Positions 1 to 53,265 of a stretch of 53,265 nucleotides of DNA are shown in pieces. The notes below the pieces were generated by a model that had not been told where the DNA came from, did no database searches, and was given only the letters and a program-made list of their open reading frames with translations. The stretch comes from Pirellula sp. (GTDB lineage: Bacteria > Planctomycetota > Planctomycetia > Pirellulales > Pirellulaceae). The DNA is taken from positions 1-53,265 of the forward strand of contig JALOQS010000040.1 of NCBI GenBank assembly GCA_025459355.1, in the 5' to 3' direction. The position numbers and the translations under genes were made by a program. Within the stretch, counting starts at the first letter, position 1; every line of letters begins with the position of its first letter.

Positions 1-482
1 GCCCGATCCTTTTCAATGCGTTGATAGCCTCGCAAATACTCTATGATTTGTGGCTGCCATTCTTCGACGAATTCGTTTAATTCGTTCTTGCATTGGACAG
101 TCAACGCCTTGGCCGCTGCCTTTTGTTCCTCTGTCGTGAAACCGAATTCTTGAACCACTTTCGCTTCGTACGCATCAAGCAATGCAAAGAACTTTGCATA
201 ACGGAGCTTCGCATCAGGGTCATCATCGGTCGGTTTTTGCTCCGACTCGGTCAAATTCTCTCTCAGTTCTGGCAGTCTGATGAATCCGTCGTAGTCGGGA
301 ATCAAACCTTTGAACTGGTTCGCTAGAGGGCCTTTGGCTGCTGTCAAAAATCCTTTGGAAGAAAAATTTCCCTCGCGGACCTTGACTGCCCCCTCCATGT
401 AGAAGTGGTAACCAATCGTGAACCGTAGCGCCACCAGGGCTACGATCGCTAGCAAGCCTAGTCGTGCTTTCTGCAACAGCAT
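1..482 (-). CDS. DoxX-family membrane protein, C-terminus cut by window edge
   Basis: Read on the minus strand from ATG at 482, an open frame runs to base 1 without a stop, so the gene is truncated by the window. The visible 160 residues begin with a short basic segment and one hydrophobic span (about residues 8-25, including LLAIVALVALRFTIGYHF), followed by MEGAVKVREG and a soluble charged region. A hydrophobic start ending in an Arg-containing 'ALRFTIGYHF' and then 'EG' is what I know from the N-terminus of planctomycete DoxX-type proteins, which are longer and have several membrane segments. The biochemical role of these proteins is unclear. I see no strong Shine-Dalgarno sequence before the ATG. 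The family call is from memory of related sequences; the open frame itself is certain. Confidence 0.7.
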   Translation of the reverse strand, partial: MLLQKARLGLLAIVALVALRFTIGYHFYMEGAVKVREGNFSSKGFLTAAKGPLANQFKGLIPDYDGFIRLPELRENLTESEQKPTDDDPDAKLRYAKFFALLDAYEAKVVQEFGFTTEEQKAAAKALTVQCKNELNEFVEEWQPQIIEYLRGYQRIEKDR

Positions 483-834
483 GAATGTTTTACGGTGGGA
501 GGGAGGTGATTTGCGCAACCGGAATCGAAACCGTTTAGACTCCTCGGAATTCACCACAGTATGGTCCAAAAACGGACATTAGCCAAGAGATTGCGACGAC
601 TTATAGGCGATTTGCGTTCCAAGAACGGCTGCTTCGGTGAACAAATCAACCAAAATGGGACTCCAGCGGCTTTTTCCCAGGGACAAAAGTCAAATGCTAT
701 CGCCTGATAATCCGTGCCGGAAATGCCATGCCAGAAAAAGATTTGCGACGCAAGCGTTGCTGCGATTGTAGCGAATATTCCTGGTCGAGGCATAATAAGG
801 TACCGCACTTACCGCACTTATCGCCGTTATCGTT
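483..834. other. Intergenic region between divergent genes
   Basis: This stretch separates the minus-strand DoxX-family gene from the plus-strand gene that starts at 835 or 964, so both promoters should lie here. I cannot point to a convincing -35/-10 pair. A short GTCC/GGAC hairpin lies near 570-584. The right edge carries 9-base tandem repeats (separate entry). An 85-codon open frame on the minus strand (551-808) has no recognisable domain and is not annotated. Confidence 0.5.
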
Positions 835-837
835 ATG
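802..837 (+). repeat. Four degenerate 9-base tandem repeats
   Basis: ACCGCACTT occurs twice directly in tandem (802-810, 811-819) and is followed by ATCGCCGTT and ATCGTTATG, which are degenerate copies in the same register. The last copy contains the ATG at 835. The array makes the 835 start look accidental and favours the start at 964 for the following gene. Confidence 0.6.
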
Positions 838-963
838 TCGACGACCCTTTTCCAAAATTCAACCATCGCCCTTTGCCCTACCGGAGATTATCCCTTGAAC
901 GACGAACTGGAGAATCGTGAAGACTCCATCGGAACATCAGCTCCTCAAGAGCCGAACTCCGCA

Positions 964-1959
964 ATGGCATCTTCGACTCCACCAACCTTTAAAGTCCGCG
1001 ATCCTAGCGAACGGCCGAGCCGGAAAGAGAAATCGCCCCTCCAGAAATTTCTCCCTCCGGTTCTCGGGGGGCTGGCTGCGCTGCCGCTAGCGACTGCTAT
1101 TCTCTGGTATGGGTTCGGACGAGATATCGGGGGAATCGGACCGGCGGTCGCTCAATATGTTCCTTGGATTGTCCCCAAAAAACTTCGCGGCAACGGTTTT
1201 CGCGCGGATGGAACATTCAGTGGCAACAACAACTCTTACGAGCCTGGGGCTAACTCGAATGTGGCTCCTAGAACGAATTCTTCCGAGGGCTTCAAAAGTT
1301 CATTGCCAAGCCTGGGACAAGCCAAGCCCGCGACTACCCCCGATGCTTCACCCACCAGCAGCAGTTCCTCGTCTACAAATGTGACCACCGCTCCGGCCGA
1401 ACAACCTGAATCGAAAGGGATCGAACAACTGTCGCAAGCGATTCAACGTTTGACCGCAATGAAAGACGATTGGTCTTCTATTCCACGAGAAAGGGCCGCT
1501 CAACTACAAGCGGTAGCAGACTTCTACGATTGCCTTCGCGAGATTGCCAAGTCAAGTGATTCCCGAGACAGCGGCTTTACCGAGCACTGGAATCAGAATC
1601 GCGATGCAATCGCCAGTATTGTTCTAAACGATGCTAAGTTCTCCGCGCTGGTCAAGCGATGCGCATCAGGTGAGATTGCGGACGTTGTTTCGCTAGACTC
1701 CGATTCGCATATCGTCACAGTGGTGCCAGCTGGTTTTGAGTTGATGGAAACAGAAGCATCAGAAGGGGCGAAGAAATGGAGCGTGGAAACCAAAATTGCA
1801 GGCGCCCCGTTGTTGGTTGAGTTTCCTGCCGTGAACGAGACATTAACTAACGTGGTGACGGGCCTCAAAACGGAAAGCCCGTTTTTGCTCTTTTTCAAGA
1901 TAGAGCGAAATGGCGACACAGTCACAGCAATAGCCATCGATTGTATTGCAGCTAAGTGA
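964..1959 (+). CDS. Planctomycete-type membrane-anchored hypothetical protein
   Basis: The protein is 331 residues from ATG 964; an in-frame ATG at 835 would add 43 polar residues. I prefer 964 because the region after it (a basic segment, then LPPVLGGLAALPLATAILW as a membrane span, then GPAVAQYVPWIVPKKLR) matches the N-terminus of a protein type I know from planctomycetes, while the extra residues look like untranslated leader containing tandem repeats. After the membrane segment comes a low-complexity linker rich in Ser, Thr, Asn and Pro and then a folded domain of about 190 residues with no motif I recognise. Function unknown. It lies upstream of a secreted glycosidase and two sulfatases but has its own spacing (209 bases to the next gene), so co-transcription is uncertain. 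Confidence 0.7.
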   Translation: MASSTPPTFKVRDPSERPSRKEKSPLQKFLPPVLGGLAALPLATAILWYGFGRDIGGIGPAVAQYVPWIVPKKLRGNGFRADGTFSGNNNSYEPGANSNVAPRTNSSEGFKSSLPSLGQAKPATTPDASPTSSSSSSTNVTTAPAEQPESKGIEQLSQAIQRLTAMKDDWSSIPRERAAQLQAVADFYDCLREIAKSSDSRDSGFTEHWNQNRDAIASIVLNDAKFSALVKRCASGEIADVVSLDSDSHIVTVVPAGFELMETEASEGAKKWSVETKIAGAPLLVEFPAVNETLTNVVTGLKTESPFLLFFKIERNGDTVTAIAIDCIAAK

Positions 1960-2168
1960 ACTGGGGTGACCGTGTTATTGTCCGCATCCTGACTGAGAGA
2001 AGAATCGTGGCGACAATCGCAGGTCTCTGGTGCTAAATCGCCATAGCAAAAATGCGAAACTCGAAAAGAAAACCGGTTCGATGAATGCACTCTCGCATGG
2101 CTAGAGATGTTAGAATTCGGTCTTAATGCCAATAGCCAATTCACTGCATCTTTTCACTTGTCCAAATT

Positions 2169-3539
2169 ATGAACCTCTCCCGCTGCCTCCCCGTTCTCCT
2201 TAATGGCCTTGTTCTTCGTATAGCGATTGGCGTTTTAATCTTTGCGGGTTGCCCATCCGGAATGGTCCAGGCTCAACAAGCCGGCTTGAGTGACGAAGAA
2301 CTGTTGACCATAACACAACAGAAAGCATTCGACTACTTCTGGACCGGAGCGGAGCCCAACAGTGGATGGGCTCGCGAACGAATTCATTTGGATGAACCTG
2401 AACTAGACACCACGCTGGTGACTTCGGGAGGAACCGGCTTCGGAATCATGGCCATTCTCGTCGGAGTAGAACGTAACTTTGTAAGCCGCGAGGCCGCCGT
2501 GGAACGACTTGAGAAGATCGTAGACTTTGCTGAACGATCTGATCGGTATCACGGAATTTGGCCCCATTGGTTACTCGGTGATACCGGCAAAGTAAAACCG
2601 TTTAGCCCTGATGATGATGGGGCAGATTTAGTGGAATCTTCGTTTCTCGCACAAGGCCTAATCTGCGTTCGTCAATACTTTGCAAAGGGAAGCCCCCGAG
2701 AACAGAAGCTTGCTCAGCGAGCGGACGACTTGTGGCGAGCGATGGATTGGGATTTCTTTCGAGGGGCTAACCGCGAAAATGTTTTGTTTTGGCATTGGTC
2801 ACCACGAGTCGGTTGGAAAATGAATTTTCGTATTCGTGGTTACAACGAATGCTTGATCACTTATGTCCTCGCCGCTAGTTCACCCACCCATCCAATCCCG
2901 AGCGAAGTCTATCACCAAGGCTGGGCGGAATCTGGTGCGATCCAAGAGACGAGAACGTATCTCGGCGAAACACTGACACTGAGACATCAAGGAGTCAAAG
3001 AATCGTGTGGGCCATTGTTTTGGTCCCATTATTCGTTTCTCGGATTAGACCCGCGTGGACTATCAGATCGTTACGCTGATTACTGGGCTGAAGGAAAATC
3101 GCATGTGCGAATGATTCATCAACACTGTGTCAAAAACCCAAATGCTTTTAAAGGCTACAGCGAGGATTGCTGGGGGCTGACCGCTAGTTACTCGATCAAT
3201 TTTTACAACGCTCATTCACCAGAAAACGATAATGGAACCATTTCACCAACCGCTGCTCTTTCGTCTTTTCCGTACGAACCGGAACTTTGCATGAAGGCAC
3301 TCCGCCACTTTCATGACAAATTGGGGAACCGCTTGATCGGCAAGTATGGTTTCTACGATGCATTCAATCTCGATAAGGAATGGTTTCCCCCGCATTACTT
3401 GGCGATCGATCAAGGTCCGATTGTTGTCATGATGGAAAACCATCGTACGGGGCTTCTTTGGCGACTTTTTATGTCTGCCGAAGAAGTTCAAAATGGCCTT
3501 GAGCGACTCGAGTTCAAGGTAACTCGCACACGAGACTGA
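2169..3539 (+). CDS. Secreted glucoamylase-family protein (COG5368-type)
   Basis: The 456-residue protein has a hydrophobic export signal that ends in FAGC at about residues 26-29, a possible lipobox, so it may be a lipoprotein. The mature part starts with ITQQKAFDYFW and continues with TSGGTGFGIMAI, WPHWLLGDTG, DLVESSFLAQGL and the C-terminal IDQGPIVVMMENHRTG. These are hallmarks of the glycoamylase-like alpha/alpha-barrel family (PF10091/COG5368), some members of which are classed in GH144 and act on beta-1,2-glucans. The likely role is cleavage of an extracellular or periplasmic glucan. The substrate cannot be read from sequence. Two sulfatases follow on the same strand, which suggests a polysaccharide-use locus. 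Confidence 0.85.
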   Translation: MNLSRCLPVLLNGLVLRIAIGVLIFAGCPSGMVQAQQAGLSDEELLTITQQKAFDYFWTGAEPNSGWARERIHLDEPELDTTLVTSGGTGFGIMAILVGVERNFVSREAAVERLEKIVDFAERSDRYHGIWPHWLLGDTGKVKPFSPDDDGADLVESSFLAQGLICVRQYFAKGSPREQKLAQRADDLWRAMDWDFFRGANRENVLFWHWSPRVGWKMNFRIRGYNECLITYVLAASSPTHPIPSEVYHQGWAESGAIQETRTYLGETLTLRHQGVKESCGPLFWSHYSFLGLDPRGLSDRYADYWAEGKSHVRMIHQHCVKNPNAFKGYSEDCWGLTASYSINFYNAHSPENDNGTISPTAALSSFPYEPELCMKALRHFHDKLGNRLIGKYGFYDAFNLDKEWFPPHYLAIDQGPIVVMMENHRTGLLWRLFMSAEEVQNGLERLEFKVTRTRD

Positions 3540-3555
3540 AGCGAGACTAGCGGGT

Positions 3556-3572
3556 CGGCGAATCTGTCGCCG
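3556..3572 (+). terminator. Short hairpin after the glucoamylase gene
   Basis: CGGCGA (3556-3561) and TCGCCG (3567-3572) form a 6-bp stem with a 5-base loop, 17 bases after the stop codon at 3539. There is no run of T after the stem, so this could be a transcript-end stabiliser rather than an intrinsic terminator. Confidence 0.35.
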
Positions 3573-3677
3573 CATAGAATCTTTGTGCCATGACATTGCG
3601 GTTTTCATCGTTCCTGAGAAAGTCCCAAACGATGAAATGCGTGACTAAAAAACCAACGGCAGACCAATTTTACAATC

Positions 3678-5192
3678 ATGAAACTTTCCTTGATCTCCTT
3701 TTGTTTTTTTGTCTTCACGGCGATCTCTTGCTATGCCGAGCAAGAGTCCACGCTTCTCCGAACCAAACCAAACATCATCCTCATCGTGACTGATGACCAA
3801 GGGTATGGGGATTTGTCCGCTCATGGGAATCCGATTCTAAAGACACCACATTTGGACAAATTGAGAGGGGACTCCTTTCGATTTCTAGATTTCCATGTCA
3901 GTCCGACCTGTGCACCGACCCGCAGTGCGTTGTTTACCGGTCGTCATGAATTTAAAAATGGGATCACGCATACTATTCTCGAACGAGAACGACTCGCGCT
4001 CGATGCGGTGACGTTACCTCAGGCGCTTCAATCTGCTAGTTATTCAACCGGCATATTTGGCAAGTGGCACTTGGGAGACGAAGACGAGTATCTACCAAAT
4101 CGGCGTGGCTTTCATGAAATGTATATCCACGGTGCAGGGGGAATCGGGCAGTCGTTTCCTGGTTCATGTGGTGATGTCCCGGGTAACTCCTATTTCGATC
4201 CGATCCTGCTTCATAACGACCGACTGGTGAAAACCGAGGGTTATTGCACCGACCTCTTCTTTAAGAAAGCTTCGGATTGGATCGCTGATCAAGTGGCCGA
4301 AGAGAAACGATTTTTTGCTTACATCGCCACTAACGCACCTCATTCACCTTATCATGCCAAACCGGACGATGCAGCGATTTATCGCGGCAAGGTTCCGAAC
4401 GAGGATATCGCCAATTTCTTTGGCATGATTCACAACATCGACGAGAACATTGGTCGATTGCGAGAACGATTGAAAGAGTTGGAAATTGAACGAAACACTC
4501 TTATAGTTTTTATGAACGATAACGGCACAGCTGCCGGCCACGGGGTCTTTAACGCTGGGATGCGCGGTGCCAAAGGGACGCCATGGTTGGGTGGTACGAG
4601 ATCAAGTTCTCTGTGGTGTTGGCCAGGCGTTATCGCAAATCAAGAATCGGCCGACATGGTTGCACATATCGACTTCTTTTCTACGATCGCTGATCTCGCT
4701 GGTATCGAGTGGACGGAGCAGATGCGATCACAGGTCGAAGGCCGATCGCTTGTTCCCTTGTTACAAGGAGTTCAAGAGAAATCACCACACCGATTCTTGG
4801 TAACCCATGTCGGTCGATGGCCGAAAGGGGCGAAACCGGACGACTACAAATACTCAGCCGCTTCGATTCGGGATGATCGATGGGCTTTGGTAAACCCCAA
4901 TGGTAAGCCGTTACCGAATCAAGAAACTCCTGCATGGCAACTTTTTGATCTTTCGAACGACTATGCCCAAAGTCGCGATGTTGCTTCGAATCATCCCGAA
5001 ATTGTTCGAGAAATGCATTCCGCCATGGACAAATGGTGGGAGGAATGCAAACCGAAAATGGTGAATGAACAAGTGACTGGGCCCAAGTTGAATCCGTTTG
5101 CAGTAAGATACTGGAATCAATTCGGCGGAGGCCCGACCGAGGAAGATTACAAACGCATGGATCCAGCACGAGGTTGGCCGCCTCGCAAGTAA
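3678..5192 (+). CDS. Exported sulfatase (formylglycine-type)
   Basis: The protein has 504 residues with a cleavable signal peptide (about residues 1-20, ending near CYAEQ). The N-terminal alkaline-phosphatase-like core starts NIILIVTDDQGYGD, with D39 and D40 as expected calcium ligands. The sulfatase signature CAPTRSALFTG is at residues 78-88; C78 is the Cys that a maturase converts to formylglycine. GKWHLG (about 126) and a later NDNGT segment supply further active-site residues. The enzyme should hydrolyse a sulfate ester outside the cytoplasm. Planctomycetes encode many such sulfatases for sulfated algal polysaccharides; the substrate here is unknown. A second sulfatase starts 33 bases downstream, so the two are probably co-transcribed. 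No formylglycine-generating enzyme gene is visible in the window. Confidence 0.93.
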   Translation: MKLSLISFCFFVFTAISCYAEQESTLLRTKPNIILIVTDDQGYGDLSAHGNPILKTPHLDKLRGDSFRFLDFHVSPTCAPTRSALFTGRHEFKNGITHTILERERLALDAVTLPQALQSASYSTGIFGKWHLGDEDEYLPNRRGFHEMYIHGAGGIGQSFPGSCGDVPGNSYFDPILLHNDRLVKTEGYCTDLFFKKASDWIADQVAEEKRFFAYIATNAPHSPYHAKPDDAAIYRGKVPNEDIANFFGMIHNIDENIGRLRERLKELEIERNTLIVFMNDNGTAAGHGVFNAGMRGAKGTPWLGGTRSSSLWCWPGVIANQESADMVAHIDFFSTIADLAGIEWTEQMRSQVEGRSLVPLLQGVQEKSPHRFLVTHVGRWPKGAKPDDYKYSAASIRDDRWALVNPNGKPLPNQETPAWQLFDLSNDYAQSRDVASNHPEIVREMHSAMDKWWEECKPKMVNEQVTGPKLNPFAVRYWNQFGGGPTEEDYKRMDPARGWPPRK

Positions 5193-5224
5193 GTATGTTT
5201 CAAAAAAGAAAGGATTGGAGATTC

Positions 5225-6832
5225 ATGACAGCCGCATCCGGTCGCGTCTTTATAGCAGTCGTCGTTGGTTTGTTTTTATCGACCTACGCAATGGTTTCAA
5301 GTTACGGAGGTGATCAGCCCAACATTATCGTGATCATGGCGGACGACTTAGGGTATGGTGATTTATCTTGTTACGGTGCCACAACGATCCAGACACCGAA
5401 CATAGATCGATTGGCGGCTTCGGGAATTCGATTTACGAGTGGCTATTGCTCGGCGTCAACATGCACTCCAACTCGTTATTCCTTTTTGACAGGTAAATAC
5501 GCGTTTCGAACTCCTGGGACAGGTGTCGCTCCACCGAATGGGCCAGCCATTATCGAGCCCAATACTGTGACCATCGCTTCTCTGCTCAAAGATGTTGGTT
5601 ACCAAACCAAAGTCGTCGGTAAATGGCACTTAGGACTCGGGCCAAGGCAAAGCGAGACAAAACAGACCGCAGAAAAGTCGAACGCATCGGAGGGTGCTAG
5701 AATGATTGGCCCGGATTGGAATGGGGAGCTCAAGCCGGGTCCATTAGAGATCGGATTTGACAGTTGTTATCTTCTACCCACAACCAACGATCGAGTGCCG
5801 CAGGTGTATGTGGCAGACCACCATGTTGAGAACTTGGACCCATCCGATCCATTGTGGGTGGGAGACAAGAAACCTTCGGATGATCACCCCACTGGCGAGA
5901 CGGCTCGTGGTAGTTTGAAAATGGATTGGTCGCACGGTCACAATCAAACGATTCACAACGGCATAAGCCGAATTGGTTTTTACACGGGAGGGCATGCGGC
6001 CAGATTTCTAGATGAAGATCTAGCTAGCAGATGGGTGGATAAATCGATAGAGTTTATCCAAACCAATCGCGAGCGTCCGTTCTTTTTGTTTTTCGCGTCG
6101 CATGATATTCACGTTCCGAGAGTCACTCATCCGTACTTTTCCGGTCTTTCGAAAATGGGTCCGCGAGGGGACAGCATCTTGCAATTGGATTGGTGCGTCG
6201 GTGAATTGATGAACATGGTAGAAAAGATGGGGCTGACTAAGAAAACCCTTTTCGTTTTTGTCAGTGACAATGGGCCGGTTATGGATGATGGGTACAAGGA
6301 CGAAGCACTCGAAAAACTAGGTGAACATCGCGCTGCTGGACCTCTTAAAGGGGGCAAGTATTCGGTTTACGAAGGGGGTACGCGAACTCCCTTTCTGGTC
6401 TCATGGCCGAGTGTCGTTACGCCAGCCGTTTCCGATGAGATGGTCACGACTGTGGATTTGGCCCGTAGCTGCGCGCGCATTGCAGGCACGATGGTACCCG
6501 AGGGAGCGTGCCCCGATAGTTTAGATTTAAGTGCCGTTCTGCTTGGTAAGCCTGAAGCAAAGGGTCGTGACCATGTGTTACAGCAGAACAACAATGGGAA
6601 TCAATTTGGACTTCGAGTAAGGGAGGAATCGGGAGATTGGAAGCTGATCGAAGCTCCTAATGGGCAAATGCACAACGTGAAAATTGAGGAAACGCTACGA
6701 AGCACGAAAATCCCAAAGCAACAGTTGTTCGATTTGAAAGCAGATCCAGGTGAAACGACTGACGTGGCTGGCCAACATCCGGATGTCATGGAACGGTTGA
6801 AAAATCGCTTGGCAGAAATCAAGTCCCAATGA
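5225..6832 (+). CDS. Exported sulfatase (formylglycine-type), second copy
   Basis: I chose ATG 5225 because GGATTGGAG sits just before it and the protein then starts with a clean signal peptide (FIAVVVGLFLSTYAMVSS). Upstream in-frame starts at 5195 and 5174 would add a polar leader, and the latter would overlap the preceding gene. The 535-residue protein has NIIVIMADDLGYGD with D40 and D41, the signature CTPTRYSFLTG at about residues 80-90 (C80 is the formylglycine site), GKWHLG and FVSDNGP. It is not a recent duplicate of its neighbour: the central region, with a long insertion around residues 140-260, differs. It is a sulfate-ester hydrolase acting in the periplasm or outside the cell, substrate unknown. 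Confidence 0.93.
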   Translation: MTAASGRVFIAVVVGLFLSTYAMVSSYGGDQPNIIVIMADDLGYGDLSCYGATTIQTPNIDRLAASGIRFTSGYCSASTCTPTRYSFLTGKYAFRTPGTGVAPPNGPAIIEPNTVTIASLLKDVGYQTKVVGKWHLGLGPRQSETKQTAEKSNASEGARMIGPDWNGELKPGPLEIGFDSCYLLPTTNDRVPQVYVADHHVENLDPSDPLWVGDKKPSDDHPTGETARGSLKMDWSHGHNQTIHNGISRIGFYTGGHAARFLDEDLASRWVDKSIEFIQTNRERPFFLFFASHDIHVPRVTHPYFSGLSKMGPRGDSILQLDWCVGELMNMVEKMGLTKKTLFVFVSDNGPVMDDGYKDEALEKLGEHRAAGPLKGGKYSVYEGGTRTPFLVSWPSVVTPAVSDEMVTTVDLARSCARIAGTMVPEGACPDSLDLSAVLLGKPEAKGRDHVLQQNNNGNQFGLRVREESGDWKLIEAPNGQMHNVKIEETLRSTKIPKQQLFDLKADPGETTDVAGQHPDVMERLKNRLAEIKSQ

Positions 6833-6869
6833 TGTCGCCATCGTTAAATGGAATCGAGTTTGGCCAATA

Positions 6870-8390
6870 CTAGTTCAAGAAAAGTCGGTAAACAGGATTG
6901 CTGGTTTCTTCAGCGAAGAAATACCCAAGTTCGTGCATCGATTTTGTGAACTCCAATGAATCTTCCTCATTCATTTGTATCCCTACAAGAACTCGTCCGT
7001 AATCGGCACCTTGATTACGATAATGGAACAAGCTAATGTTCCAGGTCGGTTTCATGTTGGACAAGAATCGCATCAGTGCACCTGTTCGTTCAGGAAACTC
7101 AAAGCGGTAGATTTTCTCTTGACCGCAACAAGTGCTGCGGCCGCCCACCATATACCTCAGATGTTCTTTGGATAGCTCATCATCTCCTAGATCCATCGAT
7201 TCGAAGCCTTTGGAAGCCAGTAGCCTTTGAATATCCGGAATCTCGCGCCGGCTTTCGATCGATAGACCGACCAAAACATGTGCTTGAGCGGACTCGGACA
7301 TACGATAGTTGAATTCGGTAACGTTTCGATGGCCAATCGTTTCACACAGATGTCGAAAGCTACCGGGTTGTTCAGGGATCGAAACCGCAAAAAGGGCTTC
7401 ACGCTCTTCGCCTGCTTCCGCTCGTTCGGCGACGAATCTTAGGCGATCGAAATTCATGTTGGCACCACAAGTAATAGCGACCAAGTTTTCATCGCGCACT
7501 CCGGTCCGATGCACATATTGTTTTAGTCCTGCGATTCCCATGGCGCCAGCGGGTTCGAGAATGCTGCGAGTATCCTCAAAGGCGTCTTTGATGGCAGCGC
7601 AAACCGCGTCGGTATCAACGGTTATAAACTCATCGACGAGTTCGCGAGTCAGCCGATAGGTTTCATCGCCAACACGTTTGACGGCTGTCCCATCCGAAAA
7701 GAGACCCACATCATTGAGCAATACGGGATAGCCATGGCGAACCGATTGAATCATCGCATTGGAGTCCTCCATCTGAACGCCGATAACCTTGATATCAGGC
7801 CTGACGGCTTTGACATAGGCCGATACGCCAGCGATCAATCCACCTCCGCCGACCGCCACGAACACGGCGTGGATAGGGTGCTGATGCTGACGGAGTATTT
7901 CCATGCCAATCGTTCCTTGTCCCGCGATTACATCGGGATCATCAAAGGGGTGAACGAAGACATAGCCCTTTTCTTTTTGAAGGGCTAAAGCATATGCGTA
8001 GGCATCCGAGTAGCTATCCCCCTCTAAAACAACATCTGCTCCTAGGGCTTTTACCGCATCATGCTTAAGTCTCGGGGTCGTGACGGGCATAACAATCACA
8101 GCCTTGCACCCGAGTCGTTGCGCGCCGAGCGCGACCCCTTGTGCGTGATTGCCTGCCGACGCACAAATCACACCTTGTTCGAGTTCCTCGGCGCTCAGTT
8201 TGGACATTTTGTTGTAAGCGCCTCGCAGCTTGAAACTGCGGACTGGCTGGGTATCTTCGCGTTTTAGCCAAACATTGTTCCCGAGCCGCTGAGATAGCTT
8301 CGTACCCTTTTCCAAGGCAGACTCGATCGCCACATCGTAGACTTGCGCGTTGAGAATCTTTTGAAGATAAGTAAGGAGTCGTGGGTCCAT
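6870..8390 (-). CDS. ilvA: Threonine ammonia-lyase, biosynthetic
   Basis: This is a PLP enzyme that converts L-threonine to 2-oxobutanoate, the first committed step of isoleucine synthesis. From ATG 8390 the protein has 506 residues, near the usual 510. A TTG three codons upstream is also possible. The catalytic domain has SFKLRGAYNKMSKL (the Lys carries PLP), CASAGNHAQGVALGA, VAVGGGGLIAGVSAYVK and ITCGANMNFDRLRFV. The C-terminal third carries two ACT-like regulatory domains (the first begins EALFAVSIPEQPGSF, the second YRFEFPERTGALMRF), the arrangement of the isoleucine-inhibited biosynthetic form rather than the short catabolic form. Other ilv genes are not nearby. Confidence 0.95.
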   Translation of the reverse strand: MDPRLLTYLQKILNAQVYDVAIESALEKGTKLSQRLGNNVWLKREDTQPVRSFKLRGAYNKMSKLSAEELEQGVICASAGNHAQGVALGAQRLGCKAVIVMPVTTPRLKHDAVKALGADVVLEGDSYSDAYAYALALQKEKGYVFVHPFDDPDVIAGQGTIGMEILRQHQHPIHAVFVAVGGGGLIAGVSAYVKAVRPDIKVIGVQMEDSNAMIQSVRHGYPVLLNDVGLFSDGTAVKRVGDETYRLTRELVDEFITVDTDAVCAAIKDAFEDTRSILEPAGAMGIAGLKQYVHRTGVRDENLVAITCGANMNFDRLRFVAERAEAGEEREALFAVSIPEQPGSFRHLCETIGHRNVTEFNYRMSESAQAHVLVGLSIESRREIPDIQRLLASKGFESMDLGDDELSKEHLRYMVGGRSTCCGQEKIYRFEFPERTGALMRFLSNMKPTWNISLFHYRNQGADYGRVLVGIQMNEEDSLEFTKSMHELGYFFAEETSNPVYRLFLN

Positions 8391-8422
8391 GAATTGCAAA
8401 ACGAGGAGATGGTAGAAGGGAG

Positions 8423-9472
8423 CTATTCTGGTTGTAGCGTCTCGACATCCACGTAGCGATAGGTCCCTTTGGTCATTTCAGCGAGCGATCGAATCCAGCC
8501 ACCATTTCCTGTTTGGGGGCCGGCGCGAAACTCGATCGTGTGGATCGTGGTTTGAGTTCTCAGGGCTCTTTCTTGGAGATCTTGAAGCTGTGCATCAATC
8601 AAGCGAGGCTCGTCGGCGTCCGTCATGAAGAACAGGACATCTGGACCAAAGGACAACCCCATTCTCAAGGCAGAGAGGTGTTCGGTTCCACCATTAGCGA
8701 TCATCGCGCGAATGAATTGTTTCGCCCGTTTCTTGTCCGCCTCTTTTGCAAAGTGCATTCGATTCGAAACGCCACGAATGCTCGAAAGGGGAATGGGTGC
8801 TTCGTTGTAGAAAACGATTTGGAATTGGTTGTCTTCACTGAGGCTGTCGATGCTGTTGCTGAGTTCTCGTTTGGCAACAGACATCGGTGCGCTCGAGTTA
8901 ACGTTCATCGAATCCGAGCGATCCAAAACGTAGACGAATGATGTGCCGGCCCCCTCAACACCCAGAAACGATGTCTTCGTTTTGTCCCCTGCGCCAAACT
9001 TGCCGGTCGATTTGCCCGGCCCCGCTGAGTTTCCGACTCCCGACAATCCCGTATCGGATGTATCGGTACCCGCCCCGGAAGCATTGTTTTTGGAATCGTT
9101 AGGAGCCAGATCGGAGAGCAGTGATTCCAGCGCTGCCGCACCTTGCGAATCTGGCATCACGGAGCTGGGGATGGCAGCGGCGGAGGAATCCGAGTTATTT
9201 GCGTTCGATGGCCCTCCTTCGCTACCCGAGAGAAAATACTCGGTACCACTATTGGTTTGATGAACTACGGCGATACCGACGGGGCGATCCTGTTCGCCAC
9301 CGGTTCCGCGCGTGATGGGCCTCCACAACACCATGATCGTGGTGAACAAGAAAAAATGAATAACGCAACTGATCATCCAAGCTCGACCGTCCGACCACTT
9401 CGGATTTACCGGACGCGGCAACGATTTATCCCGACGTTCAAGACGTTCAGGAGATTGATCAGTTGATTCCAT
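8423..9472 (-). CDS. Membrane-anchored von Willebrand A domain protein
   Basis: The 349-residue protein has a cytoplasmic basic N-terminus, one membrane span (about residues 31-50, ISCVIHFFLFTTIMVLW) and a 110-residue linker rich in Ser, Gly, Asn and Asp. A C-terminal VWA domain begins at TSFVYVLDRSDSM; D184, S186 and S188 form the DxSxS metal site (MIDAS). A later TDADEP fits the domain's second metal-binding loop. The short cytoplasmic end, single span and long flexible linker resemble TonB/BatA-like scaffolds seen in planctomycetes. It probably binds another protein at the cell envelope through a metal; the partner is unknown. ilvA follows 32 bases downstream on the same strand, but a functional link is not obvious. 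Confidence 0.85.
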   Translation of the reverse strand: MESTDQSPERLERRDKSLPRPVNPKWSDGRAWMISCVIHFFLFTTIMVLWRPITRGTGGEQDRPVGIAVVHQTNSGTEYFLSGSEGGPSNANNSDSSAAAIPSSVMPDSQGAAALESLLSDLAPNDSKNNASGAGTDTSDTGLSGVGNSAGPGKSTGKFGAGDKTKTSFLGVEGAGTSFVYVLDRSDSMNVNSSAPMSVAKRELSNSIDSLSEDNQFQIVFYNEAPIPLSSIRGVSNRMHFAKEADKKRAKQFIRAMIANGGTEHLSALRMGLSFGPDVLFFMTDADEPRLIDAQLQDLQERALRTQTTIHTIEFRAGPQTGNGGWIRSLAEMTKGTYRYVDVETLQPE

Positions 9473-9484
9473 ACAAGTCTCAAA

Positions 9485-10420
9485 CTAGGGGGTGGATTGC
9501 GAAAGAATCTTTCGGGCCGTCAACCATCGAAGCAAAGCATTCGACCAGTCTTGCGTGCCAGCAATGTTTCGGCCGAGTCCCACGCCGTGAGGTCCCTTTT
9601 CGTAGATATGTAGCTCGCCAGGAACTCCATTCTTGACCATTGCCGAATAAAAGGCCAGAGCATTCTCGGGTGGCACCCCGGTATCCTCTTGGGTATGAAA
9701 GAGGAAAGCAGGAGGTGTATCTTTGGTGACATTTAAATCGCTTTGGAATGCCGCCAATTCTTCCTTGGTCGCTTGAGGGCCTAGCAGATTCACTTCGCTG
9801 CCACGGTGACCTCGCGGATGTCCGAACAGGATAACGGGATACGCCATGACTCCAAAATTGGGTTTTGAAGACTGTTGAGCAATCGGATCGGAAGCATTCG
9901 CGTCACCTGAATCGAACTTGGTCAGCACCGTAGAAACCAAATGGCCACCGGCTGAGAATCCCAATATGCCAACACGATTCGGGTCGATATTCCATTGCTC
10001 CGCATTGGCTCGAACCAATCGAATCGCACGCTGGGCGTCGATTAATGGAGCCGGATGTCCATAGCCTTTACCTCGATGACGATAATCACAAATGATGGCT
10101 GCCATTCCTGCTTCGTTGGCCCATTTTGCAATCTCGGTCCCTTCGTGCCCCATAGCGAGCCCCCCGTAACCGCCTCCTGGGCAAATCACTAAAGCAGCTG
10201 TCGGAGATTTCGCACTTGGTAAGTGAACGATCGCCATCGGAATGTCCTTGGCTTCGGTGCCGGTTGCTCCTGGAGCACCGTTTTCCCATAACTTGAGGGT
10301 CAGCGATTTCGCTTCTGCAGCTCGCAGCGACGAGTCGATGCCATGTGTCATAACCATTCCTAAAGCGATGTACAAAAGACCGAGTTGTTTGCAAAACAGA
10401 GAAAGGCAGTCGAGTTTCAC
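9485..10420 (-). CDS. Exported alpha/beta-hydrolase (esterase/xylan-esterase-like)
   Basis: The protein has 311 residues and begins at a GTG (10420) with an N-terminal hydrophobic signal segment (LGLLYIALGMVM). The fold is shown by VICPGGGYGGLAMGHEG (the oxyanion HGG-like loop), the nucleophile motif GFSAGGHLVS, a C-terminal HTQEDTGVPPENALAF supplying the acid, and GPHGVGLG supplying the His. This order and spacing are typical of the BD-FAE/acetyl-xylan-esterase-like hydrolases common next to carbohydrate genes in planctomycetes. It likely removes acyl groups from a sugar polymer or acts on another ester outside the cytoplasm. It ends 12 bases before the VWA gene begins, so the two may share a transcript. 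Confidence 0.88.
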   Translation of the reverse strand: MKLDCLSLFCKQLGLLYIALGMVMTHGIDSSLRAAEAKSLTLKLWENGAPGATGTEAKDIPMAIVHLPSAKSPTAALVICPGGGYGGLAMGHEGTEIAKWANEAGMAAIICDYRHRGKGYGHPAPLIDAQRAIRLVRANAEQWNIDPNRVGILGFSAGGHLVSTVLTKFDSGDANASDPIAQQSSKPNFGVMAYPVILFGHPRGHRGSEVNLLGPQATKEELAAFQSDLNVTKDTPPAFLFHTQEDTGVPPENALAFYSAMVKNGVPGELHIYEKGPHGVGLGRNIAGTQDWSNALLRWLTARKILSQSTP

Positions 10421-10712
10421 GATGGATGCTTAGCCTATGCAAGAATGATGGAGAGGTAGATCAGAGTTTTTTACGCGAGAAAATCGCCCAACCGGATTTG
10501 CCCGCGTCTGACTCTGAGGCAAATTCGGGCTTGCAAGGCGATACACAACCCGATTCGATACCTTCTATTGTAATCGGTTGAATGCCAGTCGTGCGACGCC
10601 AGATGAGCGATCTCGGTAAACCATCGCAGGGACAAAAAGCGGTGCTCGTGCTCGTAATCGATTGGGTTGGTGATTCGTTTACGAGCACGAAAGATATGGG
10701 TAAAGACCAGTA
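10421..10712. other. Intergenic region between fumC and the esterase gene
   Basis: This region of 292 bases lies downstream of fumC and upstream of the esterase, both on the minus strand. It holds the inverted repeat at 10646-10690 listed separately. A 75-codon open frame (10461-10688, minus) is Cys/Ser-rich without a recognisable domain, overlaps the inverted repeat and is not accepted as a gene. Confidence 0.5.
10646..10690 (-). terminator. 12-bp inverted repeat after fumC
   Basis: TCGTGCTCGTAA (10646-10657) and TTACGAGCACGA (10679-10690) are perfect reverse complements with a 21-base loop. On the minus strand the stem starts 22 bases after the fumC stop codon and is followed, after about 10 bases, by a CTTTTTG run. 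It may end the fumC transcript, though the T run is not directly at the stem. Confidence 0.45.
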
Positions 10713-12137
10713 CTAAGCTTGAGGCTCGGTCATGGTGAAGGGATCCAGCGCTTTATCGAGAGTTTCCTTGGGCAGGATATTTTGTTCCAAGCACAATTCG
10801 CGAATGGTTTTGCCCGATGCGAAAGCTTCTTTGGTGAGTTTAGCGGCTTTCTCGTAGCCGATATACGGATTGAGGCTAGTGACCATGGAAAGACTTTGTT
10901 CAACGGCAGCTTCGCAAGCTTCGGGGTTTGCTTCCAAGCCGTCCATGCAGAATTCGATAAAGGCACCGACGCCGTTCGCGAGCAACATCAAGCTTTCGAG
11001 CATAGCGTGCCCCATAACGGGCATCATGATATTGAGTTGAAAGTTGCCACCGGCTGCACCGCAAAGGGTCATTGTCGTGTCGTTCCCCATGACTCGGGCC
11101 GTGAGCTGCATCATGCTTTCGCACATCACAGGGTTCACTTTGCCCGGCATGATTGAGGAGCCAGGCTGTCGATCGGGCAGAATCACTTCGTAAAAACCGC
11201 ATCGCGGACCGGAGCCCAGCCATCGAATGTTATTTGAGACATTAAACAGAGTCATCGCGATCGTTTTGATAAAGCCATGGCAATCCACCAAACCATCGCG
11301 TTGAGCGTTGGCTTCGAAGTGGTCGACCGCTTCGATGAAAGGGATACCGGTTTGGGCTTCCAGCGCCTTGGCGACACGGGCTCCGAATTCAGGATGGGTA
11401 TTGATACCGCTACCGACAGCCGTACCACCGACGGGCAGTTCGTAAACGGCTTTTGCGGCAAGCTTTGCTCGTTCGATAGAAAGTTCGATCTGCCTTGCAA
11501 AGCCACCGAATTCTTGGCCCAATCGAAGCGGCGTCGCGTCCATTAAATGGGTGCGTCCGATCTTGATGACTTTATCCCATTGGAGGGCTTTGCTTCGAAG
11601 CGATTCGAGCAGCTTGGTTAGCTGAGGGATGAGCGTGTTATGTATTTCGACGGCGGTTGCGACGTGGATTGCAGTCGGAAACGTATCGTTAGTGCTTTGC
11701 CCCATATTCACGTGATCGTTCGGATGGATCGGTTTTACTTTGGAAAATCGGTCGCCTCCTAACAGTTCAATGGCTCGATTCGAAATAACCTCGTTGACAT
11801 TCATGTTGCTGGAGGTTCCAGAGCCGGTTTGGAAGACATCGATAGGGAATTCGCCGTCCATTTTCCCGTCGATCACCTCTTGGCAAGCCGCTTCGAGCGC
11901 TCGAACTTGGGCATCGGAGAGAGGATTTTTTCCAGAGCCAGTCAATTTACCCAAATCGCGGTTGGCCACTGCGCATGCCAGCTTGACACGTCCCATCGCT
12001 CGCAAAAGAGGGACAGGCAATTGCCAGCCGGAGATGGGAAAATTCTCGACAGCCCTTTGAGTTTGTGCGCTGTAATAGGCGTTGGCAGGTACCAAGACTT
12101 CGCCCATCGAGTCTACTTCAGTTCTAAATTCGGCCAT
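10713..12137 (-). CDS. fumC: Fumarate hydratase, class II
   Basis: The enzyme interconverts fumarate and L-malate in the TCA cycle and needs no iron-sulfur cluster. From ATG 12137 the protein has 474 residues, close to the family's 460-470; a start at 12170 would add eleven charged residues and is not needed. It has FQTGSGTSSNMNVNEV near residue 100, TFPTAIHVA, IGRTHLMDATPLRLGQEFGG and the superfamily signature GSSIMPGKVNP in the flexible active-site loop. The DVFQTGSGTSSNMN block and the C-terminal region distinguish fumarase from argininosuccinate lyase and aspartase, although FumC and AspA are close and aspartase cannot be excluded without alignment. The gene is transcribed divergently from tkt. 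Confidence 0.95.
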   Translation of the reverse strand: MAEFRTEVDSMGEVLVPANAYYSAQTQRAVENFPISGWQLPVPLLRAMGRVKLACAVANRDLGKLTGSGKNPLSDAQVRALEAACQEVIDGKMDGEFPIDVFQTGSGTSSNMNVNEVISNRAIELLGGDRFSKVKPIHPNDHVNMGQSTNDTFPTAIHVATAVEIHNTLIPQLTKLLESLRSKALQWDKVIKIGRTHLMDATPLRLGQEFGGFARQIELSIERAKLAAKAVYELPVGGTAVGSGINTHPEFGARVAKALEAQTGIPFIEAVDHFEANAQRDGLVDCHGFIKTIAMTLFNVSNNIRWLGSGPRCGFYEVILPDRQPGSSIMPGKVNPVMCESMMQLTARVMGNDTTMTLCGAAGGNFQLNIMMPVMGHAMLESLMLLANGVGAFIEFCMDGLEANPEACEAAVEQSLSMVTSLNPYIGYEKAAKLTKEAFASGKTIRELCLEQNILPKETLDKALDPFTMTEPQA

Positions 12138-12312
12138 GTTCACGCTTTCTTCTTTTTCGCGAGTTATCAACGATTGTCAGTGCGAGGATTCTAACAGAGT
12201 TACCCGGGTGCTTTCTAGCCGTTGCAGCTCGATCCAAAAAGGGGTAACCTTTCCGAAGATCATAACCAACACTTTTTAAGAGCTTAAGATAAGCAGAGGT
12301 CATATAGCCATT
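12138..12312. promoter_or_regulatory. Divergent fumC/tkt control region
   Basis: The 175 bases between the two divergent starts must contain both promoters. A small hairpin AAAGG/CCTTT lies near 12237-12255. No confident -10/-35 pair can be named on either strand. Confidence 0.35.
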
Positions 12313-14364
12313 ATGAACGCACCGGCATCTAGCGCGACTCAATTAGCGATCAACACTATTCGAACGTTGAGCATGGACGGCGTTCAAGCAGCCAATAGTG
12401 GTCACCCCGGCACGCCGATGGCGTTAGCACCGGTGGCTTATCAGGTTTGGACTGAGGCGATGAATTATGATCCGGCGCAGCCGTTGTGGCCCAACCGAGA
12501 TCGATTTGTGCTTTCGTGCGGCCATGCGTCGATGCTTCTGTATTCGCTGATTCATTTGTCGGGAATTCGCAAGCTGGATAAGTCCGGCAAGCCGACGTCG
12601 GAGCCATCATTGAGCATCGACGATTTGAAAAAGTTTCGTCAATTGCATAGTCCTTGTGCGGGGCACCCGGAATACGGATATGCAGCAGGCATTGAAACCA
12701 CAACTGGTCCGCTAGGTCAGGGGGTAGCCAATTCGGTTGGTATGGCCATCGCGAGCAAGCACTTAGGGGCACGTTACAACAAGCCGGGCTATTCGTTGTT
12801 TGATTACAAAGTTTATGCACTTTGCGGCGATGGAGACTTGATGGAAGGGGTCGCGACCGAAGCGGCTTCGATGGCGGGGCACCTCAAGCTTTCGAATTTG
12901 TGCTGGATTTATGACGATAATGGAATCACGATCGAGGGGCACACGGATCTCGCCTTTAGCGAAAACATGGCTGAGAAGTTTCGTGGGTTGGGCTGGAACA
13001 CGATTTCTGTTGCTGATGCCAACGATTTAGGATCGCTGAAAAGTGCGCTAGATACGTTCCGAAAGACTAGCGACAAACCAACATTGATCGTTGTTAAGTC
13101 CGTGATTGGCTACGGTTCACCGAACAAAGCCAACACGCACGGAGCTCACGGTGCACCGCTCGGGGACGACGAGATTAAATTGACGAAAAAGGCTTATGGT
13201 TGGCCCGAAGATGAAAAGTTCTTGGTGCCCGACGCTGCAAAGCAAGCGTTTGCCGATACCATGGGAAAGCGTGGCGGTGACATGCAATCCAAGTGGTCTG
13301 CACTCATGGCACAATACGCCTCGGCGTTTCCTAAAGAGGCAGCCGAAATCCAGTGCATCGTGGCGGGCGAATTGCCTGCTGGTTGGGATGCTGGATTAAA
13401 ACCCTTTGCGGCCGATCCCAAGGGGCTTGCGACACGAGTCAGCAGCGGCAAGGTGCTCAACATGTTAGCACCACACATGCCCGCTTTAATCGGCGGTTCT
13501 GCAGACTTGGCACCTTCGACTATGACTCTTCTCGATGGGCAAGGAGATTTTTCGGCCGAGAACTTTGCAGGCCGAAACATGAGATTCGGGATTCGTGAGC
13601 ATGGCATGGCGGCCGCATTGAATGGAATGAGTCTTTCTGGTTTGAGAGCTTACGGAGCAACATTCTTCGTGTTCACCGACTACATGCGACCATCCATGCG
13701 GTTGAGCAGCATCATGCACCAGCCCGTGTTGTATGTTTTGACGCACGATTCTATCGGCCTAGGTGAAGACGGTCCTACTCACCAACCCGTTGAGCATTTG
13801 GCCGCTTGTCGAGCTATCCCAGGTTTGTACGTGTTTCGCCCTGGTGATGCCAACGAAGTGCTCCATTGCTACCGAGCTGCCATGCAGTTGAAAAAGAATC
13901 CTTCGGCGATGGTATTGTCTCGGCAAAACGTGCCGACCTTTGATCGAAACGTCATGGGGGATGCCGCAGGTGCTGAAAAGGGTGGTTACGTTTTGGCTGA
14001 CTGCGAAGGCACACCGCAAGTCATTTTAATGGGCAGTGGTAGTGAGATTCCAATTTGCGTCAAAGCTCACCAGGAGTTAACGGCTGCGGGAGTTAAATCG
14101 CGCGTCGTCTCGATGCCATGCATGGAGCTGTTCGACGAGCAACCTGCGAGCTACCAAGAATCGGTGTTGCCATCCAGCGTGGTCGCTCGCGTCGCTTGTG
14201 AGGCCGGCATCCGACAGGGTTGGGATCGCTATCTTGGTGTCAAAGGCCGATTTGTCGGAATGTCCAGTTTTGGTGCGTCGGCCCCATTCAATCAACTGTA
14301 CGAGCACTTCGGGATTACCTCAGCAAACATCGTGTCACAAGCCAAATCTTTGCTAGGCAAGTAG
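12313..14364 (+). CDS. tkt: Transketolase
   Basis: This is a thiamine-diphosphate enzyme that moves two-carbon ketol units between sugar phosphates in the pentose phosphate pathway. At 683 residues it is slightly longer than the usual 660. The thiamine-diphosphate domain has SGHPGTPMALAPVAY, GPLGQGVANSVGMA and the GDGDLMEGVATEA...DDNGITIEG motif (GDG to N, about residues 173-204). The pyrimidine-binding domain has AFxxRNMRFGIREHGMAAALNG, with the catalytic Glu in REHGM, and FVFTDYMRPSMRLSS, followed by THDSIGLGEDGPTHQPVEHLA. The C-terminal domain is intact. It stands alone on the plus strand after the divergent region shared with fumC. Confidence 0.97.
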   Translation: MNAPASSATQLAINTIRTLSMDGVQAANSGHPGTPMALAPVAYQVWTEAMNYDPAQPLWPNRDRFVLSCGHASMLLYSLIHLSGIRKLDKSGKPTSEPSLSIDDLKKFRQLHSPCAGHPEYGYAAGIETTTGPLGQGVANSVGMAIASKHLGARYNKPGYSLFDYKVYALCGDGDLMEGVATEAASMAGHLKLSNLCWIYDDNGITIEGHTDLAFSENMAEKFRGLGWNTISVADANDLGSLKSALDTFRKTSDKPTLIVVKSVIGYGSPNKANTHGAHGAPLGDDEIKLTKKAYGWPEDEKFLVPDAAKQAFADTMGKRGGDMQSKWSALMAQYASAFPKEAAEIQCIVAGELPAGWDAGLKPFAADPKGLATRVSSGKVLNMLAPHMPALIGGSADLAPSTMTLLDGQGDFSAENFAGRNMRFGIREHGMAAALNGMSLSGLRAYGATFFVFTDYMRPSMRLSSIMHQPVLYVLTHDSIGLGEDGPTHQPVEHLAACRAIPGLYVFRPGDANEVLHCYRAAMQLKKNPSAMVLSRQNVPTFDRNVMGDAAGAEKGGYVLADCEGTPQVILMGSGSEIPICVKAHQELTAAGVKSRVVSMPCMELFDEQPASYQESVLPSSVVARVACEAGIRQGWDRYLGVKGRFVGMSSFGASAPFNQLYEHFGITSANIVSQAKSLLGK

Positions 14365-14476
14365 GCCTTCGAAAGGTTTTCTACGAAAAGACCAACTTGA
14401 AAATAAGCAGTCCCTCGGCCGCAAGGCTGGGGAGAACCGCCAACAAAGGGTCCACGCCGACGAAGCGGACCTAAAT

Positions 14477-14531
14477 GGGGAAATCGGTTGGTTTCCCCGT
14501 AAAACTTGGCCGACCCAGCGACTTTACGGGG
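14477..14531 (+). promoter_or_regulatory. Two mutually exclusive hairpins (switch-like)
   Basis: GGGGAAA (14477-14483) pairs with TTTCCCC (14492-14498), a 7-bp stem with an 8-base loop. The CCCC of that stem also begins CCCCGTAAA (14495-14503), which pairs perfectly with TTTACGGGG (14523-14531), a 9-bp stem. Only one of the two can form at a time, as in attenuators and riboswitch expression platforms. No T-run follows the second stem, so a plain intrinsic terminator is not evident. Confidence 0.45.
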
Positions 14532-14658
14532 GCCTTTGAGGATCGAAAATCCGGCATCTATCAGTGATTTTTGCGAAATCCGCCATCCGGGAGCCTCTGT
14601 CTCCAGCATAAACTTCTCGGATTCTGAGTACAATTAATAGCGGCATACTGCTTTGTCA

Positions 14659-14683
14659 GCGTCGACTTTGTCAATGTCGACGC
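14659..14683 (+). repeat. GCGTCGAC inverted repeat before the DUF1549 gene
   Basis: GCGTCGAC (14659-14666) and GTCGACGC (14676-14683) form a perfect 8-bp inverted repeat with a 9-base loop, ending 27 bases before the TTG start at 14711. It could be an operator site or a leader hairpin. Confidence 0.4.
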
Positions 14684-14710
14684 AGACGCCCGCCACTAAC
14701 GCTCGCCAGA

Positions 14711-16342
14711 TTGTCGCTAGGTGCGATTCTGGGAATTTTTCTTTGTGCGCCGGCAGCGATGGCCCAATTGAAAAATCTGCCCAAACAAGTCGAGCTGATC
14801 AATCAAGCGTTGCAGAAGGGTTGGGAAGAAAACGGGCTGCGACCATCTCCCCAAGAAGATGACCTCAAGTGGTGTCGTCGGGTTTACTTGGACTTGATCG
14901 GTCGCATTCCCACGTTTGACGAGCTAGCGGAGTTTGCTAAAGACAAATCATCCTCCAAAAAATTGAACTTGGTCAATCGACTCCTTAACGATGAGCGATA
15001 CACCGAAGAGTATGCCAATCATTGGGCCACCGTATGGTCGAACGTGTTGATTGGGCGAAAAGGTGGCATGGAAGATAATTCCATAATCAGTCGCGAAGGG
15101 ATGATGAAATATCTTAGAGATAGTTTTGCTCAGAACAAACCATACAACGACATGGTGTATGAGCTTGTCACTGCCACCGGAACGACTCGCCCCGGAACGG
15201 AAAAATTTAATGGTGCAACGAACTTTCTCGCGATGAAAGTTAATCCAGACAACGGGGCTTTGGCGACTGCATCCGTATCGAGAATGTTTCTTGGGCTACA
15301 AGTGCAGTGCACTCAGTGCCACAACCACCCTTTCAATCAATGGAAGCAGCAGAAGTTTTGGGAGTTTAATGCATTCTTTCGGCAGACCAGTGCACGTGAG
15401 ATACAAGACGGGATGACGCGGTACGGCGAGCTGCGAAATCACGACTTTGCTGGCGAGGGTGGAAACCCAGAGGAAGCGGAGATCTATTTTCAATTGAGAA
15501 ACGGAATCACGAATGTGGCTTATCCTGCATTTGTGGACGGAACAACGATTGGTCGCAGTGGATATCTGAGTCAAGTCAATCGTCGCGATGAGCTTGGTAA
15601 GCTCATGATGCAGAGTCCATTTTTGGATAGAACGATTGTCAATCGGATGTGGGCACATTTTTTAGGTTATGGATTTACCAAACCAATTGACGACCTCGGG
15701 CCACACAACCCCACATCCTTTCCGGAGCTATTCGATCAATTGTCCGTTGATTTCCGTCAGAACAGCTATGACTTGAAGCAGTTGATGGTCTGGATAACCA
15801 TGTCGCAACCCTATCAATTGTCATCGAGAATTACCAAGCAGAACGAGTCAGATGATCCGACTTTAGGTGAGACACCCAAGTTCTCATATTTCTATGCAAG
15901 GCAAATGACGGGTGAGCAGCTTTATCAATCGATTGCCGTTGCCACCAAAGCTTTGGGCAATGTTAGTTTGGACGAGCAGGCCAGACGCAGAGACGAATGG
16001 ATACGACAGTTTTTGGTGGACTACGGTAATGATGAGGGGGATGAAGCCAACACGTTTAATGGTTCCATTTCTCAAAGTCTCATGATGTTCAACGGAGATC
16101 TTAGCAAAGATGCAACTTCTGTGGAGCCAGGTAGCTTCCTTCATACGCTTATACAACAGAAGGGCACACCGGTGGACAAAGTACAGCATCTGTTCTTGTC
16201 AGGTTTGTCGAGACGCCCCAGGAATGAAGAACTAGAAGTTGCGAAGCAGCTTTTGATTGTGAGAAAGAATGATGCCGCCGGGATGTTGCAGGACATGTGG
16301 TGGGCCATTCTCAACAGTAACGAATTCATATTCAATCACTAA
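14711..16342 (+). CDS. DUF1549/DUF1553 exported protein
   Basis: The 543-residue protein probably starts at TTG 14711, because the following LSLGAILGIFLCAPAAMA is a signal peptide and no ATG or GTG lies in frame nearby. After the signal comes the DUF1549 block (CRRVYLDLIGRIPTFDELAEF, LLNDERYTEEYANHWATVW, TNFLAMKVNP) with a CTQCHNHPF motif at about C200. That motif fits c-type heme attachment (CxxCH) and is typical of this family. The second half is the DUF1553 block (RTIVNRMWAHFLGYGF, DDLGPHNPTSFPELFDQL, YFYARQMTGEQLYQSI, LFLSGLSRRPRNEELE). Such proteins are massively expanded in planctomycetes and nearly always sit beside a DUF1501 protein, as here 23 bases downstream; their function is unknown. 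First gene of a four-gene run that ends with an ECF sigma factor and its membrane partner. Confidence 0.9.
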   Translation: MSLGAILGIFLCAPAAMAQLKNLPKQVELINQALQKGWEENGLRPSPQEDDLKWCRRVYLDLIGRIPTFDELAEFAKDKSSSKKLNLVNRLLNDERYTEEYANHWATVWSNVLIGRKGGMEDNSIISREGMMKYLRDSFAQNKPYNDMVYELVTATGTTRPGTEKFNGATNFLAMKVNPDNGALATASVSRMFLGLQVQCTQCHNHPFNQWKQQKFWEFNAFFRQTSAREIQDGMTRYGELRNHDFAGEGGNPEEAEIYFQLRNGITNVAYPAFVDGTTIGRSGYLSQVNRRDELGKLMMQSPFLDRTIVNRMWAHFLGYGFTKPIDDLGPHNPTSFPELFDQLSVDFRQNSYDLKQLMVWITMSQPYQLSSRITKQNESDDPTLGETPKFSYFYARQMTGEQLYQSIAVATKALGNVSLDEQARRRDEWIRQFLVDYGNDEGDEANTFNGSISQSLMMFNGDLSKDATSVEPGSFLHTLIQQKGTPVDKVQHLFLSGLSRRPRNEELEVAKQLLIVRKNDAAGMLQDMWWAILNSNEFIFNH

Positions 16343-16365
16343 ACGACTTTTTCGAGGGTACAGCT

Positions 16366-17658
16366 ATGTGGACTAACTGGGCGAATCAAAGGCAATTTGT
16401 AACTCCTCATGGAATGAGTCGGAGACATTTCGCAACGCATTTGGCGGGCGCTGCGACAATGCTAGGGGCGTCTCTATCTCTAGGTCACTCGTTGAGAGTG
16501 CATGCCGATACACTCAAGCAGAATCGCAAATCGTGCATTCTTTTGTGGATGGGTGGCGGTCCAAGTTCGATCGATATTTGGGACTTGAAACCCGGTACTG
16601 ATAACGGTGGTCCATTCCGTACGATTGCGACCAGTGGCGATGCTCAGATATCGGAGCACATGCCGTTGATGGCGAAGCAAATGCATCACATGTCGATTGT
16701 GCGATCGATGAGTACGCGTGAAGCCGATCACAATCGTGGTCGCTATTACATGCACACCGGTTATGTGCCTGACGCCAGTATTGATTATCCCAGCTACGGC
16801 GCCGTGATCTCGCATCAGTTGTTGAGCCAACGTCCTGATTTGCAGATTCCTCCGTTTATTGCTGTTGGCGGCGCTAGCGAAGGACCTGGATTTCTCGGTA
16901 TGGCTTACTCGCCGTTTAACGTGACCAGTAACGGGCGCGTTAGAAATCTCGAGGCCTCGATTGGTAACGAGAGATTGATGCAACGAAAAATCGCGTTGTC
17001 GATGATTGAAGATTCTTTCATTGGTCAGCGACGAGGTAATTCAGCAATCGAACACAAGAAGATTCTTGAGAAGACCTACGACTTCCTCGGCAGCCAACAG
17101 CGTGAAGCCTTCAAGGTCGAGAGCGAGCCTGAAGAAATGAAGGAAATGTACGGCAAAAACGGTTTCGGCCAAGGATGCTTGCTCGCCAGAAGATTGGTTG
17201 AAGCGGGAGCTCCATTTGTCGAAGTCGATCTTGGTGGCTGGGACAATCACGATGGGATTTTCCAAACGTTGCAACGTGATCGGCTACCGACCTTGGACAA
17301 AGCCATGGCGGCCTTAACCGAAGACCTCAATCAACGAGGCTTGCTCGAAGACACGGTAATCGTGTGGATGGGTGAGTTTGGCCGCACACCTCGCATCAAT
17401 GCCGGGGCAGGTCGCGACCACTTTGCCAGAGCTTGGAGCGTGGTCGTCGGTGGTGGCGGAATCAAGGGCGGTCAAGCGGTCGGATCAACTAGCGAAGACG
17501 GAATGGAAGTCGTGACCGAGCCTTACTCGTCTGAGGATCTCATGGCATCTGTCTGCAAAGCGTTAGGAATATCGCTAGAAACGACCTTTACCAGCCGCAG
17601 CGGACGTCCTATGAAGATTGCCAATAGTGGAAAACTGATAAAGGAGTTATTCTCGTAA
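16366..17658 (+). CDS. DUF1501 exported protein
   Basis: The 430-residue protein has an N-terminal SRRHFATHLAGAATMLGASL segment, a Tat-like signal (twin Arg before a hydrophobic stretch). The mature domain begins KSCILLWMGGGPSSIDIWDLKPG, followed by ADHNRGRYYMHTGY, VEVDLGGWDNHDGIF and IVWMGEFGRTPRINAGAGRDHF. These are DUF1501 hallmarks; the family has an alkaline-phosphatase/sulfatase-like fold, and conserved Asp/His residues suggest metal binding. DUF1501 and DUF1549/1553 genes are almost always paired in planctomycetes and may form an exported complex. The activity is unknown. An ECF sigma factor starts within 40 bases downstream, suggesting that the pair is part of the sigma factor's own operon. 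Confidence 0.9.
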   Translation: MWTNWANQRQFVTPHGMSRRHFATHLAGAATMLGASLSLGHSLRVHADTLKQNRKSCILLWMGGGPSSIDIWDLKPGTDNGGPFRTIATSGDAQISEHMPLMAKQMHHMSIVRSMSTREADHNRGRYYMHTGYVPDASIDYPSYGAVISHQLLSQRPDLQIPPFIAVGGASEGPGFLGMAYSPFNVTSNGRVRNLEASIGNERLMQRKIALSMIEDSFIGQRRGNSAIEHKKILEKTYDFLGSQQREAFKVESEPEEMKEMYGKNGFGQGCLLARRLVEAGAPFVEVDLGGWDNHDGIFQTLQRDRLPTLDKAMAALTEDLNQRGLLEDTVIVWMGEFGRTPRINAGAGRDHFARAWSVVVGGGGIKGGQAVGSTSEDGMEVVTEPYSSEDLMASVCKALGISLETTFTSRSGRPMKIANSGKLIKELFS

Positions 17659-17695
17659 GAGAGTTGAGTTTCGTTTGTCTTTAGAATCTACACCT

Positions 17696-18214
17696 ATGCA
17701 GGATGCAGCCAGAGAATTATCGCCAGAGGAATTGATCGAGCAACACCAGGGGAACGTGTGGAGGTATCTCCGTGCGCTCGGGTGCGATCAATCTTTGGCA
17801 GACGATTTAACGCAAGAGACCTTTATCGCTGTTCTTAGGCGGCCATTTACGCAAATCAGCGATTCAGCAACGGCCAGCTATCTGCGTCGCGTGGCTTACC
17901 ATCTATTGGTGACTTATCGCAGAAAGCACAAACGAATCACCACGACTGAGGACATCGACGCCTTGGATGCCGTTTGGAATAGGTGGACCGGAGCGGATAA
18001 CGCCGGTGGTGAGGTCTTTGATGCCCTGGCGGAGTGTTTTAGTCGTTTGACAGATCGGGCACAGATGTCGCTTAAGATGCGTTTTTCGGAAGATGCATCC
18101 CGAGAACGAATTGCTCGCAGGCTAGGCATTACCGAGCACGGAGCAAAGAATCTAATGCAGCGAGCCAAATCGCAATTGAAAGAATGTGTCGAAGGGAAGC
18201 TGCAACGTGGATAA
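17696..18214 (+). CDS. RNA polymerase sigma factor, ECF subfamily
   Basis: The 172-residue protein from ATG 17696 has only the two domains of ECF sigma factors. Region 2 includes NVWRYLRALGCDQSLADDLTQETFIAVLRR (core binding and -10 recognition) and SYLRRVAYHLLVTYRRKHKR. Region 4 has RFSEDASRERIARRLGITEHGAKNLMQRAKSQL with a helix-turn-helix for the -35 element. An in-frame TTG at 17675 could add seven residues. The gene is placed directly after DUF1501 and overlaps the next gene by eight bases. That overlap strongly suggests that the next protein is its membrane-bound regulator. It should switch on a regulon in response to an envelope signal; its target promoters cannot be read here. Confidence 0.92.
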   Translation: MQDAARELSPEELIEQHQGNVWRYLRALGCDQSLADDLTQETFIAVLRRPFTQISDSATASYLRRVAYHLLVTYRRKHKRITTTEDIDALDAVWNRWTGADNAGGEVFDALAECFSRLTDRAQMSLKMRFSEDASRERIARRLGITEHGAKNLMQRAKSQLKECVEGKLQRG

Positions 18215-20441
18215 AAAAAAGAGCAGTCGTTCACGAAAGATAGAGAACCCGGACGAGTTTCTTTTCAACTCGGTCCTGCGTGATTTTCTTTGCAAAAACA
18301 AACCACCAGCGTTCGGCACCAAAATTCTCGCCGAGCTTGCTGCACGCGAAGAGTCGACCGCTAATGCTCCACAAGAGTCCGCTAGCTTCGGAAACCTAAA
18401 GTTATCGCACATCGAACTTGATGAGGCACTGGGGGCGGCTCAAGCTGACTTGGACTACGCCGTTATCTCGCCCCCCATTCAAGAGAATCGAAAAAAGCCG
18501 GTTGGCTCCAAATCCTATCGCCTCGAACCATACTTTTGGGAGTATCGATCCTTTAAAACGGTGGCGATGCTATCTGCTCTAGCTGCCTCGGTCGCTATCT
18601 CGATTGCCGGGTACCGCGTATGGTACGGTGGGAACAATGAAGAGGCAGTCGCTTTAGTGCAGTCCGATTTGCCTTCACTCCCGACGTTAGATACAACGGT
18701 CAATCCAGATCAACCCGCAACGGAAGCGATTGCTCAGTCCGAAGTAAAGAGCGAGAATCCAACACAAACTTCTTCTGAGCCTGCCGTCGCAGCGACTCCA
18801 GCAAAAATTGTTCATGTTGCCAAGCCGACTCGCAAGGTCTTAGCACAACCGGAACGGCTAGAGATCGGTAAATTGACCGACGTGGTTAATTCGCAATTGC
18901 GACAAATGTGGAAAAAACACGGCGTTGAGCCGAAGCTTATTCGGGACAATGACGAAATTTGGTTGGTGCGGGCTACCGAGGGTATCTTGGGACGGTCACC
19001 TACGATCTCGGAAAGCGAACTTTTTCGACAAGAAAAAGGTAGTGATCGCTACTCGAAAACGGTCAAGAAACTTCTTGATTCTGAGGAGTTCAATCTCTAT
19101 TGGAGTCGGTTGATTGCGGACAACTTTTTATCGCAATCACTCGCTTCGGTATCCCGTCGTGAAGCATCTGAGTTGGTGGCATGGATCAATACCGAATTGG
19201 TTAATGGGACTCCCATTGGGCAGATTGAGCGACTACTTCTCGAAGTTGGTTTCCAAGAAAACGATCCCGACAGAAATGCGAAGCTAAGTCTCTTTAACGA
19301 TGCGAGACGTCGCTTAGCGTCCATCGACGAAGAGATGAGGGGAACCGACAAACTATCTCTTTTACGAACCAACGATCGAGATTCTCGCTATGTGCACTTG
19401 GCGAACAAGGTGTTGCACTCCACTGGTAATGGTACGGCGAGTTGCGTTCAATGCCACAGTTCAGAATCTCAAGTCATGAGGGTTATCACCCCACCGGATC
19501 AACAGATTGCTGATCAGTTCTGGAACTTCGCAGCAGCGATAAAGGTTGTGGCGAAATCCCGAGAACAACCAACAGCGGAACTTGGACGGGAAGATCAAGA
19601 ATTGTTTTACGACTTGGCAGATGGTAACAGGCACATTGCCACCCCGGGATTAAAGATTTCGAGTAACCAAGCTGCCATGGAACTTCCTGCGACTGACCAA
19701 GTTACTTTGCATGAGTGGATTGAGCAGTCGTCGAATGCTCGAAATGGATTGGTTGAGGCCATTTGGCAGAAATTGCTTCAGCAGCCATTGGTCCCCCCGT
19801 TTCAGTTAACGGAGGACGAAGCCGAGGTTGAACGACGAGATTTGAAGGAACTACTCGCGAAACAGTTGCAGGCTACCGGCGACATAAAAACCGTTGTGCA
19901 GTCGATCGTTCTCAGCGATGCCCTTTTCGTCCCTGAGGCTAAGTTGACTAAGAATTGGTATTTGACTTCGCCCGATACCAAGATATCCCAGTATCATAAA
20001 GGGGCTCGGCTATTTGCTTACGTTCCCAATGAGACGACAAGACTCGCAACGTACAAACCGCAATCTACCACGCTCATCGCAAAATGGCTGGATGTAGAGA
20101 AGCGTCGCACCTTCAACGCGACTGCTCTGGCCCAACCGCAGTCGAGAGATCTGACCCGACCGCCGCCTGCAACAAACTCCAACGAATTGGAAGACATGGA
20201 TCAAGTGCGATTCTTGTTGTCAGCGACTCGTCCCTACTATGGAATTGAACGAGTAGCAGATCAGTTGGCGGAATCAAAAATGGACTGGAACGACAAAGTG
20301 AACCATCTGTACCTTCTCATCAAAGGACGGTATCCGATGCAATCAGAACGGTTTGATGCAAATTACACGCTGGAGTTGGTTCAACAGAACCAGCTAAAGG
20401 CACTTGTTTATATTTGCACAGCGCAGCTTGGCAGTTATTAG
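18207..20441 (+). CDS. Putative anti-sigma membrane protein with DUF1549-like CxxCH outer domain
   Basis: The GTG at 18207 is preceded by GAAGGGAAG at a 7-base spacing and overlaps the sigma gene's end (GTGGATAA), so translation is coupled; a GTG at 18186 is possible. The 744-residue protein has a basic cytoplasmic N-terminus of about 110 residues, one membrane span (roughly 116-134, VAMLSALAASVAISIAGY), a Pro/Thr/Ser linker and a large outer part. The outer part starts ITxLTDVVNSQLRQMWKKHG-like and has ATEGILGRSPTISESELF, recalling the DUF1549 pattern of a helical repeat with 'GRxPT'. At about C413 there is SCVQCHSSES, a CxxCH motif as in the neighbouring DUF1549 protein. I infer an anti-sigma or sigma-modulating role from position and topology; no classical anti-sigma domain was proven by eye. 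Confidence 0.7.
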   Translation: MDKKKSSRSRKIENPDEFLFNSVLRDFLCKNKPPAFGTKILAELAAREESTANAPQESASFGNLKLSHIELDEALGAAQADLDYAVISPPIQENRKKPVGSKSYRLEPYFWEYRSFKTVAMLSALAASVAISIAGYRVWYGGNNEEAVALVQSDLPSLPTLDTTVNPDQPATEAIAQSEVKSENPTQTSSEPAVAATPAKIVHVAKPTRKVLAQPERLEIGKLTDVVNSQLRQMWKKHGVEPKLIRDNDEIWLVRATEGILGRSPTISESELFRQEKGSDRYSKTVKKLLDSEEFNLYWSRLIADNFLSQSLASVSRREASELVAWINTELVNGTPIGQIERLLLEVGFQENDPDRNAKLSLFNDARRRLASIDEEMRGTDKLSLLRTNDRDSRYVHLANKVLHSTGNGTASCVQCHSSESQVMRVITPPDQQIADQFWNFAAAIKVVAKSREQPTAELGREDQELFYDLADGNRHIATPGLKISSNQAAMELPATDQVTLHEWIEQSSNARNGLVEAIWQKLLQQPLVPPFQLTEDEAEVERRDLKELLAKQLQATGDIKTVVQSIVLSDALFVPEAKLTKNWYLTSPDTKISQYHKGARLFAYVPNETTRLATYKPQSTTLIAKWLDVEKRRTFNATALAQPQSRDLTRPPPATNSNELEDMDQVRFLLSATRPYYGIERVADQLAESKMDWNDKVNHLYLLIKGRYPMQSERFDANYTLELVQQNQLKALVYICTAQLGSY

Positions 20442-20581
20442 TCCACAATCCAGCGAACGCGTGCTCACATCGGCCACTGATCCGCTGGGCCCCGTGGCGA
20501 GAACGCGAGCAAAGGGGTCGCACGCCAGTTAACGTTCCCGAAGCACTACAACCCGAACGCCAATCCCCCTAGTTCTTGTAG

Positions 20582-20615
20582 GCCGTAACAAGTCGCAACG
20601 CGATGCAGTTACGGC
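20582..20615. terminator. Hairpin between convergent genes
   Basis: GCCGTAAC (20582-20589) pairs with GTTACGGC (20608-20615), and an inner TCGC/GCGA stem (20593-20596 with 20600-20603) closes a 3-base loop. On the plus strand it is followed within 10-15 bases by GCGGGGCTTTTCTT. It lies 141 bases after the end of the sigma-factor operon and before the end of the opposing radical SAM gene, a good place for a shared transcript end. Confidence 0.5.
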
Positions 20616-20648
20616 GGCAATGCGGGGCTTTTCTTGATCGGGCAAGGT

Positions 20649-21533
20649 TCAAACGCACTGAGTTAGATTCATTCGTTCCAGACGCTGGATTCTGATCTCC
20701 ACATCAGGAGTTGACTTAAAGAACCTGCGTGCATCCCAAAGATCAATAAACACTCGACCAATCTTTAGACTTAATGCCCTCTCAAACGTTTCTTCGATTT
20801 GCTCGCCTGTCGGTTCGAGAAAAGATCCGTCCTCTTTGGATTTGTCGAATGCAGGACTGTCTGACCTAGTTGGTATGATGCTAAAGCAATCAGCTCCAAG
20901 ATTCGCGGCGTATTCGATAGATCGTAACGTCCATTCCATCGATTCTTGTCTCGACAATCCGGGCAATCCGAGGAGCAAGAATACGCGGACATGGATATCG
21001 TTGGATCGCAACAGTGATACCGCCTTATCAAAATCCGGAAGTTCAAAGGCCTTGTTTAGCCACTTCAAAGACGGGGCATGGCATGTTTCTAAACCAATTG
21101 CGATTTCGAACGAGGCCGGAGCGATCAACCTTGCGAATTCAACGCAAATGTTCGTGCAGAGTTTGGGATGATTTTCGACGACCACGGTGGAAAAGCCTTT
21201 AACAAGTGACGCAATCGCCAAATGGTCGGAAAAAGGTATCGCCTTTGGGTCAAAGAAATTTCCACTGTTGTACAGCTTGATACTGTCCGCACTGGGCAGC
21301 TCCGCTAACGCGGTAGAAATTTGCCCAGGGATATCGCCCGGCTGTACGCTTTCGGTAAGAGTGTTCTTCCAAAGATCGCACATGACGCACGGAAACGGAC
21401 ATTCGCGATTCGTCAGGAATAGTGTGGCCACATTTTCCACTATACCTGAACGCCCCAACTCCCGTTCTGAAAAGAATGCGTAGGGACGCTTCGAACTGAC
21501 ATCATTGCGATAAAGTCTAGGAAACACACTCAC
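20649..21533 (-). CDS. Radical SAM protein
   Basis: The 294-residue protein from GTG 21533 has a CPFPCVMC motif (C45, C49, C52), the CX3CX2C that holds the [4Fe-4S] cluster for S-adenosylmethionine cleavage. The following barrel has KLYNSGNFFDPKAI, VENHPKLC, EIAIGLETCH and RVFLLLGLPGLSRQES, which fits the COG1244/Elp3-like branch, whose members include tRNA-modifying proteins. No SPASM-type extra cluster motif is visible. It is separated by 14 bases from the asparagine-synthetase-like gene upstream, so the two are probably co-expressed. The substrate is unknown; tRNA modification and peptide or small-molecule modification are both open. Confidence 0.82.
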   Translation of the reverse strand: MSVFPRLYRNDVSSKRPYAFFSERELGRSGIVENVATLFLTNRECPFPCVMCDLWKNTLTESVQPGDIPGQISTALAELPSADSIKLYNSGNFFDPKAIPFSDHLAIASLVKGFSTVVVENHPKLCTNICVEFARLIAPASFEIAIGLETCHAPSLKWLNKAFELPDFDKAVSLLRSNDIHVRVFLLLGLPGLSRQESMEWTLRSIEYAANLGADCFSIIPTRSDSPAFDKSKEDGSFLEPTGEQIEETFERALSLKIGRVFIDLWDARRFFKSTPDVEIRIQRLERMNLTQCV

Positions 21534-21547
21534 TGCAAAGCCACGGT

Positions 21548-22873
21548 TTAACTGTACATATCAAGGAACGCGCGGCGATAAGTAGCCGCATTGGTTGGGA
21601 ACAGTTTGGAGAACATGTCCCCCGTTGTCGCTCCGTGCTGGAAGCGACGTTTCGGAAAGGCTGGCATCTCAAAACCTGTTACTGCTTTGACACCACGTCG
21701 AACAATATCTCCCTTGAGTGAGTAAAGTTTATCATGATCCCAATCGGTTAGCTCGATAAAGGGAATTCCTTCGGCTACCTCGATCACATCGGGTAAGGCG
21801 TACGGACTAAATCCACTGAAGCCAAGCTTTCTGGCTGGTGCCCAACTACGCACATGTCCCCTGCTTTGTCCGCCTGAGTACGTTAGTGAATGCTTAACAG
21901 CCTCGACCCCCCATCCCTCTTGGTAGAGCATTGTGTTATTGAGAACGCTGCGGATGGTCAATTCAGGATTGTCTTCGATAGGATAGTCTTTGAGATTCTC
22001 ATCTCCACCATCACCATCGACCAGCAGTTTCCAATCGGGATATCGACCACGAATACCTTGACAAAGAGCTAGTCCCATTGCGGCCGCTTGTACATCGAGT
22101 GGCTTATAGTCCTCGATGACAGCAATCGCTTTTTTATAATCGATTGAGTCAGGCGAGGCTTCGATGATCTCGAGGAATAGTTCTAGCCCTAAGGATTTCA
22201 GAAAGTCCATCGATTGCGAAGCGTCATCTCCTCTGCCATCGATGGACAACGTAAATGCCTTCAAACGAGACGGGGAAATTCCCAGCTTGAGCATCGCATC
22301 GTATAGAACCAAGAAGACCGAACCACTATCGATTCCGCCAGAGAACATGACGCCAATCGGTTCCTTAGGGGATTGGGCGTTCAACCAGGACATGCAAACC
22401 TTAGACAACGACTGAATGTATTTGGCACCGATTTCATCTAGGTCTGTTGAGAGTCTGTTTCTCGTAGGGTTAAAATATCTGCGATTAACTGGATTGGGGT
22501 CCGGGCAGCCGATCAGTTTTAACTCAACAATATGGTGCGCCGGAACCATGCGTGTGTAAGAAGGATGGAATTGATCGTCCAAGCCCTCTGATTTCAAGAA
22601 CTCATAGATCTCGTCAATTCGCTCCGCGATAACCAAACAAGGCCCCTCGCTCCGTTTAGCTAGAAAGTAACGCATCGGTCGGCCAATGGAACGCGCCATA
22701 CGAACAAGTTGCCCATCCTTTTCAATCAAGGCAAAGTGGCCTTGTATTTTTCGCACGCCATCCAAGTCACCCGATGCGAGCGATCGGGAAGCATCCTCAA
22801 CAGACATGTTTAAAATCTGATTGGCGGATGGATCGAGCAAATTGACTAATCGTTCTACGTATTGGTGATTCAT
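21548..22873 (-). CDS. Asparagine-synthetase-like protein lacking N-terminal Cys
   Basis: The 441-residue protein has the ATP-pyrophosphatase (PP-loop) motif VMFSGGIDSGSVFLVL at about 176-190 and DGDGGDEN, which activate a carboxylate as an acyl-adenylate in the asparagine-synthase family. The N-terminal part resembles the second half of the glutaminase domain (QGHFALIEKDGQLVRMARS, IGRPMRYF). The protein does not begin with Met-Cys, so the nucleophile that releases ammonia from glutamine is absent. Family members without that Cys include beta-lactam synthetases and lasso-peptide cyclases, which form intramolecular amides. It is about 100 residues shorter than normal AsnB. It sits between a halogenase-like flavoprotein and a radical SAM gene. 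An ordinary ammonia-dependent asparagine synthetase is the less likely alternative. Confidence 0.82.
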   Translation of the reverse strand: MNHQYVERLVNLLDPSANQILNMSVEDASRSLASGDLDGVRKIQGHFALIEKDGQLVRMARSIGRPMRYFLAKRSEGPCLVIAERIDEIYEFLKSEGLDDQFHPSYTRMVPAHHIVELKLIGCPDPNPVNRRYFNPTRNRLSTDLDEIGAKYIQSLSKVCMSWLNAQSPKEPIGVMFSGGIDSGSVFLVLYDAMLKLGISPSRLKAFTLSIDGRGDDASQSMDFLKSLGLELFLEIIEASPDSIDYKKAIAVIEDYKPLDVQAAAMGLALCQGIRGRYPDWKLLVDGDGGDENLKDYPIEDNPELTIRSVLNNTMLYQEGWGVEAVKHSLTYSGGQSRGHVRSWAPARKLGFSGFSPYALPDVIEVAEGIPFIELTDWDHDKLYSLKGDIVRRGVKAVTGFEMPAFPKRRFQHGATTGDMFSKLFPTNAATYRRAFLDMYS

Positions 22874-23025
22874 GAGTCGAGGTTCTGAGGTTTTGATGAG
22901 GAGAGAACTATCGGAACAATTCTGACCGAAGTCACACTGGGAATTTTACCATTACGAAGCGTGCGCTGCGAGTAGTCTATCGCCCGGACCGACCGCACGA
23001 GCGGAAACAAACCCCACTAGCCACG
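22874..23025 (-). other. Gap between halogenase-like and Asn-synthetase-like genes
   Basis: I searched the 152 bases for a small peptide gene that could be a precursor for the flanking enzymes. The only ATG-started frame on the minus strand in this gap that I noticed encodes six residues. I see no promoter or hairpin I would defend. Confidence 0.4.
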
Positions 23026-24567
23026 CTACTTTGCCGCCGTCGTATGCAAAATCATGTTTCTTACAGCGGGGGTAAAAAGTCCGACATTGTTGTAGGGTTT
23101 CAAGCTAGTCTGAATTTCTTGGATCAAATTGGCAATCTCCGATCTCTTGGGCTGCGATGGTCGCGATGCGAGTAACCGTGCTTCGCGATGAATCTTTTCA
23201 ACAAGGAAACAAAATTCCTTGTCGCGCGCGAGCAAGAATCCGGTCTCGAGATTTAAACCTCGATGACGTTCTAAGGCGATGGCTGCAGCAAAGTAAACCA
23301 TGGTTGCTGCCGAGAAGAGTTCGAAATCGTGCAACGAAGAATAACAGGTCGAAATAATTTGATCGATATGCAAAAACTCGGATACAACGTTCGAAGAATA
23401 GGTCTGCAGTTTCTCTTTTTGATCTTTAACATCGGGACTAAGCAAGATTTCGCAAATTCTCTCTACCGTGCTCAGCGTATGCGCAATCCCTGTACTATGC
23501 AACGGATCGACAAATCCTATGGTGAAACTTAATGCGGCCCAGTTTTCGCCAGCCGCCTTTTCATGGAGTCTTTGAATTCGCGGTAACGAGAATAGACGTC
23601 CTGGAAACTCCGCACATCGGCAATCTCCATAAAGACTCCTCAATACGGGATATCGATCCAATCTGTTTTCCCATTCTTGGCGAACATAGTCCTGTGAATG
23701 ATATTCCGAGCTTCCGTCAACTCGTTGTTGCTGTCCATTTGCGTGATGGTGCGCATTGTTCGTTACAAATCCGATGCTGGTTAAATCACCATCAAAACCG
23801 ATCTGCCATAACCAGCCGTCATGGAACAAATGGTGCACTGCCGCTTGATCGAAGGGGTACGGGAAATCTTTGATGTTGGCGTTTCTATTGCTCAACCACT
23901 CTTCGGTCACTTGTCCGCCAACGAAGTGGCCATAAATCGCGCTCGTGTTGGTGAAAAGATGAGATGTCAAATCGGCTCCCCCATACTTCTTCATCAGTCG
24001 ACTCTGGGGGCCGCTTCCGTCGATCACAAAAGGACAATGAATCACTTGCCGCTCGCCGCGAACCACACAATACAATCGATGATTGCCGCTCTCATCAGCG
24101 TCGATCTCATCCATGGTCGCTTCTTCGATAACGGAAACTCCATAGGATTTCGCAACTTGCAAAAAGAATACATCGACGTCGGGACGATACCACTGCGTAT
24201 CAGCTACTTCGCGCGATGCATTCGCGGTTACCATCAATTCATTGCAGTGATCGGATGTGGCCAAGTACTCCGTTCCATTGCCGTGCCAAACATAGCTGAA
24301 GCCCCGTTTGCAGCCACAACGAACGTGCGGGTAATGACTGTGCCAACTGCCATATCGCGTGAGTGGGATGAGCTCCGAAAGCCCATAATGATCCGCTAGA
24401 TGATGTAACAGGAAGTCTGCCGCAGGTGTTGTAGACTCGCCTATCGCGAATCTTGGGTGTTTTCCGCGATCGATGATCACGACCGATCGACCGTTCTTGG
24501 CAAGGATCGCGGCGCATAGGCTGCTCGCAAAGCCCGACCCCAGAATCGCTACGTCGAATTTCTTCAT
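23026..24567 (-). CDS. Tryptophan-halogenase-like FAD-dependent oxidoreductase
   Basis: From ATG 24567 the protein has 513 residues. The long open frame upstream (to 24798) runs through the neighbouring gene and is not used. FDVAILGSGFASSLCAAIL is the FAD-binding GxGxxxS/A fold and GESTTPAADFLLHH at about 43-56 is the GESTTP block typical of flavin-dependent halogenases and their relatives. Later come DGSGPQSRLMKKYGG, GWLWQIGFDGD (the halogenase WxWxIP motif appears as WLWQIG, without Pro) and GFVDPLHSTGIAHTL. The catalytic Lys of known tryptophan halogenases could not be placed with confidence, so true halogenation is uncertain; a related monooxygenase or reductase is possible. The start overlaps the stop of the aldo/keto reductase gene by ATGA, so they are translationally coupled. 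Confidence 0.82.
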   Translation of the reverse strand: MKKFDVAILGSGFASSLCAAILAKNGRSVVIIDRGKHPRFAIGESTTPAADFLLHHLADHYGLSELIPLTRYGSWHSHYPHVRCGCKRGFSYVWHGNGTEYLATSDHCNELMVTANASREVADTQWYRPDVDVFFLQVAKSYGVSVIEEATMDEIDADESGNHRLYCVVRGERQVIHCPFVIDGSGPQSRLMKKYGGADLTSHLFTNTSAIYGHFVGGQVTEEWLSNRNANIKDFPYPFDQAAVHHLFHDGWLWQIGFDGDLTSIGFVTNNAHHHANGQQQRVDGSSEYHSQDYVRQEWENRLDRYPVLRSLYGDCRCAEFPGRLFSLPRIQRLHEKAAGENWAALSFTIGFVDPLHSTGIAHTLSTVERICEILLSPDVKDQKEKLQTYSSNVVSEFLHIDQIISTCYSSLHDFELFSAATMVYFAAAIALERHRGLNLETGFLLARDKEFCFLVEKIHREARLLASRPSQPKRSEIANLIQEIQTSLKPYNNVGLFTPAVRNMILHTTAAK

Positions 24568-25508
24568 CTCATCGCCTCGGAGATGTATCCATCGATGATA
24601 CTCAGTTCGTCGTGTGTTAGACTCACTGAACTTGCTCGTGCCGATTCGGCGATTTGTTCTGGCGTTTTTGCGCCGATGATCGCAATATCGACATTCGGCT
24701 GCTGAAGAGACCAAGCGATGACGAGTTGTGATATAGAGCACTCTTTGGTCGCAGACAACTCGTCCAGTCGATCGATTAAATCCTGAGCACGATCCCACGA
24801 CTTTCCTTGAAAGATCTCGTAGGTTAACCGTTTATCATTGGGCGAAAAACGATGGTTGCGCCGCAGTTTGCCAGCCAAAAGCCCTTTCATGTAGATCCAA
24901 TAGCATGCGATAAGAATTTGATGTTCGTTTGCAAAACGTCTCAACGCACGATGCTGTTCTTGTTGTAGCATGTTAAACGGAATTTGAATCACGGCTAGCT
25001 TGCAGTGGCGACTCATCTCCATCGCCTGTTCGAGACTAACGTTGCAAACACCGATGCAACGAGCCCAGCCTTGGGTTACTATATCGTTGAGTGCGCCGGC
25101 AGACTCCGCGAGGGGGACCGCTGGGTCAGGTGCGTGCAAGTACATGAGATCCACACATTCTACGCCCAAACGCTTTAAACACTCTTTCGTATGATTGAGC
25201 ATTGTGGCGGGCCTCGCATCCACAACACGTTCTTTTTGTGCGTTCCAGTGTTGGCCTACTTTGTGGGCGAGAAACACTTTTTCTCTCCTCTCGGATAGAA
25301 CACTTTGGAGCAGATGATCGCTTTCTCCGTTGAATCCGTAGGAATACGCCGTATCAAACAGGTTTATACCTTCATCGATCGCCTTGTGAATTGTGGCGAG
25401 GGAACTTTGCTCATTGACACCCAAAGACGTTATGCCTGCGATAGGCCAACATCCCATGGCGATTCGGCCCACCAAGGGGCCATCCTCGAATAAAGGGATA
25501 CACTGCAT
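24564..25508 (-). CDS. Aldo/keto reductase
   Basis: This 314-residue NADPH-dependent reductase has the (beta/alpha)8 fold. FDTAYSYGFNGESD holds the catalytic Asp and Tyr, FLAHKVGQ the Lys and LMYLHAPDP the His of the classical tetrad. Cofactor-binding segments near the C-terminus include VIAWSLQQPNVDIAIIGAKTPEQI. The enzyme reduces an aldehyde or ketone; the substrate is not apparent. The gene is followed by the halogenase-like gene with an ATGA overlap (24564-24567) and preceded by MoxR after about 25 bases. The close coupling suggests that reductase and flavoprotein act on the same molecule. Confidence 0.92.
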   Translation of the reverse strand: MQCIPLFEDGPLVGRIAMGCWPIAGITSLGVNEQSSLATIHKAIDEGINLFDTAYSYGFNGESDHLLQSVLSERREKVFLAHKVGQHWNAQKERVVDARPATMLNHTKECLKRLGVECVDLMYLHAPDPAVPLAESAGALNDIVTQGWARCIGVCNVSLEQAMEMSRHCKLAVIQIPFNMLQQEQHRALRRFANEHQILIACYWIYMKGLLAGKLRRNHRFSPNDKRLTYEIFQGKSWDRAQDLIDRLDELSATKECSISQLVIAWSLQQPNVDIAIIGAKTPEQIAESARASSVSLTHDELSIIDGYISEAMR

Positions 25509-25533
25509 AACACACCTGATCTATACGGACAAA

Positions 25534-26490
25534 CTACTTACGTGGTTCGTCAACCGTAGGAATAGCAATCTCGGCAACGATTTCATCCAAGACAGAATCG
25601 CAAGTGATTTTGCGTAAGCGAGCTTCAGGTCGGAGAATGAGTCTATGAGCCATGACGGGTGCAATGATTTTCTTAACATCATCGGGCTGCACGTAGTTAC
25701 GGCCTCGGATAGCAGCCATGGCTTGCGATGCTCTGAACAAAGCAATCGTAGCTCGTGGGCCTCCCCCCAAAGCGAGATCGGTGTGCGAGCGAGTCTCGTG
25801 AACGATTTGGAGCAAATACTGTCGAACCTTAGCATCGACGTAGACATTTCGAACTTGTTTTTGAGCCGCGATAATCTCCTCGGTTGTTGCAACCGGTCGC
25901 AATGTGTTGATGGGGTGCTCCTGTTCCAACAACTGGAGCATGCGTAGCTCCTCCTCCATGGATGGATAACCCAAAGTAAATTTCATAAAGAATCGATCGA
26001 GTTGGGCTTCGGGAAGAGGAAACGTTCCTTCATGGTCAACCGGATTCTGGGTAGCGATAACCAAAAACGGATTGGGAAGTCGATAGGTCGTGCCATCGAT
26101 GCTGGCGCTCGCTTCTGCCATCGCTTCTAGAAGCGATGATTGCGCTCTAGGAGTGGTTCGATTGATTTCGTCCGCAAGAAGGATATTGGTAAACAGCGGT
26201 CCCTGGCGAAATTCAAACTCACCCGACTTTTGATTGTAAATCGACGCACCGGTTATGTCGCTGGGGAGAAGGTCAGGTGTACATTGAACCCGTTTAAACG
26301 TACATCCGACACTGGCAGCTAAAGCTCTGGCCAGCATTGTCTTGGCAACACCCGGCACATCTTCCAAAAGGATGTGACCTCCGGAGAACCAGGATACAAG
26401 CGACAGGATTAGTTGCTTTCTCTTACCAACAATCGCTTGTTCAATGTTGGCAATGATTTTCTTGGAGCATTCGTGTACTTGTTGACTCAT
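25534..26490 (-). CDS. MoxR-type AAA+ ATPase (first copy)
   Basis: The 318-residue protein has EDVPGVAKTMLARALA (Walker A, GVAKT), RVQCTPDLLPSDITG, ILLADEINRTTPRAQ (Walker B), FLVIATQNPVDHEGTFPLPEAQ (sensor 1) and a C-terminal lid domain. MoxR ATPases act as chaperone-like factors, usually with DUF58 and VWA proteins, in maturation of enzymes or envelope assemblies. Here no DUF58 or VWA gene is adjacent. Instead it follows the outer-membrane barrel gene by 23 bases and precedes the aldo/keto reductase, so it could help mature a product of this operon. The second copy in the window (51170) is in the classical context. Confidence 0.93.
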   Translation of the reverse strand: MSQQVHECSKKIIANIEQAIVGKRKQLILSLVSWFSGGHILLEDVPGVAKTMLARALAASVGCTFKRVQCTPDLLPSDITGASIYNQKSGEFEFRQGPLFTNILLADEINRTTPRAQSSLLEAMAEASASIDGTTYRLPNPFLVIATQNPVDHEGTFPLPEAQLDRFFMKFTLGYPSMEEELRMLQLLEQEHPINTLRPVATTEEIIAAQKQVRNVYVDAKVRQYLLQIVHETRSHTDLALGGGPRATIALFRASQAMAAIRGRNYVQPDDVKKIIAPVMAHRLILRPEARLRKITCDSVLDEIVAEIAIPTVDEPRK

Positions 26491-26513
26491 GCATTCAACT
26501 TAGACGGGTGTCA

Positions 26514-29057
26514 TTAGAACTTCCAGCGAAATTCACTTCGCATTCCGTAAATATTGGATGCATTGTCTAGCCAACCATTTATGGCGTCAAATCGAATCAA
26601 GGTCCAATTGTTCAGTGCTTTTTGATATCTGGCTCCGATGGCATACTGAGGGCCTGCCAGACCGCTCAAGGCGGGATTGCCGTATCGATCAAGTGCGGCG
26701 AATTCCGCGACAAACTGCTGTCTGAAGTCGGCTGACAATAGATTAAATCCAAGAGCCGCACCATACGCATTCGCCCCTGTGGCATTCAAAGTCGGGTAAG
26801 CGGTCAAGCCATCGGACTCGAAGTTGATCCCAGTGTTCCTCAGGATCTCGCCCGAGCCACCCGCTCTCGCCACGCTTTGCGGTCTGCCATTACCTAAGAA
26901 TGCGTTAAAATAGGGAACAAAGTTACTAGGCTGCGACGTGATCAGACTGTTTTCGAACAACAGTAAAGCCCCGTCGGCTGTACGATCGATTCTTGATCCA
27001 CGCTGGCCGGCATTTCCAATCAAACGAACGGAGTTGGAGATGCGGCCAAAATATCGTCGCGTGAATGCGATAGCCGCGTTGTGATAGGAACGTCCCAAAT
27101 CCTGTCTCTCATCGAGATAAGCATAATCGGCTTCAATGTATCCACCGTATGCCTCGATAAACCAAGCTGTTCCAAAAACTTTCGCAGCATTCTGGTCTTG
27201 AAATGCCGGGCTATTCACGTCGGCAAAGCCAACGAAAAACGTCGTCTCAAAATTGTCCCAATTAAAGGGGCGCGAGTGCCTCCATGGTGAGCCGACAGCA
27301 AAGCCAGCAATCGCATCCTCCATCCAGATACCGTTCTGGTACAGCAGTGGAATTATACCCATGGTAAAAGGAAGATCGAATGGTGCATCAGTGCCTAACC
27401 AACTACCAGTTATTGCACCTAAGTCTCCTTCGAAGAAGGCTGTATCGGGTCGGAAGTCCAGTTCCTCTTCAAACTCGACATTATCGCTGTCGCTAAAATC
27501 GAGCCTGGTGAATCTGCCATTGTCATCCATTGGCCCTGTAAACATATGGAATCGTTCTGTTCCCGTGAGTCGCAGATCCATATCCAAATTGAGACGATGC
27601 GCCCACTGACGGGACGGTTTGCCTCCAAAACGGTGAATGCCAACAGCAGTACGATAGTCACCATAAACCAAAAACGACGGAGTCAGAAGATTGACATCGC
27701 TAAAGACTGGAATTCCAGGTTCATACATGCCACCGGTATAAAATGGCCTCCACCACTCCACCCATGGCCGCTGGGTTTCAACCATCGATTTGCCGTAATA
27801 GGTCTCGATTTCTGTGGCAGGATTCAGAGGTTTTGGCACCTGCGGATTGGGAGCAAAATCGGATTCTTGCAGTTCAACTTGGCAAGCGGAATCGCTCATC
27901 AAAGGAACGGGCGAAGTGGACGATGGCATATAAGAGTGGATGCGAAATTGATAGTGCCTGCTCTTTAGCCGCTCTGGCAATGTCGTCAATGGAGGACGCT
28001 TCTTGTATTGTTCTGTATGGTCTCGATACTCCTGTCTATATCCGGCTACGTGATACGGAGTTGCAGCGCCAGTTTGGGATTCGAACAACGGTTGCATACC
28101 GTTCCCTTGATGAACGCCCTCATTGTGCCACGGCATCGCAATGGACGAGTCGTCACTCGGTACAACTTGCTGAGGGACAACTTGCTGAGGAACAACCACT
28201 TCTTGTTTAGGAAGATCAAATGTTCTACGAGGTCCAGGAAGCGTATCCCCGTCTGGATTCGGGGGTAGGTAACCTGGGAAGTCGGCCGGCGCTGGTACAA
28301 CTGGCAAGGGAACAACGCGCTCCGATTGGGATTTTAAGCTCGGAGGTTGATAGGGAGTAACACCAGGGCGATTTCCATTTAGCAAGTCTAGATCACGTCC
28401 GCTAAGGTCCTCGATCTCTGCCGGATTTCGACTTGGATTTTTGTCGCTGGGTGATGATTGTGGTTTTGAATCGGGTTTCGATGGAGCCGTCAACAAATCG
28501 TCGTCGTCATTCAGCAAAAGCTCATCAGGGGCGGATTGATTCGCAGATGGATCTGGAGCGGTAGACGATCCAGAGTTATTCGCTTTCGGGGGCGGAATTA
28601 AAAAAACGTCATCATAGGGCGAGGCTTGAGTCTCTGCCGATTTATCTGTTTGCTGAAAGCCCGCTGAACTGACTGGCGTCAAACCCATGCGATGAATGAC
28701 TCCCTGTGTGGTTCGGTTTGAACGTTGCGATTCCTGCAAGCTTCTTCGCCGGCGATTAGGAATCGGTGGCAGGGAGTAGGATTTTTCGTAGGGCGGGAAC
28801 GTATATTCAACATCCGATCGCGCTGGTCCGGTTGCATGTTGAATAGGTTGGGAAGCGGGACTAACGATGGGATGATACTGATACTCTGGTCCAACAGAAG
28901 GTCTCACTACAGTCATAGCACCTTGTGTGGATGTTTGTTCCGTTCGATTGGTTTCTCCAGGACGATCGTTCCCCCAAAGGAATGGTTGGCCAGCTAGACA
29001 GATGACCAACCCGCTTAGAGTCGCATTGCAGTAGAGCATCGATGAATGCCGTATCAT
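26514..29057 (-). CDS. Outer-membrane beta-barrel protein with disordered N-terminal half
   Basis: The 847-residue protein has a signal segment (about 1-27), then some 400 residues of Pro/Ser/Gln/Asp-rich low complexity, including VVPQQVVPQQVVPSDD. The last 400 residues alternate hydrophobic and polar residues with many aromatics (YGKSMVETQRPWVEWWRP, FFVGFADVNSP, YIEADYAYLDERQD, AIGARYQKALNNWTLIRF) and end EFRWKF. A C-terminal Phe in an amphipathic strand is the outer-membrane insertion signal. The start ATG directly follows the stop of the cytochrome gene with no base between, so the pair is translationally linked. Together they resemble porin-cytochrome pairs. Pore, receptor or structural roles remain open; I do not recognise a named porin family. 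Confidence 0.72.
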   Translation of the reverse strand: MIRHSSMLYCNATLSGLVICLAGQPFLWGNDRPGETNRTEQTSTQGAMTVVRPSVGPEYQYHPIVSPASQPIQHATGPARSDVEYTFPPYEKSYSLPPIPNRRRRSLQESQRSNRTTQGVIHRMGLTPVSSAGFQQTDKSAETQASPYDDVFLIPPPKANNSGSSTAPDPSANQSAPDELLLNDDDDLLTAPSKPDSKPQSSPSDKNPSRNPAEIEDLSGRDLDLLNGNRPGVTPYQPPSLKSQSERVVPLPVVPAPADFPGYLPPNPDGDTLPGPRRTFDLPKQEVVVPQQVVPQQVVPSDDSSIAMPWHNEGVHQGNGMQPLFESQTGAATPYHVAGYRQEYRDHTEQYKKRPPLTTLPERLKSRHYQFRIHSYMPSSTSPVPLMSDSACQVELQESDFAPNPQVPKPLNPATEIETYYGKSMVETQRPWVEWWRPFYTGGMYEPGIPVFSDVNLLTPSFLVYGDYRTAVGIHRFGGKPSRQWAHRLNLDMDLRLTGTERFHMFTGPMDDNGRFTRLDFSDSDNVEFEEELDFRPDTAFFEGDLGAITGSWLGTDAPFDLPFTMGIIPLLYQNGIWMEDAIAGFAVGSPWRHSRPFNWDNFETTFFVGFADVNSPAFQDQNAAKVFGTAWFIEAYGGYIEADYAYLDERQDLGRSYHNAAIAFTRRYFGRISNSVRLIGNAGQRGSRIDRTADGALLLFENSLITSQPSNFVPYFNAFLGNGRPQSVARAGGSGEILRNTGINFESDGLTAYPTLNATGANAYGAALGFNLLSADFRQQFVAEFAALDRYGNPALSGLAGPQYAIGARYQKALNNWTLIRFDAINGWLDNASNIYGMRSEFRWKF
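28160..28197 (-). repeat. 15-base tandem repeat inside the barrel protein gene
   Basis: ACAACTTGCTGAGGG and ACAACTTGCTGAGGA lie in tandem, followed by a partial ACAACC. They encode the repeated VVPQQ units of the disordered part. Length may vary between strains. Confidence 0.6.
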
Positions 29058-31358
29058 TTATCGCACCACGAATTCTGTAGAATACGGATGGGCATCCAGA
29101 ATCGACTCGTTAAGCGTCGTAAGCATTTCAGGCGTACCCTCGCAGAACAGCAGAAAGTATGGCGGCTCAACGCGACTTCTTAAACGTACCGACAAACGAT
29201 ATCGACCTTTTTGCTTTAACAAACTCGCTGGGATCGTATAACGAGCCGTGCGTGAATCCATGGGCGGGATGCTATGTGCCTCCATTCGAATAAAGGGTGG
29301 GTGATTGAGCACGGTATAGGGGACTGCGCCCGGTCTGAAAAATGGTAGCGGGTCAATGTCCAAGTTAACGGGCAGATACATCTCCCGCTCGGTACCTTTG
29401 ACGTTGGTAATCAAGAACTTAGTTTGAAAGTTAACGAGTTGAGCATCTCTCTGCACCTTGCCCGCTCTGACATCAAGCGAATGGAGGTCACACATGTCAC
29501 CATTGCTGTCCAAATGACCAGATTCCCATAAATGCTCGCCATTGGGACCGACCAAGACGACGTTGAGCCACAGTTGTGGTTGTGCTCCCAATGAACCGCT
29601 AGGCATATTGTGGCCTTCGCTGGTATTGCTAACGATATAGGACACCTTGAGATCTTGACCCGCGACGGGTGCGGTTGCAAAAAATGGCCCATCAATTCGC
29701 GACCCATTTTCTAGTACTTGGATGGCTGTACCTCGCTTCATCGCAACAAGCTTCTGATTTTCCTCCACAACCTTTCGCGCATCGCGTCTTTCTTGAGCTG
29801 ATTGCCATGCGGGCGGAAACGTTGCTCTAATCAAACCTTGAGCGAGAGCACGTTCAAATTGCTCGGTGCCCCAGCCCTGGCGATGATCGAATTGCAGCCA
29901 ATCGCGCGGGTGCCATCGCAAAGCTTTCTCGTTGTGCGGAAATATGCCCGGATGGGCTAACGGTACCGCCGGTCCCCAGAAGATATGGTTGGAGTGTTTT
30001 CGGTCGGTGCGAACTGTCTTTTGGTTTACTTCCGCAGCGGCGCCATACTCATAACCTAACGGCTTGCCAGGCACTGCTCCCATGTGGCAATCCTGACATG
30101 AGATCCCCTTCTTGCATGCTGGTCCTTGCCTATACTGCTGATAAACAATCTCCAAACCTATACCTGGTTGCACAACGACCTGATGACATCCAGCGCAGAA
30201 GGAACTGTCGCTCAATTGTTCGAACTTAATAGCCCCCTGGTGCATCGCTTGAAGGGGACGTTTGTCGTGTGGATCGATCTTGATTTTGAAGTTATCCTTG
30301 TCGGCAATTGCCTTTTCGACTCCGTCTCCCCCAAAGTTTCCAACGACGGGATCATACTCAGAACCAGGCTCAATTCGTCTCTCACCGTTAACTCGGCCGT
30401 AACGTTCCACAACGCGGTGGCAAACGATGCAAGTGATTCCCTCGCGGAAAACAACGGGTGCATCCAACAACGATGCGTCCCGAGGGTAGTTAGATTGCGT
30501 GGCGAGCGGCGCGTGGCATCGCATGCAGAACGTTCCTACGGTACCATTAACAAGCTCCTGCACCTTTTGCTCGAATCGATTGAACATCGGCGAGACAGCG
30601 GAGTATGCATGGCTGCTCACACGCCATTCGTCATAGATCTTTTGATGACACTTGGCGCATTTCATGGCCGAGGGATATCGATCGTTGGCATAGACTTCCC
30701 AGTGAGGATCAACTCCGGGTGGGGTTTGAGATTGGGCTGGAATATTAGTTTTTTGTCGCTCTGCTTCCCGCGCGGCGTCCGGTCCCATGCCCCCCAGCGG
30801 ATCTGCATTTCCTCCCAACCCGTTCTGAAGGTTTCCGCCTGCTCCCCCCAAATCTCCTCCCAGAAGATCATCATCACCCGCAGACGTCGCCGGCCCCTGG
30901 CCTCCTTGAAAGGAAACTACCTTTGTGTGACCGGTAGAATGCATTCGGGGAAACGAAGCACTGTGAGGCGATTGCATTGCGTACGGGTTGGGAGCCGAAA
31001 CGGTCTGGTGGACCAGGTTTTTGGGTAATGACGAATTGCCATCTGCTGCGTATCGATTGATCCGTGTTGGGACACTTTCAGTAAGTGCAGGATCTCGATC
31101 AAGCCATCTCTTGAGTTGATTGATATCGTTGTTCTGTACGTTTTTTTCCGGAGCCACTGGGATTGGTTCCGAATAGACCGGGTTGCTGAATTGAACTTCA
31201 CCTGCACCAAAGTTCCAGGCCCCTCCGTCGGGCGCGGTGCACACTCCAGGAACTTGCCCATGGGCTCGGTAGTCGAGCGTCCAAAAGATGGAAACGGAAA
31301 AGCACAGGATAAACGCTGCGATGCGGCTAAGCTTTGAAAGGCGAATCACTCGGAACAT
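29058..31358 (-). CDS. Exported pentaheme c-type cytochrome
   Basis: The 766-residue protein has a signal peptide (about 1-34), a Gly/Asp-rich linker (about 155-200) and a cytochrome c554-like region. Five CxxCH heme sites are visible: CAKCH near 234, CMRCH near 278, CIVCH near 310, CAGCH near 388 and CQDCH near 421. Numerous other His residues could serve as distal ligands. The C-terminal 250 residues have no heme sites and look like beta-sandwich (LKVSYIVSNTSEGHNMPSG, GRYRLSVRLRSR), perhaps a docking domain. It should move electrons in the periplasm. It is the first gene of the minus-strand run and abuts the outer-membrane barrel gene. A 300-codon plus-strand frame inside it (30126-31028) is only its antisense shadow. 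Confidence 0.93.
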   Translation of the reverse strand: MFRVIRLSKLSRIAAFILCFSVSIFWTLDYRAHGQVPGVCTAPDGGAWNFGAGEVQFSNPVYSEPIPVAPEKNVQNNDINQLKRWLDRDPALTESVPTRINRYAADGNSSLPKNLVHQTVSAPNPYAMQSPHSASFPRMHSTGHTKVVSFQGGQGPATSAGDDDLLGGDLGGAGGNLQNGLGGNADPLGGMGPDAAREAERQKTNIPAQSQTPPGVDPHWEVYANDRYPSAMKCAKCHQKIYDEWRVSSHAYSAVSPMFNRFEQKVQELVNGTVGTFCMRCHAPLATQSNYPRDASLLDAPVVFREGITCIVCHRVVERYGRVNGERRIEPGSEYDPVVGNFGGDGVEKAIADKDNFKIKIDPHDKRPLQAMHQGAIKFEQLSDSSFCAGCHQVVVQPGIGLEIVYQQYRQGPACKKGISCQDCHMGAVPGKPLGYEYGAAAEVNQKTVRTDRKHSNHIFWGPAVPLAHPGIFPHNEKALRWHPRDWLQFDHRQGWGTEQFERALAQGLIRATFPPAWQSAQERRDARKVVEENQKLVAMKRGTAIQVLENGSRIDGPFFATAPVAGQDLKVSYIVSNTSEGHNMPSGSLGAQPQLWLNVVLVGPNGEHLWESGHLDSNGDMCDLHSLDVRAGKVQRDAQLVNFQTKFLITNVKGTEREMYLPVNLDIDPLPFFRPGAVPYTVLNHPPFIRMEAHSIPPMDSRTARYTIPASLLKQKGRYRLSVRLRSRVEPPYFLLFCEGTPEMLTTLNESILDAHPYSTEFVVR

Positions 31359-31634
31359 CTCGCTATGGCTGCGGTCAGGTTAAACACTACCAACTGTGTC
31401 CGAGGATCGACCGATAGAAGCGCAACAAATAGATCTACCGATTCAGTCGTTATCGGCTCCTGAATCCTCAAAGAAGGAAAAACCTGCAAAGCTTCCCTGA
31501 CCCGAAAATCTTTACGCCTTAAAGCACCGTTCTCGGAGAATTTCCGATCTATTCTTTCACTAATTCCTAAAGTCCAACCAACAGTTATCTACGTCTACTC
31601 TTTTCGCAATCCTTTTTTGTAAACAGACCGAGCT
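31359..31634. promoter_or_regulatory. Divergent control region for the cytochrome run and a small membrane gene
   Basis: These 276 bases separate divergent genes and should carry the promoter of the seven-gene minus-strand run. The sequence is AT-rich with several T tracts toward 31600-31620. I could not assign a reliable promoter by eye. Confidence 0.35.
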
Positions 31635-32132
31635 ATGCTTACCTCCGCACCCGCGTTCAAGTGCAAAGTTGGCCGCCCTGATGCTTGGGGATGGATCAAA
31701 CTTGGCATACGTCGACACCTGATTGAAGTCGTTGAGGTCAGTCGCGATTCGTTCACGGCAAGACTACCGCTGAGCTTAGCCAGAAAGATAAAAATCGGAA
31801 AAGAGTTCCGACTGTATTACCAAGGGATGCTGTGGGCGGTGCAAGCCAAACAGAAATGGCCCCACGAAGGCGAAGGAGTCGAGGTCGAATTCGAACAGAT
31901 CTCGGAATTGATTGCCCCCAAGGTAAAGAAAGTCGCTCGCCAGAAATCACAAATGACGTCGGCTGGCAATTCGTCCGACTTTACCCTTATCTCAACCATC
32001 ATCGCGGTCGTTGTCCTGGCCGCGCTATTGATGCCATCTTGGGGTGGCAAATGGGGTACCTCTCAAGTTATCAGCGACTCGGTGAATGCTGTCTATAAAG
32101 CATTAACAAGCCTAGTCACCGGACGTTCGTAG
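31635..32132 (+). CDS. Small membrane protein with PilZ-like N-terminal fold (tentative)
   Basis: The 165-residue protein has an N-terminal 90-residue domain rich in short beta strands (VGRPDAWGWIKLG, HLIEVVEVSRDSFTARLPL, FRLYYQGMLWAVQAKQKW), a linker and one membrane span (about 118-136, LISTIIAVVVLAALLMP), followed by a short tail. The strand pattern, with 'EVSRDSFTARLP' followed by a compact hydrophobic strand, recalls PilZ-type barrels, but the RxxxR and D/NxSxxG motifs needed for c-di-GMP binding are not present. Function unknown. It is divergent from the cytochrome gene and 142 bases from convergent thyA. Confidence 0.65.
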   Translation: MLTSAPAFKCKVGRPDAWGWIKLGIRRHLIEVVEVSRDSFTARLPLSLARKIKIGKEFRLYYQGMLWAVQAKQKWPHEGEGVEVEFEQISELIAPKVKKVARQKSQMTSAGNSSDFTLISTIIAVVVLAALLMPSWGGKWGTSQVISDSVNAVYKALTSLVTGRS

Positions 32133-32274
32133 TAAGCCGTCTCAATCGCGCGAACAATTGAGAATTTCTTGCCGATCCATCCTCGCCGATACATTGCATT
32201 GGTCGGATCGTTTGCGATTCGCAGTCGTTTGCGTTTGGTCGGTCTTTTGTCTCAGACTTGAACCTTGTTCGTTG

Positions 32275-32970
32275 CTAAACTGCGACGGGAGCAGGAATGT
32301 GTGGATGCGGATCGTAACCTAGCAATTCCAAGTCCTCGAACTCGTAGTCTAAGATGCTGGGTCTGTAATTTCGCAAGACAAGCGTTGGCGCAGTTTTCGG
32401 AGTTCTTGATAACTGTTCTGTCGCTTGTTGAATATGGTTGTTGTAAAGATGAACATCGCCAAAGGTGTGTACAAACTCACCAGGTTTTAGACCAGTCGAT
32501 CCCGCCATCATGATGGTAAGCAATGCATAGCACGGCGGTAACGCCATATCTTGAATATCCGCGACGTTCCAGGCGCTCACGATTAGTCGTCTCGAATCGG
32601 GTGTGTGCATAATCTGATGCTGCACCTGAGTGATTTGGTCTACGACGCGTCCATCTGGACACTCCCACGAACGCCATTGTTTTCCATAGACCGGTCCCAA
32701 ATCACCTTGTTCGTCTGCCCACTCATCCCAGATGGAGACGCGATTGTCTTTCAAATAAGAAATGTTCGTGTCACCGCGCAAGAACCAAAGCAACTCGTAC
32801 GCAATGCTTCGTAGATGAAGCTTCTTCGTTGTCAAAAGCGGAAACCCCGCACTCAAATCAAAACGAATCTGTGCACCGAACAAGCTACGAGTCCCCGTGC
32901 CGGTTCGATCGGTTTTTTGATCTCCCTCGAGCATCACTCGTTTCATTAAGTCTAGGTACTGTTGTTCCAT
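32275..32970 (-). CDS. thyA: Thymidylate synthase with an internal 34-codon deletion, probably inactive
   Basis: From ATG 32970 the protein has 231 residues, against 264 for the E. coli enzyme that makes dTMP from dUMP and methylene-tetrahydrofolate. The two ends match the family closely: [44 protein letters not shown], and at the end [12 protein letters not shown] and [14 protein letters not shown]. After the catalytic Cys (C147 in MALPPC, codon 32530-32532) the text jumps to YALLTIMMA. The 34 residues that normally stand between, including the QRSxD phosphate-binding segment and the Asn that recognises uracil (E. coli R166, S167, D169, N177), are missing, while the reading frame stays open. 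An upstream in-frame extension to 33090 is not needed. It is the last gene of the dgcA-dgcN-panD-methyltransferase run. Confidence 0.9.
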
Positions 32971-33092
32971 GATTGCACAAAAATAGTGAAATAGATGACG
33001 GGATAATGTATCGCCAACGGAGTCGCTCCCTGCCCACCAAGGAACGTCCACGTAAAGATCAATTGTTGCAGGTGAGCTCGCAATCGACAACG

Positions 33093-33881
33093 CTAGAGTG
33101 TGGTATCGCCGATTTGCTCAAGTGCAGCCGGGACAAAAAATGATTTGCCCCCATCCGCACGGGCCGATAGGGTCCAATGCCGATCGCTGGTTGCTGTGAC
33201 GCACTCGGCAGGAATCCCCAAAGGCTTAACGATTTCTTTGACCTCGTCCACCGTTAACGCGGCGAGCAAGCTTTGACGAAACAAATCCCGACCACACTCG
33301 TCCTCTCCACCATAAAGCTTTACCAATTCATCCAGTTGCTTTTCGGTTTCAGGTCTGAACAAATCTCGCATGAACAATACCCCGTTCGGACGAAGAACGC
33401 GAATGGACTCTCGGAAGAACTGATCGTGCTCGGGCAAATGATGAACCAATGAGTTGGAGAAAACGGTATCAAAGAAGTTTTTCTCGAAAACCATTTTCTT
33501 CGCATCCCCCTGATGTAACTGTACTCTCGCGATGCACTGATGGATTTCAATGTTGTACCTAGCGATTTCCAGCATCCAATACGAAGCATCAGAGGCCATG
33601 ATTCGAACGGAGGAATCCGTTCGTTTACAAAGCTCTATGGGAATCAATGCTGTTCCTGTGCCGATGTCCAACCAATCCGTTCCTAGTTGGCGGATAGCAA
33701 TCAGGTCCGATGCAAAGCGTTCGTTGACCTCACGGTGATCCATGTCGTTGTAAGCGACTGCTTCGTGTCGATCATCCATAACCTCTGGTTCGAGAATCCG
33801 GTTCAGCATAGGTATAGAAATTTGGTTTGAGTTGCCTGATTCGCTCGCCGACAGATCTGCCTCGGCAATACCAGCAGCCAT
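33093..33881 (-). CDS. Class I SAM-dependent methyltransferase
   Basis: The 262-residue protein has [18 protein letters not shown] (SAM-binding motif I), [15 protein letters not shown] (motif II acidic loop), [19 protein letters not shown] (motif III/IV) and [19 protein letters not shown]. These mark a class I methyltransferase. The start is either 33881, three bases after panD, or the Met at 33809 ([16 protein letters not shown]), which looks like a natural N-terminus. Substrate unknown. It lies within a tight run between panD and thyA and is probably co-transcribed. Confidence 0.85.
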
Positions 33882-33884
33882 CCG

Positions 33885-34301
33885 CTAACAGCAATCTGTC
33901 GTTTCTGGTGCGCTGCGACGCTTCGGGCCGGCAATCTCGCGTCCAGTGTAAGTGATGCGATTCTTATCATCTACAAACACAACCTTGGGCTCAGGAACTC
34001 GCATTTCCGGTGTCGTTTCCGTGAGAAAGCCAAAGGTCGCGATGATAATAATGTCGCCGGGCCGGACGAGGTGAGCAGCCGCGCCATTTATACAGACGTC
34101 GCTCGAACCCTCTTCCCCTAAAATGGCATAGGTTTCCAGTCGAGTGCCGCGGGTAACATTCCAAACATGCACCGATTCAAACGGAGCAATCCCCGCCGCC
34201 AGAAGCAAATCAGGAGGAAGTGTCAGCGAGCCCTCGTAGTGCAAATCAGCTTGCGTGACGGTCGCGCGATGTATCTTGGATCTTAAAAACTTTCGAAGCA
34301 T
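33885..34301 (-). CDS. panD: Aspartate 1-decarboxylase
   Basis: The enzyme converts L-aspartate to beta-alanine for pantothenate and coenzyme A. It has 138 residues, typical of Pan[29 protein letters not shown] contains the G-S pair at about 24-25, where the proenzyme cleaves itself to make the pyruvoyl cofactor. Conserved blocks [43 protein letters not shown] and [12 protein letters not shown] are present. It starts 18 bases after the DUF1611 gene and is followed closely by the methyltransferase. Other pan genes are not nearby. Confidence 0.97.
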
Positions 34302-34319
34302 TCGTCTATTGTCTCAGTT

Positions 34320-35399
34320 CTATTGGTTTTTACTAGCCATTCCTTCGACAGTTTTTAGCAGTTCGTTTGCACCGTATCGAACGACATCTGACGTGGGAAG
34401 GCCTGTTTCCTTTTCTGTTTTCCGGATTTCAAAACGTGCTTCTTCATCCGTCATGCCGAACGTGTTCAGTGCAATACAATCAACTTTTGCAGGGAAGAAG
34501 ACCCCGCCCGCTCGGGCTACGCATTCGTACATCTGCACGACTTCCGTCAACGCCGGAATCTTGGCCCACGGTGTTCCTTTAATCGTGGTCCTCGAGCAGG
34601 AGTGAACGAGCACCATACTAGTGGGCTGGGAACCTCTTATCAACGGCAGCGTCGCTGTGGAAGCTGGATTCAAAAACGAACCTTGCCCCTCGATCCAAAC
34701 GACATCCATCCCCGTCGCGCATTCCATAAGGGTTTGTTGAACAGCCCCTGTCGCATAATCAATACGGACGGCATCGAGCGGGATACCATCTCCCTCCAGC
34801 ATAATGCCGGTTTGACCAGTCGCCATGAATTTTGATTTCCAGCCAGCACTGAGCGCTGCGCGATGGAATTCGATCGCGGCTGTCATCTTGCCAATCGACA
34901 TGTCTGTACCCACAAACAACACGCGACGGCATGGCAAAAGCCGGGCTGAGCCGTTTCCAACACTTAAACCCTCAGGCTCTTTCCTGATGTCCCAGACCCA
35001 TTGACCCGCTCGCAACAAAGGCTTTAGCCGATCGTGATTCGCGAGAGGCATGTGCAAGCCGTTCATGATGTTAAGTCCGGCTGCAACGGCTGCTTCGAGT
35101 TCGACAAACCAATCCTCTGGCAACCGTCCCCCACCAGGCGCGATACCAATGGCAAGCGTTTCGGCTCCATAGGCAATCGCATCCTTCATCGATGCGACCA
35201 CTGGAACATGGTGAGGAAGAGGAATTCTAGTCACCTCTTCAGCCGACTGGCCTGCTTCCTGTCGATCGATAACGACCACCACGCGATGACCCGCGTAACG
35301 CAATAACGACAATCCCGTCTTTCCATTTTCGGATCTCATCCCGCCGTGCATCAACACGGCTAGTTTATCGTCCGGATTATAAAAGCTATGACTCAACAT
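34320..35399 (-). CDS. DUF1611 protein, DgcN-like (N-acyltransferase of D-glutamate use)
   Basis: From ATG 35399 the protein has 359 residues; a longer start at 35426 is possible. It has LAIGIAPGGGRLPEDW, GLNIMNGLHMPLA, a P-loop-like FVGTDMSIGKMTAAIEFHRA at about 162-181 and ATGQTGIMLEGDGIPLDAVR. This is the DUF1611 family. A described member, DgcN, N-acetylates D-glutamate, with the partner DgcA, an enolase-superfamily racemase, acting on N-acetyl-D-glutamate. Here the upstream gene is an enolase-superfamily member and overlaps this one by 14 bases, the same pairing. I infer the same or a related pathway. The specific substrate is not proven. Confidence 0.82.
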   Translation of the reverse strand: MLSHSFYNPDDKLAVLMHGGMRSENGKTGLSLLRYAGHRVVVVIDRQEAGQSAEEVTRIPLPHHVPVVASMKDAIAYGAETLAIGIAPGGGRLPEDWFVELEAAVAAGLNIMNGLHMPLANHDRLKPLLRAGQWVWDIRKEPEGLSVGNGSARLLPCRRVLFVGTDMSIGKMTAAIEFHRAALSAGWKSKFMATGQTGIMLEGDGIPLDAVRIDYATGAVQQTLMECATGMDVVWIEGQGSFLNPASTATLPLIRGSQPTSMVLVHSCSRTTIKGTPWAKIPALTEVVQMYECVARAGGVFFPAKVDCIALNTFGMTDEEARFEIRKTEKETGLPTSDVVRYGANELLKTVEGMASKNQ

Positions 35400-36438
35400 A
35401 ATCCACTCCCAATCCAGGCTTATCACTATTCAACAGATAACCGTCGTCAAACTCCAACCCGCTGGTCGGATCATTGGTGAGATTCAAATGGCTATCGAGA
35501 TCGATAAAGTCGACTAACGATGCGAGCTGATGGGCGGCTGCATTACCGAGAGCCGTGTTGCCATAACATCCAAGCATCGTTTGAAGATTCATTGATCTGG
35601 CGACCGCCAACATTCTTAGCGCTTCGGATAGCCCGCCACATTTCGTGAGCTTGATATTCACGCCATGGCAATGCCTCCCATGTTGAGCAATCTGTTCTGA
35701 ATTGCAACAACTTTCATCCAAGAAGATCGGTAGCTGAGTGCGATCGAATAACTCGGGGAAGCTCGCTACGTTCTCAGGCGCGAGTGGTTGTTCGATGTGA
35801 ACAACACCTCTCGCTCGGAGCCACTCGGACATCTCGATCGCTTGTTCGAGATTCCAACCTCCATTGGCATCAACTCCGATGTAGGCGTGTGCTGGGGCGA
35901 TCTCACGAATGGCATCAAACATGACTTGGTCTGAGTGGATGCCCGAGGGTGAGCCCATTTTGATCTTGATACCGCGGATGGTTCCGAGTTCCAGCCAAGC
36001 CTTTAGTCTATCGACTGCCCCCTGCGGCGTGTTAAGACCGATCGTAACGGAAATGGGGCTTCTCGGGCGAGGCTTGATTCCTAGCAATTTCCAAACGGGA
36101 ATCTTTAACGAATGGCCTGCCCAATCAAAGAGCGCCATATCGATTGCGTTCATAACGGATGAGCCGATGCCCGATTCGATCAATGATTCTTCGATTCCGT
36201 GTCGGTCGAACGGATCACACGTCTCGATCGCAACGGATGCTGTTTCGATATCGGCCAATAGCTTCGGCAGTGACTCGGAATGGCTCGGGATATCGAACTC
36301 GGCCGCTTCGCCTAAACCGACCGCACCATATCCCTGAATCGCAATGATTACCGAATGCGATGAAGCCGCTTTTCCACGACTTATCGCCAACGCAATTTTT
36401 TTTTGCAACTCGAATGTGCGATAAGAGAGAGTTAACAT
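35386..36438 (-). CDS. Enolase-superfamily dipeptide epimerase, DgcA-like
   Basis: The 350-residue protein has the mandelate-racemase/muconate-lactonising fold of the enolase superfamily. GIKIKMG holds the acid/base Lys pair (K158, K160), D190, E216 and D241 are the metal ligands (GVDANGGW, HIEQPL, LDESC), and NIKLTKCGG supplies the opposite Lys (263-266 region). A DLD motif at about 313-315 is typical of dipeptide epimerases that act on L-Ala-D/L-Glu-like substrates. With the overlapping DUF1611 gene it matches the dgcA-dgcN pair for D-glutamate breakdown. The alternative is recycling of peptidoglycan peptides by L-Ala-D/L-Glu epimerisation. It is the first gene of the run. Confidence 0.85.
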   Translation of the reverse strand: MLTLSYRTFELQKKIALAISRGKAASSHSVIIAIQGYGAVGLGEAAEFDIPSHSESLPKLLADIETASVAIETCDPFDRHGIEESLIESGIGSSVMNAIDMALFDWAGHSLKIPVWKLLGIKPRPRSPISVTIGLNTPQGAVDRLKAWLELGTIRGIKIKMGSPSGIHSDQVMFDAIREIAPAHAYIGVDANGGWNLEQAIEMSEWLRARGVVHIEQPLAPENVASFPELFDRTQLPIFLDESCCNSEQIAQHGRHCHGVNIKLTKCGGLSEALRMLAVARSMNLQTMLGCYGNTALGNAAAHQLASLVDFIDLDSHLNLTNDPTSGLEFDDGYLLNSDKPGLGVDYVES

Positions 36439-36817
36439 GTAGCTTGGTTCTGGAGGTTGGGCAAGCGTGTTGCCAAGGGACTCTACGCCATGCGTAAGAC
36501 TGACAGATTAAAATCAAATACGCAATAGACTTTCTGCTGAGTGGCCTCGACCTTGTCGGCGAAGATTTGCCGACTGACCAGCGGGCCCTAACGGGGCGGG
36601 ATCAGTCTATATCTCGATCGCGCATGCTCTTGCTCGGACTCCTTGGCCAGGCAACATTCAATCCGATTCTTTTGCCCAGATTACCTAACCCTACGTTCCC
36701 GATCTTTCGTCTGAATTCATTCCTATTTTGCCGAGATTGAAGCCAAGACGTCCACCGAATCTTTTGGCATAACCGGACAAATCGATTCCTATCGCCAGCT
36801 TTTGACGTGGGGGGAGC
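36439..36817. other. Intergenic region between dgcA-like gene and plus-strand coiled-coil gene
   Basis: This divergent region of 379 bases should hold promoters for both directions. Near the dgcA side, TTGGGCAA...TTGCCAA (about 36457-36476) forms an imperfect inverted repeat. A 6-bp stem GTCGGC/GCCGAC lies at 36555-36574, followed by GGGCCC and GGGGCGGG. I see no open frame with protein-like content. Confidence 0.45.
36555..36574. repeat. GTCGGC/GCCGAC hairpin
   Basis: GTCGGC (36555-36560) and GCCGAC (36569-36574) form a 6-bp stem with an 8-base loop. The sequence around it resembles the stretches at 3554-3573 and 38884-38915, hinting at a degenerate intergenic repeat. Confidence 0.35.
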
Positions 36818-37126
36818 ATGGACACAGAACATGGTCAAACAGGCAGTTGGGATCAATCTGCCCTTTCCGATGATTTTGGCGGCAGAAATGCAACCGACTC
36901 GAACCATGATTCAATGACGAATAGCTTGGAAATCGCTGAGCAAATACAACGAGAGCTCGCGGTATTCGAGCCGGAATTGCCTAATATCGCTCTAGATGAA
37001 GAAGAATTGGCGACGCTCAACGATTTGATTGAGCGTTATGACCGGGTGATTCATGAGCTCGATTTGCTCAACGACCAAATCGAAAACTTGCTGGCGGAAG
37101 AATCGATCAAGGGTTGCGATTCCTAA
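36818..37126 (+). CDS. Small acidic coiled-coil protein, unknown function
   Basis: The 102-residue protein starts at ATG 36818 directly after a purine-rich GGGGGGAGC. A start at 36914 (MTNSLEIAEQ) is an alternative. The first 30 residues are polar and probably disordered. The rest is acidic with heptad-like hydrophobic spacing (LATLNDLIERYDRVIHELDL, LNDQIENLLAEE), suggesting a helical hairpin or coiled coil. There is no signal or membrane segment. Its end overlaps the longest possible frame of purH (from 37114), so the two are probably in one transcript. I do not recognise the family. Confidence 0.6.
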   Translation: MDTEHGQTGSWDQSALSDDFGGRNATDSNHDSMTNSLEIAEQIQRELAVFEPELPNIALDEEELATLNDLIERYDRVIHELDLLNDQIENLLAEESIKGCDS

Positions 37127-37209
37127 GGGTTTTGAGACGATTGGGCGTAAGTTCAAGCGGCCGACTCTGGATCGGCTTACTTCTCGTTCCCAAAAAATCG
37201 AAACTTACT

Positions 37210-38829
37210 GTGGCTCATTCGAATACGACGTACGAAGTTCCTGATCTCTGCTCCATAAAACGGGCTATCATAAGCGTCAGTGATAAGACGGGTCTAGAGA
37301 CCTTTGCACGGGCCCTCGTGGCCGCCGGCGTTGAGTTGTACAGCACGGGTGGCACCAGAAAGTATTTGAGCGATTTAGGGCTCGTTGCTAAAGACGTGGC
37401 GGACTACACAGGTTTCCCAGAGGTGATGGATGGCAGAGTCAAGACGCTCCATCCCAAGATTTTTGGCGGGATCTTGGCTCGTCGAACGGTTTCTGCGGAT
37501 CGAGAAGCCATGGAAACTCATGCGATTGCGGCTTTCGATCTGGTCGTGGTCAATCTTTACCCCTTTGAAGCCACGATTGCCAAGGAAGGGGTGACGGCTG
37601 CAGAAGCGATCGAACAGATTGATATTGGAGGGCCGAGCTTGATCCGTGCTGCGGCAAAGAATCATGCATTTGTTGCCGTTGCGACGAGTCCTAGTCAATA
37701 CGACCGAATTATTGACCAAGTGTCTTCTATGGCGGGAACAAATTTTTCGTTGCGAAGACAATTGGCGGCAGAGTGCTTTGCAGAGACCGCGCGTTACGAC
37801 AGCAGTATCGCTCAATATATGTCACAGCAGCTCGAATCAGCGACGCGACTTGAGGATGCCGCCGCCTTTCCCGCCAGCATGACCATTCCGATGCAACTAG
37901 TCACGACACTTCGATATGGCGAAAACCCTCATCAGCTAGCAGCTTTGTATCGATTGCCTGGTAAACAACCGGGGACACTCGTTGACGCAGAGCAACTGAA
38001 TGGCAAAGAGTTGTCGTTCAACAATCTACTTGATCTTGATGCGGCATTTAGCATGGTGCGATGCTTTACCAAGCCATCTTGTGTTGTGATCAAGCACAAT
38101 AATCCCTGCGGTGCTGCGTCTGCACACAAGCCTTCGTTTGCCTGTCGCAAAGCCTTGGCGGGTGATCCGTTAAGTGCTTTTGGCGGGATTCTGGGGTTCA
38201 ATGGAACCGTTGATGAAGAGACGGCAGAGGTACTTAGCGAGCCTGGTTTATTTCTAGAGGCCATCGTCGCGCCTGCTTTTACCGCCGGGGCATTGGAGAT
38301 ACTAAAGACCAAACCAAAGTGGCGAGAGAATGTTCGGCTGATGGCGACGGGCGATTATGGCCCACAAGCGATCGAAAGGAATTTCAAGCTAATAAGCGGT
38401 GGTGCGCTCGTTCAAGTTGCCGATAACCAGCCGCCAACCAACTTGAATTGGACAACCGTAACCGAGGTCGCAGTGGCTGATGAGTTGTGGGATGACATCG
38501 CATTTGGTTGGGAAATGGTGCGGCATGTCAAGAGTAACGCAATTGTGCTGGCACGCGACGCGGCTTTGGTGGGCGTGGGAGCTGGGCAGATGAGTCGTGT
38601 GGATAGCGTGGAAATCGCGATTGAGAAAGCGGGAGACCGTTCGCACGGAAGTATTCTCGCGTCAGATGCGTTCTTTCCCTTTCCCGATTCCATCCAGCGA
38701 GCTGCTCAAGCGGGCATTATCGCAATCATTCAACCAGGAGGCTCTAAAAAGGATCCTGAAGTCATTGCGGCTTGCAACGAACATCGAATCCCGATGATTT
38801 TCACGGGCCAGCGACATTTCCGCCACTAA
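37210..38829 (+). CDS. purH: Bifunctional AICAR formyltransferase/IMP cyclohydrolase
   Basis: This enzyme makes IMP in the last two steps of purine synthesis. The N-terminal cyclohydrolase domain begins [19 protein letters not shown] and has [27 protein letters not shown] and [14 protein letters not shown]. The C-terminal formyltransferase domain has [15 protein letters not shown], the catalytic [23 protein letters not shown], and [13 protein letters not shown] and [11 protein letters not shown] near the end. I chose GTG 37210, giving 539 residues against about 529 in E. coli. A TTG at 37114 would add 32 residues without family support. No clear Shine-Dalgarno sequence is seen at either start. 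Confidence 0.95.
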
Positions 38830-39050
38830 AGATCGTGCGATAGAGTCGGGACGCGATCTCCGTGATCATTAATGATTTGCTGGTGGTCGGCAGTTTTACC
38901 GGTCAGCGGCCACTCGATAGTTGAATAACTGAACCATTCGGATCAGCAAGCACAACGGGAACAATCGGATCGACTTGCGAATCCGGCACAGCTCAAACTT
39001 TTAGGGCTTTGTCCCTCTAATTGACAAACCTTAACGGGCGTTTCCCTAGA

Positions 39051-39079
39051 TTGATGGGAACGTTCGCTTAAACTATAGA
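39051..39079 (+). promoter_or_regulatory. Candidate sigma-70-type promoter for the wzc-like gene
   Basis: TTGATG (39051-39056) and TATAGA (39074-39079) are spaced by exactly 17 bases and resemble the -35 and -10 consensus. A TTGACA at 39021-39026 lies close by but has poor spacing to any -10 box. Confidence 0.5.
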
Positions 39080-39102
39080 GTCTAAACGGTTCGGCCTGAA
39101 AC

Positions 39103-39149
39103 GCGGAGGTTGGGCACAACCCCGCCCGCAAGAAGTCTTTCTACTTCTT
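39103..39149 (+). promoter_or_regulatory. Two consecutive hairpins in the leader of the wzc-like gene
   Basis: The first hairpin is GCGG-A-GGTTG (39103-39112), loop GGCA, CAACC-CCGC (39117-39125), nine pairs with one bulged A. The second is AAGAAGT (39130-39136), loop CTTTCT, ACTTCTT (39143-39149), seven pairs followed by one more T. They lie between the promoter candidate and the start codon, so they may affect transcript elongation or stability. Confidence 0.5.
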
Positions 39150-39202
39150 TGTGGATGCCTGCCGTTTGGAATTTTGACGGAATCAGTACGTTTTTGATTG
39201 TA

Positions 39203-41668
39203 ATGGAAATGGAACCTACTCAGAACACAAACGACCCGCAGCAGCAAGTTCAGAGCTTGCAACAACCACAAGGTCCCGACATTGTTAAGCTGCTTTGGAG
39301 ATGGAAATGGTTGCCAATTCTCGGAGGCGCGATCGGATTAACCGTAGGTTATTTGATTTACAATCAGCAGCCCCCTCAGTACCAAGCTTACGCGCTGATA
39401 AACGTCGAAGCGCCCGGCATGAGACAACTCCCTCTCGATGCAGGGGGAATGTACATGGCTCAAAAAGGGATTTCTGACGAACTCATCGTGATCCGAAGCT
39501 CAAAGGTGCTGGACCAAGCGATCAGACAAGGGAGTCTCAACAATCATCCAAAACTAGCCGGCCGATCGAACCAAGAAATAATCGAATGGCTTAAAAAAGA
39601 AAAGGTGCTAGACACGAAACTAGCGAGCAAAGACCAAGACACCAATGTGGTCCAAGTCAGTGTAACATCCGATGACGCCGAGCTATCCGGAAAAGCTCTT
39701 GAAGCGGTCGTGCGTGGTTATCAAGAATACGTCTCCGAAAAATTGGAGTCATCGTCCACGGATGCTATCAACGCACTTCGAAAATACAATGACCAATACG
39801 AACGGGAAAAAGAAGACTCCATCCGGGACACCGAGCTGCTGAAACGCAACAAAGACCTTCTTTGGGTCGAGGGTAAGCCACAAGATCCGCTCGCCGCTAA
39901 ACTCCTTGCATTGCAAACGTCGATCATTCAGGTTGAGTCCAAAGCCAGCGGTCTCGGGTCGCTCCTTGAGCAAGTGAAGGAGGCGCAAGCCAACGGTCGT
40001 CCAGTGGAGTCCATTCTAAGATTGATCGCATCGAGTTCGACCGAAACGATGGATCGACTAGCCGAGTCTGCTAATTCCAAGCTTGGTTTTGAAGAAGTGC
40101 GAATGTCGCGTAGTGCTATCCTGGCGTTTGAGAACACCGAGGTCGCGCCCATTCGTCGATCGTTAAAGCTCGAATTGGAAAACTTGGGAGAAGAGCACCC
40201 GACCGTTAAGAACATCCGCCAAAAACTGAAACTGCTCGAAGAAGAGTTGGATTCTCGCAGGAAAGACTTGGTGACTCTGGAGGAAAGCTTTAACAAGATG
40301 ATGGGAGAGCAAGCAGCCGACGCTCTGCCCAGTGTGGAGATGCAGCTTAAAACGAGCGTCATAGCGCTGAATGAAGAATTGGCTCGATTGAATCGCGAAA
40401 AGATGAAGTACACAGAAGAGGTTGAAACCATTCGACCTCGCGTTCAAGAAAACTCGCGATCGATTGCCAGCTTTCTCCAAAGCCAAGCTAGCTTGGAAGC
40501 TCTCGGTAAAACGAGCGAAGAAATTAGTGCTGCGGTCAACAAGTTAGTGGCGGCCACAGATTACAACCAGAAAACGATCCGAGTGCTTGAACAATCATCT
40601 CTCGGTGTTTTTGTTGGCCCTCAACTGATCCGCTATCTGGGTATTGGTGGGTTTCTAGGCTTTGCCGCATTTTGTGGACTAGCTTATCTGTTGGAACTCG
40701 CCGACCGGTCGTATCGTGGACCAGACGAAATCGCTTCCGATCTCGGCATGCCAATCATCGGCCACTTGCCTCTAACGAGTCTCGCAAACAACAAGCGAGT
40801 GGATATCAAAATTGACAGCTCCGTTGTTACGGTCCACAAATCAAAATCGTCGGTCAGCGAAGCATTTCGAGGTATTCGCACCGCTTTGTTCTTCAACAAT
40901 CAACAGGGGAACCTGAAGGTTATACAAGTCACCAGCCCCATCCCTGGGGACGGGAAATCGACGATAGCCGCTAATGTTGCCGTTTCGATCGCCCAGTCGG
41001 GCCGCAAGGTTTGCTTGGTCGATTGCGACTTAAGACGACCTCGGGTTTCAAAGATTTTTGGTGTGGGCTCCGATGTCGGATTGGTTCAAGTCATCTCTGA
41101 TAAATCAAAGCTAGACGAAGCTGTCCAACCCTCAAGCGTCGAGAATCTGTTTGTTCTTTCCTGCGGGCGAAGACCGGCTAACCCGGCCGAATTGCTGTCG
41201 AGTGAACGGTTCCAAGCGATCATTAGCGAGCTTCGCACTAAGTTTGACTACGTCATTCTTGATACTCCGCCCGTTTTGGTCGTCAGCGATCCAGCCACCG
41301 TCGCTCCTATCGCTGACGGTGTTATACTCACCGTACGGCTTCGAAGAAATTTGAAACCAATCGCCATCCGAGCTTCGCAAATGCTTCATGCTATGAATGC
41401 AAACATGATTGGAGTGGTGGTCAACGGAGTTGGTGTTGGTGCGAACGGCTACGGCTACGGCGGTTACCGATATGACGCTTACAACAACTCGTACGGCGCT
41501 AAAGGTTACGGCAAATCTGGATATGGTGGGTATGGCTATGGAGCCACATACCAGTATGGTGGCTATTATGGCGGATCAATGGTCGGACGAGATTACTACT
41601 CCGACGACGTGCCGAAACCTGCTCAAAAGAAGCTTGCATCTACCTCCGAGGCGAAATCGGCTGAATGA
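39203..41668 (+). CDS. Wzc-type polysaccharide co-polymerase with tyrosine autokinase
   Basis: From ATG 39203 the protein has 821 residues; starts at 39209 and upstream 39110 are possible. The N-terminal Wzz domain has a first membrane span (LPILGGAIGLTVGYLIY) after a short cytoplasmic part, then long coiled-coil helices and a second span (YLGIGGFLGFAAFCGLAYLL). The cytoplasmic kinase domain has VTSPIPGDGKSTIAANVA (Walker A), VCLVDCDLRRPRV (A') and DYVILDTPPVLV (Walker B). The C-terminus is a Gly/Tyr-rich tail (YGYGGYRYDAYNNSYG and onward, about 20 Tyr), the site of autophosphorylation in this family. It controls length and export of an exopolysaccharide. The next gene overlaps by ATGA. Confidence 0.93.
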   Translation: MEMEPTQNTNDPQQQVQSLQQPQGPDIVKLLWRWKWLPILGGAIGLTVGYLIYNQQPPQYQAYALINVEAPGMRQLPLDAGGMYMAQKGISDELIVIRSSKVLDQAIRQGSLNNHPKLAGRSNQEIIEWLKKEKVLDTKLASKDQDTNVVQVSVTSDDAELSGKALEAVVRGYQEYVSEKLESSSTDAINALRKYNDQYEREKEDSIRDTELLKRNKDLLWVEGKPQDPLAAKLLALQTSIIQVESKASGLGSLLEQVKEAQANGRPVESILRLIASSSTETMDRLAESANSKLGFEEVRMSRSAILAFENTEVAPIRRSLKLELENLGEEHPTVKNIRQKLKLLEEELDSRRKDLVTLEESFNKMMGEQAADALPSVEMQLKTSVIALNEELARLNREKMKYTEEVETIRPRVQENSRSIASFLQSQASLEALGKTSEEISAAVNKLVAATDYNQKTIRVLEQSSLGVFVGPQLIRYLGIGGFLGFAAFCGLAYLLELADRSYRGPDEIASDLGMPIIGHLPLTSLANNKRVDIKIDSSVVTVHKSKSSVSEAFRGIRTALFFNNQQGNLKVIQVTSPIPGDGKSTIAANVAVSIAQSGRKVCLVDCDLRRPRVSKIFGVGSDVGLVQVISDKSKLDEAVQPSSVENLFVLSCGRRPANPAELLSSERFQAIISELRTKFDYVILDTPPVLVVSDPATVAPIADGVILTVRLRRNLKPIAIRASQMLHAMNANMIGVVVNGVGVGANGYGYGGYRYDAYNNSYGAKGYGKSGYGGYGYGATYQYGGYYGGSMVGRDYYSDDVPKPAQKKLASTSEAKSAE

Positions 41669-42954
41669 AATCAGTCTGCGTCATCAACGTCGTAGGGCTT
41701 ACACCTGAGCTTTTAAAGTATGCCCCTAACATTGCGGCCATAGGAACATCTGTTCCGTGGTCGCCTCCGGTCCCCGCTGTTACGTGTACTTCGCAAGCGA
41801 CATTGCTGACGGGTGAGTTACCATCGTCACACGGTATTGTTGCGAATGGCTGGTACTACAGAGAGACCTCTGAAGTACGGTTTTGGCAGCAATCCAGAAA
41901 CTTGATCGATTGCCCAAAATTGCTTTACGATGGGATCGAGACAGCCAAACTCTTTTGGTGGTTCAATCAACATTCCGGCGTTCGCTGGAGTGTTACTCCC
42001 AAACCACACTACGGCTGCGACGGCTCCAAGGTGTTCGACATCTTGGACAAAACAGATTGCAACCTAACCAATGAACTTGGACCGTTCCCCTTCTTCACTT
42101 TTTGGGGGCCTAATGCCGGTTTGCCATGCAGCGGATGGATTTCCAAAGCTGCTTCCGTAGTTGTTCGCAAGAACAAGCCTCAGCTGACTCTGGTTTATCT
42201 GCCTCATCTCGACTACGACTTTCAACGCTTTACCACTCCCGATCCAAAGCGAGTCGCCGAAGTCGATCAATGTGCCAAGCGAATAATCGATGCATGTGGA
42301 GATGTCGGAACCACCCCCATCGTGGTCTCGGAATATGGTTTGGTACCAGTGCATCGCCCCGTTTACATCAATCGAATCTTGCGAAACGCCGATCTGCTCG
42401 ACGTGAGAGACGGTCCTTTTGGTGAGATGCTTATGCCAGGCGATTCTCAGGCCTTTGCTGTGGCGGACCACCAAGTGGCACATGTTTATGTTCGAGCCAA
42501 AGAAAACATCCCCCGAGTGCGCGCGTTGCTAGAATCCTCTGAAGGAATAGAACAAGTTGTTGCGCCTGAGGACATCGGCTTGGCGCACTCGCGATCAGGT
42601 GACCTGATTGCTTTGGCTAAACCGGACGCTTGGTTCTGTTACTACTACTGGCTGGACGATCGTTATGCTCCCGATTTTGCGAGAACGGTGGATATTCATC
42701 GCAAACCTGGATACGATCCGGTCGAGTTGTTTATGACTTCGAAAACTCGAGCCATGGCTAGACTGCTTCAAAAGAAGCTTGGGTTTAGATACAAAATGGA
42801 TGTGATTCCTCTCGATGCCAATCTGGTTAAGGGGAGCCACGGTGTGCTTACATCTCCAGAGAAAGGTCCGCTCATCATCGCGCCTAATCCCCCGAATAAG
42901 ATGGTCCACTTCGCAAACTACATTCGTGGTTTGCTAGGCAAGTCGCCTCTTTAA
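41665..42954 (+). CDS. Type I phosphodiesterase/nucleotide pyrophosphatase-like protein
   Basis: The 429-residue protein starts within the stop of the kinase gene (ATGA). VCVINVVGLTPELL, then PPVPAVTCTSQATLLTGELPSSHGIVANGWYY, is the N-terminal block of the alkaline-phosphatase superfamily; the Thr in TCTSQATLLTG is the likely nucleophile. LTLVYLPHLDYDFQ, IVVSEYGLV, and C-terminal KGSHGV supply metal-binding Asp and His residues. There is no signal peptide, so it is cytoplasmic. The substrate may be a nucleotide or a phosphodiester on a lipid carrier. Coupling to the Wzc-type kinase suggests a role in glycan synthesis, but enzymes of this type are common in other contexts. Confidence 0.85.
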   Translation: MKSVCVINVVGLTPELLKYAPNIAAIGTSVPWSPPVPAVTCTSQATLLTGELPSSHGIVANGWYYRETSEVRFWQQSRNLIDCPKLLYDGIETAKLFWWFNQHSGVRWSVTPKPHYGCDGSKVFDILDKTDCNLTNELGPFPFFTFWGPNAGLPCSGWISKAASVVVRKNKPQLTLVYLPHLDYDFQRFTTPDPKRVAEVDQCAKRIIDACGDVGTTPIVVSEYGLVPVHRPVYINRILRNADLLDVRDGPFGEMLMPGDSQAFAVADHQVAHVYVRAKENIPRVRALLESSEGIEQVVAPEDIGLAHSRSGDLIALAKPDAWFCYYYWLDDRYAPDFARTVDIHRKPGYDPVELFMTSKTRAMARLLQKKLGFRYKMDVIPLDANLVKGSHGVLTSPEKGPLIIAPNPPNKMVHFANYIRGLLGKSPL

Positions 42955-42991
42955 GCATGCCGACACAAACCGACATTTCTGTTCGATCCGT

Positions 42992-44017
42992 CTAAAATCG
43001 GCCAACATAACGATAGGGAACTCTGCCTTGGTTTCTCTCCCGCTTAGAGTTTACCCATGCACGCCATGCGATGATGCCGCGATTGGCAACTCGGTGGATT
43101 GTTTTCCACTTCTTGGTCGCGAGCAAGATTCTCTCCGCTTTCCCGAAAGCCTGTCCTTGTTTTTCTGGAATTGATTCGTTTTCAGAAACTTTGGAATCGT
43201 CTGTACTGGATTGCCATGTGTCGACGTAAAAAGATTGCTGCGGCGTTTGAGGAGGCACTGAAGTCACTTTTCTGATTACGGCATAAGTCAACCACAAAGC
43301 ACCATCGAGTCTTCCGAGTGGCAGCCAATTACGATTCGTGCTGAGACAATCATACACATCCCACGCACCTCGTACGAAATCCCCCTTCATTCGACAAAGC
43401 CAAAGCTTCTCGATCTCACATCCATTGGCTCGATAAAAGTCTGCGAATAGAGCTGGAGAAACACTATAAAACCCGTGATTAACGGCGTTCGATGTCGGAG
43501 TCAAATGGATGATTCGACCGCCAACCTTTGCCATCTGTAAACAGTGCTGCATGGCTCGGCCAATTTCGAAAATATGCTCAATCGTTCCACTATCCAGAAT
43601 AAGATCAAAGGAGTCTCTGAGGTGGAGCGGAGTCTCGGCAGAGTTAAGGTCCAATCTCTCTTCGGCTCCTTCGTAGTCGGATCGATCCATGCGAACCGAT
43701 TGTTCGAAGCCTAAAAATTCAAAGAGGGAATCATCCGACAAATAACCGGCGTCTCTCAGAACGGGGTCGCGATGCAGTTTCGGAACGATATCGTGAAAGA
43801 CGCCGCCTTGAGATGCGCCACCTTGATAGGCAGCGTCTTGATAGGCAGCGTCTTGATAGGCAGCGTGAGTGGCGGCCGGTAGGTTCTTCGCTAAAGCTTT
43901 GATCTCGTCCAAGGTCGCGTAGACGTGTTGGCGACCTAATGTTCCAATACGACCACGCCACGGCGAAGTAGCAGCTTCGTGAATCAATAAGTGAATCGCA
44001 GCTCGTGGCAGCCCCAT
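42992..44017 (-). CDS. SAM-dependent methyltransferase with short tandem repeats
   Basis: From ATG 44017 the protein has 341 residues; a TTG at 44026 is an alternative. The middle part has FDLILDSGTIEHIFEIGRAMQHCLQMAKVGG and RIIHLTPTSNAVNHGFYSVSP, the pattern of a methyltransferase 11-type domain (the motif IV-V region with 'D.GTIEHI'). The classic glycine-rich motif I is not clear: the segment FEFLGFEQSVRMDRSDYEGA stands in its place, so it may be degenerate. Residues about 50-75 hold a tandem repeat (AAYQD units). The gene lies convergently between the phosphodiesterase and a glycosyltransferase; methylation of a surface glycan is plausible. Confidence 0.72.
   Translation of the reverse strand: MGLPRAAIHLLIHEAATSPWRGRIGTLGRQHVYATLDEIKALAKNLPAATHAAYQDAAYQDAAYQGGASQGGVFHDIVPKLHRDPVLRDAGYLSDDSLFEFLGFEQSVRMDRSDYEGAEERLDLNSAETPLHLRDSFDLILDSGTIEHIFEIGRAMQHCLQMAKVGGRIIHLTPTSNAVNHGFYSVSPALFADFYRANGCEIEKLWLCRMKGDFVRGAWDVYDCLSTNRNWLPLGRLDGALWLTYAVIRKVTSVPPQTPQQSFYVDTWQSSTDDSKVSENESIPEKQGQAFGKAERILLATKKWKTIHRVANRGIIAWRAWVNSKRERNQGRVPYRYVGRF
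43807..43866 (-). repeat. 15-base tandem repeat in the methyltransferase gene
   Basis: CTTGATAGGCAGCGT occurs three times in perfect tandem (43822-43836, 43837-43851, 43852-43866) and a degenerate fourth copy occupies 43807-43821. The unit encodes five residues (AAYQD) on the minus strand, so copy-number change keeps the frame. Confidence 0.9.
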
Positions 44018-44206
44018 ACCAGACAATCATCCCCTAAAATACCAAAGCCAGCGGACCATTCGTCAACGCACCACAAGCTTCCGATCAATACTCCTGACCC
44101 GCACTCTCAGTGTACTTGGGTCACAGTTTTTGGATAGGCGGCTTATTGGCTCGGTGACTCAATTGCAGATCGAATCAGAACACATCTAGAGACCCATGCT
44201 ACCTTG

Positions 44207-45271
44207 ATGCAAGAAAAGGCGAATCTATCTCGTAACTATTTGTTGACGATCGGCATTCCAACCTATTGTCGGGCCGATCTACTCGACCTTTGTTTGGCAT
44301 CGGTTCTGCCGCAGGTTCAGGAATTGGCCGACCGTGTTGAATGTGTAGTCTCGGATAATGCTTCGACGGACCACACGGCAGAAGTGTTGGAAAAGTACCA
44401 ATCGCAGTTCGCGTGCTTGAAAACCTTCCGCAATGATTCCAATATCGGCATTATCGGAAACATCACGAAGACGGCATCCGAACTAGCAACCGGGCAGTAT
44501 GTACTTTTGATCGGTGATGATGATGTCCTGACAAGCGGGGCTGTCTCACGAATCCTTTATGAGATTCAATCAGAAGCCAAACCAGACCTAATCGCCTTGA
44601 ATGTCGGTTATTTACCCCGTGGTCTGCGTCCCAAACCCCACGAGTCATTGGGAGGTGTTACCGTCCATTGCGAAAAGAAGTTGCGATCATCGACCACCAG
44701 AAGAGGCATCAGTCTTAGCGAGGCTTTCGAAGGCCCACCGGCGGACTTTACCGCATCCTATTCCGTGGTCATCAAACGCTCGAACTGGCTGCAAGTTTTC
44801 CCTGGAGCGTGCAGCGAAACACCATTTTCATCAGTAAAGACAACCTATCCGAGCGGTTTTGTTATCGCGGAAACGATCCATTCCGGTATGGTAACGGTCT
44901 TGGGCGAGCCATCGGTTATCATCTATGAGATGCCAGGAAACGAGTTTAGTTGGGCGCGATATCGAGGAGTCACGAGCACTCGTTATGCGACGGAGTTGCT
45001 CGACAAGTTTGAATGCGGTGGCGTTTCGGCAAAACGGCTGCTGCCCTACAAACATTATCAATTGGAGCATCGAAACGAAGAGCTTGGCGAGCTTCTATGG
45101 GATAAAACAACAGCAGGGGGCTGGAAAGATGCGATGGTGTTCGCATGGCACTTGAAGCAGTTTCCCATTCGACTTGCTAAGTGCTTTGTACTTTCCCTTT
45201 TGCATAAACAAGCACCATGGTGGCTGTCGTGGATTCCGCGTTTGGCACTCAGGGCGAAAAAACGCCTCTGA
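44207..45271 (+). CDS. Glycosyltransferase family 2
   Basis: From ATG 44207 the protein has 354 residues. LTIGIPTYCRADLLDLCLASVL, VECVVSDNASTDHT and ATGQYVLLIGDDDVLTSGAV show the GT-A fold of family 2. GDDD carries the DxD-type metal site that binds the nucleotide-sugar. There are no long membrane segments at the C-terminus, so it is likely cytoplasmic or peripheral. The expected role is adding a sugar to a surface polysaccharide or lipid-linked intermediate, in keeping with the Wzc-type gene upstream. The stop codon lies inside a 12-base duplication (45259-45282). Confidence 0.93.
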   Translation: MQEKANLSRNYLLTIGIPTYCRADLLDLCLASVLPQVQELADRVECVVSDNASTDHTAEVLEKYQSQFACLKTFRNDSNIGIIGNITKTASELATGQYVLLIGDDDVLTSGAVSRILYEIQSEAKPDLIALNVGYLPRGLRPKPHESLGGVTVHCEKKLRSSTTRRGISLSEAFEGPPADFTASYSVVIKRSNWLQVFPGACSETPFSSVKTTYPSGFVIAETIHSGMVTVLGEPSVIIYEMPGNEFSWARYRGVTSTRYATELLDKFECGGVSAKRLLPYKHYQLEHRNEELGELLWDKTTAGGWKDAMVFAWHLKQFPIRLAKCFVLSLLHKQAPWWLSWIPRLALRAKKRL

Positions 45272-45282
45272 AAACGCCTCTA
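45259..45282 (+). repeat. 12-base duplication spanning a stop codon
   Basis: AAAACGCCTCTG (45259-45270) and AAAACGCCTCTA (45271-45282) are adjacent near-perfect copies. The glycosyltransferase stop TGA is made of the end of the first and the first base of the second copy. Confidence 0.75.
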
Positions 45283-45394
45283 AAAATACATCGTTGCCAT
45301 AGAAAGAGATTCCAGAATCAGAATGCGCTCGGTATGCATCGCGTGGCGCAAAAGAAGCTGTGCATCGCAACGACTCAATCGCTGGATTTAGCGA

Positions 45395-45925
45395 TTACTT
45401 CTTTTCCTCTTTGGCGTCTTCTTCACTACCCTCGTGTTCTGTGTGGCGTCGTTCTCCAGGCAGCTTAGGCACTCCGGTCACAACAAGCTTGATCGATTTC
45501 GTGCCTTCATCCGGAACTGTGAATCGCAAACCCGAGGTGGAGTAATTGCGGTGCTTGGGGTTAATCACACCTTGAGTGCTAGGCTGATGACCCGTTAGTC
45601 CTTCGGTCATGACAAACTGCACGATGACGCATTGGTGCTCTCCGACTGCGGCCCCATCACCATCGACAAACGTGGTTAACTTAAAGGAACCGTCGCGTTC
45701 GATTTTTCCCGTTGCTTGAACTCCCTCGTATTGAAGCGATTTTGTTTCAACTGTTCCAACGACGACTGGTGAGCCATCTTCGAATTGAACGGTCCCCTCG
45801 GCCACTACGATTTTTGGCCCTCGATTGCAACCGACGACGGAAACAACAAAGAGCACGCACATCAAGAACAGAAACGTGGGCTTTGTTTGCGAGGGAGCTT
45901 TGAGGGCGATTTGCATCATGGCCAT
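45395..45925 (-). CDS. Small lipoprotein, carboxypeptidase-regulatory-like fold
   Basis: The 176-residue protein has a signal peptide ending in a lipobox VVGC (about residue 33), so it should be lipid-anchored. The mature part is beta-rich (GTVQFEDGSPVVVGTVETKSL, GKIERDGSFKLTTF, DGAAVGEHQCVIV) in the pattern of small transthyretin/carboxypeptidase-regulatory-like domains common in planctomycetes. It ends with a charged tail rich in Glu and Lys. It lies 76 bases after the DUF1559 gene on the same strand, a pairing common in these bacteria. The function of the pair is not known. Confidence 0.82.
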   Translation of the reverse strand: MAMMQIALKAPSQTKPTFLFLMCVLFVVSVVGCNRGPKIVVAEGTVQFEDGSPVVVGTVETKSLQYEGVQATGKIERDGSFKLTTFVDGDGAAVGEHQCVIVQFVMTEGLTGHQPSTQGVINPKHRNYSTSGLRFTVPDEGTKSIKLVVTGVPKLPGERRHTEHEGSEEDAKEEKK

Positions 45926-46001
45926 AAAATAGGGTTAAAGCTTGGTAGAAAAGACTACCCAACAAATCAAAACATAAGTCGCAAAGTGAGCGACAGCGGC
46001 T

Positions 46002-47084
46002 CTACTCCGACTCTCTAACCACATTCCCATCGGAACGGTTAGACATGAATCCGAGCGTTTCTGTATCGAGGTGTACGCTCAACGTTCGCACGCTTCCGTC
46101 GGCGAACGCAAAGTTGCAGCGTCCATGGTGCCAGCTTCCCCAGCGAACCAAATCATCCCCTTCACCTTTCAAGTTCTTGCTTATCGGCATGGTTGGTCCA
46201 CCCAATCGGCCTGTATTAAAAACGTGATCCCCATTGAAGATAAAGGCATCGAACGGAGACACACCTAGCCGTCCGACGGGCACGTGCATCTCTCCTGAGA
46301 GAATGGTGTTGCTCAAGCCGTCAGTAACGCTCGCCATGCGGATTCGATCTTGCGGCGATCGCGGTACACCATCTCGGCATCTAGCGCGAACGGAAATGAT
46401 GATTCCATTACCGTTACCACCATAGTTAAAGTCGGTGGGCAGACCTGCGCTACCGGGCGATATATCACCATGGTTTCCGCCATAGTCTCCCACAGCTCCC
46501 GATAGACTTAGATCACCACCGCCTACCAACGGCACGCGACAACCACACGGTAGCGTAAGCCAAATGGTTGCTCCGCTAACAATTGTACCAACCCCGACTG
46601 CGTCCCCGACCGCACGTCGTGCCGGACAACAGTAGACCGGTAATGTCGTCGCACGAGTGAAGTCATCATGATCTGAGTAAGCGACCGAGTAGTCCCAACG
46701 CTGCTCCAGATTTGTGGCTTCGAGGTAAGGCATGATCCGCACCAACCAAGTCGTCTCTTCGCCACCGCACGCATAGGCGGCATCATCCCCCGGTCGTGGC
46801 TGGTATCTGGCGGGAGGATAGTAGTTCTGGGCGGAATGAAAGAGGTCCGTTGCGAGAGCGATTTGCTTTAGGTTGTTTTTACACTGTGTCATTCTGGCTG
46901 CTTCACGAGCCGCTTGAACGGCAGGCAACAGCAAGCTAACCAGGACTCCAATGATTGAGATGACCACTAGCAATTCGACCAGTGTAAAGGCTCCACGCGC
47001 AACAAACGTTGGATGCAGGCATTGTTGCCGATGCTGCCATCGCTTGCTTCCAGACTTATGTCCCTGTTTTTGGACGCTTTGCAC
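46002..47084 (-). CDS. DUF1559 protein with type IV prepilin-like N-terminus
   Basis: The GTG start at 47084 is supported by GGAGG six bases upstream. The 360-residue protein has a basic leader, then [35 protein letters not shown], a prepilin-type signal: cleavage after Gly or Ala by prepilin peptidase, with the conserved Glu at +5. The large C-terminal domain is DUF1559, with [19 protein letters not shown], a Cys-rich CCPARR and [14 protein letters not shown] near the end. These proteins number in the tens to hundreds in planctomycete genomes and are thought to be pseudopilin-like surface proteins. The small lipoprotein downstream is probably in the same transcript. Confidence 0.93.
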
Positions 47085-47090
47085 GGTGTA

Positions 47091-47095
47091 CCTCC
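47091..47095 (-). promoter_or_regulatory. Strong Shine-Dalgarno before the DUF1559 gene
   Basis: On the minus strand GGAGG stands six bases before GTG 47084. It decides that start, since no ATG is in frame nearby. Few genes in this window have such a clear site. Confidence 0.7.
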
Positions 47096-47377
47096 ACGGA
47101 AAAACGAATAGTCGAACTTAAGTCGCCGACACGCAACAGTATAAGTCCTGGCGATCTTCTAAGCAAATCTGTGAACGTTACAAATAACAATTGCGTAAAA
47201 TTCGGGCTAGAGCGGGGCCGATTGACGCAATTCTCCACTGGTGGGCAGTGGCTAGAACGACCGGGATTCACCATACTGCGTTTTCCCGTAAAAGTGCCCA
47301 CACTAATACAACTGTCACGATGGAAGGATTTTTCCGGTTTTAACGTGCGAAAAGCAGTCAAAGATATCCACGGAGCA

Positions 47378-48610
47378 ATGAACTTTGACTTTTGTCCGTG
47401 GGCGAACAAATACGTTTACTGGTTGAAGAAGCCCATTGGCTGGGTCGTTCTGGCGTTGTTGGCATCATTATTACTGGGAGTTTACGTTTCCACCCAAGCG
47501 TTTCTCGGAACGGCTGCGATTCTAGCTGTGGGGATCATCGGCAGCGTGTGGCCCTGGATTGCGATGACGGGGATTCGCGGTTCGTTGAGCTGGGTTCAAG
47601 GCCGATGTGAAGAACTGGAAGCCGTCAAAACAACTCTCACGCTGGAAAATCGTTGGCCATGGCCTGCGTTCGGGCTTTATGTCGAAGCAGACCATCAGAT
47701 TGCGTCGCTGCCGTCGGATCCAGATCAACCCATTAGTTTGAGCATGGTTCCTGGGCTGGCCCGCAGTCAGTTCGAGTGGGAATGCATACCTGGAACCAGG
47801 GGAATTTATCCGACGAGAACGGTCAAGCTCGCGACTGCATTTCCGTTCGGGGTGTGGACGTGTTATCGAGATTTGGTCGTCGAAACACCTCTTATCGTTT
47901 GGCCTCATACGACACGGCTCGTCGATGTTCCTGAAAGCCAAGGGACGCCCAATAGCGGGATCGGATCGACGAGCAACCAAATTGGGGACGAAGGGGATTG
48001 GATGGGGGTTCGTCCGTATCGACCCGGTGATTCTCTCAGACAAGTCCACTGGGCTCAAACGGCACGACGTGATCAATTGGTTGTATTCGAGCGACAGTCT
48101 CGCGCACGACAACAGGTTTCCCTATGGCTCGATCCAGCTGCGGCGCTGTCATCGCGATCAATTGCTGATGATTTGGTCCGTGCCTTGGCCTCGATAAGCA
48201 ACCATTTTGTCAATCATTCTTGGGCTGTTCGGGTCAACATCGATGGGAATTGGCGAGTCTTGCAGCCAGGAAAACAAGGCAAGCAGACTTGGATGGATCG
48301 CTTGGCAAGCTGGACTCCAGAATCGACCAGCGAAGAGATCTTTTTCCCGACAGCTCAAAAGGGTGGTCTTACAATCGGACTTACGACCGCGACCCGATTC
48401 GAAAGACAGTTGTCTAACAAGTCAGACTCAATTTCTTGGATCGTTTTGACGGACGATGGGGATTCAAAAAGCGGAGAGCAGACTCCGTTTGACAAATCGA
48501 TGATTCGTATTGCTGGCGGCAGTATGCTCTCTGACGAGCTTTCGTCTCAATGGAAACGATATAGCCAACAGATGGGCGTATCCTCTCACATCATGAGCCG
48601 AACGAACTGA
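47378..48610 (+). CDS. DUF58 membrane protein
   Basis: I start at ATG 47378 (GGAG two bases upstream) because the protein then begins MNFDFCPWANKYVYWL, a family-like start, and two membrane spans follow (WVVLALLASLLLGVYVS, AILAVGIIGSVWPWI). The open frame to 47009 lies in the control region and overlaps the opposite DUF1559 start. The 410-residue protein has RGIYPTRTVKLATAFPFGVW and GDEGDWMGVRPYRPGDSLRQVHW, the DUF58 signature, then a VWA-like domain at the end. DUF58 proteins work with MoxR ATPases. The transglutaminase gene starts two bases after the stop, forming a DUF58-transglutaminase-MoxR operon. Confidence 0.92.
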   Translation: MNFDFCPWANKYVYWLKKPIGWVVLALLASLLLGVYVSTQAFLGTAAILAVGIIGSVWPWIAMTGIRGSLSWVQGRCEELEAVKTTLTLENRWPWPAFGLYVEADHQIASLPSDPDQPISLSMVPGLARSQFEWECIPGTRGIYPTRTVKLATAFPFGVWTCYRDLVVETPLIVWPHTTRLVDVPESQGTPNSGIGSTSNQIGDEGDWMGVRPYRPGDSLRQVHWAQTARRDQLVVFERQSRARQQVSLWLDPAAALSSRSIADDLVRALASISNHFVNHSWAVRVNIDGNWRVLQPGKQGKQTWMDRLASWTPESTSEEIFFPTAQKGGLTIGLTTATRFERQLSNKSDSISWIVLTDDGDSKSGEQTPFDKSMIRIAGGSMLSDELSSQWKRYSQQMGVSSHIMSRTN

Positions 48611-48612
48611 TC

Positions 48613-51180
48613 ATGAGTGAGACCAAGTCGAAAAGCCTACCACGCAAGAGCCCATTATCCCACGGCGATGTTTCTAAGGGCAATCGAAGCGGAAAACAGA
48701 TCTACCAAAAAGCATGGGGGACATGGCTATTGGCCTGCCTCGGTTCGTTTGCGATATTCCTGTTGCGATATCAAGCTGAGACCATACCCATTGCATCGAT
48801 CTCGGAATACGCAATCTTGATCTCAGGATCGTTCCTCGTCCACTATGGGATTGGACGTAAGTTGTATGACGCAGGGACTGGCCACAACAACTCGATCGCG
48901 AAGCAAAGATTGCTCTTTCTGGCTGGCTTATTGATTATCCTAGCACCATGGATCCGGAATTTCGTAATCAGAAGCATCTTCGGGGGGCGAGGCGAAGCGA
49001 CTGAGCTAGTGTGGCTCGGCATGTTGCAACACGCGGCCGTGTGGCAAGCAGCCGTTGCTGTTACCCCAAGGCATGAATGGACTTCCTTTTTGCTAAGTTG
49101 TTTTATGATGTTGTTTGGAGTGGCAACATCCGATCGAAACGGCATGGTTCTCGTGGTTATCCCATTCGGGCTGTTAGCTTCGTGGTGGTTGCTTTCCCAG
49201 TATTGGAAATCGGTTGCAAAAGGGTTCGTTGCACACAAGAGTGTTCCTCTAGTCAGGATTCGACTGGGCATCATCGGTGCATTAATTGGTTTAACAGCCA
49301 TCGTTGGCGTGATCGCGATCAATAGTGGTCGGGGGATCATATCGTTAGATGGATTCATGCCGACATCCGGCGGAAAAGGGGGGAACGACCAAGCTGCCCG
49401 TCAAGGTGTCGGAGACGGCGACATGATGGTGGCGGCAAAAGACCAAGCGTTCACATTCGGACCGATTGAAAGCGAAGTCTTTCTTGAGTCACAGCTCCCG
49501 TCTCTTTATGACCTGGCAACGGAGAGGTACGGCGAAGCAAAAAAACCGAACAAGGAAGTATCTCGGGCCGTGTCACTCGAACAGCAAGCGAAGCATACGC
49601 ATGAAAAAATCACCGAATCGAAACAGAAGAGTCGGGAATTTAGTACGCTCAGAACACCGAATCAACAATCTAGCCAAGCTCGGCCCGGTGACAAGAAATC
49701 CAATGCGATCCTTCATGTGATCGGAACGCTCCCCTTGCATCTACGCTTAGAAACCTACGACCGTTTTGACGGGCTGGAGTGGTCACAGTCGGATGTTGAT
49801 TTGAAGAAACAGGCGTCCCAGTTCCAGATAACCAATCTTGCGGGCAAACCCTGGGCGTCAACAGCGAATTATGTACCAGATATTGTTTGGCCTGTGCGAG
49901 AGCGTGCGACGATCAAAATTATTCAGTACAAATCGATCCGCATTCCTACCCCGGCACTCACGACTCATGTCCATGTCGACAAAATCGATCAAGCCGACTT
50001 TTATTCGTTAACTCCTGATGGCCAGCTCTGTATGCCGAGCCGTGAGTATATTCCTCAGTTGACTGTCCTGCATCTTTTGTATCACACCCCCAGTTTGCAT
50101 GTGCTGAGGGATGCAAACGAGACTTTGAGTCAACTGTCCTACGACGAAAGCCGTCTGCAAGTCGAAGGGAATGGACACTTCGCTTTTCTTGCCAGTTATT
50201 TGCAAGTGCCCGATTCACTTAAGTCCGATTCGCTTAAGTCGCTCACTGCACTGAGGAAGTCATGGCTAAATGACATCCCGGAATCGATTCAAGAGAATTG
50301 GACGGATTGGCAACGAGTCGAAGCCATCGTCAGCTCGTTTAGAGAAAAATGCGTGGTCGATCCCGAGTTGGAGCTATCCGATGACGTGTCGGAGACCATC
50401 ACACACGTGTTAACAAAGAAGCGTGGAACCGATTATCATATCGCATCAGCGGCTATTATGCTTTTGCGCGATTGGCAAATTCCATGCCGACTCGTGACAG
50501 GCTTCTATTGCGGCACCGACCGGTGGGATCGCTCCGCAGGAATGGCAGAAGTGTTGTCAGAAGATCTTCACACTTGGGTCGAAGTTTACGTTCATGGCGC
50601 TTGGATTCCGGTAGAACCCAGCGGAACTTACAGCCAGCCACGCGAACATCGGTCGTGGTACCAGTGGTGCATGGAAGCTGCATGGGCAACAAGAGACTCA
50701 GTGCTTTCCCATCCGCTTCGTTACGCTATGGGATTGCTGCTGATCGTAGCCATGGTCATGATGAGACTTAGATTAGCCAATGCGGTTGCATCCACATTGG
50801 CTATCTTGACGGTTTGGCTCCCTAGCGAGACCCGAGTCAGAGTTGTACTACGGCTGTTACGATTTCGCGATTGGCTAGGAGGGGTCCGATTCCCAAAAGG
50901 CGTCACGCTCAGCAGTTGGCTAGAGGATCAATTCCAATATCTTCCCACGCTCAACAAAGAGGACCGATCTGGTTTTCTCGCAGCTGTTCAGCATTTAGCT
51001 TACGCCCCGAAAAAACGGTCTCATCTCCAACCAATATTCGACCAGCATTTGACTAAGATGTTTTGGTCGGTTGTCGTACAAGGATTCACGGATCTTGTTC
51101 GGTTAGAATCCGTGTTTCGTAAACGCAAAAAATCTTCTCTTTCCTCGAAAGTGACGCTGGGGAATCCTAATGTCATCTAA
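48613..51180 (+). CDS. Transglutaminase-like membrane protein, catalytic Cys replaced by Asp
   Basis: The 855-residue protein has several N-terminal membrane spans (TWLLACLGSFAIFLL, AILISGSFLVHYGIG, LLFLAGLLIILAPWI and more), a soluble region, and a transglutaminase-core domain in the second half (KKRGTDYHIASAAIMLLRDW, CRLVTGFYCG, DLHTWVEVYVHGAWIPVEP). In active members the segment reads GxCxxFA with the nucleophile Cys; here the residue is D607, with H653 and E668 at the other triad positions. The protein is therefore unlikely to be a cysteine-based transglutaminase or protease. A last membrane span lies near 705-720 and a basic tail follows. Its end overlaps the MoxR gene by 11 bases. Confidence 0.85.
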   Translation: MSETKSKSLPRKSPLSHGDVSKGNRSGKQIYQKAWGTWLLACLGSFAIFLLRYQAETIPIASISEYAILISGSFLVHYGIGRKLYDAGTGHNNSIAKQRLLFLAGLLIILAPWIRNFVIRSIFGGRGEATELVWLGMLQHAAVWQAAVAVTPRHEWTSFLLSCFMMLFGVATSDRNGMVLVVIPFGLLASWWLLSQYWKSVAKGFVAHKSVPLVRIRLGIIGALIGLTAIVGVIAINSGRGIISLDGFMPTSGGKGGNDQAARQGVGDGDMMVAAKDQAFTFGPIESEVFLESQLPSLYDLATERYGEAKKPNKEVSRAVSLEQQAKHTHEKITESKQKSREFSTLRTPNQQSSQARPGDKKSNAILHVIGTLPLHLRLETYDRFDGLEWSQSDVDLKKQASQFQITNLAGKPWASTANYVPDIVWPVRERATIKIIQYKSIRIPTPALTTHVHVDKIDQADFYSLTPDGQLCMPSREYIPQLTVLHLLYHTPSLHVLRDANETLSQLSYDESRLQVEGNGHFAFLASYLQVPDSLKSDSLKSLTALRKSWLNDIPESIQENWTDWQRVEAIVSSFREKCVVDPELELSDDVSETITHVLTKKRGTDYHIASAAIMLLRDWQIPCRLVTGFYCGTDRWDRSAGMAEVLSEDLHTWVEVYVHGAWIPVEPSGTYSQPREHRSWYQWCMEAAWATRDSVLSHPLRYAMGLLLIVAMVMMRLRLANAVASTLAILTVWLPSETRVRVVLRLLRFRDWLGGVRFPKGVTLSSWLEDQFQYLPTLNKEDRSGFLAAVQHLAYAPKKRSHLQPIFDQHLTKMFWSVVVQGFTDLVRLESVFRKRKKSSLSSKVTLGNPNVI

Positions 51181-52126
51181 TTCATCCACCGCAAGTCATC
51201 TGTCACTTGCGGATATACAGCGTCTCATCACCGGTTTACGTGGCCAGCTAAATCGGGTTCTTTTGGGCAAAGCGGACGTGGTCGAGAATTTGCTCGCCTG
51301 CGTATTGGCTCGGGGGCACGTTCTTTTCGATGACTTGCCTGGACTGGGAAAAACAACGCTTGCCAAGGCTTTAGCCTACGCGATCGGCGGACGTTACACG
51401 CGAGTCCAATGTACACCGGACTTGCTACCTAGCGACGTAACCGGCTTTAACATTCTGAATCAAAAGTCGCGAGAGTTTGAGTTTCGTCCTGGCCCAGTGT
51501 TCGGCGATGTTTTGCTGGCCGATGAAATCAACAGAGCCACGCCACGTACGCAGAGTGCTCTTTTCGAAGCGATGGCGGAACGGCAAGTCACTATTGACGG
51601 TGAGGCGAGAATGCTCAGTTCGACCTTCCTGGTACTAGCTACGCAAAATCCAGTGGAGAGTGTTGGCGCTTATCCGCTGCCAGAAGCTCAACTCGATCGA
51701 TTCGCCATGAAGCTTCGCATTGGGTATCCCGATCGAGATAGCGAGCTGCAGTTACTGGAGCGGAGCAGTAGCAGTCTGGTCGAGCAAGAAGCTCAGCGAG
51801 TCTTAGAGGCTGGTGAATTGCAATCGCTACAAGAAAGTGTTGCAAGGATCGCAGTAGAGCAACCTGTTCGCGAGTATTTGGTGAATTTAGCCGAAGCAAC
51901 TCGGAAGAATCATGCGTTCACCTTGGGGCTCAGCCCTCGCGGTTTGTTGCAATGGCAAAGAGTCTCACAAGCCATGGCCATGTTAAAAGGAAGAGAGTTT
52001 ACAATACCAGAAGATGTTCAGCACGTTGCTTATCCGGTTTTGTCTGTCAGACTTTCTGGGCTCGGGGGAACAGTTGACACAGCCATCGAGTCGGTTATCA
52101 ACTCAGTAACGGTGCCGCATCTGTAA
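51170..52126 (+). CDS. MoxR-type AAA+ ATPase (second copy)
   Basis: The 318-residue protein begins at ATG 51170 inside the end of the transglutaminase gene. FDDLPGLGKTTLAKALAYAI is Walker A, VLLADEINRATPRTQ Walker B and FLVLATQNPVESVGAYPLPEAQ sensor 1; the C-terminal lid domain is complete. With DUF58 and the transglutaminase-like protein it forms the standard three-gene MoxR operon. It should remodel or activate its partners at the membrane. It is clearly homologous to the copy at 25534 (RVQCTPDLLPSDxTG is shared), but the two differ throughout and are not recent duplicates. Confidence 0.95.
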   Translation: MSSNSSTASHLSLADIQRLITGLRGQLNRVLLGKADVVENLLACVLARGHVLFDDLPGLGKTTLAKALAYAIGGRYTRVQCTPDLLPSDVTGFNILNQKSREFEFRPGPVFGDVLLADEINRATPRTQSALFEAMAERQVTIDGEARMLSSTFLVLATQNPVESVGAYPLPEAQLDRFAMKLRIGYPDRDSELQLLERSSSSLVEQEAQRVLEAGELQSLQESVARIAVEQPVREYLVNLAEATRKNHAFTLGLSPRGLLQWQRVSQAMAMLKGREFTIPEDVQHVAYPVLSVRLSGLGGTVDTAIESVINSVTVPHL

Positions 52127-52166
52127 CGAACGCTATCTTCAAGCATCGATCAGGGGGGACGATCAA

Positions 52167-52727
52167 ATGTCTATCGTAAGTACACAATACAACTCGGCTC
52201 TGCGATTAATCTTCGGACATAAATGCCTTGTGTTCGCATGTTGGTTCCTTTTCTTCGCAGGATGTCATGCGGAACATGATGAGCACGACGAAGAGTCTCA
52301 CTTTCCGCCGCATTGGCCCCAGACGTTTCTGGTCGCAACGGACCGCTTGCAGCAGATCACGAGCGACCCTAACGGAACAACCACTCAAGCTGAGAGTATT
52401 GAACAAGAATTGACAGACTTGGTTGACTGGCTCCCTGAACTACTCGCCGATAGCGATGTCAAAAAATCCGATTTTGATACGATTGACGCTTGGGCATTTC
52501 CTCTTGCGTTGGAGTATAAAAAGTCAGTGCAGGCTGGTCAGAAGATCGACGAGATGGTGAAGAATGAGCGATTGCAAACCGGTTTAATCCGGCTTGCGGA
52601 GCTCGCGACCCAAGAGAAAGAACGGCTCGCGGAAGAAAAAGCACGCGTGCAACGAGAGGCTGAAGATGCTAAGCGTCAAGAAGAAGAGACTTTGAAATCC
52701 GCTGCCGCAGATCCAGGAAGTAATTAG
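52167..52727 (+). CDS. His-rich lipoprotein, possibly metal-linked
   Basis: The 186-residue protein has a signal peptide ending FFAGC (about residue 33), so it is probably a lipoprotein. Directly after the Cys comes HAEHDEHDEESHFPPHW, with five His and many acids, a plausible metal-binding patch. The rest is helical with a strongly charged C-terminal coiled coil (QEKERLAEEKARVQREAED). Its stop lies two bases before the start of a permease gene of a family linked to metal or arsenic export, so a role in metal handling is inferred. No homologue is recognised. It starts 40 bases after MoxR and may be in the same transcript or its own. Confidence 0.72.
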   Translation: MSIVSTQYNSALRLIFGHKCLVFACWFLFFAGCHAEHDEHDEESHFPPHWPQTFLVATDRLQQITSDPNGTTTQAESIEQELTDLVDWLPELLADSDVKKSDFDTIDAWAFPLALEYKKSVQAGQKIDEMVKNERLQTGLIRLAELATQEKERLAEEKARVQREAEDAKRQEEETLKSAAADPGSN

Positions 52728-52729
52728 TC

Positions 52730-53265
52730 ATGGACATTCTTATTTGGGGACCGCTCGTTCGGGTCATACAAGCTTTGCTCGCTGCGGCGCCGACGGTCGT
52801 TGTCGGTTGGCTTATTGCAGCCGTACTGGAACGAATACTTGGTCGCGCTAATACATTGAAGCTATTTGGCGGGCATACATGGAAGCAAATCCCCTATGCA
52901 TGGCTTCTGGGAATGTTGCTTCCGGTCTGCTCTTTGGGGGTCATTCCGGTCATGCAACAGATGCGAAAGAGCGGAATCTCGGGCGGGACAATTCTCGCAT
53001 TCGGGCTGACAGCTCCTTTGTTCAATCCCATTTCGGTGTTGTACGGATTAACTTTGTCCGACCCGTTCACTCTATTCGTTTTTTGTTTAGGGTCACTCAG
53101 CATCGTGACCGTAATTGGTGTCGTTTGGGATAAGCTGTTTCCGAACAGTTCGAGTCCACCCGAGGAACTCCCTCCTACGCCCTACGGTCTGCAAAGAATT
53201 GGTGCGGTCGCTTTGTCCATGTGCCAACAAGCTGTCGGACCCTCGACGAAGTATATGATCTGGGC
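52730..53265 (+). CDS. ArsP/DUF318-type permease, C-terminus cut by window edge
   Basis: An open frame from ATG 52730 to the last base encodes at least 178 residues. Membrane spans are clear: LVRVIQALLAAAPTVVVGWLIAAVL, IPYAWLLGMLLPVCSLGVIPV, GTILAFGLTAPLFNPISVLYGL and TLFVFCLGSLSIVTVIGVV. The LPVCSLGVIPVMQQMRKSG...APLFNPIS pattern matches the permease family PF03773 (ArsP/DUF318), where CSCG is more usual; here the second Cys is Leu. Members export organoarsenicals or metals such as zinc or copper. The upstream His-rich lipoprotein fits this. The specific substrate is unknown. Confidence 0.85.
   Translation, partial: MDILIWGPLVRVIQALLAAAPTVVVGWLIAAVLERILGRANTLKLFGGHTWKQIPYAWLLGMLLPVCSLGVIPVMQQMRKSGISGGTILAFGLTAPLFNPISVLYGLTLSDPFTLFVFCLGSLSIVTVIGVVWDKLFPNSSSPPEELPPTPYGLQRIGAVALSMCQQAVGPSTKYMIW

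Follow-up and report, generated by a model that had tools for sequence, protein, structure and literature searches.

An in-frame deletion of 34 codons beside the catalytic cysteine of thyA in a draft genome of Pirellula

The thyA gene in a draft genome of Pirellula sp. lacks 34 codons, in frame, directly after the codon for the catalytic cysteine of thymidylate synthase (ThyA). The reading that we hold to be probable is that the native thyA was recently inactivated by a single in-frame deletion of 102 bases, and that the cell, or the strain, is a thymidine auxotroph which lives by salvage. The stretch of DNA that was analysed (the window; 53,265 nucleotides) is an entire contig (C226; JALOQS010000040.1) of the draft genome (G000; assembly GCA_025459355.1), which comprises 5,097,261 bases in 459 contigs and is 76.53% complete and 0.6% contaminated.

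The thyA gene and the missing segment

The Pfam profile Thymidylat_synt (PF00303) matches the predicted protein in two stretches, profile positions 1–147 and 183–266, with a score of 316 bits (the curated cut-off is 24.3) and with profile positions 148–182 missing. When aligned with E. coli ThyA, the window protein matches through Cys146 and picks up again at Tyr181, i.e., residues 147–180 (34 residues) are missing. The catalytic cysteine and the equivalents of Arg126 and Arg127 have been retained (C147, R127 and R128 in window numbering), and the dUMP-binding segment with QRSxD and Asn177, which is invariant in 26 relatives, is missing. The 34-codon gap is a genuine feature of the assembled sequence. 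An earlier reading of the DNA, made from its letters alone (the sequence-only reading), had described a precise loss of 34 codons beside the catalytic cysteine that took with it the QRSxD motif and the uracil-binding Asn, and the alignments confirm both points. The coordinates of the gene, its parts and the other genes of interest are given in Table 1.

Table 1. Location of thyA, its junction, its neighbours and the salvage genes in the draft genome (positions are those of the window unless a contig is named)
Feature	Position	Strand	Remarks
thyA open frame	32275-32970	minus	231 codons; translation begins MEQQYLDL
thyA N-terminal part	32530..32970	minus	codons 1-147, the last being the catalytic Cys (E. 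coli Cys146)
Deletion junction	32529..32530	minus	without 102 bases found in relatives (34 codons, E. coli residues 147-180)
thyA C-terminal part	32278..32529	minus	codons 148-231, the first residue being the equivalent of E. coli Tyr181
thyA stop codon	32275..32277	minus	
Gene upstream of thyA, methyltransferase-like	33093..33881	minus	named by eye; neighbour in 4/4 near relatives checked
panD, aspartate 1-decarboxylase	33885..34301	minus	neighbour in 4/4 near relatives checked
Thymidine kinase, open frame	G000:C53:47811-48362		
NupC-type transporter	G000:C15:8590-9240		NupC C-terminal domain

Of the 34 lost positions, 24 are invariant in the 26 relatives. These include, in the numbering of the intact ThyA of a genus mate (G006), H148, Q166, R167, S168, A169, D170 and N178, which correspond to E. 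coli residues 147, 165–169 and 177; in E. coli numbering, the loss thus takes in Arg166, Ser167, Asp169 and Asn177. Two sources give Arg166 a role in binding the phosphate and in forming the thiolate, and the Asn a role in recognition of the base (PMC6005164; PMC6754364); a table in the former gives that Asn as 178 in its E. coli column, and the latter describes simulations of ThyA from Mycobacterium tuberculosis. Judging by entry titles, the PDB contains E. coli structures of mutants at positions 166, 167, 169 and 177.

In a model of the intact G006 protein, used as a control, the segment forms two β-strands (149–156 and 159–170) and the start of a helix (174–192). The model of the short ThyA has a mean pLDDT of 72.1 and a pTM of 0.71, compared with 79.7 and 0.83 for the control. 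Residues 131–140 are modelled with a pLDDT of 35 in the short form versus 63 in the control, and the block that contains the cysteine (141–150) is no worse in the short form (56 versus 52). In Foldseek searches, thymidylate synthases are the best matches for both models, with query-normalised TM-scores of up to 0.81 (short form) and 0.87 (control). Because prediction programs are lenient towards deletions, the comparison of models is counted as supporting evidence only.

With 34 active-site residues missing, the short protein would not be expected to have the family's defining activity, the conversion of dUMP to dTMP. The lost residues and strands make it very probable that the short ThyA is inactive and that the native gene is present in the window as a null allele.

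Comparison with relatives

ThyA was matched in 23 of the 26 other genomes of the genus, and in all 18 of those with a completeness of 90% or more and a contamination of 5% or less; no ThyA match was found in G003, G004 and G017, whose genomes are 77–83% complete. Alignment with related ThyA proteins, which the sequence-only reading had put forward as a check, was carried out, and every genus mate that has ThyA (23/23) keeps the missing segment. The span from edge to edge is 102 bases in all 27 intact relatives, four of which belong to other families of the order. The window ThyA is up to 82% identical to the relatives compared, with both halves aligning. In the three best named relatives (Pirellula or Planctomycetota records), 795 bases (265 codons) align to residues 1–231 of the window protein, with 34 additional codons, and of 580 confirmed matches the best 80 all exceed the window gene in length, by at least 34 codons over the matched part.

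A DNA pattern was made for the junction, which fits only Pro-Cys-[His/Tyr]-Ala-Leu-[Leu/Phe] plus Met, Leu and Gly at fixed distances; it finds the window gene once and gave zero matches in 100 shuffles. There were no matches to this pattern in genome_contigs (84,980 genomes) and viral_contigs, two collections of contigs of at least 3,000 bases that may leave out G000 itself or very near records. Of all the genomes examined, only G000 has the deletion.

The thyA of the window is the native, syntenic chromosomal copy: the genes beside it are the neighbours of thyA in near relatives too (Table 1).

Two other places in the window were noted. At 34320-36438 there are two adjoining genes like those for DgcN and DgcA (the families of an N-acetyltransferase and an N-acetyl-D-Glu racemase), both of which score under the NCBIfam cut-offs. 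Several CxxCH-type motifs, seen by eye, lie in a long open frame at 29058-31358, which could encode a multihaem cytochrome and is followed by a frame of 847 codons.

A different broken thyA was seen in one genus mate, G009, which has an intact gene on contig C113 and a broken second copy on contig C1 (L152:6759-7109). The latter consists of the equivalents of bases 213–488 and 721–795 of the intact gene, adjoining each other, and lies next to a copy of a gene that, by eye, is methyltransferase-like; the arrangement looks like the remains of a duplicated segment that held both genes and then decayed.

How and when the segment was lost

The sequence-only reading had proposed a deletion between direct repeats of the form (C/T)A(C/T)GCATTG, of which one copy would remain. 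The stretch TATGCATTG is present at the junction, as that reading had noted. The repeat was found at the left edge in none of the 23 genus mates with ThyA: the codon that follows the His codon of this edge (CAY) is for Leu or Thr in all 23, and an Ala codon stands there in G026 alone, a genome from a different family of the order. At the junction, 14 of the 27 relatives have no contiguous homology and the other 13 have 1 base of it. Recombination between such repeats was therefore rejected for the genus. The longest exact repeat within 20 bases of the edges is 4–8 bases in the relatives and is in register with the junction only in G012 (4 bases). In some relatives (e.g. G022), one GCATTG stands 15 bases ahead of the left edge and another at the right edge; had the deletion run between these two copies, its ends would lie at other positions. 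A non-homologous deletion or a slip in replication would fit better than recombination between repeats, to judge by the bases of the relatives rather than by those of the ancestor itself.

The remainder of the gene has changed little. The nonsynonymous distance of the G000 thyA is 0.176 to the outgroup G021 (0.175–0.193 for the four nearest relatives) and 0.185 to the outgroup G009 (0.189–0.218 for the same four), synonymous sites being saturated in most of these comparisons. The G000 protein breaks four of the 114 columns that are invariant in the other 22 sequences of the genus, each of which breaks 0–1 (G041, whose sequence is cut by the end of a contig, was left out). All four are conservative substitutions (M to I, E to D twice, L to F), and for three of them the new residue also occurs in ThyA from E. 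coli, Elizabethkingia or G026. The broken columns hint at some relaxation of the remaining gene. As the sequence that remains is little decayed, the loss looks recent, and recent loss is the most likely reading of these comparisons. In the complete absence of constraint, the chance of a deletion staying in frame is one in three.

Is the deletion an artefact?

The alternative that survives best, though we hold it to be unlikely, is that the thyA of the species is intact and that the contig represents a chimeric read, a product of amplification or a rare strain. Such an origin would suit a draft genome in 459 contigs that is 76.5% complete, a junction seen in no other genome examined, a gene present in every one of the 18 most complete genomes of the genus, and a remainder of thyA with so little relaxation. 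However, the exact repeats near the edges in relatives are only 4–8 bases long, which leaves nothing for a k-mer assembler to collapse; the lack of long repeats thus argues against a collapsed assembly graph. The rest of the window also speaks against faulty sequence. Nine other proteins of the window were scanned, and four of them (IlvA, transketolase, a fumarase/aspartase-like protein and PanD) each match a close family in a single stretch of nearly full length. The only matches of the remaining five are to distant families, and these proteins are uninformative either way. Similarly, the four syntenic neighbours of thyA (58–90% identity; two found in 4/4 relatives and two in 2/4) align with gaps of only 0–3 residues.

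The source of dTMP

The sequence-only reading had pointed out that a cell with this gene would have to make dTMP by another route, for example by ThyX. The genome search that it had suggested for thyX or a second thyA was run: neither ThyX (with default and relaxed thresholds) nor a second thyA was found in G000, in a genome that is 76.5% complete. Control genomes gave positives for both families (9/14 for ThyA and 6/14 for ThyX). In other families of the order, 15 genomes were searched; ThyX was found in 11 of them and ThyA in the remaining four. The one genus mate with a ThyX match, G006 (L153, G006:C1:4882386-4883012), has an intact ThyA as well.

A bypass of the dead thyA by ThyX, or by an intact second thyA, could lie in the unrecovered quarter of the genome, an explanation that we regard as quite improbable. 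With G000 76.5% complete there is room for such a gene, and ThyX does replace ThyA in the 11 genomes just mentioned and occurs together with it in G006. Within the genus, however, ThyX is present in only one of 26 mates, and a second piece of thyA likewise in only one (G009), where it is itself broken.

Salvage is likelier than a bypass by ThyX. G000 has a thymidine kinase (Tdk) and a NupC-type transporter (Table 1), each of which is also found in 15 of the 16 genus mates G001–G016. With both genes so widespread in the genus, their presence shows a capacity for salvage and not a dependence on it. According to a study in comparative genomics (PMC1971073), tdk is present in those few bacteria that lack both ThyA and ThyX. 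A second source (PMC5476696) describes the use of outside thymidine by thyA mutants of Haemophilus influenzae and S. aureus, with NupC as the proposed importer, and reports in-frame deletions of thyA among the null alleles of S. aureus.

The events behind the preferred reading, recent inactivation of the native gene followed by salvage, would then be as follows. One in-frame deletion of 102 bases would have removed the segment directly after the catalytic cysteine; ThyA would have lost its dUMP-binding residues, two core β-strands and the start of a helix, and with them its activity; dTMP would be made from imported thymidine, taken up by NupC and phosphorylated by Tdk. The auxotrophy would be either fixed in the species or a variant in the population that was sampled.

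Dihydrofolate reductase

The loss of dihydrofolate reductase (DHFR) is allowed, though not required, once ThyA is dead. DHFR was not found in G000 (76.5% complete), whereas 24 of the 26 genus mates have one; the two without a match are G004 and G011. G004 has neither a ThyA nor a DHFR match.

In four near relatives, folA sits between a pair of ABC transporter genes and a gene for an FAD oxidoreductase. The transporter pair is on contig C77 of G000, and the adjacent place is occupied by other genes (isomerase-like and RecG-like helicase, by eye); the best G000 match to the FAD oxidoreductase of this neighbourhood has 31% identity and is not close. By this gene order, the neighbourhood of folA is rearranged in G000. 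The order shared by the four relatives was not seen in G002, G009, G014 or G016, in stretches that were compared among themselves. A missing DHFR would be in keeping with a cell for which ThyA is no longer necessary, in a genome from which about a quarter is absent. The further-reaching reading, of a Pirellula lineage caught just after it abandoned de novo synthesis of thymidylate, with thyA dead, DHFR gone and a life on thymidine that other organisms around it release, is distinctly unlikely as we judge it.

A retained or new function of the short protein

It is exceedingly improbable that the short protein is functional, be it as a shortened enzyme or in some other role, retained or newly gained: the frame is open, the remainder is little decayed and Foldseek still matches it to thymidylate synthases, but the core strands and dUMP-binding residues invariant in 26 relatives are missing, the short form was found in no other genome examined, and the new use for the remnant that the sequence-only reading had offered as a possibility has no positive evidence.

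Known systems and meaning for the organism

The window protein belongs to the ThyA family (PF00303; NCBIfam NF002497, TIGR03284) in that both of its halves align and its gene lies in the native neighbourhood; it differs from the family in lacking the 34 active-site residues. In-frame null alleles of thyA are already known from other bacteria, e.g. Staphylococcus aureus. As described in PMC5476696, the alleles of thymidine-dependent S. aureus and H. influenzae resemble the present one in that the change is in frame and in that uptake plus kinase would be the expected rescue. They differ in that the present case is a draft genome of a Pirellula-like bacterium for which neither selection by antifolates nor a phenotype is known. 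Mycoplasma hyopneumoniae and Ureaplasma parvum have small, host-bound genomes; the present one, in contrast, is a draft of 5.1 Mb in which thyA has apparently only just been broken. What it has in common with these two species is a tdk in a recovered genome in which no working thymidylate synthase was found (PMC1971073). No deletion of thyA in a planctomycete was found in the literature searched, which comprised titles, openings of abstracts and partial listings.

Should the deletion be an artefact, it would caution against reading auxotrophy out of one draft genome. A variant in a population would add another case to the known conditional auxotrophs. If the deletion is fixed, this would be a planctomycete with a large genome that is dependent on external thymidine; this would point to an exchange of nucleosides between members of the community and could help to explain why some such bacteria resist cultivation.
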